This document shows positions 1-64,000 of a stretch of DNA of 64,000 nucleotides, in pieces. The stretch is from Pseudomonadota bacterium (GTDB taxonomy: Bacteria > Pseudomonadota > Alphaproteobacteria > Rhodospirillales > Magnetospirillaceae). A program made the translations under genes and the position numbers. The notes beneath the pieces were generated by a model. It saw nothing but the letters and a program-made list of their open reading frames with translations, did no database searches and was not told where the DNA came from. The DNA is taken from the NCBI GenBank assembly GCA_021847015.1, contig JAJZVW010000007.1:24942-88941 (forward strand), written 5' to 3'. The stretch's first letter is position 1, and every line of letters starts with the position of its first letter.

Positions 1-155
1 CGCCGAATGTGCTGATGGCGCGGGACGCGCTGGCGGCTCCGCCGCCGAATGTGCTGATGGCGCGGGACGCGCTGGCGGCTCCGCCGCCGAATGTGCTGAT
101 GGCGCGGGACGCGCTGGCGGCTCCGCCACCGAATGTGCTGATGGCGCGGGACGCG
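1..155. repeat. 42-bp tandem repeat, about 3.7 copies visible
   Basis: Units begin at 6, 48 and 90, with a partial unit at 132 that decays after about 25 bases. Positions 1-5 match the end of a further copy, so the array probably continues left of the window. Copies are identical except for one ccg-to-cca change in the third. Near-identity suggests recent expansion by slippage or recombination. Confidence 0.85.
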
Positions 156-203
156 CCGGTGCCGGCGCGGAGCACGGGGCCATTCATTTCCAATGTTCCT
201 TGA
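1..203 (+). CDS. C-terminal end of a tandem-repeat protein (5' end outside window)
   Basis: The frame is open from the left edge to a TGA at 201-203. It reads a 14-residue unit, NVLMARDALAAPPP, three times, then a partial fourth unit that diverges into a short unique tail ending SNVP. The gene starts upstream of the window, so length and function cannot be judged. The unit is rich in Ala and Pro and has no signature I recognise. The frame is favoured because the repeat period (42 bp) is a multiple of three and the stop follows directly, but the same DNA could be a non-coding repeat. Its neighbour is convergent, 11 bp away. Confidence 0.45.
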   Translation, partial: PNVLMARDALAAPPPNVLMARDALAAPPPNVLMARDALAAPPPNVLMARDAPVPARSTGPFISNVP

Positions 204-214
204 CGGGATGGCGG

Positions 215-979
215 TCAGTGCTTGGCGACGGCGGCCGCGTCCTCGGCGAGGCCGCGGTAGGTGCCGACCGAGGCGCGCGGCATCGGCCCCGGCAGCAGCG
301 GATCGACGATCCACTGCGCCTTGGCGAGAACCGCCGTGAAGCGGTCGAGCACCCCCGCGGCGTCGGGATGGGCCTTGCGCAGCTCGGCGATCTCCTGGGC
401 CACGTATTCGAGATAGCCCCGGCTGTCGTGATACTCGACCACGGCGGCGATGCGGCCGTGGTCGAGGGCTCCGCCGTACTCGTAAGAGGCCGCGTCGATG
501 GTGTTCGAGCAGATTTCGATCATTTCCGGCACGGAATCGCGGACGCTTGCCGGCGCCAGCTCGCGCGCCTTGTGAATCGTGGCGATGACGGCCTGGTACT
601 TGGCCTCGGTCTGTGGGCTGTCGGGCGCGGTCTTCACCGCGGCCTCCAAATCGGCGAGCTGGCCATCGAACGCCGGGAATTTCTTGTCGTCCAGGTAGTC
701 CGAGAAATCGTCGTAAAGCTCGCGCACGGGATGGCCGAAATGCGGCAGCGCCAGCGCGGGCTGGTGGGCCTGCAACAATTCGTGCCCGACCATCAAATGC
801 CCTTCGAGCATGCCCATGCGGAACAGGAAGTCGGTGTCGCTGCCGGCATTGCCGAAGCGGAAGTCGATTCGCTGGACGGCGGGCCGCGCGGCGGGCGCCG
901 ACGGCGGAGGAACGGCCGGCGCGGCCATGGCGCCGCCGGACGCGGCACATAGGGTAAGGGCGAAAAGGATCGGTCGCAT
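215..979 (-). CDS. Secreted helical protein of unknown function, possibly iron-linked
   Basis: This 254-residue protein starts with a classical signal peptide (hydrophobic core FALTLCAASGG, cleavage likely after AMA near residue 20), then a Pro/Ala linker, so a periplasmic location is expected. The mature part is predicted mostly helical. It has a His-rich stretch near residues 60-85 (GHLMVGHELLQAHQ, then PHFGHPVREL) that could bind metal. I do not recognise a named family. The spacing of His and acidic residues loosely recalls periplasmic helical iron-uptake proteins such as EfeO or imelysin, but that is inference. A Fur-like palindrome lies 35 bp upstream of the start, supporting an iron link. 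It is transcribed away from nhaA. Confidence 0.7.
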   Translation of the reverse strand: MRPILFALTLCAASGGAMAAPAVPPPSAPAARPAVQRIDFRFGNAGSDTDFLFRMGMLEGHLMVGHELLQAHQPALALPHFGHPVRELYDDFSDYLDDKKFPAFDGQLADLEAAVKTAPDSPQTEAKYQAVIATIHKARELAPASVRDSVPEMIEICSNTIDAASYEYGGALDHGRIAAVVEYHDSRGYLEYVAQEIAELRKAHPDAAGVLDRFTAVLAKAQWIVDPLLPGPMPRASVGTYRGLAEDAAAVAKH

Positions 980-1013
980 GGAGGCCTCACGTATTCCCGC
1001 ACTCGGTCATAAG

Positions 1014-1028
1014 TGCGATTGGTTCGCA
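1014..1028. promoter_or_regulatory. Fur-like palindrome upstream of the secreted protein
   Basis: TGCGATTGGTTCGCA is a 5-bp inverted repeat (TGCGA/TCGCA) around a 5-bp centre. It resembles the TGCGAATNNTTCGCA style of alphaproteobacterial Fur sites. Two further half-like TAGTCGCAT blocks follow near 1051-1060 and 1071-1080. It sits in the 174-bp divergent gap between the secreted-protein gene and nhaA, so either could be controlled. Confidence 0.4.
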
Positions 1029-1153
1029 GTTGCGTTTTGATAATCGGTCTTAGTCGCATCGTCAAGGGAATTAGTCGCATGCTCCAAGGCGGCATCGTCA
1101 GGTGGCGGCCGTCGTGATATGACGCCCCTCAACCGCACGGATCGGGAAAGACC

Positions 1154-2317
1154 ATGCCGCTGTCCGCCATCCGCGAATTCCTGCGCCTTGAAGCCGCCGG
1201 CGGCGTGGTTCTGGCGGCGGCCGCGGCATTGGCGATCATCCTCGCCAATTCGCCCCTGGGCGGGATCTACGACGCCGTGCTGGGTGCCGAGGCGGCGGTG
1301 CGGGTGGGCCCGCTCGGCCTGTCGCAGAGCCTGGTGCATTGGATCAACGACGGCCTGATGGCCGTGTTCTTCCTGCTCGTCGGCCTGGAGATCAAGCGCG
1401 AGATGCTGGCGGGCGAATTGTCCACCCGCAAGCGGGCGGCGCTTCCCGCCATCGCCGCGTTGGGCGGCATGGCGGTGCCCGCCCTGGTCTATCTGGCGTT
1501 CAATTGGCGGAACCCGGTGGCCGTCAGAGGGTGGGCCATTCCCTCCGCCACCGACATCGCCTTCGCGGTGGGTGTCCTGTCTCTGGCCGGAAAGCGGGTG
1601 CCATCGTCCCTCAAGGCGTTCCTGCTGGCACTCGCCATCCTCGACGACCTCGGCGCCATCGCCATCATCGCCGTCTTCTACACCTCACACCTGTCGGCCT
1701 TGTCCCTGGGGCTGGCGGCCCTGGGCTGCGGCGCGCTGGCGGGGCTGAACGCGCTTGGGGTGCGCGCCATCGCCGCTTACGTCCTGGTCGGCGTCTTCGT
1801 CTGGCTGTGCGTGCTGGAATCCGGCGTCCACGCCACCCTGGCCGGCGTGGTCCTCGCCTTCGCCATTCCCCTGCGCGGCCCGGATTCCTCCCTGCTCCGC
1901 GTGGAGGCCGCGCTGCACCCCTGGGTGACGTTCGGCATCCTGCCCCTCTTCGCCCTCGCCAACGCGGGCGTCTCGCTGAGGGGCCTGTCACCGGCAAGCC
2001 TGGCCGAGCCGGTGCCGCTCGGCATCCTGCTGGGCCTGTTCCTCGGCAAGCAGGCCGGGGTCGCCATCGCCTCGCTGGCCGCCTTTCGCCTGGGGCTCGG
2101 CGAATTCCCCGCCGGCGCGTCCCGGCGCCAGTTCCACGCCACCGCCGTCCTTACCGGAATCGGCTTCACCATGAGCCTGTTCATCGGCACCCTGGCGTTC
2201 CAGGAACCCGGCTACGAGGCCGCGCTGCGCATCGGCGTCCTCGCCGGATCGCTGCTCTCCGCCGCCACCGGATACCTTCTGCTCACCCACGCGACCGGGC
2301 GCGTGACGGGACCGTAA
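1154..2317 (+). CDS. nhaA: Na+/H+ antiporter NhaA
   Basis: An inner-membrane antiporter exporting Na+ in exchange for protons, for pH and salt homeostasis. The 387-residue length is normal for the family. The N-terminus LRLEAAGGVVLAAAAALAII and the LVGLEIKREMLAGEL loop are typical. The unwound-helix motif ATDIAFAVGVLSL and the ion-binding Asp pair in ILDDLGAIAIIAVFY are present, and the C-terminal half has TGIGFTMSLFIGTLAF. Hydrophobic segments run throughout, consistent with 12 helices. The ATG at 1154 follows GGGAAAGACC. Monocistronic; the next gene begins 127 bp downstream. Confidence 0.97.
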   Translation: MPLSAIREFLRLEAAGGVVLAAAAALAIILANSPLGGIYDAVLGAEAAVRVGPLGLSQSLVHWINDGLMAVFFLLVGLEIKREMLAGELSTRKRAALPAIAALGGMAVPALVYLAFNWRNPVAVRGWAIPSATDIAFAVGVLSLAGKRVPSSLKAFLLALAILDDLGAIAIIAVFYTSHLSALSLGLAALGCGALAGLNALGVRAIAAYVLVGVFVWLCVLESGVHATLAGVVLAFAIPLRGPDSSLLRVEAALHPWVTFGILPLFALANAGVSLRGLSPASLAEPVPLGILLGLFLGKQAGVAIASLAAFRLGLGEFPAGASRRQFHATAVLTGIGFTMSLFIGTLAFQEPGYEAALRIGVLAGSLLSAATGYLLLTHATGRVTGP

Positions 2318-2444
2318 ATATCCGGGAAGCGGAAGCCGGCCAAATCCGGTTTCATTTGGGACCGCGTTCCCTGTGGCCCGAACTCGCCCAGTATGCTTAA
2401 CTGCCACCTCGAATGACGGCGGGTGTCGGCGTGCGGGATCGGGC

Positions 2445-4250
2445 ATGAAGGGGAATGGAACCGGGGAAGAACATCCCCACGAACCGCCGTCGCAAGGGCG
2501 TCCCCAGAGTTTCATTCTCCAATTCATCCGTCTCGCCGGGCCGTATTGGAACTCCGAGGAAAAATGGAAAACGCGAGGTCTTCTCGCGTTGCTCGTGGCC
2601 CTGACCGTCGTTCAGATTTTCGTCCAGGTCCGGATCAACCTCTGGAGCGCCAAGCTTTTCGACGCCCTGGAACAGAGATCCATGGCGAATTTCTTTGTGC
2701 AGATCGGCGTCTTCGTCGTCATCCTGCTGACGGGCATGACCGTCACCGCGGTCCACCTGTTCCTCAAACGGTGGATCCAACTGGACTGGCGGCGCTGGCT
2801 GACCCGCAGGACGCTCGACCGCTGGATGGCGGCCGGCCATCAATTCCAGGTCAACCACATACCCGGTGAACACGACAACCCCGACGGGCGCATCGCCGAA
2901 GACGTCCGCGTCACCACCGAGGCGGCCATCGACCTTGGCCATTCCCTGCTGTACTGCATCCTGCTGCTGGCCAGTTTCGTCAAGATCTTGTGGTCGCTGT
3001 CGGGACCCCTGGAGTTCGATGTGGGCGCCCTGCGCCTGTCCATTCCCGGCCACATGGTCTGGGTGGCGCTGATCTATTCCTCCACGGCGACGTCCCTGGC
3101 CCTGCTGGTGGGCTGGCCCCTGATCCGGGTGACCGACAAGCGCCAGAGCGCCGAGGCCAATTTCCGCTTCGGCCTGGTGCGCGGACGCGAGAACGCCGAG
3201 GCCATCGCGCTGCTGCACGGCGAAGCCGACGAGAACCGGCGGCTGGGCGGCCTGTTCCAGGGGATCGAGGTGGCGTGGCTGCGCCAGACCTGGGCGCTGA
3301 CGCGCCTGTTCCTGTTCACCACCGGCTATTCCATCCTGTCCACCGCCTTTCCCATCCTGATCGCCGCGCCGCGGTTCATCTCCGGCGCCATCACCCTGGG
3401 CGCCCTGATGCAGACGGCCCAGGCGTTCCAGCAATTGGCGTCGGCCCTGTCGTGGCCGGTGGACAATTTGCAACGGGGCGCGGAGTGGCGGGCCTCGGTC
3501 GAGCGGGTGCTGGCGCTGTCCCACGCGCTGGAGGATCTGGAGCGGCGGTCCTCGCCCTTCGGGGAAAACGCCATCGAGGTACGGAAGGCCGGCGGACCGA
3601 ACCTGACGTTCCACGACCTGTGCATCGCCAACCCCGACGGCGGCATCGTCTTCACGGACTTCAACGCCGAGATCGCCCCCGGCGAGCGGGTGCTGATTTC
3701 GGGCGATCCCATCGCCGCCATCAAGCTGTTCAAGGTGGTGGCCGGCCTCTGGCCGTGGGGGCGCGGACGGGTGGAACTGCCCACCGACGCGACCATCTTC
3801 TTCATGCCGCAGCGGCCTTACCTGCCGATCGGCCGGCTGCGCAGCGCGGTCAGCTACCCCACCGGTCCCGACGCGTTCGACAACGCCCAACTGTGCGCCG
3901 CCCTGCAACGGGTCGGCCTGTTCCACCTCTGCCCCCGCCTGGACGAGACCCAGACCTGGGAACAGGTGCTGACGGTGGGCGAACAGCAGCGCATCGGCTT
4001 CACGCGCATGCTGCTTCACCGCCCCAACTGGATATTCATCGAGGAGGCGACCGACGCCCTCGATACCGAGGGCGAGGAGGAGATGATGCAGCTTCTGCGG
4101 GACGACTTCCCCGACGCCACCGTGCTGACCATCGGCTACCACGCCACCCTCGATGCCTATCACGGCCGCAGGCTGGTGCCGCTCGACCGCCGCGCCACGC
4201 CGCGCACGCCCAAGCGGCGGGCGATGGCGAAACAGCCCGTCTCCCGCTGA
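2445..4250 (+). CDS. SbmA/BacA-like ABC transporter, fused permease-ATPase, altered Walker A
   Basis: This is a half-transporter of the SbmA/BacA/YddA type: an N-terminal membrane domain (ABC_membrane_2-like; helices near residues 45-75, 85-110, 165-190, 200-225 and 305-340), then an ABC ATPase domain from about residue 380. The signature LTVGEQQRIGFTRMLLHRP and the switch sequence are recognisable, and AGLWPWGRG is typical. The expected GxxGxGKS/T is instead GDPIAAIKLF, with no P-loop glycines and no Lys-Ser/Thr, and the Walker B end reads IEEATDALD instead of DEATSALD. Members are known or thought to import peptides or modified fatty acids; ATP use here is doubtful. The ATG at 2445 is preferred because the upstream in-frame extension is low-complexity. 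Confidence 0.85.
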   Translation: MKGNGTGEEHPHEPPSQGRPQSFILQFIRLAGPYWNSEEKWKTRGLLALLVALTVVQIFVQVRINLWSAKLFDALEQRSMANFFVQIGVFVVILLTGMTVTAVHLFLKRWIQLDWRRWLTRRTLDRWMAAGHQFQVNHIPGEHDNPDGRIAEDVRVTTEAAIDLGHSLLYCILLLASFVKILWSLSGPLEFDVGALRLSIPGHMVWVALIYSSTATSLALLVGWPLIRVTDKRQSAEANFRFGLVRGRENAEAIALLHGEADENRRLGGLFQGIEVAWLRQTWALTRLFLFTTGYSILSTAFPILIAAPRFISGAITLGALMQTAQAFQQLASALSWPVDNLQRGAEWRASVERVLALSHALEDLERRSSPFGENAIEVRKAGGPNLTFHDLCIANPDGGIVFTDFNAEIAPGERVLISGDPIAAIKLFKVVAGLWPWGRGRVELPTDATIFFMPQRPYLPIGRLRSAVSYPTGPDAFDNAQLCAALQRVGLFHLCPRLDETQTWEQVLTVGEQQRIGFTRMLLHRPNWIFIEEATDALDTEGEEEMMQLLRDDFPDATVLTIGYHATLDAYHGRRLVPLDRRATPRTPKRRAMAKQPVSR

Positions 4251-4526
4251 CGGGCGTCAGCCGGTTTCACCCGTGCGGAGACGGTACCGGACGCGCACCC
4301 GGCCACCCTGAACTTCGGCAAGGCCGGGGGGGCGGTCGGAAACCACACCGCAAACGTGCGTATTTCCCCCATCTCGCGATGTCCCTGCAACATAAACTTC
4401 ATTTGGTTGCAAATGCGCGCAGCCGTACACGAAATACAGGGACCGTAGCGCTTTCGGCCGAGACCGCGGAAAGCGGCGGGCCCACTTGCGGTCGGCGCGC
4501 GGGAATTGAGCGGAAGGAGAGGCGGG

Positions 4527-6500
4527 ATGGGCATGCAGCGATTGCTGGGCAGCTTTTCCTTGAAAATTCAGATCGGCTTCATCGTCGCCATGGCTGTGAG
4601 CGCATTCCTGGTGGTCCTGGCAATTCAATATTACAGTTCGGTCCATGAGGAGATCGCCGCCAACGACTTCGACGCCGCCGTGAGCCTCAGGACGGAAGTG
4701 GGGAACGCGGTCTTATACATGGCCAACGCCCGCAGGAAGGCGGATGAGTTCCTCATCGGCCGGGACCCCGACGTTGCCAGGGAATGCCGGGATGCCGTGA
4801 AGTCCGCAGCCAGCATCATGGCCCTGATCATCCCTCGGACCGCCCAGGGACCGAACCGCGAGCGCGCCGAGCGCGTCAAGGAGGGGATCGAGAGGTACGA
4901 ACACCGGCTTGCCGAACTGATCGACGTCCAAACCAAGGTCGGATTCGATGACAGCCAGGGATTGCATGGGACGCTCCGCGCCTCGGCGCAAGAGGCCGAA
5001 AGCGCCGTCGCGTCAGCCAAGCAGGACCGCCTGACCAGCCTCATGCTGATGATGCGGCGGCAAGAAATGGAAATCCTGGCCCGTCCCGACGCAGCCTCCC
5101 GCGAGCAATTTGGCAAGCGCGGCGAGGAATTCGACCAAGCCTTGGCCGCCTCGACCCTTCCGCCCGCGGAAAAGGCCGGTATTGCCGAACGGGTGCGGCG
5201 CTATCGCGACGAAGCCCTCCGATTGGCCGACGGGGTGAGCGCTCTTGCCGCAGCGACCCGTTCCCTGTCGCTGCGATACGGTCGAGTCGAGTCGGACCTT
5301 ATAGCCCTCCAATCCGCGGAGACCATCCTCGCCCAACGGGCGACGGCCCGCAACGCCAGCACGTCGAAAGCCGCCACGCTGGTCATCCGGGGAACCCTGG
5401 CGGCGGCCACCCTGGCGCTCTCGGTGTTCGGCTTCGCCGTCGCCCGCGCCATCTACCATCCGCTGAACGGAATGATGGAGTTCATGGCGCGGCTCGCCGC
5501 AGGAAACCTTGACGGCGCGGTTCCTTCCACCGACCGCCGGGACGAGGTGGGCCGCATGGCTTTGGCCGTGGCGGTATTCAAGGACCACATGATCGAAGTC
5601 GAAAGCCTGCATCGCGACCGGGAACAGGCCAAGGCCCGGATGGAAGAGGAGCGCAGGCGGACGATGATGCGCGTGGCGGACCAGTTCGAAAGCGGCATCC
5701 TGGCGACGGTTGGGAACGTCGCCACGGCGGCCGACGATATGCACGCCGCCGCCCAGACCATGTCCGCCGCGGCCCGGCAGTCCGACGTCCGGGCGCACAA
5801 GGTGGCCGACGCCGCCGGACATGCCTCGATGAACGTTCAAACGGTGGCCGCGGCGGCGGAGGAACTGTCGGCCTCGATCAACGCGATCACCCACCAGGTG
5901 ACCGAGGCGGCAACCATATCCTCCAGCGCGACCGAGGAGGCCGCGCACGCCAACGATCTGGTGCGCGGCCTGGCCCAGACGGCCAGCAAGATCGGCGAGG
6001 TCATCGGGCTGATCAAGGACGTCGCCAGCCAAACCAACCTGTTGGCGCTGAACGCCACCATCGAGGCGGCGAGGGCCGGCGAAGCCGGCAAGGGCTTTGC
6101 CGTGGTGGCGGGCGAGGTCAAGAATCTCGCCAATCAAACGGCCAGGGCGACCGAGGAGATCACCACCCAGATTTCGTGCGTCCAGGACGAGATCCATCTT
6201 GCGGTGACGGCGATCGGGCGGATCAATCGCGTCATCGAGCAAGTCCGCGACATTTCCTCGGGGATTGCCGCCGCTGTCGAGCAGCAGGGTGCCGCGACCG
6301 CCGAAATCGCCCGCAACGTTCAGGAGGCGGCGGATGGCACCAACGCGGTTTCGGCCAACATTGCCGGCGTGACCGAAGCGGCGGCGACAACCGAGGCAGC
6401 CGCCGAGCACGTGCTGGCCTCGGCCGGCGGCCTGGCCACGGAAGCCGGAAAACTGCGGGATGGCGTGGCGGCGTTCCTGTCGACCGTGCGTGCGGCCTGA
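4527..6500 (+). CDS. Methyl-accepting chemotaxis protein (membrane chemoreceptor)
   Basis: A 657-residue transducer. One membrane helix lies at about residues 12-32 and a second near 290-310. Between them is a helical periplasmic sensor of the HBM/TarH type, rich in Ala and Glu. A HAMP domain follows (the second helix ends ARAIYHPLNGMMEFMARLAAGNLDG). The cytoplasmic coiled coil holds the conserved hairpin tip [20 protein letters not shown] and VVAGEVKNLANQTARATEEI. It should signal to CheA/CheW at the receptor array; the ligand cannot be told. The ATG at 4527 has AAGGAGAG 6-7 bases upstream, which decides it over the TTG at 4506. No che genes are adjacent. Confidence 0.93.
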   Translation: MGMQRLLGSFSLKIQIGFIVAMAVSAFLVVLAIQYYSSVHEEIAANDFDAAVSLRTEVGNAVLYMANARRKADEFLIGRDPDVARECRDAVKSAASIMALIIPRTAQGPNRERAERVKEGIERYEHRLAELIDVQTKVGFDDSQGLHGTLRASAQEAESAVASAKQDRLTSLMLMMRRQEMEILARPDAASREQFGKRGEEFDQALAASTLPPAEKAGIAERVRRYRDEALRLADGVSALAAATRSLSLRYGRVESDLIALQSAETILAQRATARNASTSKAATLVIRGTLAAATLALSVFGFAVARAIYHPLNGMMEFMARLAAGNLDGAVPSTDRRDEVGRMALAVAVFKDHMIEVESLHRDREQAKARMEEERRRTMMRVADQFESGILATVGNVATAADDMHAAAQTMSAAARQSDVRAHKVADAAGHASMNVQTVAAAAEELSASINAITHQVTEAATISSSATEEAAHANDLVRGLAQTASKIGEVIGLIKDVASQTNLLALNATIEAARAGEAGKGFAVVAGEVKNLANQTARATEEITTQISCVQDEIHLAVTAIGRINRVIEQVRDISSGIAAAVEQQGAATAEIARNVQEAADGTNAVSANIAGVTEAAATTEAAAEHVLASAGGLATEAGKLRDGVAAFLSTVRAA

Positions 6501-6525
6501 TCGCCCGGCACAGACGCCGCCCCCT

Positions 6526-7863
6526 TCAGTCGGCTTCGCCGGTGCGGATAAGGTTGGCGTACCAGCCGGCCGAGGTTTTGGGGATGCGCTTCTGCCCGTC
6601 GGCGTAGTCCACGTAGATCAGGCCGAAGCGGTTGTTGTAGCCCGATCCCCATTCGAAATTGTCGAGCAGCGACCAGACGAAATAGCCGCGCACGTCGACG
6701 CCTGCGCGGACCGCCGCCGCCATGGCGGCGGTGTAGTCCCTGAGGAAGGCGATGCGGTGGGGATCGTGCACCCGGCCGGCCTCGTCGGGCTTTTCCTTGT
6801 CGCTGCCCATGCCGTTCTCGGTGACGTAGATGGGCAGACGGTAGCGCTTGTGCAGGCGCAGCAATTCGTCGCGGAAGGCATCGGGATGGATGGCCCAGCC
6901 GATGGCGGGATGAGGCTCCTCCTGCGGCCCGTTGCCCCAGACGAAGCCGAGTTGCCCGGCTTCGTCGGCGCGGGAATAGATGGGACCGTAATGGTTCAGG
7001 CCGAACCAGTCGAGCGGACGGCTGATGGCGGCCATGTCGCCGGCCTGGATGTAGGGCTCGAAGTCGCGCGCCACCGCCTCGGGATAGTAGCCCAGCAATT
7101 GCGGATCGGGAAAGACGCCGTTCCAATGGGCATCCAGCAGGACCGCCGCCTTGCGGTTCCCGGGCGTGTCGGTCTCGGGATGGACGGGCTGACAGTTGTG
7201 CACGGCGCCCAGCGACGCCCCCGGAACCAGCGCGCGCAGCACGTCGATGGCGCCGCCGTGGGCACGGTTGAGATTGTGGGCGGCCTTCAGATACGCCACC
7301 CGGTCGGACGCGCCCGGCGCGTTCCAGTTGAAGGCGTAGCCGAACAGGATCGCGACGTTGGGCTCGTTGAAGGTGGCGAAATGCTTGACCCGGTCGCCGT
7401 AGCGCCGGGCGATCAGGGTGGCGTAGTCGGCGAACCACCCGGCCACGTCGCGGTTGGTCCAGCCGCCCAGATCGTCGAGCGCCTGCGGCAGGTCCCAGTG
7501 GTACAGGCACAGCCAGGGCTGGATGCCGGCCTCCAGCACGCCGTCGATCAGGCGGTCGTAGAAATCGAGGCCCTTGGAATTGACCGCGCCGCGCCCGCGG
7601 GGAAGCACCCGCGGCCACGCCACGGAGAAACGGTAGGCGTGAAGGCCGATATCCGTCATCAGCCGGATGTCTTCGGCGTAGCGGTGGTAATGGTCGCAGG
7701 CGACATCGCCGTTCTCGCCATTGGCCACGCGGCCGGGATAACGGGAATGGGTGTCCCAGATGCTGGGCGCCCGGCCGTCCTCGCTTGCCGCGCCTTCGAT
7801 TTGATAGGCGGCGGTCGAAGCCCCCCAGACGAAACCCGGCGGAAGACCCAAAGACGTTCCCAT
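6526..7863 (-). CDS. GH1 beta-glucosidase
   Basis: A cytoplasmic family 1 glycoside hydrolase, about 445 residues, the usual length. It begins GFVWGASTAAYQIEGAASEDGR, the family's N-terminal sugar-binding signature. The acid/base Glu lies in TFNEPN (about residue 167) and the nucleophile Glu in YVTENGMG (about 349). The C-terminal SLLDNFEWGSGYNNRFGL completes the active site. Substrates are probably beta-glucosides or related disaccharides. The ATG at 7863 is preferred; an in-frame GTG lies at 7872 and neither has a clear ribosome site. Convergent with the chemoreceptor gene, 25 bp apart. No sugar transporter is next to it. Confidence 0.95.
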   Translation of the reverse strand: MGTSLGLPPGFVWGASTAAYQIEGAASEDGRAPSIWDTHSRYPGRVANGENGDVACDHYHRYAEDIRLMTDIGLHAYRFSVAWPRVLPRGRGAVNSKGLDFYDRLIDGVLEAGIQPWLCLYHWDLPQALDDLGGWTNRDVAGWFADYATLIARRYGDRVKHFATFNEPNVAILFGYAFNWNAPGASDRVAYLKAAHNLNRAHGGAIDVLRALVPGASLGAVHNCQPVHPETDTPGNRKAAVLLDAHWNGVFPDPQLLGYYPEAVARDFEPYIQAGDMAAISRPLDWFGLNHYGPIYSRADEAGQLGFVWGNGPQEEPHPAIGWAIHPDAFRDELLRLHKRYRLPIYVTENGMGSDKEKPDEAGRVHDPHRIAFLRDYTAAMAAAVRAGVDVRGYFVWSLLDNFEWGSGYNNRFGLIYVDYADGQKRIPKTSAGWYANLIRTGEAD

Positions 7864-8122
7864 AGCATTCACCGTCGGTGGCGCGGATACGGGGCCAGTC
7901 TAGACGGAACATGCCTTCCGTCAAGGAAGGGCGGGAACCGACGTGGCGGGCGATGGGTGATGATCGACGGCTGCGATGTCGTCGCCGCTCTCCGCGATGG
8001 GGATGGACGGCCGGACTGTCTTGAATCTTGAACCGCGGGCTCATGCATCGTAGCGTGCCCAACCGCCGGCCCCGGGTATATTTCCGCGATGGCCGAAGGG
8101 CTGTGGCAACAGAGTGCTGCCC

Positions 8123-9241
8123 ATGAATTTTCGCCTGCTGTTCGACACCGCGCTGCGGCAGCTTTACCGTGCCATCCCTGGGCGACCACACCGGCGCGGC
8201 GTCATATTGGTGTCCAGCGGCGGCATCGGCGACACCATTCTTTTTTCGGCCGCGGCACCATATTTCGCGCGGCTGGCCGAGCCCGGGGAAGCCATCACGG
8301 TGGTGACGCAGGCGGCCAGCGCGGCCGTCGGGTTCCTGCTGCCTCCCGGATTTACCCAATTCCCCGTGAATTACAGGAAGTTCCAGCGCAACCGCATTTA
8401 TCGCGCGCTGATCGGCTGGCGGATCTCTCGCCTTTCCGCACGGCTGTGCATCGCGACCGATTATCTGCGGCACCCGCTTGTGGACGACGCCTTCGTTTTC
8501 TTTTCCGACGCCCCGCGGCGGATCGGCCTGGAGCCGAAGCCGTGGCCGAAATACGTCGCCGCGCTGCGTGCCAACCTGGCGTTCTACGACACGATCGTGC
8601 CCATAACCCATGCGCCGATGCATCGCTACATGCGCTGGCTCCATCTCGCCACCGCTCTGGCCGGCGAATCGTTGCCGGTCCGCCCCATCGGGGGGGCGGT
8701 TGCGGGAACGCGGGAGCATCCAACGGAGTGCGTAGTGTTCCACCCCTTCGCGTCCACCAGGACGCGCCAGCCGCCGGCGGAATTGTTCGTCCGATTGCTC
8801 GACCGGCTTCCGCCCGGCTATAGGGCGGTGCTCTCCTGCGGTCCCGGCGATCTCGACCGCAATCCGGATTTCGTCGGCTTCGCCGGCGATCCGCGCGTCA
8901 CCATCGACGCCACCAGCCTTGCCGAGAAGACGGCGCTGCTCGCACGCGCCTCGCTGGTGGTGTCCGTCGATACCTCGGTCATGCACCTGGCGGCCATCCT
9001 GGGCACGCCGACGCTTTGCATCGCTTCGGCGGCGCACGTTATCGACAGCGTGCCCTACGACCCGCGCATGAACGCGGGCAACGTTCGCTTCATCCTTGCC
9101 GATGTCGATTGCGCCGGCTGCCTTGGAAATTGCAACCGCGCCCATGCCGGTGAGCGCTATCCCTGCGTGGACGCCATTGGCGCCGAGACGGTCGAGGCCG
9201 CCATGCGCGACGCGCTCAACGCCCCGGAGGTTGCGGATTAG
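8123..9241 (+). CDS. GT9 family glycosyltransferase (heptosyltransferase-like)
   Basis: A 372-residue GT-B enzyme resembling the ADP-heptose:LPS heptosyltransferase family. The N-terminal Rossmann half contains VILVSSGGIGDTILFSAAAP, the family's acceptor-side motif. The C-terminal half has VVSVDTSVMHLAAILGTPTLCI, the donor-binding SVDTGxxHLAAALG-type motif. It probably adds a sugar to LPS core or a related surface glycan at the inner membrane's cytoplasmic face. Four Cys occur near the end (DCAGCLGNCNRAHAGERYPC), a pattern that might hold a metal, seen in some GT9 members. ATG 8123 is preferred over GTG 8114. It stands alone. Confidence 0.88.
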   Translation: MNFRLLFDTALRQLYRAIPGRPHRRGVILVSSGGIGDTILFSAAAPYFARLAEPGEAITVVTQAASAAVGFLLPPGFTQFPVNYRKFQRNRIYRALIGWRISRLSARLCIATDYLRHPLVDDAFVFFSDAPRRIGLEPKPWPKYVAALRANLAFYDTIVPITHAPMHRYMRWLHLATALAGESLPVRPIGGAVAGTREHPTECVVFHPFASTRTRQPPAELFVRLLDRLPPGYRAVLSCGPGDLDRNPDFVGFAGDPRVTIDATSLAEKTALLARASLVVSVDTSVMHLAAILGTPTLCIASAAHVIDSVPYDPRMNAGNVRFILADVDCAGCLGNCNRAHAGERYPCVDAIGAETVEAAMRDALNAPEVAD

Positions 9242-9258
9242 GGCGGCGGCGGAGAGGC

Positions 9259-9297
9259 GACGGCGGCCGGCCGGATTCCCCCGAGGCGGCCGCCGTC
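9259..9297. terminator. Stem-loop between convergent genes
   Basis: Arms GACGGCGGCC (9259-9268) and GGCCGCCGTC (9288-9297) pair perfectly over 10 bp with a 19-base loop. An A-run, not a T-run, follows on the plus strand, so it is not a textbook intrinsic terminator. It lies between the GT9 gene and the convergent regulator, where it may stop or stabilise both transcripts. Confidence 0.5.
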
Positions 9298-9304
9298 AAA
9301 AAAA

Positions 9305-9787
9305 TCACGCGGCGTCGCCGCTCCCGCCCAGCGCGCGGGCGAGATCCAGGACCCGCTTGCGGACCTGGGGATCGATGATGCGGTAATAGGCGCGCACCAG
9401 CTCCAGCGTCTCGCGCTTGGTCATCGGATCGGCCTCGAAGGTGGCCGGCTCTTCGGTGAGGCCCGACATCAGCCGCGGCGACAATTGCTCGACCTCGCCC
9501 GACATGTCGTCGAAGAAGAAGCTGACGGGCACGTCCAGCACGCGTGACAGATCGAAGAGGCGGGACGCACCGATGCGGTTGGCGCCCCGCTCGTACTTCT
9601 GCACCTGCTGGAACGTGAGTCCGAGGGCTTCCCCGAGTTTCTCCTGGCTCATGCCCAGCAAGGTGCGCCGCAGGCGCACCCGCCCGCCGACATGGACGTC
9701 GATGGGATTGGGCTTGCCGGATGGCGTGCGGCCGCGGCTGGAGCGGCGGCGGGTGACGGTCTTTTCTTGCAGCTTGGTAGCAGTCAT
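9305..9787 (-). CDS. XRE-family regulator, PraR-like
   Basis: A 160-residue cytoplasmic DNA-binding protein. A basic N-terminus (RRRSSRGR) is followed by a Cro/C1-type HTH (about residues 28-85) with LGMSQEKLGEALGLTFQQVQKYERG as helices 2-3, then NRIGASRLFDLSRVLDVPVSFFFDDM. This arrangement matches the PraR group of rhizobial and rhodospirillar regulators, which act on surface, biofilm or symbiosis genes; the target here is unknown. The C-terminal ALGG tail is conserved in the group. ATG 9787 has AGGA nine bases upstream, which decides it over a long upstream in-frame extension. A palindrome at 9818-9838 suggests autoregulation. Confidence 0.85.
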   Translation of the reverse strand: MTATKLQEKTVTRRRSSRGRTPSGKPNPIDVHVGGRVRLRRTLLGMSQEKLGEALGLTFQQVQKYERGANRIGASRLFDLSRVLDVPVSFFFDDMSGEVEQLSPRLMSGLTEEPATFEADPMTKRETLELVRAYYRIIDPQVRKRVLDLARALGGSGDAA

Positions 9788-9817
9788 TGGATGTCCTGAT
9801 GATTGTGTGCTCGACCC

Positions 9818-9838
9818 AAGTCTAGGTATGCCAGACTT
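9818..9838. promoter_or_regulatory. Palindromic operator upstream of the PraR-like regulator
   Basis: The ends AAGTCT and AGACTT form an inverted repeat across 21 bp (AAGTCTAGGTATGCCAGACT plus final T), with partly symmetric inner bases. It lies 31-51 bp upstream of the regulator's ATG, the expected place for an autoregulatory operator overlapping the promoter. It could also serve the divergent small membrane-protein gene. Confidence 0.5.
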
Positions 9839-9931
9839 TAGTAGGGGATGGCAACCGGCTGTTGTGATGCTGCATACCATCCGCCGCATCGCTGCCCCTT
9901 TTTCGCCAAGATGTCCTGCGAAAATGGCCGC

Positions 9932-10195
9932 ATGTTTCGCCCGTGGACTCTCCTCGCAGCGGCCGGCGCCATGCTTTGGGCGTTGCGGTTCGCCGGCTGG
10001 TCGCGCAGCGGCACCTGGTATCCCCTCACCGTGGGGGATGTCCTCGACAAGCTGGGCGTGCCGCCCTTGCACCCTCCCCCCACCGACTGGGGCGAGATAG
10101 CGGGCAATATCCTGGACACCGATGGCGGCTTTTTCTGCCTGCTCCTGGCCATGGCGGCCCTGGCCGTCGAGGCCTCGATCTCCCGCAACCGTTGA
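9932..10195 (+). CDS. Small membrane protein of unknown function
   Basis: An 87-residue protein with two hydrophobic segments, about residues 4-18 (WTLLAAAGAMLWALRF) and 68-83 (FFCLLLAMAALAVEA), joined by a polar loop with a Pro-rich stretch (GVPPLHPPPTDWGE). It is probably an inner-membrane hairpin. I recognise no family. The ATG at 9932 gives a compact protein beginning at the first helix; an in-frame ATG at 9911 is possible. It is divergent from the PraR-like regulator. Confidence 0.6.
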   Translation: MFRPWTLLAAAGAMLWALRFAGWSRSGTWYPLTVGDVLDKLGVPPLHPPPTDWGEIAGNILDTDGGFFCLLLAMAALAVEASISRNR

Positions 10196-10235
10196 GCACC
10201 CGCCCGTTTTCCCGTCCTCCCACCGTAACGGGAGC

Positions 10236-10317
10236 GGGTCTCGCTATGATTTTTTTCATTGTCATCCCTCGGCTACGCTCGGGATGACAATGCGAGTGGG
10301 AGCGGATAATGAGAGCC
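10236..10317. repeat. Dispersed palindromic intergenic repeat, copy A
   Basis: The outer arms are GGGTCTCGCTAT at 10236 and ATAATGAGAGCC ending at 10317. The inner arms ATTGTCATCCC (10258-10268) and GGGATGACAAT (10281-10291) pair perfectly. The same design recurs at 18646-18732 and 21587-21723. It sits between the small membrane-protein gene and nifJ. Confidence 0.75.
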
Positions 10318-10405
10318 GCCATTGTAACCAGAGCGAGCTTGCCGGACCGCGGCGTCGACCGCTATCCTTGGATATAGCCAATCCAGACAGAGAGATGGGA
10401 CGGAC

Positions 10406-13990
<3,585 letters not shown>

Positions 13991-13994
13991 GGAC

Positions 13995-14024
13995 GGACCT
14001 TCGGGCGGGAGAGGCCGAAGGTCC
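13995..14024. terminator. Stem-loop downstream of nifJ
   Basis: GGACCTTCGG (13995-14004) pairs perfectly with CCGAAGGTCC (14015-14024) around a 10-base loop. It starts 5 bp after the nifJ stop and lies before the convergent HD-GYP gene. No T-run follows, so it may act as a weak or factor-assisted terminator. Confidence 0.55.
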
Positions 14025-14050
14025 CAAGCCTGTCGGCCGCGCGGATTCCA

Positions 14051-15181
14051 TCAATCCGTCGCGCTGTCCCCGAACCGCGACTGGATGTCCTCGATGGCGG
14101 GAACGTTCTCCAGCATGATCGCCACGCAATCGGCGTCCAACTTGCGCCCGGCTTCCCGCCTCAGCAGGTCCAAGGCACGCTCGTTCGACCATGCGTCCTT
14201 GTAGGGACGTTTCGACGTCAGGGCGTCGAAGACATCGGCGACGGCCGCGATCCGAGCCTCGAACGGGATCTCCAGGCCCTTGAGCCCATAGGGATAGCCG
14301 CTGCCGTCGATCGCTTCGTGATGAAAGCCGACGATGTTGCGGAGCATCTGGGAATGGGGCAACGAGCAGATGCCGAAATCCCGGATCATCATGTCGACGA
14401 TCTTGACGCCGCTGGTCACGTGGGTCCGCATGATGGCGACCTCCTCGTCGGTCAGATTGCCAGGCTTCAAGAGGATGCTGTCCGGTACCGCCACCTTGCC
14501 GACGTCGTGCAACGGGCAGAATTGGAAAACGAATTCGACGAACTCGTCGGCGAGACCCTTGCCGGCCGCAAGCTTCGACGCGATCAACTGCGCGTAGCGC
14601 GCCATGCGGGCCAGATGGCTGGCGGTCTCCTCGTCCCGGGCCGACGAAACCTGGCGGATCACTTTGACGGCCGCCGTCATCATCCGCACCGTATCCAGTT
14701 CGCGCATCACCATCAGCGCGATCGCCTCGGCATAGGGCCGCAGCCGCTGGATCACCCGGGTCGAAAAGAAGCCCGCCCGGAAGGAGTTGAAAAACAGGAA
14801 ACCATAAAGAGTCCCCTTGTGCTGAACCGGCACCGTGTAGCTCGACAGATAGCCGCTGGCGAGCAATAGGCTGCCATGGCCGGACGCACGACCCGCCGTC
14901 GAGGCGATGTCGTTGATGACGCGACGCGCGCCGGTACGGGCGAGCTGGCGCAACACCGGCTGGTCCGACATCCGCTGGGTCAGGTGACTGAAGGGGCACT
15001 CGCCATCGCTGGAATGCGCGAAACTCTTCAAAATGTCGGAACGCTCGTCATAAAGCGTGACGGCGATCCGGTTGACGCCACGCAGGACGTGGTGCCCCTT
15101 GATCTCGTCGTGAAGGCAGATCAAGCGTTCATTGAGACCCCGTTCGATCGGGGAAAGGAGCGTGGGTGTGGGCTCGGGCAT
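14051..15181 (-). CDS. GAF-HD-GYP protein, probable c-di-GMP phosphodiesterase
   Basis: A 376-residue cytoplasmic protein. Residues about 20-170 look like a GAF-type sensor (GSLLLASGYLSSYTVPVQHKG, LYGFLFFNSF). The HD-GYP domain fills about 180-365. It carries HDVGKVAVPDSILLKPGNLT, then HVTSGVKIV, HHEAIDGSGYPYGLKG and FEARIAAVADVFDALTSKRPYK. The metal-binding His/Asp residues and the GYP loop are intact, so hydrolysis of c-di-GMP is likely. The signal sensed is unknown. It is divided from the same-strand CZB chemoreceptor by 59 bp, so the two may share a transcript and a motility or surface role. Confidence 0.88.
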   Translation of the reverse strand: MPEPTPTLLSPIERGLNERLICLHDEIKGHHVLRGVNRIAVTLYDERSDILKSFAHSSDGECPFSHLTQRMSDQPVLRQLARTGARRVINDIASTAGRASGHGSLLLASGYLSSYTVPVQHKGTLYGFLFFNSFRAGFFSTRVIQRLRPYAEAIALMVMRELDTVRMMTAAVKVIRQVSSARDEETASHLARMARYAQLIASKLAAGKGLADEFVEFVFQFCPLHDVGKVAVPDSILLKPGNLTDEEVAIMRTHVTSGVKIVDMMIRDFGICSLPHSQMLRNIVGFHHEAIDGSGYPYGLKGLEIPFEARIAAVADVFDALTSKRPYKDAWSNERALDLLRREAGRKLDADCVAIMLENVPAIEDIQSRFGDSATD

Positions 15182-15240
15182 CGTTCAGCCTACCGGAGCG
15201 GAGGGTTTGGACGGGGAAACGCGTGTGCGCCAGCCGCGCC

Positions 15241-16779
15241 CTACGGCGCCGGCAGGGCGGACCGGGCCGCCGACTTGGCCTCGGCCAGATGGCCGACGAT
15301 CTGCCGGGACATATCCTTGAGCTGCCGATATTTGGCGTTGGCTGCCGCCATGCTGCCGACATCGCCCCGTTCCTTCAGGGCCAGGATCTCGTTCAGCAAC
15401 CGATGCAGGCGCTCATGGGGAGCCTCCAACGCCTGCATCGACGGCAGCGAACGGAGATGCCGCCAGGATTCCGAATAATAGGCCTTCCCCAGCTTGCAGG
15501 AGCGGTGCGAGCCGGCCTCCTCGGCCGTCATCGCCCGGTGACCTTCGAGGAAGGCGCGGGCCTTCAGGATCCACATCAGATGAGCGACGATGGCGAGGTC
15601 GAACGAGACACCGTCGCCCTCGCCCCCACATTGGCGATACAGGTCCTCCAGCGCGGCGGCGGTGGCGGAGATCGCGTTGGACAGTTCCGAGGTGATGCCG
15701 CCGATGTCGTGCATCGCGCCCTTGATCCGGGTCGCCTGGGCGACAACCTGCTGGAGGCTTTTGTCGACGTTGGCGGTCGCGACGGATTGCTCCTCGGTGG
15801 CCGCCGCGCTGGCTTCGGCCGCGCCGACGATCATATTGGTGGCCGCGCAGGTCGCCTCGAACGCCTCGCGGGCGCGGCGCATTTCCGCGGCCGTCGATGC
15901 GATTCCCGACAATCCCTCGCCGGTGACCAGGTCGAAAACCAGTTTGACCTGCCCTTGCAGGCGGCCGACCTGATCGTGGATCTCCACGGTGCGGTGACGG
16001 GTGTCGTTGGCCAGCTTCTTGACCTCGTTCGCCACGACCGCGAACCCCTTGCCCATCTCCCCCGCCCGCGCCGCCTCGATGGCGGCGTTGAGGGCCAGCA
16101 GATTGGTCTGGCCGGCGATCCCGTCGATATGGGCGGAGAGACCGTCGATGGCCACGGCCTGGTCGCGGAGCGCCTGCAAACCGAGGCCGACCCGATTTTC
16201 GAACAACTCCAGCAGAGTCTCGATGCCACCGAGAGCCCCGTGCATGATGTCGCGGCCGGCGGTCCCGGCACGCTCGGTGCCTTGGGCCTCGCTCGCCATC
16301 ACATCGGCGCTCCTCGCCAGTTCCCCATGGGAAAGCGCCAACTCATGCACCGACGCCGCGACGGTTTCGGCATTGCCGACGAGTTCGGCTTCATGCTCCT
16401 CCGCCTGCTCGATGTGCCAGAGCAATTGCACGAGGTGCTCGGTCTGCGGGATCAATCGGCTGATCGAACCGGCGATGGCGTCGCGCATGGCGGCAAGCGG
16501 AAAATCATCCGCCGGTCGGTCACCGGCGGCGGCACCCATGACCGGACGATCGATCGCCGCCGCGGACGACGCCACCCGGTTGCGCCGCAGCATTAGGGCC
16601 GCCATCGCGCCAGCCAGCGCGCTGACGCCCCACACGGCAGCGCCCGTCACGCCGATGGACGGCTCGGCGAGCAGCCTGTCCGTCCCGGCGCCGGCAAGTA
16701 GCAGCGCGAACATAGCCAACGGCACCGCCGTCTTCGTTCCAGCGGCCGCTTCGTCCGCCCCCCTGAATCCCACCACCAT
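15241..16779 (-). CDS. Chemoreceptor-like protein with C-terminal CZB zinc domain
   Basis: A 512-residue protein. Two close hydrophobic segments near residues 17-35 and 43-63 anchor it with almost no periplasmic part. The MCP signalling coil has [20 protein letters not shown] and [20 protein letters not shown]. The end, about residues 390-500, matches the CZB domain: [24 protein letters not shown], then a late H in HERLHRLL, giving the 3His-Cys zinc site. CZB receptors sense hypochlorite or zinc, or modulate c-di-GMP enzymes; the HD-GYP neighbour fits the latter. The ATG at 16779 has an exceptionally strong GGAGGGGAGGA site. Confidence 0.9.
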
Positions 16780-17720
16780 TCCTCCCCTCCATTCCCCAAT
16801 GGATAAGCATCCGGGATGCTCACTCCGCGGCCTTGCCGCGGACAAGTGCGAAACACCGCGGCTGAAAGTTGGTATTTGCAGAAAAAGCGTCACGTATTAA
16901 CCTGTATTTGAGTACACGAGTGATCTGCGCGCGCATCAACGTCCTTGGGGCGAAATAAATTGCCACCATGTACACAAGGTTGTGCTGATGCCTAGCAAGC
17001 GCCACCGCGGCTTAACGCTTTCGACATCGGTCGGTAATCGCAAATTATGCTGGCCGCCGGAATGCCGGTACGGCGTCGCAGACGACGGCAGGGGACAAGA
17101 TCCGGGCGGCCGGGCTGGAACGCATCGAACCGGTGACGGTCGCGATGATTCCCGCCGGGCCTGCCGGGTTCCGCTGCCCCATGGCGACCGAACGGGTCCG
17201 CACCTGATCATGGACAGTCCCCACCAAGGCCGGACCCCGATCCGTCAATGGGCGAAGACGCGTGAACAATCGGCGGGAAATCATCGCGCCGGAACCGTGC
17301 CCGACGCGCATGCGGGCGCCCTGGCATCGCGGTCTTGCGCCCTTCCAACGACGCAACCTCGCCATCGGCGACCGGGAGTTGATACAATCCTCCCGCGCCT
17401 GGCCCGGCGAACGCTTCGGCCACCTTCCCCTGCCCCGTTCAGCTTCGTCTATGCTTAACCCTGAGAGGAGGCGGTATGTGGGCAGCCACCTCCGCGACGT
17501 CCGAATCTCCTCGTCCACCGCAGCCCTGACGGGCCGGTTCTTCCAAATGTCCAACGTGGGGGATCACGCTGAACATGACGATAGGGATACTACTCGATTT
17601 TACGTGTCCTAACAACATTGTTTTTTATGCCGTCACGCCCAGGGGAGGCGCTACTGTAGCATCAGCGTCCGCTTGGATGCGGAAATATCCGCCCCATACA
17701 ACCGCATCGTTTTCCGTGCT
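16780..17720. other. Gene-poor 0.94-kb gap
   Basis: No confident gene, RNA or terminator is seen. Several overlapping frames of 70-170 codons exist on both strands but lack ribosome sites and recognisable domains. One plus-strand frame, 17013-17207, has no start codon but protein-like content (GDKIRAAGLERIEPVTVAMI) and may be a decayed gene end. The region lies just upstream of a phage-type repressor, which would suit an old prophage scar. Confidence 0.4.
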
Positions 17721-18143
17721 ATGACGGGCGGCATCGGAGACCGCCTCCGCCTGATCCGAACCGCCCTCGGCGAAAGCCAGAAGGGAATGGCGAAGCGGTT
17801 CGACCTGGGAGCGAACGGCTGGCAGCGGCTGGAGCTGGACGACCGTGCCCCCAAAGGCGACCTTCTCGCCCAGTTGGTCGAGATGGGATTCTCCGCCGAC
17901 TGGCTGCTGACCGGTGCCGGCCGGATGCGCCGCGACGGCCAGCCCTCCCTCGACGAGCGATTGCTGGCCGACACCGTGCGCATGGTCGAGGATTGGCTGG
18001 CGGCCAACCGCGCCACCATGACGGCGGCGCGCAAGGCCGAGATCGTCGCGTCCCTCTACGCCATGGTCGTGGAGGACGTCGCCGAGGGACGGCCGCCCCC
18101 CGATGCGAAACGCGTCGCGCACATCCTGAAACTGGCCGGGTAG
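17721..18143 (+). CDS. Phage-repressor-like XRE regulator
   Basis: A 140-residue protein. The HTH at about residues 5-60 (IGDRLRLIRTALGESQKGMA, then RFDLGANGWQRLELDDRAPK) ends in the FSADWLLTGAG motif typical of CI-like repressors of phages and elements. The C-terminal half is helical with no protease residues, so it is not a LexA-type self-cleaving repressor. The ATG at 17721 begins at the conserved block but has no clear ribosome site; a TTG 48 bp upstream is an alternative. No other phage genes are next to it, so it is either a captured regulator or a prophage relic. Confidence 0.75.
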   Translation: MTGGIGDRLRLIRTALGESQKGMAKRFDLGANGWQRLELDDRAPKGDLLAQLVEMGFSADWLLTGAGRMRRDGQPSLDERLLADTVRMVEDWLAANRATMTAARKAEIVASLYAMVVEDVAEGRPPPDAKRVAHILKLAG

Positions 18144-18173
18144 AGGGGAACGGCGGAACGAACCCGGACACCG

Positions 18174-18620
18174 TCACTCCAACAGCCGCCGCACCTCCGC
18201 CACGGCATCCGCAACGGCGGCGGCGACGGCGGGGCTCAGGTCCGTGCCGGCCGTGAAATCGGCGCCTTCCACGCCCACCACCGTCAAGGCGGCGGGCAGT
18301 TGGCCGAGCAGGCGGGCCATTTCGATGCCTTCCGCCAAGCCGAACTGGTGGCTTCCCTTGGGGAACAGGCCGGCGGGCAGCGGTGCCGCCACCGCGTCCC
18401 ACACCCGCATTGTGCCGGGCTCCGCGCCCGATGCGGTGGCGTCCACCACCACCACGCGGCCATGGTCGCGCCAGCGGGCCATCAGGTCGGTGCCTTCGCC
18501 GTGATGCGCAAGAACCCCGACCCCCTCCAGGCCCAGGGCGGCGACCGCCTCGGCCACCAGCGGCCCGATGCCGTCGTCGCGCCGGTAGGGATGGCCGACG
18601 CCGATCAAGAGCGTGGTCAT
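18174..18620 (-). CDS. Hydrogenase maturation protease (M52/HupD-like)
   Basis: A 148-residue peptidase that trims the C-terminus of a NiFe-hydrogenase large subunit after nickel insertion. The opening MTTLLIGVGHPYRRDDGIGP is the family motif, with the first nickel-binding acidic residue in DDGIG. VVVVDATASGAEPGT supplies the second, and SSHxFGL-like GSHQFGLAEGIEMARLLG the His. VVGVEGADFTAGTDLSP near the end is also typical. Length is normal. No hydrogenase subunit is visible in the window, so it serves a target elsewhere. It may be co-transcribed with the HExxH gene upstream, though a palindromic repeat lies between. Confidence 0.88.
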   Translation of the reverse strand: MTTLLIGVGHPYRRDDGIGPLVAEAVAALGLEGVGVLAHHGEGTDLMARWRDHGRVVVVDATASGAEPGTMRVWDAVAAPLPAGLFPKGSHQFGLAEGIEMARLLGQLPAALTVVGVEGADFTAGTDLSPAVAAAVADAVAEVRRLLE

Positions 18621-18645
18621 GCCGCGATTCCCGTTACGCGCTCCG

Positions 18646-18732
18646 TTGTCATCCTGAGCGCCAGCGAAAGATTTTTCCGGCACATTCGCGTGAAAAATCC
18701 CTCCGCTCGCTTGCGCTCGGTCGGGATGACAT
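18646..18732. repeat. Dispersed palindromic intergenic repeat, copy B
   Basis: TTGTCATCCTGAGCG (18646) and CGGTCGGGATGACAT (ending 18732) form the outer arms. An inner pair GATTTTTCC/TGAAAAATC flanks GGCACATTCGCG. It shares the GTCATCC...GGATGAC core with copies A and C. It fills most of the gap between the maturation protease gene and the HExxH gene. Confidence 0.7.
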
Positions 18733-18747
18733 CACGAGCAAAGGGGC

Positions 18748-19410
18748 TCACAGCACCCGCCACGCCGCGAAAAATTCCTCGTCCTCCATGGCGCGCAGGG
18801 CGCGGGTCGGCCCCCCTTGCGCGTCGATCAGGCCTTGCCGGTCCAGCATCCGCACCATCTTGCGGAAATGCGCGATGTTGTGGGGCGACGCGCCCCCCTC
18901 CAGCCAGTTCTGTTCCAGGAACCCCAGCAGCGCCGGCTGGCCGAGTTCCGCCTCCCACAGGATGCCGAGCAGCGAGGACAGGCCCTCCTCCACGTCGGCA
19001 TCGACCCCGAACACGCTCTGGACCGCGTTGGCCTCGGCCTTGCGGCCGGTCTCCGGCCCCGCGCCCAGGCCGAAATCCAGAACCGGCCGCCGCGACGGCG
19101 CGCAGCATTGGAAATGGCCGACCTCGTGGATCAGCACGCTGGGCTCCATGCGGGTGGCGACCCGCTCGCCGTCCCAGGTGAAATAATCCTGAGGATCCAC
19201 GTCGGCGAGGCCGAATCCGAATTCCCGGCAGAGTTCGGCGCCCTGGGCGTGATGAAGCGGATCGGTGCTGAGCGTCAGCAGATCGCCGCCGGGAACGACC
19301 GCCGCGATCCGCCCGAACACCGCCGAGGCCAGCGGATCTCCGGCCACCGCGCACGCGAAAGCCTCCAGCAGCGCCGGCAGGGAGACGCGATCAACAGGAG
19401 TAAGTATCAT
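18748..19410 (-). CDS. HExxH metalloprotein, EpmC-like
   Basis: A 220-residue soluble protein. The clear motif is HEVGHFQCCAPSRRPVLDFG (about residues 94-113). From memory, EpmC (elongation factor P hydroxylase, formerly DUF462) has HEISHW, RR and DFG at the same spacing, followed by an acidic metal ligand. Here GRKAEANAVQSVFG provides a Glu in that place. A metal-dependent hydroxylase or hydrolase is therefore inferred, but substrate and family membership are not proven; a plain zincin remains possible. It is on the same strand as the hydrogenase maturation protease. ATG 19410 has GGGGAG about 10 bases upstream. Confidence 0.6.
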   Translation of the reverse strand: MILTPVDRVSLPALLEAFACAVAGDPLASAVFGRIAAVVPGGDLLTLSTDPLHHAQGAELCREFGFGLADVDPQDYFTWDGERVATRMEPSVLIHEVGHFQCCAPSRRPVLDFGLGAGPETGRKAEANAVQSVFGVDADVEEGLSSLLGILWEAELGQPALLGFLEQNWLEGGASPHNIAHFRKMVRMLDRQGLIDAQGGPTRALRAMEDEEFFAAWRVL

Positions 19411-19556
19411 CGGAATGCTCCCCGTGCCGCCTTGCACCGCACGGCACGCCCCCTCGCCAAGCCGCCCGTCGCGGGCGCGAAACGCAAAGGGCCGGCGGCG
19501 GATTTTCCTCACGCACCGGCCCTTACTGCGATAGCCGCAAGCGAAGGTCACGAACC

Positions 19557-19733
19557 TCAGTGTGCGGTCTTGGCACCCATGCTGGTCAGTTCGTCCTTAA
19601 TGCGCAATTTCTCGAATTTCATGTTTCTTATGCGAATGCTGTCGGGTAGGACACGCCTCGATTCGATTTCGATGGCGCTCTCCAGAGCGGCATGCTTGGC
19701 TTTCAACGACTCGATCCGGTCCTGAAGGCTCAT
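19557..19733 (-). CDS. DUF465/YdcH-family small protein
   Basis: A 58-residue helical, highly charged protein. SLQDRIESLKAKHAALESAI, then a second helix with MKFEKLRIKDELTSM, is the two-helix DUF465 pattern common in alphaproteobacteria. The function is unknown; it likely dimerises through a coiled coil. The ATG at 19733 has an AGGGAGGA site. A paralogue lies at 21806-22012. Confidence 0.85.
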   Translation of the reverse strand: MSLQDRIESLKAKHAALESAIEIESRRVLPDSIRIRNMKFEKLRIKDELTSMGAKTAH

Positions 19734-19880
19734 TACTATCCTCCCTTCCAGATGCTCACACTGAAAGTGTAGGCCCCTTTTGCCGAGGTTGTCAGCAGCG
19801 AAATCGCCCGTGAAACCCCCTGCACCCCTTGCGCATCCACCGATTCGAAAAGGAACAACACCAATGCGGGACGATCCGAT

Positions 19881-20447
19881 ATGACGGCGCCGGCACGTCT
19901 GGTGGTGGGGATCAGCGGCGCCTCGGGCGTCGCCTACGGGCTTGAGGTTTTGCGGTCCTTGCGGCGGATCGGCGTCGAGTCCCATCTGGTGATGAGCCGG
20001 GCCGCCGAAGAGACCCTGGCGCACGAAACCGATCTCGTGCCGGACGACGTGCGGGCCATGGCCGATTGCTGGTACGCGCCGGACGACATCGGCGCCGGAC
20101 CATCGTCGGGCTCGTTCCGCACCCTGGGGATGATCGTCGCGCCCTGCTCGGTGCGGACCATGAGCGAAATCGCCAGCGGCGTGACCAGCTCGCTGCTCAG
20201 CCGCGCCGCCGACGTCACCCTCAAGGAGCGCCGCCGGCTGGTGCTGATGGTGCGCGAAACCCCCCTGCACGGCGGCCATCTGAGGACCATGCTGCAATTG
20301 TCGGAGATGGGCGCGCTGATCGCCCCGCCGGTGCCGGCCTTCTACGCTCGGCCGGCCTCCCTCGACGCGATGGTGGCGCACACGGTCGGACGGATGCTGG
20401 ACCTGTTCGGCCTGGACGCCGGCACCGTGCGGCGCTGGGGCGAATAG
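19881..20447 (+). CDS. ubiX: Flavin prenyltransferase UbiX
   Basis: A 188-residue flavoprotein that attaches a dimethylallyl group to FMN, making the prenylated cofactor needed by the decarboxylase UbiD in ubiquinone synthesis. The N-terminal LVVGISGASGVAYGLEVLRSL binds FMN phosphate. GMIVAPCSVRTMSEIASGVT and RRRLVLMVRETPLHGGHLRTM are conserved active-site segments. Length is normal. It is divergent from the DUF465 gene and convergent with pfkA. coq7 and COQ9 elsewhere in the window serve the same pathway. No ubiD is adjacent. Confidence 0.95.
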   Translation: MTAPARLVVGISGASGVAYGLEVLRSLRRIGVESHLVMSRAAEETLAHETDLVPDDVRAMADCWYAPDDIGAGPSSGSFRTLGMIVAPCSVRTMSEIASGVTSSLLSRAADVTLKERRRLVLMVRETPLHGGHLRTMLQLSEMGALIAPPVPAFYARPASLDAMVAHTVGRMLDLFGLDAGTVRRWGE

Positions 20448-20460
20448 ACCGGGAGCCGGT

Positions 20461-21549
20461 TCAGACCGCGTGGTCGCCGATATAGATGCCGAGCCCCCGC
20501 GCCGTGTTGGCCAGCGTCCCGAAGGGATCGACGGCGCGGGTGACGCCGGCCACCTCGCCCAGGGGAATGTCGGTCACCTGGCCGTGCTGCCACGCCACCA
20601 CCCGGTCGGTTCGGCCCTGGGCGATCAGATCCACGGCGTAGACTCCAAACGCGGACGCGATCAGGCGGTCCTGCATGGAGGGCATGCCGCCGCGCTGGAC
20701 GTGTCCCAGCACCGTGACGCGGGTTTCGGCGGCGACGGTCTCCGCCAGCCGCTCGGCCAGATACTGGCCGATGCCGCCGTAACGCGCCTCGCCGCCCTGG
20801 TGCAGGGTGGTCACCGGCTGGCCGTTCTCGGTCTTGACGCCCTCGGCCACCACCACCAGCGCGTGGTTGCGCCCCTCGTGGCGGACCTCGGCGATGCGGG
20901 CGGCGATCCCGGCCATGGAATAGGATATCTCGGGAATGAGGATGACGTCGGCGCCGCCGGCGATCCCCGCCGACAGGGCGATATGGCCGACGTCGCGGCC
21001 CATCACCTCCAGGATCATCACCCGGTGGTGGCTGGCGGCGGTGGGGGCCAGACGGTCCAAGGCCTCGGACGCGACCGTCAGCGCCGTCATGTAGCCGATC
21101 GCGTAATCGGTGTGGGCGACGTCGTTGTCGATGGTCTTGGGGATGCCGACCATCGGGATGCCGCCCTGCTTGCACAGCCGGTTCAGGATGCGCATGGAGC
21201 CGTCGCCGCCGATCACCACCAGCGCGTCCAGCCCCAGCTCCTTATAGCCCGCGACGAATTCGCCCGACCGGTCGCAGGTGGTGCCGTCGGGCTGAGGGTA
21301 GGCGAAAGGATCGCCCTTGTTGATGGTCCCGAGAACGGTGCCGCCCTGGCGCAGCATGTCGCTCACCGCCCCCAGATCGAATTCGCACACGTCCAGCGGC
21401 CGGTTCATCAGACCCAGGCTGCCGTCGCGGATGCCGAATACCCGCCAGCCGTAGCCACGGATCGCCCGATGCACGACGGCCCGAAGGGCGGCGTTGAGGC
21501 CAGCGCAATCCCCACCGCTGGTCAGGATACCGATACGCTTTTCCGCCAT
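20461..21549 (-). CDS. pfkA: 6-phosphofructokinase
   Basis: A 362-residue cytoplasmic glycolytic kinase making fructose 1,6-bisphosphate. Visible motifs: GILTSGGDCAGLNA (phosphate donor site), VVIGGDGSM, GIPKTIDNDV (catalytic Asp region), EVMGRDVGHIAL and LGHVQRGGMPS. GGDGS has Gly where PPi-dependent enzymes have Asp, pointing to ATP use. PKTIDND has Lys where E. coli PfkA has Gly. This Gly/Lys combination is known from the long or mixed group III enzymes such as those of actinomycetes. ATG 21549 has AAGGAGAT at ideal spacing. Confidence 0.93.
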   Translation of the reverse strand: MAEKRIGILTSGGDCAGLNAALRAVVHRAIRGYGWRVFGIRDGSLGLMNRPLDVCEFDLGAVSDMLRQGGTVLGTINKGDPFAYPQPDGTTCDRSGEFVAGYKELGLDALVVIGGDGSMRILNRLCKQGGIPMVGIPKTIDNDVAHTDYAIGYMTALTVASEALDRLAPTAASHHRVMILEVMGRDVGHIALSAGIAGGADVILIPEISYSMAGIAARIAEVRHEGRNHALVVVAEGVKTENGQPVTTLHQGGEARYGGIGQYLAERLAETVAAETRVTVLGHVQRGGMPSMQDRLIASAFGVYAVDLIAQGRTDRVVAWQHGQVTDIPLGEVAGVTRAVDPFGTLANTARGLGIYIGDHAV

Positions 21550-21586
21550 TCGCGATCTCCTTCGCGTCGTCACGTGCCAACCCTGC

Positions 21587-21723
21587 GGTTCTCGTCATGG
21601 GATTTTTCGTTGCCATCCCGAGCGCAGCCGAGGGATCCTTCCGGCATTGTCGGGTGAAGGATCCCTCCACTCGCTCACGCCCGGTCGGGATGACACCATG
21701 AGCCAGCGCGCATAATGAGAACC
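21587..21723. repeat. Dispersed palindromic intergenic repeat, copy C
   Basis: This is the longest and most complete copy. Outer arms are GGTTCTCGTCATG (21587) and CATAATGAGAACC (ending 21723). Inner arms are TGCCATCCCGAGCG/GGTCGGGATGACA, and the innermost GGGATCCTTCC pairs with GTGAAGGATCCC. It lies between pfkA and the second DUF465 gene. Confidence 0.8.
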
Positions 21724-21805
21724 GTTGGTGCTAACCCATACCGTTTCGCCTCGCCTTCTGCTACTGTCAAGCTGCCTTCCTGCGGATTTTCACGCTCATG
21801 CAACC

Positions 21806-22012
21806 ATGATCGATGAGGACTTGGAACGGATTCGCCGGCGTCTCGCCGAGCTGCGGACGGAACATCGCGATCTGGATGACGTCATCGCCCGCATGGCCGG
21901 CGATCCCTTCGTCGATCAATTGCGCCTTCAACGCCTGAAGAAGCGCAAGCTGGCGCTCAAGGACGACATCGCCCGGCTGGAAAACCAGCTCATCCCCGAC
22001 ATCATCGCCTGA
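21806..22012 (+). CDS. DUF465/YdcH-family small protein, paralogue
   Basis: A 68-residue charged two-helix protein: LERIRRRLAELRTEHRDLDD, then LRLQRLKKRKLALKDDIARL. It matches the DUF465 pattern, including the late KKRKLALKD segment, and is longer by ten residues than its paralogue at 19557. The function is unknown. Start ATG 21806 opens at the conserved first helix. Its last 11 bp overlap the end of the convergent GGDEF-like gene. Confidence 0.8.
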   Translation: MIDEDLERIRRRLAELRTEHRDLDDVIARMAGDPFVDQLRLQRLKKRKLALKDDIARLENQLIPDIIA

Positions 22013-22751
22013 CGTCCCGCGGCGGATTCCTGAGAGCCGCGTCGGCCGCCGCCAGCGCCTGTCCCGCATCCGTCCCGGGCGCCAGCGGATGCAGCCCGAA
22101 CCGCACGGCGAGCGGCACCGGCTGGCCGTCCCAGGCGAAGGGTGGGGCTTCGATGAGGCGCCGGATGCCATCGAGCTTGCCGGCGGCCGCGTCGGTATCG
22201 GCCCCCGCCAGCAGGAGGCCGAAATCGCTGCCGCCCAGGCTGCCGACCGCGTCGCTGGCCCGCAGGCTGGCAACGATGTGGACACAGGCGTGCCGCAAGG
22301 CGCCATCGGCGGCCGCCAAGCCCCGCTCGCCGCGTAAGCGCTCGACGCCCGCGACATGCAGCAGGGCCAGCGTGGCCGCCCCTTCGCTTTCCGCGGCGCG
22401 CCGCTCCACCTCGCGCAGGAAGGCGCGGCGGTTGAGGCAGGGAAGCAGCGAATGGCGGCCGGCCTCCCGCTCCAGATAGTCCCGGGCGCGCTCGTTGCGC
22501 TCGGCCAGCGCCCTCAGGCGGTCGAGTTCGGCCAGCAGCGGCCGCACCGCCTCCAGCACGTCCGCCCCGACCGCCTCGGCCGACAGGCCCAGCAGCGAGG
22601 CCACATCGTGGATCGAGTGCTCGACCGCAGCCTCGCGCTGCGCGGATTCGTAAACATGATAGCCCCGGCGCTGCGGCAGATCGTGCTGCGGCGGGAATTT
22701 CGTCACCTCTGGCACGCCGAGCACGCGTTCGGCGCGGTATTCGTCGGTCAT
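22002..22751 (-). CDS. Degenerate GGDEF-domain protein
   Basis: A 249-residue protein. The N-terminal part is helical ([20 protein letters not shown], then a coiled coil [18 protein letters not shown]). The rest follows a GGDEF fold, with [19 protein letters not shown] in place of D-x-LTxLxNRR and [10 protein letters not shown] in place of GGDEF. Loss of the D/E of the catalytic loop and of the usual metal Asp makes diguanylate cyclase activity unlikely. It may bind c-di-GMP or GTP as a receptor, or act as a scaffold. The ATG lies at 22751. Confidence 0.75.
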
Positions 22752-22951
22752 GACCGTCCCCCGGACCAGCCAAGCTCCCGGAAAATTGCGTCCTGCCGCT
22801 TGGCGCGGATACGGATACCTGCGGTTTATACGGACCGGCCGCGCAATTCCGTCGCATCGCCGGCCTCGGCCCGCCTCCGGGCGCCGGGGCTCCACCTGAA
22901 ACCACCTCATCCCGAAAATCGAAACCGCGCGGACCAAACGGAAAACGGGTC

Positions 22952-22979
22952 TTGCGCCGAACGCCGCGATTTCTATAAT
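22952..22979 (+). promoter_or_regulatory. Sigma-70-type promoter for purEK
   Basis: TTGCGC (22952-22957) and TATAAT (22974-22979) are separated by 16 bases. They lie 40 bp upstream of the purE start. The -10 matches consensus fully. No purine riboswitch was recognised in the short leader. Confidence 0.55.
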
Positions 22980-23018
22980 CCGCCCTTTCCTTCGTCCCCT
23001 GCCGAGAGCGTGACGACA

Positions 23019-23546
23019 ATGGAAACGCCCCGCCGGGATCAGCCGCTGGTCGGCATCATCATGGGCAGCCAGTCGGACTGGGAGACCATGCGCCACGCGG
23101 CGCAGGTCCTGACCGAGCTTGACATCCCGTATCAGACTCGCGTGGTTTCGGCGCACCGCACGCCCCAGCGGCTGTACGACTACGCCACCACGGCGAAGGG
23201 CCGCGGTCTCAAGGTCATCATCGCCGGCGCCGGCGGGGCCGCGCACCTGCCCGGCATGACCGCCGCCATGACCAGCCTCCCGGTGTTCGGCGTTCCGGTG
23301 GAAAGCCGGACGCTGAAAGGCGCCGATTCGCTCTACTCCATCGTGCAGATGCCGGGCGGCGTGCCTGTGGGCACGCTGGCCATCGGCAAGGCGGGGGCGA
23401 CCAATGCCGGCCTGCTCGCCGCCGCCGTGCTGGCATTGCTGGACGAGGCCCTGGCCACCCGCCTGGACGCCTGGCGCGCACGTCAGACGGCTTCCGTGGC
23501 CGAGGCCCCGGTCGATGCCGAAACCCCTCACCTGATCGTCCCGTGA
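23019..23546 (+). CDS. purE: 5-(carboxyamino)imidazole ribonucleotide mutase PurE
   Basis: A class I PurE of 175 residues, moving the carboxylate of N5-CAIR to C4 to give CAIR in purine synthesis. [14 protein letters not shown] (substrate loop), [15 protein letters not shown] (catalytic His) and [13 protein letters not shown] are all present, as is [10 protein letters not shown] short C-terminal extension after [10 protein letters not shown] is Ala/Val rich. Its stop overlaps the purK GTG start by 4 bp, so the two are translationally coupled and their products hand over unstable N5-CAIR. Confidence 0.96.
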
Positions 23547-24628
23547 CCGACGCCCGCCCTTTGGCTCCCGGCAGCACCATCGGCATCGTCGGCGGCGGAC
23601 AGCTCGGCCGCATGGCGGCCCTGGCGGCGGCGCGGCTGGGCTACCGCGTCCACATCTACTGCCCGGAAACGGCCAGTCCCGCGGCGCAGGTCGCGGCCGA
23701 GGCGACGGTCGCCGCCTATGACGACCGCGAACGGCTGGCCGCCTTCGCCCAGGCCGTCGACGTGATCACGTTCGAGTTCGAGAACATCCCCGCCGAGAGC
23801 GTCCGGCTGCTGGCCGAGCGGGTTCCGGTGCGGCCCTCCTGGCGGGTCCTGGACGTCGCCCAGGACCGCATCCACGAAAAGCGCTTCTTCAACGACAACG
23901 GCATCGCCACCCCGCCCTGGCGCGAGGTGGCCAGCGCCGCCGATCTGGCGGCGGCCGTGGAGGCCATCGGCCGGCCGGCGGTCCTGAAAAGCACGCGGCT
24001 GGGCTACGACGGCAAGGGCCAGGTCAAGATCGGCCCGGACGCCGACCTGAACCAGGCCTGGGCCGCCATGGGCGCGCCGGTCGGCGTGCTGGAGGGCTTC
24101 GTCGATTTCGCGGGCGAGGTCTCGGTCATCGTCGCCCGCGGCGTTCACGGCGAGGTCGCGGTGTTCGACCCGGCCTGGAACGTCCACACCGACCACATCC
24201 TCGACACCACCACCATTCCGGCCCCGATCACCGCGGCGGAGGCCGACGCGGCGGTGCGCATCGCGCGGACCTGCGCCGAAACCCTGGGGCTTGTCGGGCT
24301 GCTGGCGGTGGAGATGTTCCTCACCCGCGACGGGCGCCTGCTCGCCAACGAAATGGCCCCCCGGCCGCACAATTCCGGCCACTGGACCATCGACGCCTGC
24401 ATCACCGACCAGTTCGAGCAATTCGTCCGCGCGGTCTGCGGCCTGCCGCTGGGCAGCCCCGAACGCCATTCCGACGCGGTGATGCGCAACCTGATCGGCG
24501 AGGATGCCGACCAGTGGCTGGACATCCTCCGCGACCCGGGCGCGAAGCTTCACCTCTATGGCAAGGCCGAGTCGCGGCCCGGCCGAAAGATGGGACACGT
24601 CACCCGGCTTGTCGCGCGCCAACGATAG
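23543..24628 (+). CDS. purK: 5-(carboxyamino)imidazole ribonucleotide synthase PurK
   Basis: A 361-residue ATP-grasp ligase making N5-CAIR from AIR, bicarbonate and ATP. The N-terminal [20 protein letters not shown] is diagnostic. Further motifs are [22 protein letters not shown] and [19 protein letters not shown] (metal and AIR site). The GTG start at 23543 overlaps purE in GTGA, which fixes the start. Length and order are normal. Confidence 0.97.
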
Positions 24629-24749
24629 GCCCTGGCCGTCCCGCCTGGATGACGGATTGGTAAGCCGGTCATTTGAGGTTGACGTTCGGTGTGGGCTTGC
24701 GGGTATTTTCGTCGGCGGTAAATCCGGCAACGCCCAAAAAGGTCATCCC

Positions 24750-25388
24750 TTGGAAGATTTCGTCCTCAACATCGTCGCCACGTACCATTACCTGACCTAT
24801 CCGGTCATTCTGGCGGCGACCTTCATCGAGGGCGAAACCATTGTCATTCTGTGCGGCGCCGCCGCCCGCGATCTCGCGATCAACGTCGAGTTGCTGGCGC
24901 TTTTCGCCTTCGCCGGCAGTTTCCTGGGCGATCAGCTCTATTACTACATCGGCCGGAAATACGGTTCTCCCCTGCTGATCCGCTGGCCGACACTGGGGCG
25001 CAAGATCGACTGGGCCTTTCGTTTGGTGAAGGACCACCCGACCCTGTTCATCCTGTCGTTCCGTTTCATCTACGGCATCCGCAACATCGCGCCGTTCGTG
25101 ATCGGCATCTCGGAAGTACCGCGGCTGCGCTATTTCATCCTGAATTTCATCGCGGCCCAGATCTGGGCCCACAGCTTCGCCTGGGGCGGCTACCTCCTGG
25201 GCCGCGCCCTGGAAAAATGGCTGGGAAGCAACCGCTGGCTGGTGATGCTGGGATTCATCGCCGTGGCGGCAATGGTCGCCGCCTTCGGCTATGCGCGCCA
25301 GAAGAAGAAGCTGCGCGACCTGGAGGCGCGGGAAGCGGCCGCCGGAGCCACCGAGCGGGCGTGCCTGGGCGAGGCCTCTACCGAGTAA
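24750..25388 (+). CDS. DedA-family membrane protein
   Basis: About 212 residues with several membrane segments (starting LTYPVILAATFIEGETIVIL and LFAFAGSFLGDQLYYYIGRK). The DedA/VTT signatures are present: the acidic residue in FIEGE, GDQLYYYIGRKYG, and the basic FRFIYGIRNIAPFVIG. The family flips or recycles lipid carriers such as undecaprenyl phosphate in the inner membrane. The short C-terminal tail is cytoplasmic and charged. A TTG start at 24750 behind AAAAAGG gives a family-sized protein; longer upstream reading has no good start. It overlaps COQ9's end by 11 bp, convergently. Confidence 0.87.
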   Translation: MEDFVLNIVATYHYLTYPVILAATFIEGETIVILCGAAARDLAINVELLALFAFAGSFLGDQLYYYIGRKYGSPLLIRWPTLGRKIDWAFRLVKDHPTLFILSFRFIYGIRNIAPFVIGISEVPRLRYFILNFIAAQIWAHSFAWGGYLLGRALEKWLGSNRWLVMLGFIAVAAMVAAFGYARQKKKLRDLEAREAAAGATERACLGEASTE

Positions 25389-26028
25389 GCCCGAACAGAC
25401 GCCGCCCCTTGGCCGCGCCCGGGCCGGATTGCGGCAGATTCTCCAGCAGGTCCTCGAAACGTCTGCGCACCCGCGTAACCTTGCCGACATCGGTGAGCCG
25501 GCGCTTGAGGAACGCCAGGGTATCGGCCGCATCGTCCGAGGAATCGTCGATCCAATAGAGCATGGTCGCGCTGTAAACGGCCGCCAGGGTGGCACGCCGG
25601 GTGTACCACGAGAAGTCGTGGGACTTGTCCCCGGCGGCACGCCAGATCGCGTCGGCGGTCCGCCAGGTCAGGCTCGCGGCCAAGCCGAGGTTCTGGGGCA
25701 GGGCAAGAACCGCCAGGGCGCGGCGAATGGCCTCGCGATGTCCGGCCCAGCGCTCCAGACGCACCCTGACGGCCGCGACGATCCGCGTCGGCACCCGAGC
25801 CCCCGACAGGTCCAGGGACGCGACGTCCTCCGCCATCCTGCGGTCGGCAAGGGCGACGAAATGGGCGACCGCATCGGCGGGCCCCGCCGGAAACGCGCGC
25901 GCCGGCATGGTCGGGTCGAGCCCCTCGTCCTCGGCGGCGGCCGCCAAAGCGGCATGGGACCAGCCATCGAAGACCACATGCGGCAGCGCCGCCAGCACCA
26001 AACGGTCGCGGATGTCGCCAATATCCAA
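25378..26028 (-). CDS. COQ9-family protein
   Basis: A 216-residue helical protein of the COQ9 family, a lipid-binding partner of the hydroxylase Coq7 in ubiquinone synthesis. A TetR-like helical fold is expected. DRLVLAALPHVVFDGWSHAAL opens it, and DKSHDFSWYTRRATLAAVYSATMLYWIDDSS is the family's most conserved part. The C-terminal LPQSGPGAAK tail is also usual. coq7 lies 1 kb away on the same strand but is not contiguous. Start ATG 26028. Confidence 0.92.
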   Translation of the reverse strand: MDIGDIRDRLVLAALPHVVFDGWSHAALAAAAEDEGLDPTMPARAFPAGPADAVAHFVALADRRMAEDVASLDLSGARVPTRIVAAVRVRLERWAGHREAIRRALAVLALPQNLGLAASLTWRTADAIWRAAGDKSHDFSWYTRRATLAAVYSATMLYWIDDSSDDAADTLAFLKRRLTDVGKVTRVRRRFEDLLENLPQSGPGAAKGRRLFGLTR

Positions 26029-26163
26029 GTCAGCCTCCTGCGGTCGGAGCCGCCCCCCACCATGGTGGCGCCCCCCGTTCCTCCTGAGCGCCCATAATGA
26101 GAGGGGCGCATGTCCCCAGCGCCCTCTTCACAACCGGGGACGCCTGTGCTATCAACGCCACTC

Positions 26164-26187
26164 CCGGACGGCACCCTCCGTGCGGGA
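26164..26187 (+). promoter_or_regulatory. Short hairpin in the rpsU leader
   Basis: CCCGGACGG and CCGTGCGGG pair as 4 bp, a G/G mismatch, then 4 bp, with loop CACCCT. It lies about 36 bp upstream of rpsU and might be a translational control element for S21. Only one sequence is available, so pairing is not tested. Confidence 0.25.
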
Positions 26188-26222
26188 ACTCGGCATTCAG
26201 CGTAGAGGAGCGGTGGCGAAAC

Positions 26223-26426
26223 GTGCAAGTTCTCGTTCGTGACAACAACGTCGATCAGGCCCTGAAGGCGCTCAAGAAGAAGATGCAGCGCGAAGGGGTT
26301 TTCCGCGAGATGAAGCTGCGCCGCAACTTCGAGAAGCCCTCGGAGCGCCGTGCGCGCGAGAAGGCCGAAGCCGTGCGCCGCGCCCGCAAGCTGGAGCGCA
26401 AGCGGCTGGAACGCGAAGGATTCTGA
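26223..26426 (+). CDS. rpsU: 30S ribosomal protein S21
   Basis: A 67-residue basic protein of the small subunit, used in initiation near the anti-Shine-Dalgarno. [20 protein letters not shown] and [20 protein letters not shown] are canonical. The tail is Arg/Lys/Glu-rich and long, as in alphaproteobacteria. The GTG start at 26223 is chosen because it begins exactly at the conserved [10 protein letters not shown] block; upstream reading in frame is not protein-like. Confidence 0.96.
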
Positions 26427-26657
26427 AGGCCGGCTTGGTCGCCGCCTTCAACGCCCTGCGATCCCCCGGTTGATTGCCCGCACGAGGCACCACGGCCTCG
26501 TGCGGTTCGTATTTTTGCGCCCGGAGCATCCCGGGCGGCCGTCGCCGCCGGATGCGAAAACGGGGAAGACCGGGACGCGACCCGGCAGGACGTGAACAGA
26601 AGAAGAGGGTCGCGTGTTTCGCTGATGTGTCGAATATCAGCAACAGGGAGGACGGAG

Positions 26658-26876
26658 ATGCCTCTCGCCAGACAGTCCACCCCCCATGACGCCGCCCAAA
26701 CCCTGGCCGGCATCGACTTTCCGGCGGACAAGCGCAAGATCGTGGAATACGCCCGCGCCAAGAACGCGTCGAAGGAGTTATGCGACGCGCTGGATCACAT
26801 GCCCGAGGCGGAGTACACGAGCATGGCCGACGTCTTCAAAGGGCTTGGCCATCACCCCGGGGGTTCGCAGCACTGA
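26658..26876 (+). CDS. DUF2795-domain small protein
   Basis: A 72-residue protein: AQTLAGIDFPADKRKIVEYA, then CDALDHMPEAEYTSMADV. This matches the DUF2795 pattern (a short three-helix fold often compared with YihD or HTH-like proteins). The function is unknown. ATG 26658 follows GGGAGGACGGAG. A strong terminator lies 42 bp downstream, so it is probably a single-gene unit. Confidence 0.8.
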   Translation: MPLARQSTPHDAAQTLAGIDFPADKRKIVEYARAKNASKELCDALDHMPEAEYTSMADVFKGLGHHPGGSQH

Positions 26877-26917
26877 CAGGACCCAACCCGTCCGCTGCAC
26901 GCGAGCCGCTTCCCCTG

Positions 26918-26947
26918 GCCCCGCCGTCGCCCGCGGCGGGGCTTTTT
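26918..26947 (+). terminator. Rho-independent terminator
   Basis: GCCCCGCCG (26918-26926) pairs perfectly with CGGCGGGGC (26934-26942), with loop TCGCCCG, followed by TTTTT. It terminates the DUF2795 gene and abuts the coq7 stop on the other strand. Confidence 0.9.
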
Positions 26948-26949
26948 CG

Positions 26950-27507
26950 TCAGATCCGCTCCGACAGCCAGATGGCCAGACGGCAGCCGGCCTTGATCGT
27001 GGCCGACAGCAGCGGGTAGGCCACGGCCTTTTCGGCATCGTGCGCCAGCCCGATGTCGCGGTGTTCCAACTCGTCGGCGCGGAAGCCCTCGATGGTGGCA
27101 CGCAAATCCGCCTCGTCGTCTCCCAGACGTTCGGCCTGGTCCGCGTAATGGGCGTCGATGGTTTCCTCGACCGCGACGGTGCACGCCATCGCCGCCCGCT
27201 CGCCGAGCAGCGCGGTCGCCGCCCCCAGGGCGAAACCGGCCACATGCCAAAGCGGCGACAGAAGCGTCGGGCGCACCTGCCGTTCCGAAATCAGGCGGTC
27301 GAACGTCCGCAGGTGGTGGCGCTCCTGGTCGGCCATCCGCTCCAGCACGGGCCCGGTCCGGCCACGGCCCAGAACGGCCATCTGGCCCTGGTAGATGCGG
27401 ACCGCCCCCAATTCCCCCGCCTGATCCACGCGCAGGAAGCGGGCGACCTGGCCCTCGCCATCCGCTGGGTGGGGCGCCTCGCGCCGCGGCGGCTGGCGCA
27501 TGGTCAT
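26950..27507 (-). CDS. coq7: Demethoxyubiquinone hydroxylase Coq7
   Basis: A 185-residue diiron monooxygenase adding the last ring hydroxyl in ubiquinone synthesis at the membrane surface. The diiron ligands are visible: LRVDQAGELGAVRIYQGQ (Glu), ADQERHHLRTFD (ExxH), AVEETIDAHYADQ (Glu) and RADELEHRDIGLAHDA (ExxH). Two weak hydrophobic segments suit peripheral membrane binding. The ATG at 27507 overlaps the dsbB stop by 4 bp (ATGA), so translation is coupled to dsbB. Confidence 0.95.
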   Translation of the reverse strand: MTMRQPPRREAPHPADGEGQVARFLRVDQAGELGAVRIYQGQMAVLGRGRTGPVLERMADQERHHLRTFDRLISERQVRPTLLSPLWHVAGFALGAATALLGERAAMACTVAVEETIDAHYADQAERLGDDEADLRATIEGFRADELEHRDIGLAHDAEKAVAYPLLSATIKAGCRLAIWLSERI

Positions 27508-27992
27508 CGCGTACCCTCCCGCCGGCGGACAAGCAGCAGCGTCACCGCGGCAAGCGCCCCCGAATAGACGATGTTGAGCGCCGCCATGGTCACCCCGTGC
27601 CACTGCCAGGCCGGCTTGTCGCAGGGGACTTCCACCGGCCGGCTCATTGCCTCGGCCAGGCTTCGCGCCGTTACCGCGGCCGAAGCCGCGGCCGCACAGC
27701 CCGGCGACGCCCACCAATGCCGTTCGACTCCGACGTGGTAGACGGCGATGCCGGCATTGACCAGGAACAGCACGCCGGCCGTCGCCACCAGCCGGCGGCG
27801 TACCGCTTCGGGCATCGGCAGAAGCAAGGCGCCCAACCCCGCGGCGGCGGCCACCGCGAAGGGAATCCGCTGGGCGATGCACAGCACGCAGGGGCGAAGG
27901 CCGAAGCCGTATTGGGCGATCAGGGCCCCGGCGAGCGCGGCCAGGCTGGCGGCAACGGCGAAGGCGGCGAGGGAATCGAGGCGGCGGAGCAT
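27504..27992 (-). CDS. dsbB: DsbB-family disulfide bond formation protein
   Basis: A 162-residue inner-membrane protein with four hydrophobic helices (about residues 8-28, 40-58, 68-88 and 138-156). The CVLC pair after the first helix is the quinone-proximal disulfide (GLRPCVLCIAQRIPF), and two further Cys (SPGCAAA and EVPCDKPAWQW) form the loop pair that reoxidises DsbA. It passes electrons to ubiquinone, which fits its coupling to coq7. ATG 27992 starts just before the first helix; in-frame upstream reading is poor. Confidence 0.88.
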   Translation of the reverse strand: MLRRLDSLAAFAVAASLAALAGALIAQYGFGLRPCVLCIAQRIPFAVAAAAGLGALLLPMPEAVRRRLVATAGVLFLVNAGIAVYHVGVERHWWASPGCAAAASAAVTARSLAEAMSRPVEVPCDKPAWQWHGVTMAALNIVYSGALAAVTLLLVRRREGTR

Positions 27993-28080
27993 GCTCGCAC
28001 CATAGCATTCCGCCCCGCGCTTGACCATCGCGAGCCGCGCTCTCATCATCACGCGGAGGCCATCGCCACGGAGGCGTAAG

Positions 28081-29010
28081 GTGACGCTCGACGAGCTCAG
28101 GGCCGGCGGCAAGGCGGCCCTGGCACGAGCGCTGGCCGAGATCGAGAGCGCCCCGGACGCTCCCGCGACGCTGGCGCTGCTGGATGCCGCCTACGCGGCC
28201 CCCACCGCCCATGTCGTCGGCGTGACCGGTCCGCCGGGCGTCGGCAAATCGACGCTCATGAGCGGATTGATCGGCGGGTGGCGGGCCATGGGCCGCACGG
28301 TAGGATGCATCGCCGTCGACCCCTCCTCGCGCCGTTCCGGAGGCGCCCTGCTCGGCGACCGCACGCGGCTCTCCCGCGACCCCGACGATGCCGGGGTGTT
28401 CGTGCGCTCGATGGCGGCCCGCGACCGCCTTGGAGGATTGGCGGCGCTGACCGTTTCCGCCATGGTGGCGATGCGGGCCTTGTACGACACGGTGCTGATC
28501 GAGACCGTGGGAGTCGGCCAATCCGAGACCGACGTGGTCGGTGTCGCCGACACGGTGGTATTCTGCGTCCAGCCGGGCTCGGGCGACAGTCTCCAGTTCA
28601 TGAAGGCCGGCATCACCGAGATCCCCCACATCGTCGTCGTCACCAAATCCGACATGGAGGAGGCCGCCCGGCGAGCCGGCGCCGATGTCGCCGCCGCCCT
28701 GTCGATGGCCGGGGGCGAGATGTCCGGCGGATGGAAGGTGCCGGTGCTGATGGTCTCATCCACACGCCAGCGGGGCATGACCGAACTGATCGCCGCCATC
28801 GACCGCCACAGCGCCTTTCTGTCCGGAAACGACCGCCTCGCCCATGCCCGCCAGGAGCAAGCCGGCCAGTGGCTGCGCGAGTCGGTGGGGGAACGGTTCG
28901 GGCGCGACGGCCTTCGCCGGGCGGGGCCGCTCGCGCTGCGTCCCGGCCAGTCGCCCTTCCGGCGACTGGCCGAGATAGCCCAATGTTTGACGCCCCCATC
29001 GGGTGAATAA
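28081..29010 (+). CDS. meaB: MeaB/ArgK-family G3E GTPase
   Basis: A 309-residue GTPase that guards loading of adenosylcobalamin into methylmalonyl-CoA mutase. Motifs: GVTGPPGVGKSTLMSGL (Walker A), CIAVDPSSRRSGGALLGDRTR, DTVLIETVGVGQSETDV (switch and Walker B) and VVTKSD (guanine). FVRSMAARDRLGGL is also typical. The C-terminus is a little variable. The GTG at 28081 has GGAGG upstream and starts at the conserved DELRAGGKAALARAL. No mutase gene lies beside it, so the client enzyme must be elsewhere. Confidence 0.92.
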   Translation: MTLDELRAGGKAALARALAEIESAPDAPATLALLDAAYAAPTAHVVGVTGPPGVGKSTLMSGLIGGWRAMGRTVGCIAVDPSSRRSGGALLGDRTRLSRDPDDAGVFVRSMAARDRLGGLAALTVSAMVAMRALYDTVLIETVGVGQSETDVVGVADTVVFCVQPGSGDSLQFMKAGITEIPHIVVVTKSDMEEAARRAGADVAAALSMAGGEMSGGWKVPVLMVSSTRQRGMTELIAAIDRHSAFLSGNDRLAHARQEQAGQWLRESVGERFGRDGLRRAGPLALRPGQSPFRRLAEIAQCLTPPSGE

Positions 29011-29079
29011 AAATATCGACGCTGCGGATATTGACAAACACACCCGCTCGGCCGACCATTCTCCAAAGTTGCGCGGGGG

Positions 29080-30390
29080 ATGAGTGTGACCAAGTCCCTG
29101 ATGGCGCGGAAAGCGACCACGGAGACCCGACTGGAGCTTCTGGAATTCGTCTCGTCCCTCGTCTGCCTTATCGACAAGGGTGGGGTGACTTTCGTCAACC
29201 GCGCCGGATCTAAAATACTGGAACTGGAGGCCGTCGAGGACGCCGTCGGGCTGCCCTTCGAAACCTTCGTGGTCGAGGATTACCGGTTCCTGGTCGAAGC
29301 GGGCTGGGAATTGCTGGCCCTTGAGGAATTCGTCCCCCTCAAGCTGAAGCGAAGCAGCGGCGCGGTCTTCGACGCCGAGATGCGCGTGCGGCAGGTTTCG
29401 CCCGACACGGAGACTTTTCTTCTCGAAATCCGCGACATCTCCAAATACGTGAAGTCGGCGGAAGCGCTCCGCGAGCGGGAGGAGAGGCTGCACGGCATCC
29501 TTCACTCGGTGGCGGAAGGCATCATCACCGTCAACGAGGCCGGAATGATCGAATCGGCCAATCCCGCGGTCGAACGCATGTTCGCCTTCGCCAACGGCCA
29601 AATGCTGGGCCGGAGCATCGGTGAGTTGATGCCCGACGACAGGCGCGGGCTCCACCCGCACCTGTTTTCCGCCTACCTGTCCGGCCAGCATCCCGAACTC
29701 ATGGGCCGCACCGTCGAGGGCATGGGCCAGCGCAACGACGGACGGCTGTTTCCGATCGAGATATCGGTCAGCGAATTCCGGCATTCACGCAAGCGGCTGT
29801 TCACGGCGGTGCTGCGCGACATTTCCGAGCGCAAGGAGAACGAGGACCGCATCCGCCGGCTTGCACACCACGACCACCTTACCGGCCTGCCGAACCGCAA
29901 TCTCCTCAACGACCGCATGAACCACGCGCTGGCGCGCATCAAGCGCCACGGCGGCCGCATGGCCGTCCTTTACATCGACCTCGACCGTTTCAAGCCCGTC
30001 AACGACGCCTACGGCCACGAGGCGGGCGATTGCGTGCTCAAAGAGGTAGCCAGCCGGCTGATGGCCTGCGTGCGCTCCTCGGACACCGTCGCGCGCGTGG
30101 GCGGCGACGAATTCGTGGTGGTGACTGAAGAAATGCAGCGGCCCGCCGAAGCCGCGCTGGTGGCGCGCAAGATCGTCGACAGCCTGTCCCGTCCCTTCCC
30201 CGTCTTCGGCGCCGAATGCACCATCGGCGCATCCATCGGCATCGCCCTCTTCCCGGATGACGGTTACACCGTGGAGGACGTCAGCAAGGCCGCCGACGTC
30301 GCCATGTACCGGGTCAAGCACTCGGGGCGCAACGGCTATTGCTTTTTCGCCATGGCCGCGGACCATCCCGAAGACATCGACGAGGAATAG
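29080..30390 (+). CDS. PAS-GGDEF diguanylate cyclase
   Basis: A 436-residue cytoplasmic protein with two PAS-like sensors (about residues 18-125 and 140-255; ILHSVAEGIITVNEAGMIES opens the second) and a GGDEF domain from about 265. LAHHDHLTGLPNRNLLNDRM, then RVGGDEFVVV with RSSD five residues before it (an RxxD inhibition site), and GASIGIALFPDDG show a full active cyclase. It should make c-di-GMP in response to a PAS signal. No membrane segment is seen. A TTGACA lies at 29031, but its -10 is poor. Confidence 0.93.
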   Translation: MSVTKSLMARKATTETRLELLEFVSSLVCLIDKGGVTFVNRAGSKILELEAVEDAVGLPFETFVVEDYRFLVEAGWELLALEEFVPLKLKRSSGAVFDAEMRVRQVSPDTETFLLEIRDISKYVKSAEALREREERLHGILHSVAEGIITVNEAGMIESANPAVERMFAFANGQMLGRSIGELMPDDRRGLHPHLFSAYLSGQHPELMGRTVEGMGQRNDGRLFPIEISVSEFRHSRKRLFTAVLRDISERKENEDRIRRLAHHDHLTGLPNRNLLNDRMNHALARIKRHGGRMAVLYIDLDRFKPVNDAYGHEAGDCVLKEVASRLMACVRSSDTVARVGGDEFVVVTEEMQRPAEAALVARKIVDSLSRPFPVFGAECTIGASIGIALFPDDGYTVEDVSKAADVAMYRVKHSGRNGYCFFAMAADHPEDIDEE

Positions 30391-30391
30391 C

Positions 30392-31300
30392 CTACTCCGG
30401 TTCGGGGAACACCGCCCAATCCGGCTTGGCGGGAGACAGCCTGGCGGCGCCGCAGACGAAGGCGCCCCGCTCGCCGCCCGCCTTGCGCCACGCGTCGAGG
30501 CGGATCAGGGCGAGGCCGGTCTTGCCGGCGGAGGACCGCATTTCGCCCGCGTCCGCATCGCCCAGCATCACCGGGCTGCCCGGCTCGGGTGCGGGACCGT
30601 CGATCTCCACCGGCATCAGCCGCTTCCTCACCAGCCCGCGGTATTTGGTGCGGCTGGTCAGTTCCTGCCCCATGTAGCAGCCCTTGGTGAAATCGATGCC
30701 GCCCAGCTCGTCGAAGCCGTTCTCCAACAGGATGGCCTTTTCCAGCGGCAGATCGCGGCTGCCGTCGGGCAGACCGAGGGCCATGCGCACGCCGTCCCAG
30801 GCATCGGCGCTGTCCTCGGCGAGCCCGGCCGCCGCCAGCGCCGCGGCCCCTTCCGCCTCCGGCAGCATCAGGCGCAGCCCGGCGGCGGCCAGCCTGGGAT
30901 CGACATAGGCCATGCCCCCCGCGAACGGCACCGCCGCGCCGGCCTCGTCCGGCACCCCCAGGGCGGTGGACGCGCCTCCGCCCCAGGCCGCCCATACGGC
31001 CATGCCGCCGGCCGGGGTGATTCCGACCCGGGAACGCAGCTTGTAGAGACCGAGCTTCTTGCGGAACTCCTCGGCCCGTGCCGCTTCGACGTCGATGAGG
31101 AACGCCCCGCCGGTCTCGGTGATGAACAGGTCGTTGAGGAATTTGCCCTGCGGCGTCAGGAATGCCGCCCACATCGCCCGCCCCGGCCCGGCCTTGGCGA
31201 TGTCGTTGGAAATCAGGCCTTGCAGGAAACTCTGGCGATCCTCGCCATCGACCCTCAGGACGGCCCGATGGCCCAGGCGCGCAAACCGGCATTCCGCCAT
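30392..31300 (-). CDS. ygfZ: YgfZ/GcvT-domain Fe-S maturation protein
   Basis: A 302-residue folate-binding protein of the IBA57/YgfZ group that helps build or repair Fe-S enzymes. The diagnostic motif is DFTKGCYMGQELTSRTKYRG (KGCxxGQE). FLQGLISNDIAKAG and the LTPQGKFLNDLFI segment in the N-terminal GcvT domain agree. Length is normal. Start ATG 31300 sits at the conserved MAECRFARLGHRAVLRVDG. Convergent with the PAS-GGDEF gene, one base apart. Confidence 0.92.
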   Translation of the reverse strand: MAECRFARLGHRAVLRVDGEDRQSFLQGLISNDIAKAGPGRAMWAAFLTPQGKFLNDLFITETGGAFLIDVEAARAEEFRKKLGLYKLRSRVGITPAGGMAVWAAWGGGASTALGVPDEAGAAVPFAGGMAYVDPRLAAAGLRLMLPEAEGAAALAAAGLAEDSADAWDGVRMALGLPDGSRDLPLEKAILLENGFDELGGIDFTKGCYMGQELTSRTKYRGLVRKRLMPVEIDGPAPEPGSPVMLGDADAGEMRSSAGKTGLALIRLDAWRKAGGERGAFVCGAARLSPAKPDWAVFPEPE

Positions 31301-31392
31301 GGCGGCACTCCCCTTCGAAACACGGAACCGCCCAAAGGTGGGGCCTGCCGCGCCGCTTGGCAAGGGCACGAAGCGGACGTATAACCGGCCCG

Positions 31393-32418
31393 ATGCACAT
31401 CACCCTGGTCGACGATTCGATCCCGTTCGATGGCTACACCGCGTCGAGCCGCCCCCTCGGGGGCGCCGAAAAGGCCTTCGCGTCGCTGGCCGGAGCACTG
31501 GCGCGGCGCGGCCATGACGTCGCCGTGTTCAACCGCTGCCGATGGAGCATCGCCATCGAGGGCGTGCGCTGGGACAACCTCGACGGCCACAAGCCGCTGG
31601 CCACCGACCTCCTGGTGGCCTTTCGCAAGCCCCGGCTGCTCGAATTCCTGCGTCAGGCGCGGCGGCGCGTGCTGTGGCATACCGGGCCGGGCCGGCTTCT
31701 CGACGGGAAAGCCGCGCGTGCGCTGATCGACGACCACGATCCGTTGGTCCTGCTGGTCTCCGCGGCCCAGGCGGCCGGTTTCGGCGCCAAGGGCGTGGCG
31801 GTGGGAATGCTGCCGCCCGCCGTCCGCGGCGATTTCCTGGCCGACGCCCCGCCGCGGGCGACGACCCCGCCCCACGCCATCGTCACCACCCATCCCTCCC
31901 ACGGCCTCGACTGGCTGGTGGACCTGTGGATTTCCCGCATCCGCCCCGCCGTGCCCCAGGCCGAGCTTCACCTTTATTCCATGAGCCTCGCCACGGCGGC
32001 CGAAGGCGGCGAGGTGGCGCCCGGTCTGGCGCCCCTCGCCGAAAAGATCCTGGCCGCCGGCGCCCATGGGATCGTGGTGGTGCGGCCTCAGGGCGACCGT
32101 CTGATGGCGGACGCCTTCCGCCAGGCGCGCGTCCACCTCTACCCCGGCGACTCCGACGACGTCACCGCCTTCACCCTGATGGAAAGCCAGGCGGCCGGAG
32201 TGCCGGCAGTGGTGCGCCCGCTCGGCGCCGCGCCCGAGCGGATCGCCGACGGACGTTCCGGGATGGTGGCCCCCGACGACGACGCCTTCGCCAATCTGGC
32301 CATCCTGCTGCTGACCAACGACGAGGTCGAGCGGGCCCAAAGCGCCGAGGCCCGCGCCCTCTATCGCGACCGTTCCTGGGACGCCGCGGCCGCCTATTTC
32401 GAGGCGATGGTCCAATGA
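31393..32418 (+). CDS. GT4-like glycosyltransferase
   Basis: A 341-residue GT-B enzyme. The opening MHITLVDDSIPFDGYTASSRPLGGAEKAF shows the GGxE/GGAE acceptor loop of GT4-type enzymes; the C-terminal half has FTLMESQAAGVPAVVRPLG, the donor-site ESQAxGxPxV segment. A signal peptide is absent, so it acts in the cytoplasm. It is the first of a three-gene run with overlapping ends, all pointing to one glycan. The substrate cannot be told. Confidence 0.82.
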   Translation: MHITLVDDSIPFDGYTASSRPLGGAEKAFASLAGALARRGHDVAVFNRCRWSIAIEGVRWDNLDGHKPLATDLLVAFRKPRLLEFLRQARRRVLWHTGPGRLLDGKAARALIDDHDPLVLLVSAAQAAGFGAKGVAVGMLPPAVRGDFLADAPPRATTPPHAIVTTHPSHGLDWLVDLWISRIRPAVPQAELHLYSMSLATAAEGGEVAPGLAPLAEKILAAGAHGIVVVRPQGDRLMADAFRQARVHLYPGDSDDVTAFTLMESQAAGVPAVVRPLGAAPERIADGRSGMVAPDDDAFANLAILLLTNDEVERAQSAEARALYRDRSWDAAAAYFEAMVQ

Positions 32419-33455
32419 TCCGGCTGCTGCAAGCCATGGCCGGAGCCCCCCATGGCGGCGCCGAAGCCTTTTTCGAGCGCCTCGCCCTGGCGCTGGCCCG
32501 CGCCGGCCTGCCGCAACGGGTCCTGATCCGCGCCAATCCCAAGCGGGCCGGCATGCTGCGGGCGGGCGGAGTCGATGTGATGGAGCTGCCGTTCGGCGGC
32601 GCCCTGGACCTGCTGACCCGCTGGGGCTTCCGGCGTGCGGTGGCGGACTTCCACCCCGACGTGGTGCTGACCTGGATGAGCCGGGCCACCCGCTTCTGCC
32701 CGCCGCCGTCGCGCCGCCTCGGCCGGTTCGTCCGCGTCGGGCGGCTGGGCGGCTATTACGACCTCAAATACTATCGGCACTGCGACCATCTCATCGGCAA
32801 CACCCGCGACATCTGCGACTGGATCGTCGCGCAGGGCTGGGCCCCCGAACGGGTTCACCATGTCCCCAACTTCGTCGACGAAGAGGCGCAGGAGGCGCTG
32901 CCGCGCCAGACCTTCGGTACGCCCGCCGACGCGCCGCTGGTGCTGGCGCTCGGCCGCCTGCACCCCAACAAGGCGTTCGACGTGCTCATCACGGCCATCG
33001 CCGTCGTGCCCGGCCCCCATCTGTGGATCGCCGGCGAAGGCCCGCTCCAGACCGAGCTGGAAGGCCTGGCCGCCCGGCTGGGCGTTTCGGACCGCGTCCA
33101 CTTCCTGGGCTGGCGGGACGACGTCCCCGCCCTGTTCGCCTCGGCCGACATCTTCGTCTGCCCGTCGCGCCACGAACCGCTGGGCAATGTCGTCATCGAG
33201 GCCTGGGCCCAGGGCGTGCCGGTGATCGCCGCCGCCTCGCAGGGACCCAGCCAGTTGATCGAGGACAACGTGGACGGCGTATTGGTGCCGGTGGACGACG
33301 CCGCCGCCCTGGCCATCGCGCTGCGCCGCATGATGTTCGAGCGCGGACTGGCCGAGAACATCGCCGCCGCCGGCCGCAAGACCTACGAGGCCCGCTTCAC
33401 CGAGGCCGCGGTGGTGGCCCGCTACCTGGAATTCCTGCACAAGGTGGCCGGCTGA
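32415..33455 (+). CDS. GT4 glycosyltransferase
   Basis: A 346-residue GT4 enzyme: MAGAPHGGAEAFFERLALAL at the start, LALGRLHPNKAFDVLITAI in the middle, FVCPSRHEPLGNVVIEAWAQ (the E-x7-E donor site) and GVPVIAAASQGPSQLI at the end. The ATG overlaps the preceding stop in ATGA. It probably adds one sugar of a surface polysaccharide, on the inner face of the membrane. Confidence 0.92.
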   Translation: MIRLLQAMAGAPHGGAEAFFERLALALARAGLPQRVLIRANPKRAGMLRAGGVDVMELPFGGALDLLTRWGFRRAVADFHPDVVLTWMSRATRFCPPPSRRLGRFVRVGRLGGYYDLKYYRHCDHLIGNTRDICDWIVAQGWAPERVHHVPNFVDEEAQEALPRQTFGTPADAPLVLALGRLHPNKAFDVLITAIAVVPGPHLWIAGEGPLQTELEGLAARLGVSDRVHFLGWRDDVPALFASADIFVCPSRHEPLGNVVIEAWAQGVPVIAAASQGPSQLIEDNVDGVLVPVDDAAALAIALRRMMFERGLAENIAAAGRKTYEARFTEAAVVARYLEFLHKVAG

Positions 33456-35209
33456 TGTGCGGGATCGCCGGCATCGTCACCAGGGACGGAAGCGCGCCCG
33501 GCCCGGCCATCCTCGACCGTCTGGCCGGCGCCCTGGCCCATCGCGGGCCGGACGGCGGCGGGCGGCATGTCCGCGAGGGCGTCGGGCTGGTCCAGACCCG
33601 TCTTGCCATCATCGACCTGGACGGCGGGCGCCAGCCCATCCTCGACCGCGACGGCCGCGCCATCGTCGCCAACGGCGAGATCTACAATTACCGCGAGCTG
33701 AAGAGCGACCTTCCCGGAGAACGTTTCGCTACCGGATCGGATTGCGAACTGCCGCTCCACCTCTACCGCCGCTACGGCCTGGGCTTCGTTTCGCGCCTGC
33801 GCGGCATGTACGCCCTCGCCATCGACGACCCGCTGGAAAACCGGGTGGTGCTGGCCCGCGACCCGTTCGGCATCAAGCCGCTCTATGTCTGCGAGGGGCC
33901 GTTCGGCTTGGCCTTCGCCTCGGAGCCCCAGGCGCTGGTGGCGTCGGGACTGGCCGAAGCGAGGGTCAACCCCGCCGCCCTCGTCCAGCATCTTCAATTG
34001 CAGTTTGGGACCGGAGGCGAAACGATCTTCGCCGGCATCCGCCGCGTGGCCCCCGGCGAGACCCTGGTGGTCGAGCGCGGGCGCGTGATCGACAGCCGCC
34101 ACCTGTCGGCCCTGCCGGGCGGCGGGGTCGAGCCGGGCGACGCCGAGTCCCTGCTTTACCAGCTCGATTCGGTGCTGATGGAATCGGTGGACCTGCACCA
34201 GCGCTCCGATGTGCCCTATGGCATGTTCCTGTCGGGGGGCATCGATTCCTCGGTGGTGCTGGCGATGATGGCGCGCCTCAACCCGCGCCCGGTTCTGGCC
34301 TTCACCGCCGGCTTTCCCGGCACCGGCGTCCACGACGAGCGCGGCCACGCCCGCGCCCTGGCCCAAGCGGTGGGCGCGCGCCACGTCGAGGTGGAATTCG
34401 GCGAGCGGGATTTCTGGGAGCTGCTGCCGGCCGTGGCAGCCGCCATGGACGACCCGGCGGCCGATTACGCCTGTCTGCCCACCTTCAAGCTGGCGCGGAT
34501 GGCCCGCCGCGAGGTCAAGGTGATCCTGTCCGGCGAAGGCGGCGACGAGGTGTTCGGCGGTTATGGCCGCTACCGCACCGCCATGCGTCCCTGGCCGTTG
34601 GGCAAACCCATGCGCCGCCACGGCACCTTCCACGACCACGACATCGTCCGCATTCCCCTGGATGGCTGGCGCGACGGCCTGGCCGCCGCCGAACGGGCGG
34701 AAGACGTGGCCGGCCGTTCCCGGCTCCAGGTGGCGCAGGCGGTGGATTGCGCCGACTGGCTGCCCAACGATCTGCTGGTCAAGGCCGACCGCTGCCTGAT
34801 GGCCAACGGCGTCGAGGGGCGCGTGCCCTTTCTCGACCCCCTGGTCGCCGCCTTCGCCTTCCGCTTGCCCGATTCCGCCAAGGTCCACAAGGGCCTGGGC
34901 AAGTGGCTGCTGCGCCGCTGGCTGGAGCGGACGCTGCCCGCCGCCCGGCCGTTCGAGCGCAAGCGCGGCTTCACGGTCCCGGTGGCCGAATGGATCGCCG
35001 CCCGCCCCGAGATTGGCGAGTTGGTCGCCCGCCAGACGCTGATGGCCGAGATCGGCAAGCCGGGCGCGGTCGAGCACCTGTTCCGCCATTGCGACAAGCG
35101 CACCGGGTTCGCCTGCTGGACCCTGCTGTTCCTGGCCCTGTGGCACCAGCGGCATATTCTGGGACACAAAACCGAAGGCGACGCCTTCGACGCGCTGGCA
35201 ACCCGCTAA
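33455..35209 (+). CDS. asnB: Glutamine-hydrolysing asparagine synthetase
   Basis: A 584-residue two-domain amidotransferase. The N-terminal Ntn hydrolase begins MCGIAGIVTRDGSAPGPAIL, with Cys2 the nucleophile, then LAHRGPDGGG and ANGEIYNYRELK. The synthetase half has MFLSGGIDSSVVLAMMARL (PP-loop SGGxDS) and LSGEGGDEVFGGYGRYR. It makes Asn from Asp, but family members in glycan clusters amidate sugar or peptide acids instead. Its start overlaps the GT4 stop (TGATG), so a role in modifying that glycan is plausible. Everything needed for both half-reactions is present. Confidence 0.93.
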   Translation: MCGIAGIVTRDGSAPGPAILDRLAGALAHRGPDGGGRHVREGVGLVQTRLAIIDLDGGRQPILDRDGRAIVANGEIYNYRELKSDLPGERFATGSDCELPLHLYRRYGLGFVSRLRGMYALAIDDPLENRVVLARDPFGIKPLYVCEGPFGLAFASEPQALVASGLAEARVNPAALVQHLQLQFGTGGETIFAGIRRVAPGETLVVERGRVIDSRHLSALPGGGVEPGDAESLLYQLDSVLMESVDLHQRSDVPYGMFLSGGIDSSVVLAMMARLNPRPVLAFTAGFPGTGVHDERGHARALAQAVGARHVEVEFGERDFWELLPAVAAAMDDPAADYACLPTFKLARMARREVKVILSGEGGDEVFGGYGRYRTAMRPWPLGKPMRRHGTFHDHDIVRIPLDGWRDGLAAAERAEDVAGRSRLQVAQAVDCADWLPNDLLVKADRCLMANGVEGRVPFLDPLVAAFAFRLPDSAKVHKGLGKWLLRRWLERTLPAARPFERKRGFTVPVAEWIAARPEIGELVARQTLMAEIGKPGAVEHLFRHCDKRTGFACWTLLFLALWHQRHILGHKTEGDAFDALATR

Positions 35210-35230
35210 CCCAATCACAGGATGGCGACC

Positions 35231-36562
35231 ATGGCCCAGACCTTCGACCTCATCCTTCGCGGCGGCACCGCCGTCACCCCCGCCGGCACCCAGCGCACCG
35301 ACATCGGCTGCCGCGCCGGCCGCATCGCCGCCTTGGGCGACCTCGGCACGGCTTCGGCCGCCGAGGCGATCGACGCTCACGGCCTGACCATCCTCCCCGG
35401 CGTGATCGACACCCAGGTGCATTTCCGCGAACCGGGCCTGGAGCACAAGGAGGATCTGGCCACCGGCACCGCCGCCGCGGCCCTGGGCGGCGTCACCGCC
35501 GTGTTCGAGATGCCCAACACCAAACCCTCGACGACGACGGCCGAGGCCCTGGCCGACAAGGTGACGCGGGCCAAGGGGCGGGCGTGGGTGGACCACGCCT
35601 TCTTCCTTGGCGCCGCCGCCGACAACATCGAGCATTTGGCCGAGTGGGAGCGCCTGCCCGGCTGCGCAGGCGTCAAGGTGTTCATGGGCTCGTCCACCGG
35701 CTCGCTGCTGGTGGCCGACGATGCCACCCTCGCCCGCGTCCTGGGGCAGGGCTTCCGCCGCGTGGCGGTCCATTGCGAGGACGAGGAACGCCTCGCCCAG
35801 CGCAAATCCCTGATCGAGGGCGGCGCCCATCCCCGCCGACATCCCGAATGGCGGGATGTGGAAACGGCGCTGCGGGCGACCCAACGCCTGATCCGGCTGG
35901 CGGAGGCGGCGCGCCGGCGCGTCCATGTGCTGCACGTCACCACCGCCGAGGAAATCGCCTTCCTGGCCGAGCACAAGGACCTCGCCACGGTGGAGGTCAC
36001 GCCCCAGCACCTGACCCTGGCGGCGCCCGAGTGCTACGACGACCTTGGCACCTACGCCCAGATGAATCCGCCCATCCGCGATGCCCGCCACCGCCAAGCC
36101 CTATGGCAAGGGGTCGCCGACGGGGTGGTGGACGTGATCGGCTCGGACCACGCGCCCCACACCCGCGAGGAGAAGGGCAAGCCCTATCCCCAGAGCCCTT
36201 CGGGCATGACGGGAGTGCAGACGTTGGTGCCGCTGATGCTGGACCACGTCAGTTCCGGCCTTCTGTCCCTCGAGCGCTTCGCCGATCTGACTTCGGCCGG
36301 GCCGGCCCGCATCTACGGCATCGCCGGCAAGGGCCGCATCGCGGTCGGCTACGACGCCGACTTCACCGTGGTGGACATGCGGGCAGAGCGGGTCATCACC
36401 CATTCGTGGATCGCCAGCCGTTGCGGCTGGACCCCCTTCGACGGACGGCGGGTGGTGGGCTGGCCGGTCGCCACCCTCGTCCGCGGCCGCACGGTCATGC
36501 GCGACGGCCAATTGCTGGGCGCGGCGGCGGGAAAGCCGGTGCGCTTCCAGGAAAACCGATAA
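35231..36562 (+). CDS. pyrC: Dihydroorotase (class I PyrC)
   Basis: A 443-residue zinc amidohydrolase. The TIM-barrel metal motif VIDTQVHFREPGLEHKEDL, then EMPNTKPSTT, the late VDVIGSDHAPHTREEK (catalytic Asp) and HVLHVTTAEE are typical of class I dihydroorotase; the GxxGL/GMTGVQTLVPL loop agrees. The pathway is pyrimidine synthesis. An allantoinase is the main alternative but fits less well. It follows asnB by 21 bp and could share its transcript. ATG 35231 is spaced better from AGGAT than the ATG at 35222. Confidence 0.9.
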   Translation: MAQTFDLILRGGTAVTPAGTQRTDIGCRAGRIAALGDLGTASAAEAIDAHGLTILPGVIDTQVHFREPGLEHKEDLATGTAAAALGGVTAVFEMPNTKPSTTTAEALADKVTRAKGRAWVDHAFFLGAAADNIEHLAEWERLPGCAGVKVFMGSSTGSLLVADDATLARVLGQGFRRVAVHCEDEERLAQRKSLIEGGAHPRRHPEWRDVETALRATQRLIRLAEAARRRVHVLHVTTAEEIAFLAEHKDLATVEVTPQHLTLAAPECYDDLGTYAQMNPPIRDARHRQALWQGVADGVVDVIGSDHAPHTREEKGKPYPQSPSGMTGVQTLVPLMLDHVSSGLLSLERFADLTSAGPARIYGIAGKGRIAVGYDADFTVVDMRAERVITHSWIASRCGWTPFDGRRVVGWPVATLVRGRTVMRDGQLLGAAAGKPVRFQENR

Positions 36563-36648
36563 GTCGGATGGAATCATTCCAGCCCATGGACTTTCACTCC
36601 CGGTAGAACTATATTTCGAGGAAGCGTTCTCCCCAACGGGCCGAAGCC

Positions 36649-37194
36649 ATGTTCACCGACAACACACTGACGCCCAAGGAAGCCGTGCGGCTGTGCGCGC
36701 TGGGGACCATCGCGCGCCAGGCGATGCGCTATGGGGAACTCGCCGGGTCGGTGCGCCATTTCATTTCGCGCATGGGCGGGCCGCAGCTCGAACTGATGGG
36801 AACGTCGGTCGAGTTGCTGCGCTACGAGGGCTTGGTGGAAGCGGTCGGCGGCTCCGGGATGGAAGACGACGCCCTGCTGTCGATAACCGCGGCGGGCAAG
36901 CGGGAACTCAAGACCCTTCTCACGGCGCCCATTCGTCCGGGCAGCGATCTGTCCAAGCTGATCATCGCCCTGAAGATGCGGTTCCTGCATCTGCTGGAGC
37001 CGGCCGAGCGCAAGGCCCTGGCCGAACTTCTGGCCGATGGGGTCGAGAGCGAACTGGTACGGCTGATCGACCTGCGCGGCGTCTGTGCCGGCGAAGAGGG
37101 CGAAGCCAGCGATCTGGTGGCTTGGCTGGATCACGACATCGCCGCGCTGGAAAGCCGGCTGGCTTGGCTGGACGCGTTCGGCGCCCGCCAGTGA
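36649..37194 (+). CDS. Winged-helix regulator, PadR-like
   Basis: A 181-residue cytoplasmic protein. The N-terminal half (about residues 8-95) looks like a winged helix: LGTIARQAMRYGELAGSVRHF, LLRYEGLVEAVGGSGMEDDALLSITAAGKREL. The C-terminal half is helical and acidic, like the dimerising tail of PadR or MarR-type proteins. Ligand and targets are unknown, and only the fold is inferred. It lies 10 bp upstream of radC and may share its transcript. Confidence 0.65.
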   Translation: MFTDNTLTPKEAVRLCALGTIARQAMRYGELAGSVRHFISRMGGPQLELMGTSVELLRYEGLVEAVGGSGMEDDALLSITAAGKRELKTLLTAPIRPGSDLSKLIIALKMRFLHLLEPAERKALAELLADGVESELVRLIDLRGVCAGEEGEASDLVAWLDHDIAALESRLAWLDAFGARQ

Positions 37195-37204
37195 CGCGCT
37201 TGCC

Positions 37205-37819
37205 GTGAGCGCCGACGACGCCCCACCGGGACTGGCGGAATCCACCTCCGGCGAACCGCATCATCTCGGCCACAGGGGACGGTTACGCGAACGGTTCCTC
37301 GAAGCTCCGGAAGCGCTTCCCGACTACGAAATCCTCGAACTTCTGTTGGCCACGGCGATTCCCCGCAAGGACGTCAAACCGATCGCCAAGACGCTGATCG
37401 CCCGCTTCGGCAGCTTCGCCGACGTCATTTCCGCCGACCTCCCGGCGCTGATGGCCGCCGGAGGGTTGGGGCCGGCCTCGATCGCCGTGCTGAAGGTGGT
37501 GCGCGAGGCCGCGATCCGCCTTGCCCGCGCCCCGGTGATGGGGCGGCCGGTCATCTCGGCCTGGGATCAGTTGCTGGACTATTGCTGCGCCGCCATGACC
37601 ACCCTGCCGGTCGAGCAATTCCGCCTGCTGTTCCTGGATCGCAAGAATGTGCTGATCGCCGACGAGGTGCAACAGGAGGGCACCATCGACCACACCCCGC
37701 TCTACCCCCGCGAAGTGGTCAAGCGGACGTTGGAACTGAATGCCTCGGCGGTGATCATGGTCCACAACCATCCCACTCGACCCGTTTCGATCACGCTCGA
37801 TCACGCTTCTTCTCATTGA
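37205..37819 (+). pseudogene. radC: radC truncated by the mobile element
   Basis: RadC/MPN-JAB protein of unknown function. The N-terminal helix-hairpin-helix part is intact (HHLGHRGRLRERFLEAPEALPDYEILELLL), and the core DYCCAAMTTLPVEQFRLLFLDRKN and ASAVIMVHNHP are present. Similarity stops right after the HNHP metal motif at about 37775; the usual SGDPTPS and the last catalytic Asp are missing, replaced by TRPVSITLDHASSH and a stop. Together with the integrase beginning 150 bp downstream this marks the left end of an integrated element. The GTG at 37205 is the likely start. Confidence 0.8.
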
Positions 37820-37868
37820 ATCACTTGGATTTTCTGGCTTGTCGTAGCGTCGGACGTTGTGGCATATT

Positions 37869-37942
37869 GGGGTCGGTTTTGAGGGGGATCAGTCGCCCCT
37901 TTGACCCCAGTCGCCGACCCCTACTACCCGTCTGGCGACCCC
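37869..37942. promoter_or_regulatory. Putative integrase arm-type sites
   Basis: GACCCC occurs in direct orientation at 37903, 37916 and 37937, with the inverse GGGGTC at 37869; two have CGACCCC, and GGGGTCGG/CCGACCCC form an inverted pair. They lie between the att junction and the integrase start, as arm sites or an integrase operator would. Confidence 0.35.
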
Positions 37943-37967
37943 ACTTGAGAGCCGATGGGAGAGCCAA

Positions 37968-39266
37968 GTGCCAAGCCTTACCGATGGAGAGATACGCCGC
38001 GCTCTGAAACAGGTGGAGCAGACCGGCAAACAGCTAAGCCTGGTCGATGGCGAGGGGCACGGCACCGGCCGTCTGGTCCTGGTCATGAAGCCGATGCCCA
38101 CTCGCGTCACGGCGGACTGGATGGCGCAGCAGTGGCGCGATCAGAAGCGCCTCAAGAAGAAGCTCGGCTCGTATCCGTCGATGTCGCTCAGCAAGGCACG
38201 CGAAGTTTTCACCCGCGATTTCGCGGACATGATCCAGAAGGGTCGCAGTATCAAGATCGCCGGCGACACACGCCCCGGCACCGTGGCCGACCTTTTCGAA
38301 GCCTACGTCGCTCACCTGAAAGCCTCGGGAAAGTCGTCCTGGAAGGAAGCGGAGAAAGGCTTCAACAAGATCGCCGATACGCTCGGCCGCAATCGGCCCG
38401 CTCGGGACGTCGAGCCCGACGAAATCACGGACCTAATTCGGCCAATTTACGACCGTGGCAAGCGTTCGATGGCGGATCACGTCCGCAGCTACATCCGATC
38501 CGCGTACAGCTGGGGCCTGAAATCGGAGCACGATTACCGCAGCGCATCGCAGCGCCGCTTCCGCCTTGTCTACAATCCCGCAGCCGGCATCCCCACGGAG
38601 CCCAAGAAGGTCGGAACCCGCTGGCTTGATGAAGAGGAATTCCTACGCCTCTACCGTTGGCTCGAATGCCCTGACACGCCAGTTCACCCGCCCTACACAC
38701 GCGCCGTCCGCATTCTCATGCTCACGGGGCAGCGCGTCGAGGAAATCGCCCGCCTGCACGTCGATCAGTGGGACGCAAAGGAGCGGATTATTGACTGGTC
38801 GAAGACCAAGAACGGCAAGCCGCACGCAATTCCGGTCCCCGAGGTGGCGGCGGAGCTGATCGAGTCGATCAAGCCAAACGCGCACGGCTGGTTTTTTCCC
38901 TCCGCGACCAACCCGACGAAGCCCGTCAGCCATGGCACGCTGTACTCGTTCATGTGGCGTCAGCGCGAGCGCGAGGTGATCCCGGTCGTGACTAATCGCG
39001 ATCTGCGTAGAACGTGGAAGACGCTGGCTGGACAGGCCGGCCTATCGAAGGAAATTCGCGATCGGCTGCAGAACCACACGCTCCAGGACGTCAGCTCAAA
39101 GAGCTACGATCGCTGGAACTACATGCCTGAGAAGCGAGCCGCCATGAAGAAGTGGAACGCCTTTGTTCGAGCCATGCTGACTAAAAAGCGCCCCAAGGCG
39201 GCGGAAGAGAAACGCACGCCGATCAATCAAGGCGCCCCTGAGGAGCCGGCTCAGCACGCGGCGTAA
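37968..39266 (+). CDS. int: Tyrosine recombinase / integrase
   Basis: A 432-residue integrase. An arm-binding N-terminal region (about residues 1-100) precedes a SAM-like core domain (FEAYVAHLKASGKSSWKEAE) and the catalytic domain from about 215. Box I is LTGQRVEEIARL (Arg). The SKTKNGKPHAIPV strand gives Lys. Box II is TNRDLRRTWKTLAG, with Arg in the usual His place, a variant known in this integrase group. LQNHTLQDVSSKSYDRW supplies the late His and the nucleophilic Tyr. It should integrate the island at radC. Confidence 0.92.
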   Translation: MPSLTDGEIRRALKQVEQTGKQLSLVDGEGHGTGRLVLVMKPMPTRVTADWMAQQWRDQKRLKKKLGSYPSMSLSKAREVFTRDFADMIQKGRSIKIAGDTRPGTVADLFEAYVAHLKASGKSSWKEAEKGFNKIADTLGRNRPARDVEPDEITDLIRPIYDRGKRSMADHVRSYIRSAYSWGLKSEHDYRSASQRRFRLVYNPAAGIPTEPKKVGTRWLDEEEFLRLYRWLECPDTPVHPPYTRAVRILMLTGQRVEEIARLHVDQWDAKERIIDWSKTKNGKPHAIPVPEVAAELIESIKPNAHGWFFPSATNPTKPVSHGTLYSFMWRQREREVIPVVTNRDLRRTWKTLAGQAGLSKEIRDRLQNHTLQDVSSKSYDRWNYMPEKRAAMKKWNAFVRAMLTKKRPKAAEEKRTPINQGAPEEPAQHAA

Positions 39267-39432
39267 TAGCTCACCGACGTAGACCGACCACTCCTCAGGG
39301 CGGCGAGGCGATCTTAAGTTCGTGCAACAACCCGTTGCATGATCTCTGGAGTGGAGAATCGCAGCCGGGCTGCTTGTGGCTCAACCTGTCACTCGACGTA
39401 ACCAGGGCGGGTCGCCTCGGTGTCTACTGCCC

Positions 39433-41439
39433 CTACACTTCCTCTCCGTCGGGCTCGCCCGCAGACGCAGCATCTCCGATCATGATCGGATGCGGTTCAA
39501 GATCGTTGAGGACAATTACGAGCGCACCATTCTTTTGATCGTTGCTCGAAAGGGTGCCGAGGTCTCCGGGATTCCGTGCGATCAGGCCCACGACCTCGTC
39601 TCGCGGCTCTTCCTCGCCATCCTTCTTCTCCACGGGCACTTTCACCGGGGCAAGATTCCCCTTTGCAGTCGCCGCTGGCGCCTTGAGCCCCCGCTGAAGG
39701 AACGATCGGAAGGATGCCGAGGCCTGAAGTCTCTTGAGCGTCTCCCGCGCGCGGGGGTGGACCTGCCCCTCCTCGATCTTCGGAATGACGGTGAGGATTT
39801 CGTCCACCGAGGCTTCGGTGAGAATGAGACGGGTGAGATCGTTGCCCTCGGCGTCGCGTCCAGTGATGCAGACACCGCCATCGCCGGTGGTTATGGGAAG
39901 TTCGAGTGCCATGAGCTTCCCGTCCGCATCCGTCGTGAACATGAGAACCTCGACGGGGAATGTGAACGGCATCTTGCTCACGAGACCGACCCGTCCCATG
40001 TCAGCAAGCATGCGCTGCTGAAGTTCGAGCGCGTTGCTCTCCCTCAGCCTGAGGCCGACCGAATATGGCCCCTCTGCGCGAATCAGATGGGCCAACTCGT
40101 CGCGTGTGAGCATACGCTGATCATCAAGGTCCCAGTCGATTGACATGCGAGGTTGGTTCGGAAACTGCGCGATGGGCGTGCTCACGCCTTTGGACTTGTA
40201 CTTCCAGCTCTTGTTGTCGAGCGCCTTCAACGTGCCGCCGATGAGAAGCACGCGCCGCTTGCCCGGTTGCCGGACCAGGTCGCAAGCGGGCGTAAGCACG
40301 ACTAGGGCATCGGGTTCGTCCTCCGGGGCCGTTGCGGGCGGCGCAAAATCGAACCTCGACTTACGGACAAGCACGTCGCCGAAACTCACCGGCATGCCGG
40401 CGGTGTTGCCCGTCACCTTGAGACGTTCCGCGTTCTGCCACAACGAACGAGCCACCAGATTCTGCAGATCCGATGATCCTGCTATGTAGGGGGTCGGATA
40501 CTTCACGGGATCGATGCGATTGAGCTCCTGCGCTGCGGCAATGGTCGGCCCATGGCCTTCGATCTCGTGCTGGAGCAGGCGGTCGAACACGTCGAGCATG
40601 TAGCTACCGAGCGGCTGTCCCTCGAAATCGAGCAGCACTTCGCGGATCTTAGTGTAATCAGACAGATCGAGCCGCCGGATCAACTTCATGAAGTCCTTTG
40701 CGGCACCGGCAAGTCCCGATTCCCAAGCGGCGAGGAATCCCGCCACGCGCACCGCATCGGCGTGATGGGTCGCCAGCCGTTCCAGCGTCGTCTCGACCGT
40801 CGCCCCCTGGAGCAGATCATGCTTGCGGTATACGCGGAACAGCGCACCTACCATTTTGGCGTCGTCCCTAAACCGCTCCTTCTTGTCCTGCAGGCGCGGG
40901 CTCCGCGACATGAGCACGACCGCAGGAGGGGAGTTCTCACGACCTGCAACGAGCTCGCGTAGCCGGCGGATCGACTTCTCCACATCAAAATCCTGCTGCG
41001 CGGCGCCGAGGAATAAGTCTGCGAAGATGATGTGGCACTCGTGCGCGTCTTCCGGAACGGTTCGGCCGGCAGACTTCACCTCAAGGCCAGCGGCGTTCAG
41101 TCTATCCTTTAGCTTCTGCAAAAACTCCCGGTCCGAAGTGCGGTCGCGTTCGTAAGTCCCGAACAGTCTCATCCAGAGCTCGTCGTTCAGCTTGCCCTTC
41201 AGGTCCCACATCGCCTTGACGAATTCGTCCGAAGCCCGGAGCTCGTTGGCGCTCATCGTCGCGTATGCAGGAAACGCTTCGACGACCAGCTCCTGCTCAA
41301 TCCGGACGTCGTCGACAAAAATCGTCCACGCTTCCTCGTCCATTGCGAGGTCCGCGGCGATCGGCACGTCGTCGAAGGCGTCGTCGATAATAAGCGCCGA
41401 TACGAAGCCCGCGCGCTTGAGAACGTCCGACACGCTCAT
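39433..41439 (-). CDS. Receiver-like response protein of a two-gene signalling module
   Basis: A 668-residue protein. The N-terminal ~210 residues resemble a response-regulator receiver with a long insertion: acidic pair IIDD at 19-20, candidate phospho-Asp in IIFAD at 141, Ser178 in VVLMSRS and Lys206 in FRVYRKH. The rest (about 230-668) has no domain I recognise; it includes DALVVLTPACDLVRQPGKRRVLLIGG, a stretch that might be a nucleotide or effector fold. The ATG overlaps the stop of the double-GHKL gene in ATGA, so the two work together. I infer phosphorylation by that partner and an effector role for the C-terminal part. Confidence 0.7.
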   Translation of the reverse strand: MSVSDVLKRAGFVSALIIDDAFDDVPIAADLAMDEEAWTIFVDDVRIEQELVVEAFPAYATMSANELRASDEFVKAMWDLKGKLNDELWMRLFGTYERDRTSDREFLQKLKDRLNAAGLEVKSAGRTVPEDAHECHIIFADLFLGAAQQDFDVEKSIRRLRELVAGRENSPPAVVLMSRSPRLQDKKERFRDDAKMVGALFRVYRKHDLLQGATVETTLERLATHHADAVRVAGFLAAWESGLAGAAKDFMKLIRRLDLSDYTKIREVLLDFEGQPLGSYMLDVFDRLLQHEIEGHGPTIAAAQELNRIDPVKYPTPYIAGSSDLQNLVARSLWQNAERLKVTGNTAGMPVSFGDVLVRKSRFDFAPPATAPEDEPDALVVLTPACDLVRQPGKRRVLLIGGTLKALDNKSWKYKSKGVSTPIAQFPNQPRMSIDWDLDDQRMLTRDELAHLIRAEGPYSVGLRLRESNALELQQRMLADMGRVGLVSKMPFTFPVEVLMFTTDADGKLMALELPITTGDGGVCITGRDAEGNDLTRLILTEASVDEILTVIPKIEEGQVHPRARETLKRLQASASFRSFLQRGLKAPAATAKGNLAPVKVPVEKKDGEEEPRDEVVGLIARNPGDLGTLSSNDQKNGALVIVLNDLEPHPIMIGDAASAGEPDGEEV

Positions 41440-43835
41440 CGGACGACCGCGGCATCGGGAAGTTCGAGCACGAACTCGTGGAGCCGTCCCGTCTGCTTGT
41501 CAGCCTTCCCCGACAGCGTCAGCTTCCCCTTGAGGTCCTCGGCGTTCGACGCCGCGATAAAGAGCCCGAGCCCCCGGCGCTTCGATTTCTCCTTGAGCGA
41601 CCAGTAGGCGCGGAAGACGCGCTCGCGGTGGTCCGGAGCGATGCCGCGGCCATTGTCCGAGAAGCGGATCGTCAGAGGGTCGGTCTCGATGCGGACATCG
41701 ATCATCGGGAGATAGGCCGCCTCCCGATCGGCCCGCATCTTCATCCAATAAACGGAATTCGACAGCAGGTTTTCGAGGATCTGCACCACCATGCCCTTCA
41801 CGAGCTTAACCCGGAGCGGTCCTTTCGGTGCCCTTATCCTCATCTCGATGCGGTGGCGCGCGAATTGGGGAGCGTGACCCTCCTTCAGATCCTCCACGAG
41901 GCGAACGAGGTCGAAGGTCTCCGCACGCTGCCGGCCGGGAACGCTCGCCTCGTCGAGAACGCGCAGGCGCTTCGAGACACTCTTGATCTCGGCCCGCAGC
42001 GTGTCGAGCCGTGCCTTCACCTCCTGCGGGAGGTCCTTGCCACGCAGACTTTCTAGCGAAGTGAGCGCGCTCTCGGTCGATCGCGCGAGCTCGTGTGCGA
42101 CCATCTCGACGAGCAGACCGACGCCCGCCATCTGCACCATCTGCCTGCTGTCAGCTTCAACCTCCTCGATGCGCTGCTGGGCTCTTGTCGAGAGGTCATG
42201 AAATTCCTGCAGCGAATGCTCCAGATCCGTGAAGACCTCCAGTTCTTCGCGCGGCACAAACTTCCGGAGCTTTCCGAGCGCAGCCTTTGCCCGACCTTCG
42301 AGCCCGCCTATCTCCTTCCTGATGTCGCCCAGATCTTCGGTGCGCTTTCGATAGCGCAGGTCCACGTCCTTGAAGAAACTCCACAGCCTTTCGGCGACAG
42401 CGTCGTGTAGCACCTCTTCGAAGACCTGCGATTCCGGAGTTTCCCGCAGGCCTTCGCGATTCGTCTGGTCCACCAGCTTCGGATTCCCACCCCGCGAGAT
42501 CCGGACATGCCCGACGAACTGGTTCTTGTTCAGGACATATCCTGTGCGGCCAAGCGCGACCGCGTCGAGGCCGAGCCAGTCGTCCTCCTCCTCTCCGTAG
42601 GGAAAGACCCTAAAACCGTCGCGGAAGAGCATGATGCTCGACCACTTCTTGACCAAGGCCCGCACCGCGGCCTGGTTTCCAATCGCGTCGATCTTCGCTA
42701 GGTAACGCCGGTTGAACCAGTAGATCTCGAAATCGAAGTCCCCGACCGAAGTCAGCGCACTCTCAGGCAGCTGGTTGTCCGTGCCCGCCAGCAATCCTTC
42801 CAGGTCCGGCCGCGTCAGTGTCAGCGCGTCAGTCTCGCGCGGATGCTCGAAACTGCCGAGTTTGGTTGCGACCATCTTCAGTTCAAGCTTGGGCTCGCCG
42901 GCTCTAACCGAATAGGTCCCGGTGAGGCTCGCGTGCGCGTTTTGGATGAGCGCCGGATCGAGCCACGGAATGGCGATCCGATCGCCGTTCCAGTAGAGCC
43001 CAATGCGCGGCCTCGACTTCGGATCGAGGAAGGGATCGGTCAGTCTCGCGAAGTCGTAGTCGGCGAACTGGCGCACGCGCTTCTCAGTCCAGTCCTCAAG
43101 CAGGCCGCCGATCGTGAGCTTCGTACCCTGCCATCTTTCGTTTTGCTTGCGCGGTCCCCCGCGCGGCTCGATATTGATGTCCTCGATCATCGCGCCCAAG
43201 TTCTCGAACATGCGCCAGTCGATTTCGAGGACATTGAGACGGGTATCTTCCGCCCGCGCCGTCTCCAACTTCAGGCGTTGGCCGAGCCTCATAGCGGAAA
43301 GACGCCCGATACCCTTTTCCCCCAGGGGGATCTTCGAGCCGCCCTGCGTCAGGATCCGGTCGACTTCGCGTTTTCGTGCTGGTGTACCGAGCGTGAGAAA
43401 ATTCGTGGTGATTTCGGACAGCGACATGCCGCTGCCCGTGTCCAAAATCTCGATCGAGTTGTGTTCATCGTAGCAGGCGTCGAGACGCCGCACGAAGTCG
43501 TCCAGATCTTCCGACTCTTCGACTGCCGCATTAAACTCGGAAACGGACCCGCTGCCGGCCGACGGATCCAGCTTTGCGGCTACCCGTCCGATCAGATCCG
43601 CAAGTTGTTCCGCCCGCTCGGCCTTGGAGGCATTCTCCCCGCCGAGCAACTGCGCTCTGTCGCGGATGCGGAGGTAGTCATTCCTCCGCATGGCGATCTG
43701 GAAGCGAATGTCTGCGCCGGTGCGCGAGCCAGCGTCGAAGGCATTCTTGATGAGCTCGTAAAACGCAATGATGTCCGAGCTGATGAGCTCAGAGCCTAGC
43801 TCCAGCACCGTCCTAGCGTTGACCCGAAAAACCAA
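41436..43835 (-). CDS. Double-GHKL protein: MORC/Hsp90-like ATPase plus histidine-kinase-like module
   Basis: About 799 residues. The N-terminal GHKL domain shows ELIKNAFDAGS (27-37), ILDTGSGMS (130-138) and GEKGIGRLS (172-180), as in MORC, MutL or Hsp90 ATPases. A middle region follows, then a long coiled coil (about 500-575). The end is histidine-kinase-like: VEMVAHELARS (His about 581), QILENLLSNSVYW (N box, about 689), FSDNGRGI (G1) and RGLGLFI (G2). So one chain has two ATP sites. The partner at 39433 has receiver features. The TTG at 43835 fits the conserved start FRVNARTVLELGSEL and has GGGGGGA upstream; TTG 43862 is an alternative. Confidence 0.8.
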   Translation of the reverse strand: MVFRVNARTVLELGSELISSDIIAFYELIKNAFDAGSRTGADIRFQIAMRRNDYLRIRDRAQLLGGENASKAERAEQLADLIGRVAAKLDPSAGSGSVSEFNAAVEESEDLDDFVRRLDACYDEHNSIEILDTGSGMSLSEITTNFLTLGTPARKREVDRILTQGGSKIPLGEKGIGRLSAMRLGQRLKLETARAEDTRLNVLEIDWRMFENLGAMIEDINIEPRGGPRKQNERWQGTKLTIGGLLEDWTEKRVRQFADYDFARLTDPFLDPKSRPRIGLYWNGDRIAIPWLDPALIQNAHASLTGTYSVRAGEPKLELKMVATKLGSFEHPRETDALTLTRPDLEGLLAGTDNQLPESALTSVGDFDFEIYWFNRRYLAKIDAIGNQAAVRALVKKWSSIMLFRDGFRVFPYGEEEDDWLGLDAVALGRTGYVLNKNQFVGHVRISRGGNPKLVDQTNREGLRETPESQVFEEVLHDAVAERLWSFFKDVDLRYRKRTEDLGDIRKEIGGLEGRAKAALGKLRKFVPREELEVFTDLEHSLQEFHDLSTRAQQRIEEVEADSRQMVQMAGVGLLVEMVAHELARSTESALTSLESLRGKDLPQEVKARLDTLRAEIKSVSKRLRVLDEASVPGRQRAETFDLVRLVEDLKEGHAPQFARHRIEMRIRAPKGPLRVKLVKGMVVQILENLLSNSVYWMKMRADREAAYLPMIDVRIETDPLTIRFSDNGRGIAPDHRERVFRAYWSLKEKSKRRGLGLFIAASNAEDLKGKLTLSGKADKQTGRLHEFVLELPDAAVVR

Positions 43836-43854
43836 TCGATGTCCCCCCGATGAT

Positions 43855-44367
43855 CTATGCAAAGAGCTGCTTGATATCTGCCACCGGCCTGAACAACTTC
43901 ATCGGTTGATCGGCAAACGGCAAGAAGCTCTCTCGCTCGTAAAAGCGGCGTGCAGCCTCGTCCTTGGCATCCACAATCACCGCAAACGAAGCAATCTCGT
44001 TGCGCGCGACGCGGTAGAGTGCGTCGGCCAACAGAAATCGGCCATAACCTTTACCCTGAAACCGCCGATCAACAGCCAGCCGGCCTAAAAGAGTCGCCGG
44101 AACGAGAGGATAGCGCGGAAGCCGACGAGCGATCTGACCCGGGAGATCAGCCAGCTTCACAGCGGTTGCCGACAGTGTGTAATAGCCGCCGATGGCACCG
44201 CCCGGGCGCACGAGCACGAAGGGCGCCGCCATGCTCTTTCGAGCATCCTGGCCAGCCTGGCTTCGCAGATATCGATCGAGCGGTTCGACGCCGCTGGCGA
44301 ACGAGGCTCGATCATGGTGCGACCCGAGCGGCTCGACGCGAAGCGATTCCCCAGAAGCGCCCGGCAC
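43855..44367 (-). CDS. GNAT acetyltransferase toxin (TacT-like)
   Basis: A 170-residue GNAT enzyme. YYTLSATAVKLADLPGQIARRL and LLGRLAVDRRFQGKGYGRFLL (acetyl-CoA site, RxxGxG) are present, and the C-terminal AARRFYERESFLPF is typical of TacT/AtaT-type toxins, which acetylate aminoacyl-tRNA and stop translation. The GTG start is 4 bp after the antitoxin stop, the usual TA layout. Its end overlaps the start region of the double-GHKL gene, so the TA pair and signalling module may be co-transcribed. Confidence 0.87.
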   Translation of the reverse strand: MPGASGESLRVEPLGSHHDRASFASGVEPLDRYLRSQAGQDARKSMAAPFVLVRPGGAIGGYYTLSATAVKLADLPGQIARRLPRYPLVPATLLGRLAVDRRFQGKGYGRFLLADALYRVARNEIASFAVIVDAKDEAARRFYERESFLPFADQPMKLFRPVADIKQLFA

Positions 44368-44370
44368 CGG

Positions 44371-44673
44371 CTATACGCCGGTCGCTTCGCGATAGCGGCG
44401 CACTGTCTCGCGCAAACGGTCGTTGATGGGTTTCGGCTTCAGCAGCGCTTCGACAAACGCCTGGCCATCGCGAACCGACAGTTCGAGCTGCTGATGCTCT
44501 TCGATCGCCCGCCGTGCGGCGTCCTGGACGCTGGTCAACACGAAATCCGTAACCGTCCGCCCCTGAAGGGCAGCGGCATGTTCGATAAGCGTTTTCTGCT
44601 CCGCCGTCACCCGGGCCTCAAGGCGCTGGGCGCGGGTGCGACCACGTGGGGATTTCAAAACAGACTTTGCCAT
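44371..44673 (-). CDS. DUF1778 antitoxin (TacA-like)
   Basis: A 100-residue ribbon-helix-helix protein: RLEARVTAEQKTLIEHAAAL, then QGRTVTDFVLTSVQDAARRAI, is the DUF1778 DNA-binding fold. The acidic tail (residues 65-100) should wrap the GNAT toxin. It neutralises the toxin and represses the operon. ATG 44673 has AGGAGAA just upstream, and a sigma-70-like promoter lies 18 bp further on. Confidence 0.88.
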   Translation of the reverse strand: MAKSVLKSPRGRTRAQRLEARVTAEQKTLIEHAAALQGRTVTDFVLTSVQDAARRAIEEHQQLELSVRDGQAFVEALLKPKPINDRLRETVRRYREATGV

Positions 44674-44690
44674 TGCGCTTCTCCTGTGCA

Positions 44691-44719
44691 AATGTACGGC
44701 CAACACCCGGCCAATTCAA
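44691..44719 (-). promoter_or_regulatory. Sigma-70-type promoter of the TA / signalling operon
   Basis: On the minus strand TTGAAT (44719-44714) and TACATT (44696-44691) are 17 bases apart, ending 17 bases before the antitoxin ATG. The spacer holds GGCCGGGTGTTGGCC, an inverted repeat that could be the antitoxin operator. Confidence 0.55.
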
Positions 44720-44831
44720 GCCCCCCGGCGAGAGTGCACAGGAAACCATGACCAATGCGTGAGAACGAAAAAAGAACACTTGCCTACATCACGCCGGGCG
44801 GCCATCAATTCCGGAAGCCATGAGGGGTGCG

Positions 44832-46007
44832 ATGCCCGATTCGATTTACCTCGACAATCAAGCCACGACCCCTACCGATCCGCGTGTCCGTGATGCCATG
44901 TTGCCGCTTCTCGAGGCGAGCTCCGTTGGAAATCCGCACTCAGAGCATTTCGTGGGGCGGCGCGCCGCAACGGCGGTCGACGACGCGCGCGCGAAAGTCG
45001 CTGCGCTGATCGGTGCGCGCCCGCAGGAGATCATCTTCACATCCGGAGCGACCGAAGCGAACAATCTCGCTCTTCAGGGCGTGGCGCGATCGTCCCGTCG
45101 CCGCGGCAATCACATCGTCACCTGCGCGACGGAACACAAATGCGTGCTGGAAATCGCGGACTATTTGGCGCGCAACGGCTTCCGGGTGGACATCTTGCCC
45201 GTCGGTCCCAATGGCCTCCTCGATGTCGCAACGCTGGAAGCGGCGATCACGGAAGAGACCTGTCTTGTATCGATCATGACGGCGAACAACGAGATCGGCG
45301 TGCTGCAACCGATCGAGGACATCGCCGCGCTCTGCCGGTCACGCGCCATCGTCTTCCACACCGACGCGGCGCAAGCGGCGGGAAAGGTAGCTGTCGACGT
45401 CAGTGCGAGCGGCGTCGATCTGATGAGCTTGTCCGGCCACAAGATCTACGCCCCCATCGGTGTGGGGGCGCTCTATGTCTCCGAGGAAAGCCCGGTCGTT
45501 CCGGAACCGCTATTCTGGGGCGGCGGCCAAGAGCGTGGCATTCGGTCCGGAACCATTTCTCCGTCGTTGTGCGTCGCCTTCGGCACGGCTTGCGCCATCG
45601 CGCGCGAGGAGCTCGAGCGGGACGCACAGGCCGCCGCGACGCTCAGCAACGTCTTCCTCGAGCTTGTTCTAGCGCGCTGTCCTGATGCCCGTGTGAATGG
45701 TGATCGGAAGCGACGCCTTCCCGGCAATCTCAGCATGACGTTTCCGGGATGCGATGCCGACCGGATCGTCGGGGCCTTGCAGCCGGACATTGCCCTGTCG
45801 ACGAACGCCGCGTGCAGCGCCGGCGTCTTGCAGCCCTCGCATGTCCTGTTGGCTATGGGCCTAAGCGAATCGGACGCTGCAAGCACGGTGCGCATCGGCT
45901 TCGGCCGGTTCAACACCCGCACCGAAATCGAGATGGCAGCCGAACGCCTCGCGGAGGCCGTGCGGCGTATCCGCGAGGACGAGGCGTTGGAAACCGCGGC
46001 GGCGTAG
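44832..46007 (+). CDS. sspA: SspA-type cysteine desulfurase
   Basis: About 391 residues, a PLP enzyme giving persulfide sulfur for DNA phosphorothioation. It begins IYLDNQATTPTDPRV. TSGATEANNLALQG, EHKCVLE and TANNEIGVLQPIEDIA are class V markers; LSGHKIYAPIGVGALYV holds the PLP Lys. The active Cys lies in STNAACSAGVLQ. The NifS/IscS fold is shared with housekeeping enzymes, but the neighbours sspB-C-D identify its job. ATG 44832 has GAGGGG upstream; ATG 44820 is an alternative. It is divergent from the TA pair, and a perfect palindrome separates it from sspB. Confidence 0.88.
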   Translation: MPDSIYLDNQATTPTDPRVRDAMLPLLEASSVGNPHSEHFVGRRAATAVDDARAKVAALIGARPQEIIFTSGATEANNLALQGVARSSRRRGNHIVTCATEHKCVLEIADYLARNGFRVDILPVGPNGLLDVATLEAAITEETCLVSIMTANNEIGVLQPIEDIAALCRSRAIVFHTDAAQAAGKVAVDVSASGVDLMSLSGHKIYAPIGVGALYVSEESPVVPEPLFWGGGQERGIRSGTISPSLCVAFGTACAIAREELERDAQAAATLSNVFLELVLARCPDARVNGDRKRRLPGNLSMTFPGCDADRIVGALQPDIALSTNAACSAGVLQPSHVLLAMGLSESDAASTVRIGFGRFNTRTEIEMAAERLAEAVRRIREDEALETAAA

Positions 46008-46052
46008 CCGAAGGCGAAAAACCGAAAGGTTGAATCCGACCCGATTGCGTCT

Positions 46053-46079
46053 TGCTACTGGACGATCCGTCCAGTAGCA
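46053..46079. promoter_or_regulatory. Perfect palindrome before sspB
   Basis: TGCTACTGGACG and CGTCCAGTAGCA are perfect 12-bp arms around ATC. The palindrome ends 7 bp before the sspB ATG. It could be an operator or a hairpin in the leader that masks the start. No intervening T-run supports a terminator. Confidence 0.75.
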
Positions 46080-46086
46080 TGACCGC

Positions 46087-47025
46087 ATGCTACGGGGACC
46101 GATCACAGACAGCGAATTCAAAGGGCAGTTCTCGGGACACGAGACCTTCCCGCTACGGCACCTTTGGCTTCGCAAAGCCTTCGATGCGGTCGAATCCGGC
46201 GCCCCACGAACCATCTTCAGCAGTCCCGACTCGATCGTGACGTTTGGCGTCGGGAAAAACATGGCACTCGCGATTCGTCATTGGGCGCTCGCCTGCGGCA
46301 TCATTGAGGAGAACGGATCGCGAGTCGGAGCGACCGAGCTCGGCCAAAGTCTGTTCGGCGGCGACCGCCCGTGGGATCCCTACATGGAACGGCCGGCCAC
46401 CGCGTGGCTCGTGCAGTGGAAAGTCGCGGGCGATCCAAAAATGACGACCACGTGGTATTGGGCCTTCAACCATTTGGCGGCTCAGACCTTCGATCATGAC
46501 GCCCTGAGCACATCGATTCTGCAATATGCCCGCGCACGCCAATGGTCGCGCATCGCCGAGAAAACCGTGACGCGCGATGTCGAATGTTTCATCCGCAGTT
46601 ACGTCCCGCGTGTCGACAAGACGGCCGGTGAAGACGCATTGGAGCCCGTGTTGGCCGAGCTCGGTCTCATCCGGCCGGTTGCGGGCCGCCTCTACGAGTT
46701 TCGCCGAGGCCCCAAGCCGAGTCTCCCCGATGGGGTCTTCGCCTACGCGCTGAACGCGTTTTGGGACCGGCACGCACCAAACGCGGCCACTTTGTCCGTG
46801 GAGGCCATCGCCTACGAGCCGGGTTCGCCCGGTCGCGTCTTCAAACTCGACGAGAACTCCGTTGTGGAACGACTAACCGCGATGGAAGACGTGACGCGCG
46901 GCCGCATCGTCTGGTCGGACACCGCGGGCGTGCGCCAAGTCCTCCGCGTCAAACCGATCTCCAATCCGCTCGCGCTCCTAGCCTGTGCGTATCGGGTCGA
47001 GAACGACAAGCGGCGGGCCGCATGA
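46087..47025 (+). CDS. sspB: SspB, DUF4007-family phosphorothioation protein
   Basis: A 312-residue protein of the DUF4007 family. FSGHETFPLRHLWLRKAFDA is the family opening; GVGKNMALAIRHWALACGII and SNPLALLACAY are also conserved. In ssDNA phosphorothioation systems SspB nicks and carries DNA for sulfur insertion. The stop overlaps the sspC ATG (ATGA). Start ATG 46087 follows the 27-bp palindrome closely and has no clear ribosome site, so the palindrome may set its translation. Confidence 0.9.
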   Translation: MLRGPITDSEFKGQFSGHETFPLRHLWLRKAFDAVESGAPRTIFSSPDSIVTFGVGKNMALAIRHWALACGIIEENGSRVGATELGQSLFGGDRPWDPYMERPATAWLVQWKVAGDPKMTTTWYWAFNHLAAQTFDHDALSTSILQYARARQWSRIAEKTVTRDVECFIRSYVPRVDKTAGEDALEPVLAELGLIRPVAGRLYEFRRGPKPSLPDGVFAYALNAFWDRHAPNAATLSVEAIAYEPGSPGRVFKLDENSVVERLTAMEDVTRGRIVWSDTAGVRQVLRVKPISNPLALLACAYRVENDKRRAA

Positions 47026-50000
47026 CACTCGCCGATCACGTCGCGATTGCCCGCCGCTTTCAACGGTCCATCCGGCTCGACAGCGATCTCGCGCGCGTCG
47101 ACGCGCTGCAGGGATTCGTCTGTCAGCGCTCCGCCGCCGATGGGCTTCAGGGTATGGCGAGCCAAATCGCGCAAACCGCCCAACGGGCCTTTACCTGGAC
47201 GGGCCCCTATGGCGGCGGCAAGTCGAGCTTGGCGGTGAGCCTAGCCGGCCTGCTCGGCCCCAGAGGCGCGATACGGACGGCCGCGTCCGCGGCACTCGGC
47301 GAGTCCGTCGCGCATGGTCTGCTGGAAATCTACCAGCCAAGCCGAGATGGTTGGCTCGTCGTGCCGGTCGTCGGTCGCCGTGCCGATCCGGTCGGCGACA
47401 TCGCGTCCGCCTTGGAGCAAGCCCGCAGGCGCGACGGGGCGACGCGCGGAAGGCCGCGAAACGAGGTGAAGAGCCCTCGCGAGCTCATCGACAGGCTTGT
47501 GCAAGAGGCCGACGCCCGACCGCGTGACGGCGTGCTGCTCATCATCGACGAGATGGGGAAGTTCCTCGAAGGTGCCGCGGCGGACGGTGCCGACATCTTT
47601 TTTTTCCAGGAACTCGCGGAGGCCGCGTCGCGCGCCCGAGGTCGTCTCGTCGTTGTCGGCATCCTGCACCAGGCCTTCGAGCAATATGCGAGCCGCCTTG
47701 GCCGGGACACGCGCGACGAATGGGCGAAGATCCAAGGACGATTTGCGGATGTGCCGCTGATCGCGGGCGTCGACGAAGTCGTCGATCTCTTGGGCCGCGC
47801 CATCGTGTCCAACCGGCGCCATCCCGAAACTGCCTGTTCGGCTGAGGCGATCGCGCAATCGATCCGCTCGCGCCGCCCAGGCACGCCGGCGGATCTGGCG
47901 GCCCGTCTAGACAAATGCTGGCCGTTGCACCCGGTTACGGCCGTCGTGCTCGGCCCGATGTCTCGCCGACGGTTCGGCCAAAACGAGCGTAGCGTGTTTG
48001 GCTTTCTCACCTCCGCTGAGCCCGGCGGCTTTCGGGATTTTCTGCGCGAGATGCCGGCTACGGCACGCGACCTTTTCGGCCCTGACCGGTTTTGGGACTA
48101 CCTGCGCATCAATCTGGAGCCTGCGATCTTGGCGTCGAACGACAGCCATCGCTGGGCGCAGGGCGCCGACGCAATCGAGCGCTGCGAAGCGCGCGGGACT
48201 GCACTTCATGTCAGGCTAGCCAAAGCCATAGCGCTGATCGACATGTTCCGAAACGGCTCGGGCCTAGCGGCTGATCGCGCAACGCTCACAGCCTGCATTC
48301 CCGATGCCGAGCCGCACGCGATCGACGCCGCTTTGGCTGAATTGGAGCGATGGTCGGTTGCCGTATTCCGGAAGCACTTGGACGCTTGGGCGATCTATGC
48401 CGGCAGCGACTTCGATATCGACGGCGCGGTGGCCGCCGCCGCCGCACAAGCCTCGGGCCTCGACCTAGGACGCCTCGCGCGTCTGGTCGGGCTGCAACCC
48501 GTCCTTGCCAAACGCCATTACCACGAGACGGGCAGCCTGCGGTGGTTCCAAACCGAGCTTGTCCATCTGGCGGACCTTGGCCGGATCGCCGATCGGGCCG
48601 GCGATGCCGCAGGTCATTTCATTCTCGCCATACCCGCCACCGAGGAGCAGCGAAAGACAGCCTTAGCGGATTGCCACGCGTCGTCGGAAAGGGCGAGCGA
48701 TCAACTGATCGCCGTCGGCCTGCCACGCAATGCTTGGCGACTACGCGCCCTCGGAAGCGAACTCATCGCACTCGAAGCGGTGCGCGCCAGCCGCCCAGAA
48801 CTCGACGGCGACAGTGTTGCTCGGCGGGAGATCGCTGCGCGGATCGCGGCGGTATCCGCCGAGCTCGACGAAGAATTGCGCGCGGGCTTCGCCAACGCCG
48901 ACTGGCATGTCGCCGGCGAGCGCATCGAGCTGCCGGCGGGCGCTAGTCTCTCACGGCTTGCGTCCGACCTTGCCGATCGCCGGTTCAGCCAGGCACCGCG
49001 CGTCCATAGCGAGCTGGTCAATCGTGAGAGGCCGTCCAGCAATACCCAAGCCGGTGTTCGCGCCCTTATGCACGCGATGATTTCGGCCGCCGACAAGCCG
49101 ACCCTGGGAATCGAAGGCTTTCCGGTCGAGCGTGGGCTGTACAGCACGGTGCTCGCTGCCGCGGGACTGCACCACAAATCCGGCGAATCCTACCGCTTCA
49201 GCAAGCCCACCAACAGCCGCATTGGCCAGACTTACAAACCTGCTTGGGAAGCAGCTGAGGCGTTGTTCGCCCAGGAACAGGGCCCGGTCCCGCTCGGGCG
49301 TTTGTACCGCCTTTGGGCGGCGCCGCCGTTCGGAATCCGCCGCGGACTGATGCCTCTTCTGGCCCTGGCCTTCGTCATGGCAAATCGCCATCGTCTTGCG
49401 CTTTACGGCGAAGGCAAATTTCAGGCGGAGATTGACGATTATCTCGTCGACATCCTGTTGCAGGACGAAAATCTTGTCGCGCTCCGCCGGGTGGACGTGG
49501 ACGCCTTCCGCGGCGCAGTCCTTGAAGGCGTGGCGCGCGCAGTCAAGAAAGCGACGGGCCATACTTGTCCACCCGATCCCTTGGAGGTGGCCCGCCGCTT
49601 GGTGCGCTTTGCGCGCGATCTCCCTCCCTGGAGCCAAAAGACGCTCAGCCTGTCGGCGTCGACGGCCGAGGTGCGCCACGTCCTGCTGCGGGCGGACGAT
49701 CCGCACAAGGCGCTCTTCGTCGACATCCCCACGATATTCGGCGACGGCGACGCCCCAGCGACCGCGGCCGGCATCGAAACCGCACTGCGCGAATTGAGCG
49801 GCGCTTATCCCAAGATGATGGCCGAGCTTTCGCAGAAAATGCTGAGCGCGTTGGGCCAAGCACAGAACGACTTCGCAGAGCTGCACGAACGTGCCCGGGT
49901 CGTCGCCGATCTCACGGGCGATCTGCGCGTTGACGCATTCGCCGGCCGGCTTGCGACCTATCGCGGCGAGATTCCCGAGATCGAAGCAATCGCCAGCCTC

Positions 50001-50357
50001 GCGATCAATCGGCCACCACGCGACTGGACAGACCGCGACCCCGATCAGGCCGCGTTAGCGCTCGCTGACTTTGCCCTCAAATTCCGCCGCGCCGAGACTC
50101 TCGCGCGCGTCAAGGGTCGGCAGCCGACGCGCGAGGCGATGGCGCTCATCATTGGCACCGGCGAAGCTGGGCAGGAGATCGTCGAGGAATTCGAGATTGC
50201 AGAACGGGACCGACCGAAAGTGGCGGCCCTCGCGCAGGCGCTTCATAAGGTCCTCGCTCAATCCGGCGCGGATCGCAACGTCACCTTGGCGGCCTTGGCC
50301 GCGACCGGTCTCGACGCGTTGGCGCCCCGCGGCGCACGCCTGAAGAAGGTGGGCTGA
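47022..50357 (+). CDS. sspC: SspC, large ATPase of ssDNA phosphorothioation
   Basis: A 1111-residue P-loop protein. Walker A is TGPYGGGKSSLAVSLAGLLG (Lys67) and Walker B is GVLLIIDEMGKFLEG (about 170-185). The long C-terminal part is helical. SspC is thought to power sulfur incorporation with SspB and SspD. Start ATG 47022 is fixed by the 4-bp overlap with sspB. No nuclease motif is seen. Confidence 0.88.
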   Translation: MTLADHVAIARRFQRSIRLDSDLARVDALQGFVCQRSAADGLQGMASQIAQTAQRAFTWTGPYGGGKSSLAVSLAGLLGPRGAIRTAASAALGESVAHGLLEIYQPSRDGWLVVPVVGRRADPVGDIASALEQARRRDGATRGRPRNEVKSPRELIDRLVQEADARPRDGVLLIIDEMGKFLEGAAADGADIFFFQELAEAASRARGRLVVVGILHQAFEQYASRLGRDTRDEWAKIQGRFADVPLIAGVDEVVDLLGRAIVSNRRHPETACSAEAIAQSIRSRRPGTPADLAARLDKCWPLHPVTAVVLGPMSRRRFGQNERSVFGFLTSAEPGGFRDFLREMPATARDLFGPDRFWDYLRINLEPAILASNDSHRWAQGADAIERCEARGTALHVRLAKAIALIDMFRNGSGLAADRATLTACIPDAEPHAIDAALAELERWSVAVFRKHLDAWAIYAGSDFDIDGAVAAAAAQASGLDLGRLARLVGLQPVLAKRHYHETGSLRWFQTELVHLADLGRIADRAGDAAGHFILAIPATEEQRKTALADCHASSERASDQLIAVGLPRNAWRLRALGSELIALEAVRASRPELDGDSVARREIAARIAAVSAELDEELRAGFANADWHVAGERIELPAGASLSRLASDLADRRFSQAPRVHSELVNRERPSSNTQAGVRALMHAMISAADKPTLGIEGFPVERGLYSTVLAAAGLHHKSGESYRFSKPTNSRIGQTYKPAWEAAEALFAQEQGPVPLGRLYRLWAAPPFGIRRGLMPLLALAFVMANRHRLALYGEGKFQAEIDDYLVDILLQDENLVALRRVDVDAFRGAVLEGVARAVKKATGHTCPPDPLEVARRLVRFARDLPPWSQKTLSLSASTAEVRHVLLRADDPHKALFVDIPTIFGDGDAPATAAGIETALRELSGAYPKMMAELSQKMLSALGQAQNDFAELHERARVVADLTGDLRVDAFAGRLATYRGEIPEIEAIASLAINRPPRDWTDRDPDQAALALADFALKFRRAETLARVKGRQPTREAMALIIGTGEAGQEIVEEFEIAERDRPKVAALAQALHKVLAQSGADRNVTLAALAATGLDALAPRGARLKKVG

Positions 50358-50360
50358 CGG

Positions 50361-51185
50361 ATGGACCGGCACGTCCTGGGAATCTCCGGCGGGCGGGATA
50401 GCGCCGCGCTCGCTGTACTGATGCGGCAAACCCGGCCCGACCTGGCGATCGAATATTTCTTCACCGACACCGGCAAGGAGCTGCCGGAGGTCTACGATTT
50501 CCTCGGGCGACTGGAAGGATTCCTTGGTGCGCCAATCCAGCGCCTTAATCCCGACCGCGATTTCGACTTCTGGCTGCGGGAGTACAACAATTTCCTTCCC
50601 TCGCCACGCACGCGTTGGTGTACGCGTCAGCTTAAATTGCGGCCGTTCGAGCGATGGATTCGCCCCGATCTCGACGCGGGAACGACGATCTTCAGCTACG
50701 TCGCAATCCGCTCGGACGAGCCCCATCGCGAGGGCCTCACCGCAACGCATCCGAACTTGCGCGTCGTACTGCCATTGCGCGAGCGTGGCATCGACAAGAA
50801 GGGCGTTATCGACCTGCTTGACGCGGCCGGCGTCGGACTGCCGGACTACTACCGTTGGCGCTCTCGCAGCGGCTGCACGTTCTGCTTTTTTCAGCAGAAG
50901 ATCGAATGGGTGAACCTGATGCGGGAACACCCGCAGGCGTTCGAGGAGGCCAAGCGCTATGAAAAGACCGCCCTCGAGCACGGCTCCCCGTTCACGTGGA
51001 GCGATCGGGAATCCCTCGATGAGCTGGCGGATCCAACACGCGTCGAACAGATCGAGCGCGAGCATCGGGCACGGACGGATCGCTTGAAAGCGCGCCGGCG
51101 CCCCAATGCGCTAAGGCCGGCCGAACCCGTCGATGAAGTGTTGTTCGAAGACGATGGGGGCGGCTGCCTGATTTGTCACAAATAA
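50361..51185 (+). CDS. sspD: SspD, PAPS-reductase-like ATP pyrophosphatase
   Basis: A 274-residue PP-loop protein related to DndC. GISGGRDSAALAVLM is the ATP-binding loop. Cysteines RTRWCTRQLK and SGCTFCFFQQ, plus a CLICHK C-terminus, could hold an Fe-S cluster or relay sulfur. It should activate the backbone for sulfur insertion. It starts 3 bp after sspC stops and ends the sspBCD run. Confidence 0.92.
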   Translation: MDRHVLGISGGRDSAALAVLMRQTRPDLAIEYFFTDTGKELPEVYDFLGRLEGFLGAPIQRLNPDRDFDFWLREYNNFLPSPRTRWCTRQLKLRPFERWIRPDLDAGTTIFSYVAIRSDEPHREGLTATHPNLRVVLPLRERGIDKKGVIDLLDAAGVGLPDYYRWRSRSGCTFCFFQQKIEWVNLMREHPQAFEEAKRYEKTALEHGSPFTWSDRESLDELADPTRVEQIEREHRARTDRLKARRRPNALRPAEPVDEVLFEDDGGGCLICHK

Positions 51186-51207
51186 TAAGACTCTGCCGAG
51201 GCGCGCC

Positions 51208-51597
51208 ATGACCGACATCACCCGAGCGGATATCTACAAGGAGCAATACGCCCATTTCCGCTCGATGAATGACATCCTCTACAAGATTCCTCCGTTGTTC
51301 ACTGTCATTCTGGGTGGGCTTTGGTATTTCGCCGTCCTCAATCTCGAAAAGGACAAGTGGATTGCCTGTGCCGTTTTTGCATTCGCTGCAATTGCGAGCG
51401 TGTGTTTCGTCAACGTGATGCAGCGCTTTCGCATAGCGTTCAATTCGTACATCGACAATCTCAACCGGATGGACGGCGACATGAAGGTCTCGATCAAGCC
51501 CTCTTGTCTGCCGTCAACGATCGCCACAGTCCAGATCCTGCTCTGGACGGCTGCTGTGGTCTCCGTGCTTGGCATCTTTTACGCCGCTCACCGCTAG
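51208..51597 (+). CDS. Small three-helix membrane protein in the ssp locus
   Basis: A 129-residue protein. A cytoplasmic N-terminus (TRADIYKEQYAHFRSMNDIL) precedes helices at about 27-45 (IPPLFTVILGGLWYFAVL), 50-70 (IACAVFAFAAIASVCFVNVM) and 104-125. It recalls the SLATT-like or 2-3TM membrane effectors of defence loci, but no motif proves it. It lies 22 bp after sspD on the same strand and 36 bp from the convergent sspH, so it is inside the defence block and probably part of it. Start ATG 51208. Confidence 0.75.
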   Translation: MTDITRADIYKEQYAHFRSMNDILYKIPPLFTVILGGLWYFAVLNLEKDKWIACAVFAFAAIASVCFVNVMQRFRIAFNSYIDNLNRMDGDMKVSIKPSCLPSTIATVQILLWTAAVVSVLGIFYAAHR

Positions 51598-51633
51598 GGG
51601 CTGCCGGCCGTAGCACCGGCGTTCACGACGACA

Positions 51634-54600
51634 TTACGCAGCCGGCGCAGGCGCGCGCTCCCCCGCTTCCCGGGCGGCATTCTCGTCGCCGTAGATGATA
51701 GCCTGGACGGCCCGCTCTATGTCCTCATCCGACAGAAACGGCGCTTGCGCGAAAACGATGCCAGGCTCTCCATTGAGCCGAGCCGCCAAATGACCAAGCC
51801 CCAACAGCGACTCCGCGCCTTTCACGCCAAGCGCGATCTCCGAGGTGCCGACGCTGGCAACCTTCAAGATCAGGCGGTTCCCCAGATTGTCGCGCAACTG
51901 CATCGGCATGACGTTCACGTCAGGGCGTTGCGCGGCGAAGATGAGGTGAATGCCCGCCGCGCGGGCTTTCACGCCCAATCGCTGCACGTTGGCCGCCACG
52001 GCTTCCTTGTAGTCTTCCGTCAGCATCCATTCCGCGAATTCGTCATGCACCAGGAACAGCATGGGCAAGCGCTCACCCGGCGGCGCCGCGACATTGAAGG
52101 CTCGCAGATCGCGCACGCCGCTCGCGCGGAAGAGCTCGTAACGGCGTTCCATCTCCCCGACAAGACGTTCCAGTTCCTCCTTCGCCCGTGTTTGATCGAC
52201 CACGATGCCGCCCGGGATGTGAGGCAGCCGTTCGACCGCGGCGTAGTCCACCCCCATCTTGGGATCGATCAGGATAATCTGCGCCAAGGCACTCGAGTTG
52301 GTGGCCGCAATATCGAGGATGAGGCCCTGGATCAGCACCGACTTGCCGCTTCCGGTGGCGCCTGCGACCAGGGTATGCGGCTCGTGCTGCTGGGCGCCTC
52401 CGAAAGCCGAACCGAGATTAAGATACAGAACTTCTCCATCGAGCTCGCGCAAGCCGACCACGAACGACGTGTTCAAGCCCGCGGCGTTGCGATTCAATTC
52501 ACGCCGTGCCCACACGTCCCACAAGGACACCGTTTGGCGCTGCGGCCGCGCCACCGCGACGACGATCTCGCCCGGCAAGGGCGAGATCGCAACCAGGCGA
52601 AGGCCGTGGGTCGTCAGGAGGGCCGACTGCTTACCCTCGATGTCCTCCACCCGAAGCCTGTCGGATCCCATGAAGCGGATGAGCGCCGCATTGGGGGTGA
52701 GACGGGTGCCTAGGATCTTCGCCTGCAATCCGTATCCCAACAAAGCCGTCCGCAGCTTCTGCGCGGTGCCATCGAGCCAAGCCTCCTCGGCCTCCGATAC
52801 CGAAGACCGTTGCCGTGTCCGCGCCTCGATCAACGCGGCGATATCTGTGTCCTGCTCCGGCCCACTCGCCCCAGCGGCTTGCACGATGGGTCGCGGCCGC
52901 TCGCCAGAAGCAGGCTGGACCTCAATGGACTCGACCTCCGCGACGGCCGGCGCCCCCGGCTTCGGCGTGCTCCGCGGAGCGCGCGTTTGCTCCGTTGCCG
53001 CCGCAGCGGCAGATGCGTCCACAACGTCGGGCTGGCTAGTCCAGTTCACCCGGGGCGCAGGACTGCGGAACTCGGTGTCCTCCCAGGGATGCTGCTCGCC
53101 TAGTTCCCGCCGCACCCCCGTCAGAGCCGTGCGCGCTTCGTAGGCCTTGAGAAGATTGCGCACCTCGTCGCGAGTAAAGACTTCTTGCAACCCGTGCGGC
53201 ACGTCTGCGATCGGCTCCTGCTCGCCCGACGCGGCCGGCTCGGCCAACCCTGAAACGAAAATGTGCGAGTAGCCGCGCAGATCGATCGTGGTGACGCCCT
53301 GGCGGATGCCGTCCCGCACCGCTTCCAACGCGTCCGACTGACCCAACGCGGTGGTCCCGTCGAGCAGCAGATCCGCGATCCGCGACAGCCACAAATCCCG
53401 ATCCAATCGTCCCGGATCGCCGAACAGCGCTTCCTCGATACGCTGAACAGTATGTCGAAGTTGCTGTTTGGAGGTCCGCCGCGCCTCGGCAGCCCCATCG
53501 ATGCCGACATATTTGGCTTCGGTCACGACTGCGCGCAATGTCGTATGCCCGTCGACATCGCGCCCGACGCTCAGCGCCAGGATGTCGGCGATCCCTTGCT
53601 CGCGTTGGCCGAGCCATTCGGCGTAATCGTCCAGCAGGAACCAGGCGATCGTGGCCTGCGCACCGAGCTCCTCAGCGACCATTGCCCTGCTCAACACCAG
53701 CCCGATGAGTTCGCCCGCCGACACACCGCGCTTGGCCGCACGCAGCACGATGTCGCCGGAAATGCTGCAGGCATCGTCGATCATGCGTTGCGCCAGCGCC
53801 GAGAGCCGGTCATCGGCGAGCCCCAAGCTCAATTCGGCAAGCCGCCGCCGCACTAGGACTTGCAGGATGCGCAGCTCCGATGTGGACGAGACAATCATGT
53901 TGCGACCGTGCGTTCGCTGGCGGCGATAGCGGATCACTTTAATGCCCTGCGCGGCGAGCTGGCGCTTGTCGAGGAGGTCGTCGTAGGTCGCGACCCATTC
54001 CGCCAACCCATGCACTTCGTCGAACATCGCCTTCAGGCCCTGGTCCTGAAAGGATATCTGGCGCGCCGGAAGCACATGCTCGCCTCGGCTGTGCGACTGC
54101 CGCCGAACCACGTCCGCCACGGCATCGAGATAAGCCCACCCCGCGTCCGGCTGCCTGGGACAGGCGAGGTAATTGGTCGCCTTCAGTTCGTCTTCCGCCG
54201 TCACACGACGATAGGACCACCGCGCCGGCACGTGATCGAGCAGACTTGGCATCGTTGCGGACGCGGGAACCGAGAACCACGCCTCCTTGGCCTGGCGGGA
54301 GACCACATCGTGCAGGAAGGCGACATCGACGCTGCGGTGATCGACCGAAGGCGTCGCGCCTCCGTCGAGCATGACGCCGATCCGCAACTTCGACATGAAA
54401 TTGCGCGAGGTCTCGCTAACGACGAGCGCGTCGGGGTCGGCCTCCGAGCCCTCGAGCAACTCCCTGTAGATGCGATTGAGCTTGGGGCGGTCGCGGTGCC
54501 GGACGAGCACGTTGCAGTGCATCTCATCCTCGTCGTGGACCGAGCCGAGCGCGTTGACGGTGGCGAACGGCAAACCCGCTGCGTCGCAATTATAGAGCAT

Positions 54601-56979
54601 GATGCTGAGGTTGGAGCGCTCGTGCGGCTGCAAATCGAGGTAACGCTCCAACAGAACGCGAATCTGGCCTGCGGCCTCCTGGGGATCCACGTCCGTGGCC
54701 GCTTCAGCGGGATCGCGCACCGGGCGTTCCATCAGGCTGTAGTCGTTGACCGTGCTCGTCTCCGTCAGCAAGACCGGCTCGGCGCCGTGATAACCGACTG
54801 CAATCTCGGGATAGAACGGATGGGCCAGCTCCGCTCGCAAATCTGCAAAGAACAGGCGAGAATCTCCAAAGTTAATTTGTTCGGCGGCGAGCAAGTGCGC
54901 GGCTAGGCCGGCGACACTGCGTGCCTTCACAGCGCTCGCGGCCAATCGCAAGGGGTGCCAGGGCGCGATGATCGCCGACGGCGCGCCGCCGGTGATCGCG
55001 ACACATCCGAGCGACAGAACAGGCTCCCAGAGCTCCTGCCGGTTGAGATCGCCGGGCGCGTGCTGCGCAAGCGCGCGCAGGAGCGCGCCATAATGTTCGG
55101 CCTGATTCAAGAGAGCGACCTCGGCCAAGCCGTTTTGTCGCCACCCTTCGAGCGCAGCCGCGTACGCTGTGGCAAAGCCATCCCAGGCGGCGCCAACGGC
55201 AGCCGCGGCTTCTACGCCCAATCGGCCATTGGCCGCCGCCTTGAGCGCCTTCGGAAATTGCCGGCCGACATCGTAAGCGGGGTCCGATTTTGCAATCAGC
55301 GATCCGGAATCCTGCCTATAAGCGGGCTGCAGCGTTGCCACGTCGCTCAACGAGACGGACTGGAGTGAGCCCTTTCGGCTAACCGGCTGGCGCGCGACGC
55401 TCGACCGCGTCAGCGGACGTTTGATGAGGCGGTCGAGATCGTCGCGTAGCTCCAGCCCGATCCCATCTGGCCGTCCCAGCCAGATGAGCTGCACGGTAGT
55501 CCGGTCAGCCAAGGCGCCATCGCCGAGCTTCAAGGTGATATCGAGCTTGACCTGAAGACTGGTCCGCGACACCGAGACGTTGCGCTTGTACTTCTTGCGT
55601 CGCGACGCTGCCTCGAGCAGCGCCTCGTATTCGAAAAGATGCGACGTGTCCCACTTGACCGCGCCGCCCATCAGCGCGGGCAATCCGCGGTAGCGCACCG
55701 CGAACGCCGTCGCGACATCGGCATTCAGTTCGAGCCATTGCGCCTTGGTCCGCCGCGTGGTTCTGATCTCAAGCGATCGGACAGCGCTAAGCGCGCCGGC
55801 TTGGCCATATAGCCGTTCGAGCGCGCGCAGCAGGCCTTCAAGAAGGTCCGTGCACTCGATCGGACGGCCGAAGATGAAGCGCTCCCACTTCGCACGAAGC
55901 CCGCGGTCCCGCCCGAGCTCTTCGCGATGGGCCTCGAAAAAATCGCGGTCGTCGTCTCGGGGCTCCTTGTGCGATTTCGATTCCTTGAGCTGCCTCAGAT
56001 AATCTTTATCGACGTCGCTGAGACGGTCAGGCAGCTCAAACTCGAAGAACTGAATCGTCTCCTCGGCCAAGCTCGTCTTCTTCCGCCGCAGACCGGAGAA
56101 GATCTGAAGGATCCCATCTGATTCCCATTCGAGCTCGGCGAGCGCGGCCGCTTCGTCCCGCCAGCTCGGCGGAGCGTTGATGAACGCCTCGATGGTCGCG
56201 TGGGCGGCCGGCGGGATATCGTCGCGCACCGCCTCGAATTGGCTTCGTAGCTCCTCCGCTTCGATCACCTGTCGCGGCGGTCTCTGCTTCAGCAACAGCG
56301 GCCGGCGATCAGTGACGAGCTTGTCGAAAAGCTTTTTCCAACGCGCTGCCAGCGCCTGGTCTTTTGCGCGAATGGCCAGGAAGTACCCGGAATCGCGCGG
56401 CAATTGCAGTGCCGGAAGTGCCCACCCAAGCGCCTCGAGCAGCGGCTTCGATTCATCCGCGATCGAACGGCGCGTGAGCTCCACATAGTTTGAGACCTGA
56501 TGCAGCGTCCAATCTTCGGCGGCGGCAAGGCCGCGAAGCGCCGCTTGCCAAATCTCGAGTTGGCTTTCGGGCAAACCAAGCCCCACGGCAGCAGCCTCGA
56601 CCCACAGCCGCGGCTCCTCAGTGAGCTGCTTGGCGCCCAGCAGTGTCACGTCCTGCAGAGACGCACCCTGATCGTCATCACTATTAGCGAGCAGCAGGGC
56701 TGGACGATCGCACTCCGCATGGCGCAGCGCGACCGTGCGTTCGTCAGTGATCACCGCCGGAGGCAAGTCGAAGGCCGCTACGAGGTCGCGTGGCACCGCG
56801 ATTTTGATTTTCTGCGCGGTCTCACTGTCGAGCAAGAGCGCCTGCACCACGGCCACAACCTGCTGCCCGGTCAGCCGATCCAGCATGAAACGTGCGAGCC
56901 CGTCGCCTTCCGAGGCATTTGCCAGACGCTCGCGCAGTGACGCTGCGCCGACGGCCCCCAATAGTTCCGAGGCGCTCAA
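51634..56979 (-). CDS. sspH: SspH-like restriction protein: putative nuclease plus FtsK/HerA translocase
   Basis: A 1781-residue protein. The C-terminal motor has HTLVAGATGSGKSVLIQGLI (Walker A Lys about 1546), DPKMGVDYAAVERLP and LPMLFLVHDEFAEWM (Walker B), with AAQRPDVNVMPMQLRDNLGN, as in FtsK/HerA. A candidate PD-(D/E)xK nuclease lies before it: IADILAL (Asp about 1132) and VVTEAKYVG (Glu1154-x-Lys1156). The N-terminal 900 residues have no domain I can name. It overlaps sspG by 4 bp (ATGA). It likely translocates and cuts DNA lacking phosphorothioates, as proposed for SspFGH/DptFGH. Letter assignment follows gene order and size. Confidence 0.8.
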   Translation of the reverse strand: MSASELLGAVGAASLRERLANASEGDGLARFMLDRLTGQQVVAVVQALLLDSETAQKIKIAVPRDLVAAFDLPPAVITDERTVALRHAECDRPALLLANSDDDQGASLQDVTLLGAKQLTEEPRLWVEAAAVGLGLPESQLEIWQAALRGLAAAEDWTLHQVSNYVELTRRSIADESKPLLEALGWALPALQLPRDSGYFLAIRAKDQALAARWKKLFDKLVTDRRPLLLKQRPPRQVIEAEELRSQFEAVRDDIPPAAHATIEAFINAPPSWRDEAAALAELEWESDGILQIFSGLRRKKTSLAEETIQFFEFELPDRLSDVDKDYLRQLKESKSHKEPRDDDRDFFEAHREELGRDRGLRAKWERFIFGRPIECTDLLEGLLRALERLYGQAGALSAVRSLEIRTTRRTKAQWLELNADVATAFAVRYRGLPALMGGAVKWDTSHLFEYEALLEAASRRKKYKRNVSVSRTSLQVKLDITLKLGDGALADRTTVQLIWLGRPDGIGLELRDDLDRLIKRPLTRSSVARQPVSRKGSLQSVSLSDVATLQPAYRQDSGSLIAKSDPAYDVGRQFPKALKAAANGRLGVEAAAAVGAAWDGFATAYAAALEGWRQNGLAEVALLNQAEHYGALLRALAQHAPGDLNRQELWEPVLSLGCVAITGGAPSAIIAPWHPLRLAASAVKARSVAGLAAHLLAAEQINFGDSRLFFADLRAELAHPFYPEIAVGYHGAEPVLLTETSTVNDYSLMERPVRDPAEAATDVDPQEAAGQIRVLLERYLDLQPHERSNLSIMLYNCDAAGLPFATVNALGSVHDEDEMHCNVLVRHRDRPKLNRIYRELLEGSEADPDALVVSETSRNFMSKLRIGVMLDGGATPSVDHRSVDVAFLHDVVSRQAKEAWFSVPASATMPSLLDHVPARWSYRRVTAEDELKATNYLACPRQPDAGWAYLDAVADVVRRQSHSRGEHVLPARQISFQDQGLKAMFDEVHGLAEWVATYDDLLDKRQLAAQGIKVIRYRRQRTHGRNMIVSSTSELRILQVLVRRRLAELSLGLADDRLSALAQRMIDDACSISGDIVLRAAKRGVSAGELIGLVLSRAMVAEELGAQATIAWFLLDDYAEWLGQREQGIADILALSVGRDVDGHTTLRAVVTEAKYVGIDGAAEARRTSKQQLRHTVQRIEEALFGDPGRLDRDLWLSRIADLLLDGTTALGQSDALEAVRDGIRQGVTTIDLRGYSHIFVSGLAEPAASGEQEPIADVPHGLQEVFTRDEVRNLLKAYEARTALTGVRRELGEQHPWEDTEFRSPAPRVNWTSQPDVVDASAAAAATEQTRAPRSTPKPGAPAVAEVESIEVQPASGERPRPIVQAAGASGPEQDTDIAALIEARTRQRSSVSEAEEAWLDGTAQKLRTALLGYGLQAKILGTRLTPNAALIRFMGSDRLRVEDIEGKQSALLTTHGLRLVAISPLPGEIVVAVARPQRQTVSLWDVWARRELNRNAAGLNTSFVVGLRELDGEVLYLNLGSAFGGAQQHEPHTLVAGATGSGKSVLIQGLILDIAATNSSALAQIILIDPKMGVDYAAVERLPHIPGGIVVDQTRAKEELERLVGEMERRYELFRASGVRDLRAFNVAAPPGERLPMLFLVHDEFAEWMLTEDYKEAVAANVQRLGVKARAAGIHLIFAAQRPDVNVMPMQLRDNLGNRLILKVASVGTSEIALGVKGAESLLGLGHLAARLNGEPGIVFAQAPFLSDEDIERAVQAIIYGDENAAREAGERAPAPAA

Positions 56980-58520
56980 GGTTGCGCACTCCTCTGGAAC
57001 GGGTTCTCGACATAGGCGCAGGAATCCGACAGCCGCTTTAGCAAGCCAAGGCTGGCCAGCCGCTCCTCCAGACGTCGCGCATTGTCCGAAAAATCCTCCT
57101 GATCGGCACTGCCCGCATCAATGAATCGCCGCGCCTGCTGGTCGCCGATCACCAATCCGTAGCGGTCATGGAGGAGAACGAGGAAGTCTTTGAACTCCAA
57201 TCGCCGCTCGACGCAGCATACGACCAACGTCTTCAGAAGCCGGTCCGTCGGCGCGTAGCGCACCCGTCGGCTAGCCCGTCGAGACGACAGCCCGATCAGG
57301 CGCGCCCAGGTCGCGTGGACCTTGCCGACATGTTGCTTGTGCCGCACGATCGCGCGCCGAACGAGCTCTTCCAGCAATTCGTCGGGTTGCCCCTGCGCTT
57401 CGTCGGCGTCGTCGAGATCCGGCCAATCGAAGGTCTTGGATAGAAGTTCTGCGACGCTCGGTCCCGGCTCATCAGATTGCAGCGCCGCACGCCATTCCGG
57501 CGTCGCAGCAATCTCCCGAATGAACCGTTCGAGCGCCTGTTGAGGCAGGGCATTGTTTCCCTGGAAGGAGTCCGCCGACAGGTCGCGCACCACCGAGCGT
57601 TTCGGCGAGACGATCTCGCAGACCATGGAGATGGGATCCGGTTGCGCCAGGACCTCAGCCGAGCGTTGAAGCTGATACAGAATGAGGTGAAGTCCGGTCA
57701 TCGTGACGATATGCGGAATCGCGTCGTAGGCCGGGATTTGCAGATCCAGGATGGCGATCCAATCCTCGGCCAACCGATCGAAAGTGGGGTGCGAGGCGCA
57801 TGGCAAGTAAGCGCCGGCTCGTTCCTGCCGCGCGAACTGGACGTCGTCTTGCAGCGCTCTGATCAGCCCGTCGTAGGGCGCATCAACCTTCAGTATCCGT
57901 CTTTCCAGACGTTCGCGAAGTTCGGCCGCTCTCCGACTCCTGCAAAGCATGAGATAGAGAATCTCGCCGGTGCGCGCGAAGAACCGCCGGTCCGTGGCGA
58001 CGCCGGTCGCCGTGACACTGACGTCCTCATAGAGCGCGCTCGTCCCGAACGGAAAGACGAACTTGGAACTCCAGCGCTTATTGCTGCCGCCTTCGATCGC
58101 GGAGCTCTGTAGGAAAGAGACTACCGAGGCAAAGTCTTGGAAGGTCTCGAAGCGATCCCGCAGATAGGAAAAGTCTGGTCTGTCCAATCCGCCCGCGTTT
58201 TCCGTCATCAATGGCAGCCAAGTCGCCCACATCGCCTCGTCGGACTGGTCCGAGGTAAGTACAGTCGTTATGTGCGGGTTGTTGAAGAGGAGATTGCGCA
58301 GGCGAAGCTGAGTTTGCGGCTTGTAGGACAATTCGTTCAGGCGCGCCTCGGTCAGGGCGCGTGTCTGGCCATTCTCCGCATGAAGAACGCACAAGAATTC
58401 GAGCAAGGTCAGCCAGGGCGATTGCTCGTCATGGAGACGATGACCCCAGATCGCCTCGTCGATCCACATTTCCGGGCCCGTGCGATCTTCATGCCCGAAT
58501 GGCTTCGCCAAGACTTCCAT
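56976..58520 (-). CDS. sspG: SspG-like restriction protein
   Basis: A 514-residue protein, no Walker motif or nuclease site. Segments such as LTLLEFLCVLHAENGQTRAL, the hydrophobic HIVTMTGLHLILYQLQRSA and a C-terminal winged-helix-like end (KDFLVLLHDRYGLVIGDQQA) suggest a DNA-binding or scaffolding part. Size and position match DptG/SspG of phosphorothioation restriction modules; no direct sequence signature was recognised. It starts 5 bp after sspF and overlaps sspH. Confidence 0.7.
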   Translation of the reverse strand: MEVLAKPFGHEDRTGPEMWIDEAIWGHRLHDEQSPWLTLLEFLCVLHAENGQTRALTEARLNELSYKPQTQLRLRNLLFNNPHITTVLTSDQSDEAMWATWLPLMTENAGGLDRPDFSYLRDRFETFQDFASVVSFLQSSAIEGGSNKRWSSKFVFPFGTSALYEDVSVTATGVATDRRFFARTGEILYLMLCRSRRAAELRERLERRILKVDAPYDGLIRALQDDVQFARQERAGAYLPCASHPTFDRLAEDWIAILDLQIPAYDAIPHIVTMTGLHLILYQLQRSAEVLAQPDPISMVCEIVSPKRSVVRDLSADSFQGNNALPQQALERFIREIAATPEWRAALQSDEPGPSVAELLSKTFDWPDLDDADEAQGQPDELLEELVRRAIVRHKQHVGKVHATWARLIGLSSRRASRRVRYAPTDRLLKTLVVCCVERRLEFKDFLVLLHDRYGLVIGDQQARRFIDAGSADQEDFSDNARRLEERLASLGLLKRLSDSCAYVENPFQRSAQP

Positions 58521-58525
58521 CGCGG

Positions 58526-60358
58526 TCAGGTCCTCACCGTGACGCGCCGCGGGGACGCGCGGCCATCACTCCCGAGCTCGATGAACCGCAGGACCAGTTC
58601 CCCGTCAGAGGCCCGCGCGTCCTCATCAAGCACACGGCGCCGCTCCGTCGCACTCAAAAGCTTGGCCTTGAACGCCAGGAGATCTTCGTGGCACTCGAGC
58701 GAAAAGCTGCTTGGCAGAGCGCCTTCAGCGACCCGCCCCAAGAACTCGAACCGCGTGGGCGTCAACGTCAATCCGACCGGACCCGGGTCGTCGCCGCGCG
58801 ACAGACGGACACTCAGAGCGATGCCGCCTCGTGGGCTCGGCGCCAGCACTGCTTCCTCGCCTCCCTGGCGCGGGACTGAAATCAGCTCGTCAAGCAACGG
58901 GCTGGTCTTCGATTGGGAGTGGCTGCCCGAAGTGGCAAGAACCAGTTCGTCTTGGTTCTGTACGAGCATACCGGTGAAGACGCGATTGAGGCCGCGCATG
59001 ATCATCGGCATGACCCGGCGCGGGAGAGCTGTGCCGTTCTTCAGGCGCGCGGCGACATCGAGGTACAGACCGCCATAGCGGAAGACCGTCAAATCCCAGA
59101 GGTCGAATTCGCTCTCGCGCTGTTCGGGAAGCACGAAGAACATCCGCTGGCGCTGGGCGCGCAGGCGCGGCAGGAACTCCTCCCGCGCACCGGCATCGCT
59201 TCCCTCGAGATAGGAGCGTTGCGCTCGCGTATAGGTGACCGTGCCGCCATAGACCGGGTCGTTGAGCACGAGATCGCGATAGGGGGCTTCCAGCGCGGGA
59301 TCGTCCGCCCCGTAGACCAACAAATTGTCCACGCGGTTGCTGGTCTCGCCGCCGATGCCGAAGGCGTTGAACTTGCGAAAGAGATCCGACTTTTCGGCGC
59401 GCCGCGGCTTCAGGTTCTCGCCAAAGATATTGCGATAGACGCTTGCCTGGTCGAGCGATCCGCTCGCCAAGAGGTCGGGAACATCCGAACATGACATCAA
59501 GCCATCAGGCGCCTCCGGATGTCCCAGAAGAATATTGGCCACGAGCGCCAGAAGCTGGCGGACAGGGAAGTGGACGCCATTCTGTTCGCTCAACTCAACC
59601 AGCGCCGTCAGACGCCGCTGGAGAAGTCCCGAATCGGCCTCGCCCTGGATGCGGGTGCGATTCTCCCGGATCGGACAGATTTGCGTATTCCGAATGGGAC
59701 ATGCCTCGCATTGGTCCCAGCCGGGATGGCCCGTCATCGCCGCGATGATCGTCCGGATCATCTGCGATGCGGGCGCCTGGCTCAAATCGCGCAGATTGAG
59801 CCGGACCTCGGGGTCGGGATTTTCGCCCGTGACTAGGAGCTCCTCGACCGCGCGCACCATGGTCTGGAGCTCTGCCGTTTGCGGGGCGGCCTTCAGCTTC
59901 TCCAGGAGCTGTCCGTGGTTGGCCGCGATCAGATAGATCCGCTCCGGGGCAAGACACGTTACGTCTCGGGCCATGTCGGACAGCAGTGACGCGCTCTCTT
60001 CCGCGCGTAGCTCGCTCAAGTCCTTGACGACCACAAGCTCGCGAGGGCCGAGCTGGCACCTTTGGATCTTGTCCCCGGTACTCCAGGTGGCGTCGGAACC
60101 ACCAAGCCGAACCCAGGCTTCTCGGCAATGATAGGTTTTTCCGTCCCCCGCCGTGCCGGTCAGGATTTCCGAGCGCGGGGAGTCCGAACGCAGGTTGTCA
60201 AGGAGCTGGTCCAGAAATTGTGCTGGTAAAACAATAGGTTCGATCCGGTGGCGCCGCAACGCCCGTTGGATCGACTCGTCGTACATATTATCATTGGTCG
60301 GGATCGGACCGTAGTTCCGAAGGAACCTGACCCAACGACTTGCCCCGGATGCCGACAT
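58526..60358 (-). CDS. sspF: SspF-like restriction ATPase
   Basis: A 610-residue P-loop protein. ILTGTAGDGKTYHCREAW is Walker A (Lys74); LVVVKDLSEL and APERIYLIAANHG may be Walker B and sensor. A cysteine group, CEACPIRNTQICPI near residues 215-230, could bind zinc. Layout and size match DptF/SspF. ATG 60358 has GGGAGGGGGA, better than the GTG at 60373. It is first of the sspF-G-H operon, transcribed toward sspBCD. Confidence 0.78.
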   Translation of the reverse strand: MSASGASRWVRFLRNYGPIPTNDNMYDESIQRALRRHRIEPIVLPAQFLDQLLDNLRSDSPRSEILTGTAGDGKTYHCREAWVRLGGSDATWSTGDKIQRCQLGPRELVVVKDLSELRAEESASLLSDMARDVTCLAPERIYLIAANHGQLLEKLKAAPQTAELQTMVRAVEELLVTGENPDPEVRLNLRDLSQAPASQMIRTIIAAMTGHPGWDQCEACPIRNTQICPIRENRTRIQGEADSGLLQRRLTALVELSEQNGVHFPVRQLLALVANILLGHPEAPDGLMSCSDVPDLLASGSLDQASVYRNIFGENLKPRRAEKSDLFRKFNAFGIGGETSNRVDNLLVYGADDPALEAPYRDLVLNDPVYGGTVTYTRAQRSYLEGSDAGAREEFLPRLRAQRQRMFFVLPEQRESEFDLWDLTVFRYGGLYLDVAARLKNGTALPRRVMPMIMRGLNRVFTGMLVQNQDELVLATSGSHSQSKTSPLLDELISVPRQGGEEAVLAPSPRGGIALSVRLSRGDDPGPVGLTLTPTRFEFLGRVAEGALPSSFSLECHEDLLAFKAKLLSATERRRVLDEDARASDGELVLRFIELGSDGRASPRRVTVRT

Positions 60359-60915
60359 TCCCCCTCCCGTCACACATTATCCGGCGCTCGTAAGGAGGGT
60401 CATCCTCGTCCTTGCAACCACCACCGCTTGAGTCGATTGTGGCATGATAGCATCATACTGCGCCAGAATGCTGCCAGAATGTCCCATGTCGACAGCCTCT
60501 TACCGCCTTATTGACGGCGATCTCGAGCTCTCAGATCAATCCGACGGCCAGGGGGCCTTCTGGCCTCACCGACATTTTCGCGGCGGATCTACCACGGTCA
60601 GCCCGATTCTTGACGGTTGCGATCGTTGGCCCGCCCTTCCGCTAGAAACCAACGCGCCAACGGCAGCGTCAGCGGAGTTTGCGCCCGTTTGCCATGTCGA
60701 TAGCTGGGCCGCGACTGTCCCGCGGATTGGGTGCCGGCGAATACCGCGCTGACACGAGCAAGTTCGAGGCTCGCGGCTCGCCGCCAGGCTTTGCTACGCC
60801 CACCGAGCGGACCCGGCCGCCGCCAAAGGCGCGGCTGTTACGTTACAGCTGAATCACATCTGCTCCCGCACGCGCCAATTATCGCGTTCCGCAAAAAGCC
60901 TGTAAGTTAGCTCTC
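60359..60915. other. Intergenic region between sspF and HEPN-like gene
   Basis: About 0.56 kb without a convincing gene. Short frames have no domain or ribosome site. It must hold divergent promoters for the sspFGH operon and the next gene, but none is clear enough to place. Confidence 0.5.
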
Positions 60916-61860
60916 ATGGATCTTGAGGAACTGAAACTTCTACGCGGATTCGGACGGATCGCGTACTCCGAGACGGGTAAGCCCACGCTCAAGTATCGCG
61001 CGACCGATCCGGCTGATCGATATGTGCAATGTGGCTGCGGCAAGGCCGACTGCTGGACGCGGCAACTCTTGCCGCTGCGCGAGCACATGGTCGCGTTGTT
61101 TCGCGCCATCGCCGTCTGCGGACTTGAAGAGCAATTCGAGGTATTCAACCGCTCGGAAGATCCTTGGCCCGGCGTGATCTACGCCCTGCAAATGGCAGCG
61201 AGCCTGGAGGACGTTTTTGCCGATCCTTCCTATGTGGATGACAGCGAGGCAGCCTTGTGGTGTCGGCCTGCTTGGGAGAGCGACGAAGAAGATCGGGAAG
61301 CTGCTTCCAAATACGTTGCGGCCCTCATTATCTTCAACTTTGCATGGACCGCCTATGAGGCGGCGATCGAGACATCTGCCAGGGGACTCTATTCAAAGGA
61401 TAAAGTGCCTGTACGCGCACGGCGGCTCTTCCAAGCCGAGCCCAGCCTCTCGGCGGACATTGAGGCCTTTGACGTCTCGTATAGGGTTGCACGCCACATT
61501 TGCAAACGACTGTCGGCGATAACACCGAACATCGAAGACATTGAAACGAAATATGCTCTATCGGGCGCGGCGGCAGCAGCCGAGCTTGGTCGCATATTCA
61601 GGAACTACATCGTTCATGGTGCCGACCCCATGCCCGTTGGCAGTAGCCGTGCAGCATGTGCGAGGTTTTATTCCATCACACGCCTTCTTCTGCTCTTGAT
61701 CCAATTGCTGGTCCTGCGGCAGTTAAAGGAGCCGGCGCGCCCCGTCCCTCTTTCAGCGAACCAGAATCGCGGCTCCCAACTCGCCGGTAGACTTCTCCGG
61801 AACCTCCACCGTCACGAAGCCTTGTGGGCCGACCCGGAGCTCATGCGCGCTGAAGACTGA
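60916..61860 (+). CDS. HEPN-like protein of unknown function
   Basis: A 314-residue mostly helical protein. Near the end RIFRNYIVHGADPMP contains RNYIVH, an R-x4-H motif like the catalytic RNase motif of HEPN domains. It follows LGRIFRNYI after an Ala-rich helix, as in HEPN folds. The N-terminal YVQCGCGKADCWTRQLL may bind zinc. A hydrophobic stretch RLLLLLIQLLVL lies beside the motif. Function is inferred only: an RNase effector of a defence or toxin system. No antitoxin partner is adjacent. The ATG at 60916 lacks a clear ribosome site. Confidence 0.6.
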   Translation: MDLEELKLLRGFGRIAYSETGKPTLKYRATDPADRYVQCGCGKADCWTRQLLPLREHMVALFRAIAVCGLEEQFEVFNRSEDPWPGVIYALQMAASLEDVFADPSYVDDSEAALWCRPAWESDEEDREAASKYVAALIIFNFAWTAYEAAIETSARGLYSKDKVPVRARRLFQAEPSLSADIEAFDVSYRVARHICKRLSAITPNIEDIETKYALSGAAAAAELGRIFRNYIVHGADPMPVGSSRAACARFYSITRLLLLLIQLLVLRQLKEPARPVPLSANQNRGSQLAGRLLRNLHRHEALWADPELMRAED

Positions 61861-62337
61861 CGGTTTTCAACAGCTTCGTTCCATCCCAACCCTGAGCATT
61901 GGCAACGAAAGAAGCTCTAGCCAATCAATTCGCGCCAGTCGCGCGCGCGAGCCGACCGGATACCGAAATGGTCGCGACAGAATTAGCTCCCAACCGGCAC
62001 TCACCCGAGCAACCGCATGAGTGCCTCAGATCGCTCGACGAACTTTCGGGCGTTTGTCTTCCACAGTGGTTCCAGGTTTTGCAGCTTCCAGCGCAGACCA
62101 GAGAGCTGTTCCACATGCGGCACGCCCAGCAAAGACCATTCGGGCTCCGCGATGACCGGTGACAGCAGAAACGCAACTTTGGATTCGGCGCCGCCATGTA
62201 GTCCAACTACGATGAATTGTACTATCCCAAATTGGGGGAAGGCCTTCCCCTGCGGCCGAGCCGTTTGTCTCGGCCGACCCCTTCTGCGGGGACACCCCGC
62301 AACGCCCCGAGAGTGAGAGTGCGGACGGGCTTTCCGT
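61861..62337. other. Intergenic region with a possible gene remnant
   Basis: About 0.48 kb between the HEPN-like gene and the leader of ardC. Apart from the remnant at 62001-62235, no gene, repeat or RNA was seen. Confidence 0.5.
62001..62235 (-). pseudogene. Possible 3' remnant of an unidentified gene
   Basis: A minus-strand frame of about 78 codons reads like real protein (VVGLHGGAESKVAFLLSPVI, then PHVEQLSGLRWKLQNLEPL and KFVERSEALMRLLG) and ends in a stop at 62001. No start codon or ribosome site lies in front, and the upstream part is antisense of ardC's leader. It may be the end of a gene lost during element assembly. I cannot name its family. Confidence 0.35.
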
Positions 62338-62377
62338 GACGGGTTGAGGGCTGGGAGAGAGGCTCCCGGCGCCCGTC
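62338..62377 (+). ncRNA. Structured leader RNA of ardC
   Basis: GACGGG (62338-62343) pairs with CCCGTC (62372-62377). Inside, CTGGGAG (62351-62357) pairs with CTCCCGG (62363-62369) around loop AGAGG. The same structure with compensatory changes precedes parB at 63463-63502. The start codon is 13 bases downstream behind GCGGAGACC. Confidence 0.65.
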
Positions 62378-62390
62378 GCGGAGACCCGCG

Positions 62391-63344
62391 ATGCCCAGAC
62401 ACGCCGCTCGCGCTCGTTCCGATTCCGACCGGACGAGCCTTTATGACGAAATCACCACGAAGATCATCACCGAGCTGGAGGCCGGCCGCGTGCCCTGGGT
62501 CCAGCCCTGGGGAACGGCGGCGGCGAAAGCGCCGCTGGCCATGCCAAAGAACGCCAGCACCGGTCGGTTTTATTCCGGGATCAACGTGCTCATCCTCTGG
62601 GGTTCCGTGATCGAGCACGGTTTCCCGGTCCAGGGCTGGGTCACCTTCCGCCAGGCCCTTTCGCTCGGCGGCAATGTCCGCAAGGGCGAGCATGGCACCA
62701 CCGTCGTCTACGCCGACCGCTTTATTCCCGACGACGAGAAGAAACGGGCGCGAGAGACCGGCGAGGAAGCGCAAGCCATCCCGTTCCTCAAGCGCTTCAC
62801 CGTCTTCAACCTGGCGCAATGCGAAGGCCTGCCGGAGAATCTGGTGGTCGCGGCACCACCACCGGAGCCGGGGCTCATCGAGCCCAAAGTCGAGGCGCTG
62901 ATCAAAGCCACTGGCATCGATTTCCGCATCGGCGGCAGCCGGGCCTTCTACATGCCCGCGGACGACTATGTGCAGGTCCCGCCGCCACAAGCTTATTTCG
63001 AGCCGATCAACTGGCACCGCACGGCGCTTCACGAACTTGGTCACGCCAGCGGCGCCCAGCACCGGCTCAATCGTGATCTCTCCGGCTCTTTCGGCTCGAA
63101 GAAGTACGCTTTCGAAGAGCTGATTGCCGAGATGAATGCCGCGTTTTGTTGCGCCTGGCTCGGCATCGTGCCGACGGTGCGGCACGCCGATTATATCGGC
63201 TCCTGGCTCGAGGTGCTGCGCGAGGACAACCGCGCCATCGTCCGCGCGGCGTCGCAGGCGAGCAAGGCTGCGGACTTCCTCCTCGGGTTTCTTCCTGGAG
63301 ATGAGGCGCAGGCCTCCACCGCTGATAAGCGGGAGGCCGCGTGA
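62391..63344 (+). CDS. ardC: ArdC-family antirestriction protein
   Basis: A 317-residue ArdC-like protein that protects incoming plasmid DNA from restriction. The N-terminal ssDNA-binding domain has SLYDEITTKIITELEAGRVPWVQPW and RFYSGINVLILW. The zincin domain has HRTALHELGHASGAQHRL with HELGH and a later Glu in FEELIAEMNAAF. Length is usual. The ATG at 62391 follows a GGAGA site in the leader. With parB it forms the plasmid-type part of the island, and such proteins help the element enter new hosts. Confidence 0.93.
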   Translation: MPRHAARARSDSDRTSLYDEITTKIITELEAGRVPWVQPWGTAAAKAPLAMPKNASTGRFYSGINVLILWGSVIEHGFPVQGWVTFRQALSLGGNVRKGEHGTTVVYADRFIPDDEKKRARETGEEAQAIPFLKRFTVFNLAQCEGLPENLVVAAPPPEPGLIEPKVEALIKATGIDFRIGGSRAFYMPADDYVQVPPPQAYFEPINWHRTALHELGHASGAQHRLNRDLSGSFGSKKYAFEELIAEMNAAFCCAWLGIVPTVRHADYIGSWLEVLREDNRAIVRAASQASKAADFLLGFLPGDEAQASTADKREAA

Positions 63345-63462
63345 TGCGCTTCCGTCGCGGTAGTCAGCAAGCCGTCACGCAAGGCCGGATTTGTGCGGAT
63401 GCGCATCTCCGGCTCGGCGGGTCTGCAGCCTTCCAGAGGAAGAGGGCTGCGCCGGTCTTCGT

Positions 63463-63502
63463 GACGGGTTGGAAGCCGAGAGAGAGTCTTTCGGCGCCCG
63501 TC
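63463..63502 (+). ncRNA. Structured leader RNA of parB
   Basis: GACGGG (63463-63468) pairs with CCCGTC (63497-63502). Inside, CCGAGAG (63476-63482) pairs with CTTTCGG (63488-63494) with loop AGAGT. The linkers (7 and 2 bases) are identical in length to the ardC leader. The start codon is 15 bases downstream. Confidence 0.65.
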
Positions 63503-63517
63503 GCGGAGACCATCCCG

Positions 63518-64000
63518 ATGGCACCTGCTGTTCAGAAGATCACCCTCTCGTCGTCGCGCGACATCCCCCTTAACAAGCTTGTTCTGTCCCAGTCGAACGT
63601 CCGCCGGGTGAAGGCCGGCGTCTCGATCGAGGAGCTGGCCGAGGACATCGCCCGGCGCACGCTCCTGCAAAGCCTCAACGTCCGGCCGGTGCTCGATGCC
63701 GATGGCGCCGAGACCGGCATGTTCGAGGTTCCGGCCGGCGGCCGGCGCTACCGGGCGCTTCAGCTTCTCGTCAAACAGAAGCGTCTCGGCAAGACCGCGC
63801 CCGTGCCCTGCGTCGTGCGCGATCCCGGCGTCGACGTTTCCGCCGAGGAAGACTCGTTGGCCGAGAACGTCCATCGCGCTTCGCTCCATCCACTGGACCA
63901 GTTCCGGGCATTTCAAGCATTGCGCCAGAAGGGCCAGTCCGAAGAAGAGATCGCCGCCGTCTTCTTCGTCGGCGTCAACGTGGTGAAGCAGCGGCTGCGT
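63518..64000 (+). CDS. parB: ParB/RepB-family partition protein (3' end outside window)
   Basis: The first 161 residues of a ParB/Spo0J-like protein. The CTP-binding N-terminal domain is visible: PLNKLVLSQSNVRRV, IEELAEDIARRTLLQSLNV, FEVPAGGRRYRAL and SLAENVHRASLHPLDQFRAF; the start of the HTH (EEIAAVFFVGVNVVKQRL) is the last thing seen. It is open at the window's end. On plasmids and integrative elements it binds centromere-like sites or acts as a regulator. No parA is seen in the window. The leader RNA precedes it. Confidence 0.9.
   Translation, partial: MAPAVQKITLSSSRDIPLNKLVLSQSNVRRVKAGVSIEELAEDIARRTLLQSLNVRPVLDADGAETGMFEVPAGGRRYRALQLLVKQKRLGKTAPVPCVVRDPGVDVSAEEDSLAENVHRASLHPLDQFRAFQALRQKGQSEEEIAAVFFVGVNVVKQRLR

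Follow-up and report, generated by a model that had tools for sequence, protein, structure and literature searches.

An ardC gene and a parB-like gene near the right end of the 64,000-nt stretch of DNA analysed here (the window) are each preceded by a hairpin of the same outline. The locus therefore raises the question of whether these two leaders are a true RNA structure that controls translation of plasmid-type genes, as an earlier note had proposed, or whether they are better explained as a DNA-level signal, a processing site or a passive damper.

The host element and the two leaders

The gene order of the element at the window is ArdC, ParB, helicase, toprim, DUF2493, DUF736, DUF2285, RepA and ParA, followed by a signal peptidase (S26), transglycosylase, relaxase, TraG and trb genes, with domains assigned partly by eye. 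The same order was found in annotated relatives and suggests a Tn4371-like / Rhizobiales backbone, a possible assignment that rests on gene order only, the ends and the integrase being outside the comparison. Because this backbone order is shared with annotated relatives, the host was taken to be a conjugative element; placing its oriT and transfer strand was tried, without success. On the minus strand, at 51634-60373 of the window, sspFGH-type genes were identified just upstream of ardC using PADLOC (bit scores: SspH 2412, SspG 722 and SspF 783), so that a DNA-modification-linked defence module adjoins the antirestriction gene. Beyond the right end of the window, the relaxase and traG genes are separated by a reverse-strand block (G000:C21:109040-112839) that resembles a mercury-resistance insertion, by eye and from predicted ORFs only.

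Coordinates of the leaders and their genes are given in Table 1. The earlier note had described the same outer stem, GACGGG/CCCGTC, with spacings of 7, 5 and 2 bases in both leaders, together with inner stems CTGGGAG/CTCCCGG (ardC) and CCGAGAG/CTTTCGG (parB). This description was confirmed by direct reading: the ardC leader runs GACGGG-TTGAGGG-CTGGGAG-AGAGG-CTCCCGG-CG-CCCGTC from 62338 and the parB leader GACGGG-TTGGAAG-CCGAGAG-AGAGT-CTTTCGG-CG-CCCGTC from 63463. The outer stem proved longer than described there, since it extends outward and takes in the GGAG of the ribosome-binding site, with the ATG following 7-10 nt behind this GGAG in both leaders. The covariation that had been inferred from the two copies held only in part. 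One inner pair is changed on both sides (G-C to A-U), but the other two differences between the leaders are one-sided and of the wobble type (U-G to C-G and G-C to G-U). With a single truly double-sided pair change, these two sequences are weak evidence by themselves; it is the relatives that show strong covariation.

Table 1. Positions of the leader features and downstream genes in the window
Feature	Position	Strand	Basis or remark
AGAGnnAGAG box 5' of ardC hairpin (AGAGTGAGAG)	62310..62319	+	sequence, fixed offset in relatives
ardC leader hairpin	62331..62384	+	fold z -4.5, model R1 92.9 bits, covariation
ardC outer stem	62331-62344/62371-62384
ardC 5-nt bulge	62345-62349
ardC inner stem	62350-62357/62363-62370
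ardC loop	62358-62362		AGAGG
Shine-Dalgarno GGAG of ardC	62380..62383	+	within outer-stem 3' arm (sequence)
ardC CDS, 317 aa, ArdcN + MPTase-PolyVal domains	62391..63344	+	ORF list; Pfam PF08401, PF18818
AGAGnnAGAG box 5' of parB hairpin (AGAGGAAGAG)	63435..63444	+	sequence, as for ardC
parB leader hairpin	63454..63511	+	fold z -5.1, model R1 74.7 bits
parB outer stem	63454-63469/63496-63511
parB bulge	63470-63474
parB inner stem	about 63475-63482/63488-63495
parB loop			AGAGT
Shine-Dalgarno GGAG of parB	63505..63508	+	within outer-stem 3' arm (sequence)
parB-like CDS (ParB_N domain), runs past window end	63518..64000	+	Pfam PF02195; complete gene seen in locus L122

A 47-nt joint pattern matched exactly the ardC and parB leaders in the window, against 0.00 matches in shuffles. 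The fold z values in Table 1 were obtained by folding stretches of 81 nt (ardC) and 86 nt (parB) against dinucleotide shuffles. In the scan of the window with covariance model R1 (29 sequences, 22 pairs), the next match after the two leaders reached 16.8 bits and was regarded as noise. Bases from -15 to -6 are unpaired with a mean probability of 0.003 for ardC and 0.10 for parB. Three further palindromes or hairpins lie in a row ahead of the ardC box, at about 62225-62307 (GGGGAAGGCCTTCCCC, CGGCCGAG...CTCGGCCG and TGCGGGG-ACA-CCCCGCA); this block also occurs elsewhere 5' of ardC and of some DUF932 genes and is absent 5' of parB.

Distribution and consensus of the leader family

All evidence for the leader family is comparative. 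The 17-nt 3' arm, which holds no start codon, served as an exact query against 84,980 species genomes. At least 119 loci were found, with 122 places among the matches listed. Within these listed matches, the upstream hairpin half was present at 71 of the 122 places; all 71 stand directly before an ArdC or ParB-like start, and every record that is labelled to class level or below is alphaproteobacterial. The first alignment is invariant in the 3' arm because its seeds were picked by the exact 3' arm, and wider sets do vary there. Matches of the covariance model end at the start codon by construction, unlike those of the first pattern scan, and E-values are rough owing to a short calibration.

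R1 leaders were detected in 22 of 289 genomes drawn over Alphaproteobacteria. A genome with leaders usually has one to four, and most of them are paired at distances of 500 to 3,000 bases. Leaders of a second model, R2, occurred in 34 of 398 genomes sampled across the phylum, all 34 of which belong to the window's own class. The outcome by which the proposal would have been refuted, namely a covariance model that hits only the two copies of the window, thus did not occur. The third copy that had been suggested to the right of the window is missing: neither the 19 kb of sequence inspected, which begin 1.1 kb left of the leaders, nor the genome as a whole contains it, while other elements carry 3-4 copies. 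Chance, or an artefact of having two copies, was rejected on the absence of the pattern from shuffles and the presence of leaders across many genomes.

With the ardC leader region as query against plasmids, 217 records matched. The distinct leader copies collected number 212, nearly all immediately 5' of a start codon; a handful are followed by no clear gene. In most cases the gene that follows encodes ArdC (ArdcN plus a zincin-like domain) or a ParB-like protein; further leader-bearing genes encode DUF932 (the name given in annotated plasmids), RadC, DUF2958, an AlpA-like regulator and uncharacterised plasmid proteins. Four weak matches (L192, L193, L053:6854 and L088:5116) were taken as false positives. 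Among the ArdC homologues of the 289 genomes, the leader is present at all nine full-length genes with at least 71% identity to the ArdC of the window; those at 60% identity and below are without it, as is one broken ArdC gene with fragments at 70-72%.

Several leader-bearing protein families have no Pfam/NCBIfam match. Two of them stand out, one of about 180-200 aa (L255, L118, L265, L076, L108, L077 and L044) and one of about 130 aa (L039, L123, L187 and L189), and these are candidate new establishment or anti-defence proteins. From L042:1203 onward, an ArdC frame continues after an apparent frameshift through the parB leader into ParB, giving a 969-aa frame that is probably a degenerate copy. 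A very small, non-conjugative plasmid of Sphingomonas parapaucimobilis (L286, 6.5 kb) carries an 87%-identical leader at about 3334-3418 with no annotated gene directly behind it.

No phage match for the leader was found, and most of the ArdC genes on IMG/VR contigs are only distantly related. A phage origin was rejected; the gene content of the lone IMG/VR contig with leaders (L123, three copies) looks like that of a conjugative element. That a leader was recently copied from gene to gene within an element was likewise rejected by comparison of leader distances, the median being 0.263 to the same gene type elsewhere versus 0.315 to the leader of the other gene at the same locus.

The family shares an order of AGAGnnAGAG box, about 15 nt, bulged hairpin and a start codon just behind the 3' arm. 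Box and hairpin together make a unit of about 80 nt, the bulged hairpin alone about 55 nt. The outer stem is near-invariant (GUGACGGG/CCCGUC), the inner stem covaries freely and the loop is of AGAGG type. The box lies at a fixed offset, 14-16 nt before CGTGACGG, in 143 of 200 non-redundant leaders and in none of two controls; the remaining 57 leaders lack it. Outer-stem letters, bulge, loop and unpaired bases are conserved across gene types beyond what pairing needs. The constancy of the unpaired letters and the box across gene families points, by inference, to a common binding factor.

Selection on the hairpin and weighing of explanations

Across 108 aligned copies, 94.3% of cells pair and double changes occur in 14 of the 22 pairs, with 155 double-change cells observed against 44 in shuffles. 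Because this alignment was fitted to the model, changes were also counted on protein trees of the downstream genes, where 27 compensatory events were found for ParB and 24 for ArdC. Controls in which partners were slid by 1-3 columns gave 3-6 events (ParB) and 0-3 events (ArdC), and random re-pairing of the same columns gave means of 2.8 and 1.7, respectively. Without any alignment, 92 non-redundant copies had a mean fold z of -4.1, and in 91 of these the sense strand folded more stably than the complementary strand (-39.1 vs -27.9 kcal/mol). On the sense strand, G-U pairs outnumber A-C mismatches by 396 to 35 (11:1), or by 183 to 34 when positions with mostly G-U pairing are excluded. The sense-strand bias and the G-U excess place the selected hairpin in the mRNA strand. 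The leader is therefore strongly supported, from sequence comparison, as a conserved RNA structure with compensatory changes.

In predicted folds, half or more of the GGAG is base-paired in 90 of the 92 copies, and hairpin stability ranges from -27 to -52 kcal/mol. The leaders of six genes of three annotated plasmids fold at -30 to -41 kcal/mol, the mean for 121 other genes being -19.6, and their ribosome sites have unpaired probabilities of 0.00-0.32 against a mean of 0.45; eight of the 121 ordinary genes have similarly buried sites. Sequestration of the Shine-Dalgarno inside the hairpin is strongly supported, and translational repression by this sequestration is the simplest function, for which there are no expression data. 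Wide conservation, independent compensatory changes, sense-strand bias and Shine-Dalgarno sequestration together support the proposal of a true RNA structure before plasmid-type genes. No intrinsic terminator or attenuator (a G+C-rich hairpin plus T run) was found in the leader region. A search for sigma-70-like promoters gave no site in 62200-63560, which does not exclude a non-consensus alphaproteobacterial promoter.

Several explanations at the level of DNA or of reading frames were weighed against these results. A single-stranded DNA promoter of the Frpo/ssi type, in which a hairpin of the transferred strand mimics a double-stranded promoter and permits leading-region transcription before the second strand is made, would suit the gene set (antirestriction, ParB) and the multiple hairpin copies per element, and Frpo is known ahead of such genes (PMC11541004). 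However, the template (antisense) strand is the one that folds worse in 91 of 92 copies, no -35/-10 match is present in the region, and the Shine-Dalgarno lies inside the stem at a normal distance from the ATG. Since neither a template-strand nor a duplex-DNA hairpin would give the G-U and sense-strand bias, the element is distinct from Frpo-type promoters, and we consider this explanation very unlikely. At the DNA level the inverted repeat reads as a palindrome, and a repressor does act at establishment promoters of p576-type plasmids (PMC8708921), as would be expected of a double-stranded operator bound by a repressor; a mobile palindrome belongs to the same class of explanation. Both are highly improbable given a strand-asymmetric wobble conservation, an asymmetric 5-nt bulge, copies that point one way directly 5' of the start codon, and leaders that track gene type and not element. 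Leader-peptide coupling or an N-terminally extended ParB is hardly credible: in the window, the parB leader is spanned by a frame that is open from 63341 (ORF list), but frames across the leader are not conserved, with stops in all three and a hairpin-ATG spacer that varies. No conserved upstream reading frame was found across leaders, and coupling is refuted as a general mechanism.

Two further explanations accept an RNA hairpin and differ in what it does. The leader could be processed by RNase III, the long stem being a cleavage site and the cut freeing the ribosome-binding site. In most copies an inner stem of 8 pairs stacks on an outer stem of roughly 14, and with a host enzyme as the trans factor, the occurrence on unrelated elements would be easy to understand. 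The conservation of the AGAG box, the loop and the outer-stem letters would be left unexplained, however, and there are no processing data, so that we regard RNase III processing as unlikely. Similarly doubtful is a constitutive translation damper or transcript stabiliser without any switch, where the hairpin merely sets low expression. It would account for the strong default occlusion and for the failure to find a trans factor, but not for the box at a fixed distance or for unpaired bases, bulge, loop and outer-stem letters that are conserved across genes beyond pairing.

The reading that we prefer, and consider likely, is that the two leaders belong to a new, widespread family of cis-regulatory mRNA leaders which repress establishment and antirestriction genes until opened in trans. 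The regulation, the trans factor and the recipient-cell timing are inferred, without expression, probing or conjugation data. By default, the hairpin would keep the ribosome off, and a quiet element would make little ArdC, ParB-like and other establishment proteins. A shared trans factor (an RNA-binding protein, perhaps encoded by the element, an sRNA or a processing enzyme such as RNase III, none of which has been identified) would read the box, bulge, loop and outer stem and open or cut the leader, turning on the whole gene set together. The switch would most plausibly be thrown at about the time when the element enters a new cell, the setting in which ArdC is needed. This timing rests on gene functions; ArdC of R388 is required in recipients and not in donors (PMC7213743). 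Against a switch stands the hairpin itself, which is so stable that the route to turning translation on stays obscure.

Known systems and meaning for establishment genes

Ribosomal-protein leaders, translational riboswitches and the phage lambda N leader are known to sequester a Shine-Dalgarno. They resemble the present family in a ribosome site held in a conserved hairpin, with a possible trans ligand or RNase III; the family differs from them in its genes, in its presence on conjugative elements and in the lack of an Rfam 15 match. The comparison with Rfam that the earlier note had called for gave no match to any of 4227 families in the window. Around the leaders, nothing related was found at E up to 10, and 14 further loci returned only a tRNA. 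No description of the leader family, nor any described function, was found in the open-licence literature, subscription papers being outside the search; within this scope, the second refuting outcome named in the earlier note, a motif with a function already on record, was not met with either. Within Rfam 15 and this literature, the family is so far uncatalogued.

The nearest likeness is to EGeRS1 of the pLS20 family of Bacillus plasmids, of which several structured, conserved copies lie directly 5' of the ribosome sites of establishment genes, ardC included; EGeRS1 has no known promoter inside and blocks read-through expression from upstream promoters, and its activating mechanism is unknown (PMC8708921). 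Both are structured, repeated and placed just upstream of establishment-gene ribosome sites. EGeRS1, however, spans 400-600 bp with many inverted repeats and belongs to low-G+C Gram-positive plasmids, whereas the leader is one bulged hairpin plus box, has its Shine-Dalgarno within the stem and fails the size criterion of EGeRS1. By analogy, the leader family may work like EGeRS1; no common origin is claimed and no direct sequence comparison was made. Frpo/ssi elements (F, ColIb-P9) are similar in being repeated hairpins before leading-region antirestriction genes (PMC11541004), but they are template-strand promoters with -35/-10, in contrast to the sense-strand selection and absent promoter match of the leaders. 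EGeRS2 and the Reg repressor of p576 are comparable in that the establishment genes of one element are controlled together, and differ in that a ribbon-helix-helix protein represses strong promoters at the DNA level (PMC8708921).

Control of establishment genes known so far is transcriptional, through single-stranded promoters and repressors. A compact leader conserved across rhizobia, methanotrophs, sphingomonads and roseobacters makes control at the level of translation directly testable, and offers a way to spot uncharacterised establishment or anti-defence genes by sequence. The leader family probably sets the time at which mobile DNA that has just arrived produces the proteins that protect it. 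That it forms a post-transcriptional regulon, in which one trans factor opens the leader shared by antirestriction, ParB-like, DUF932 and other genes and the whole protection set is translated on entry to a new cell, is possible and put forward tentatively; if true, such a regulon would add a third general mode to those by which establishment genes are timed.
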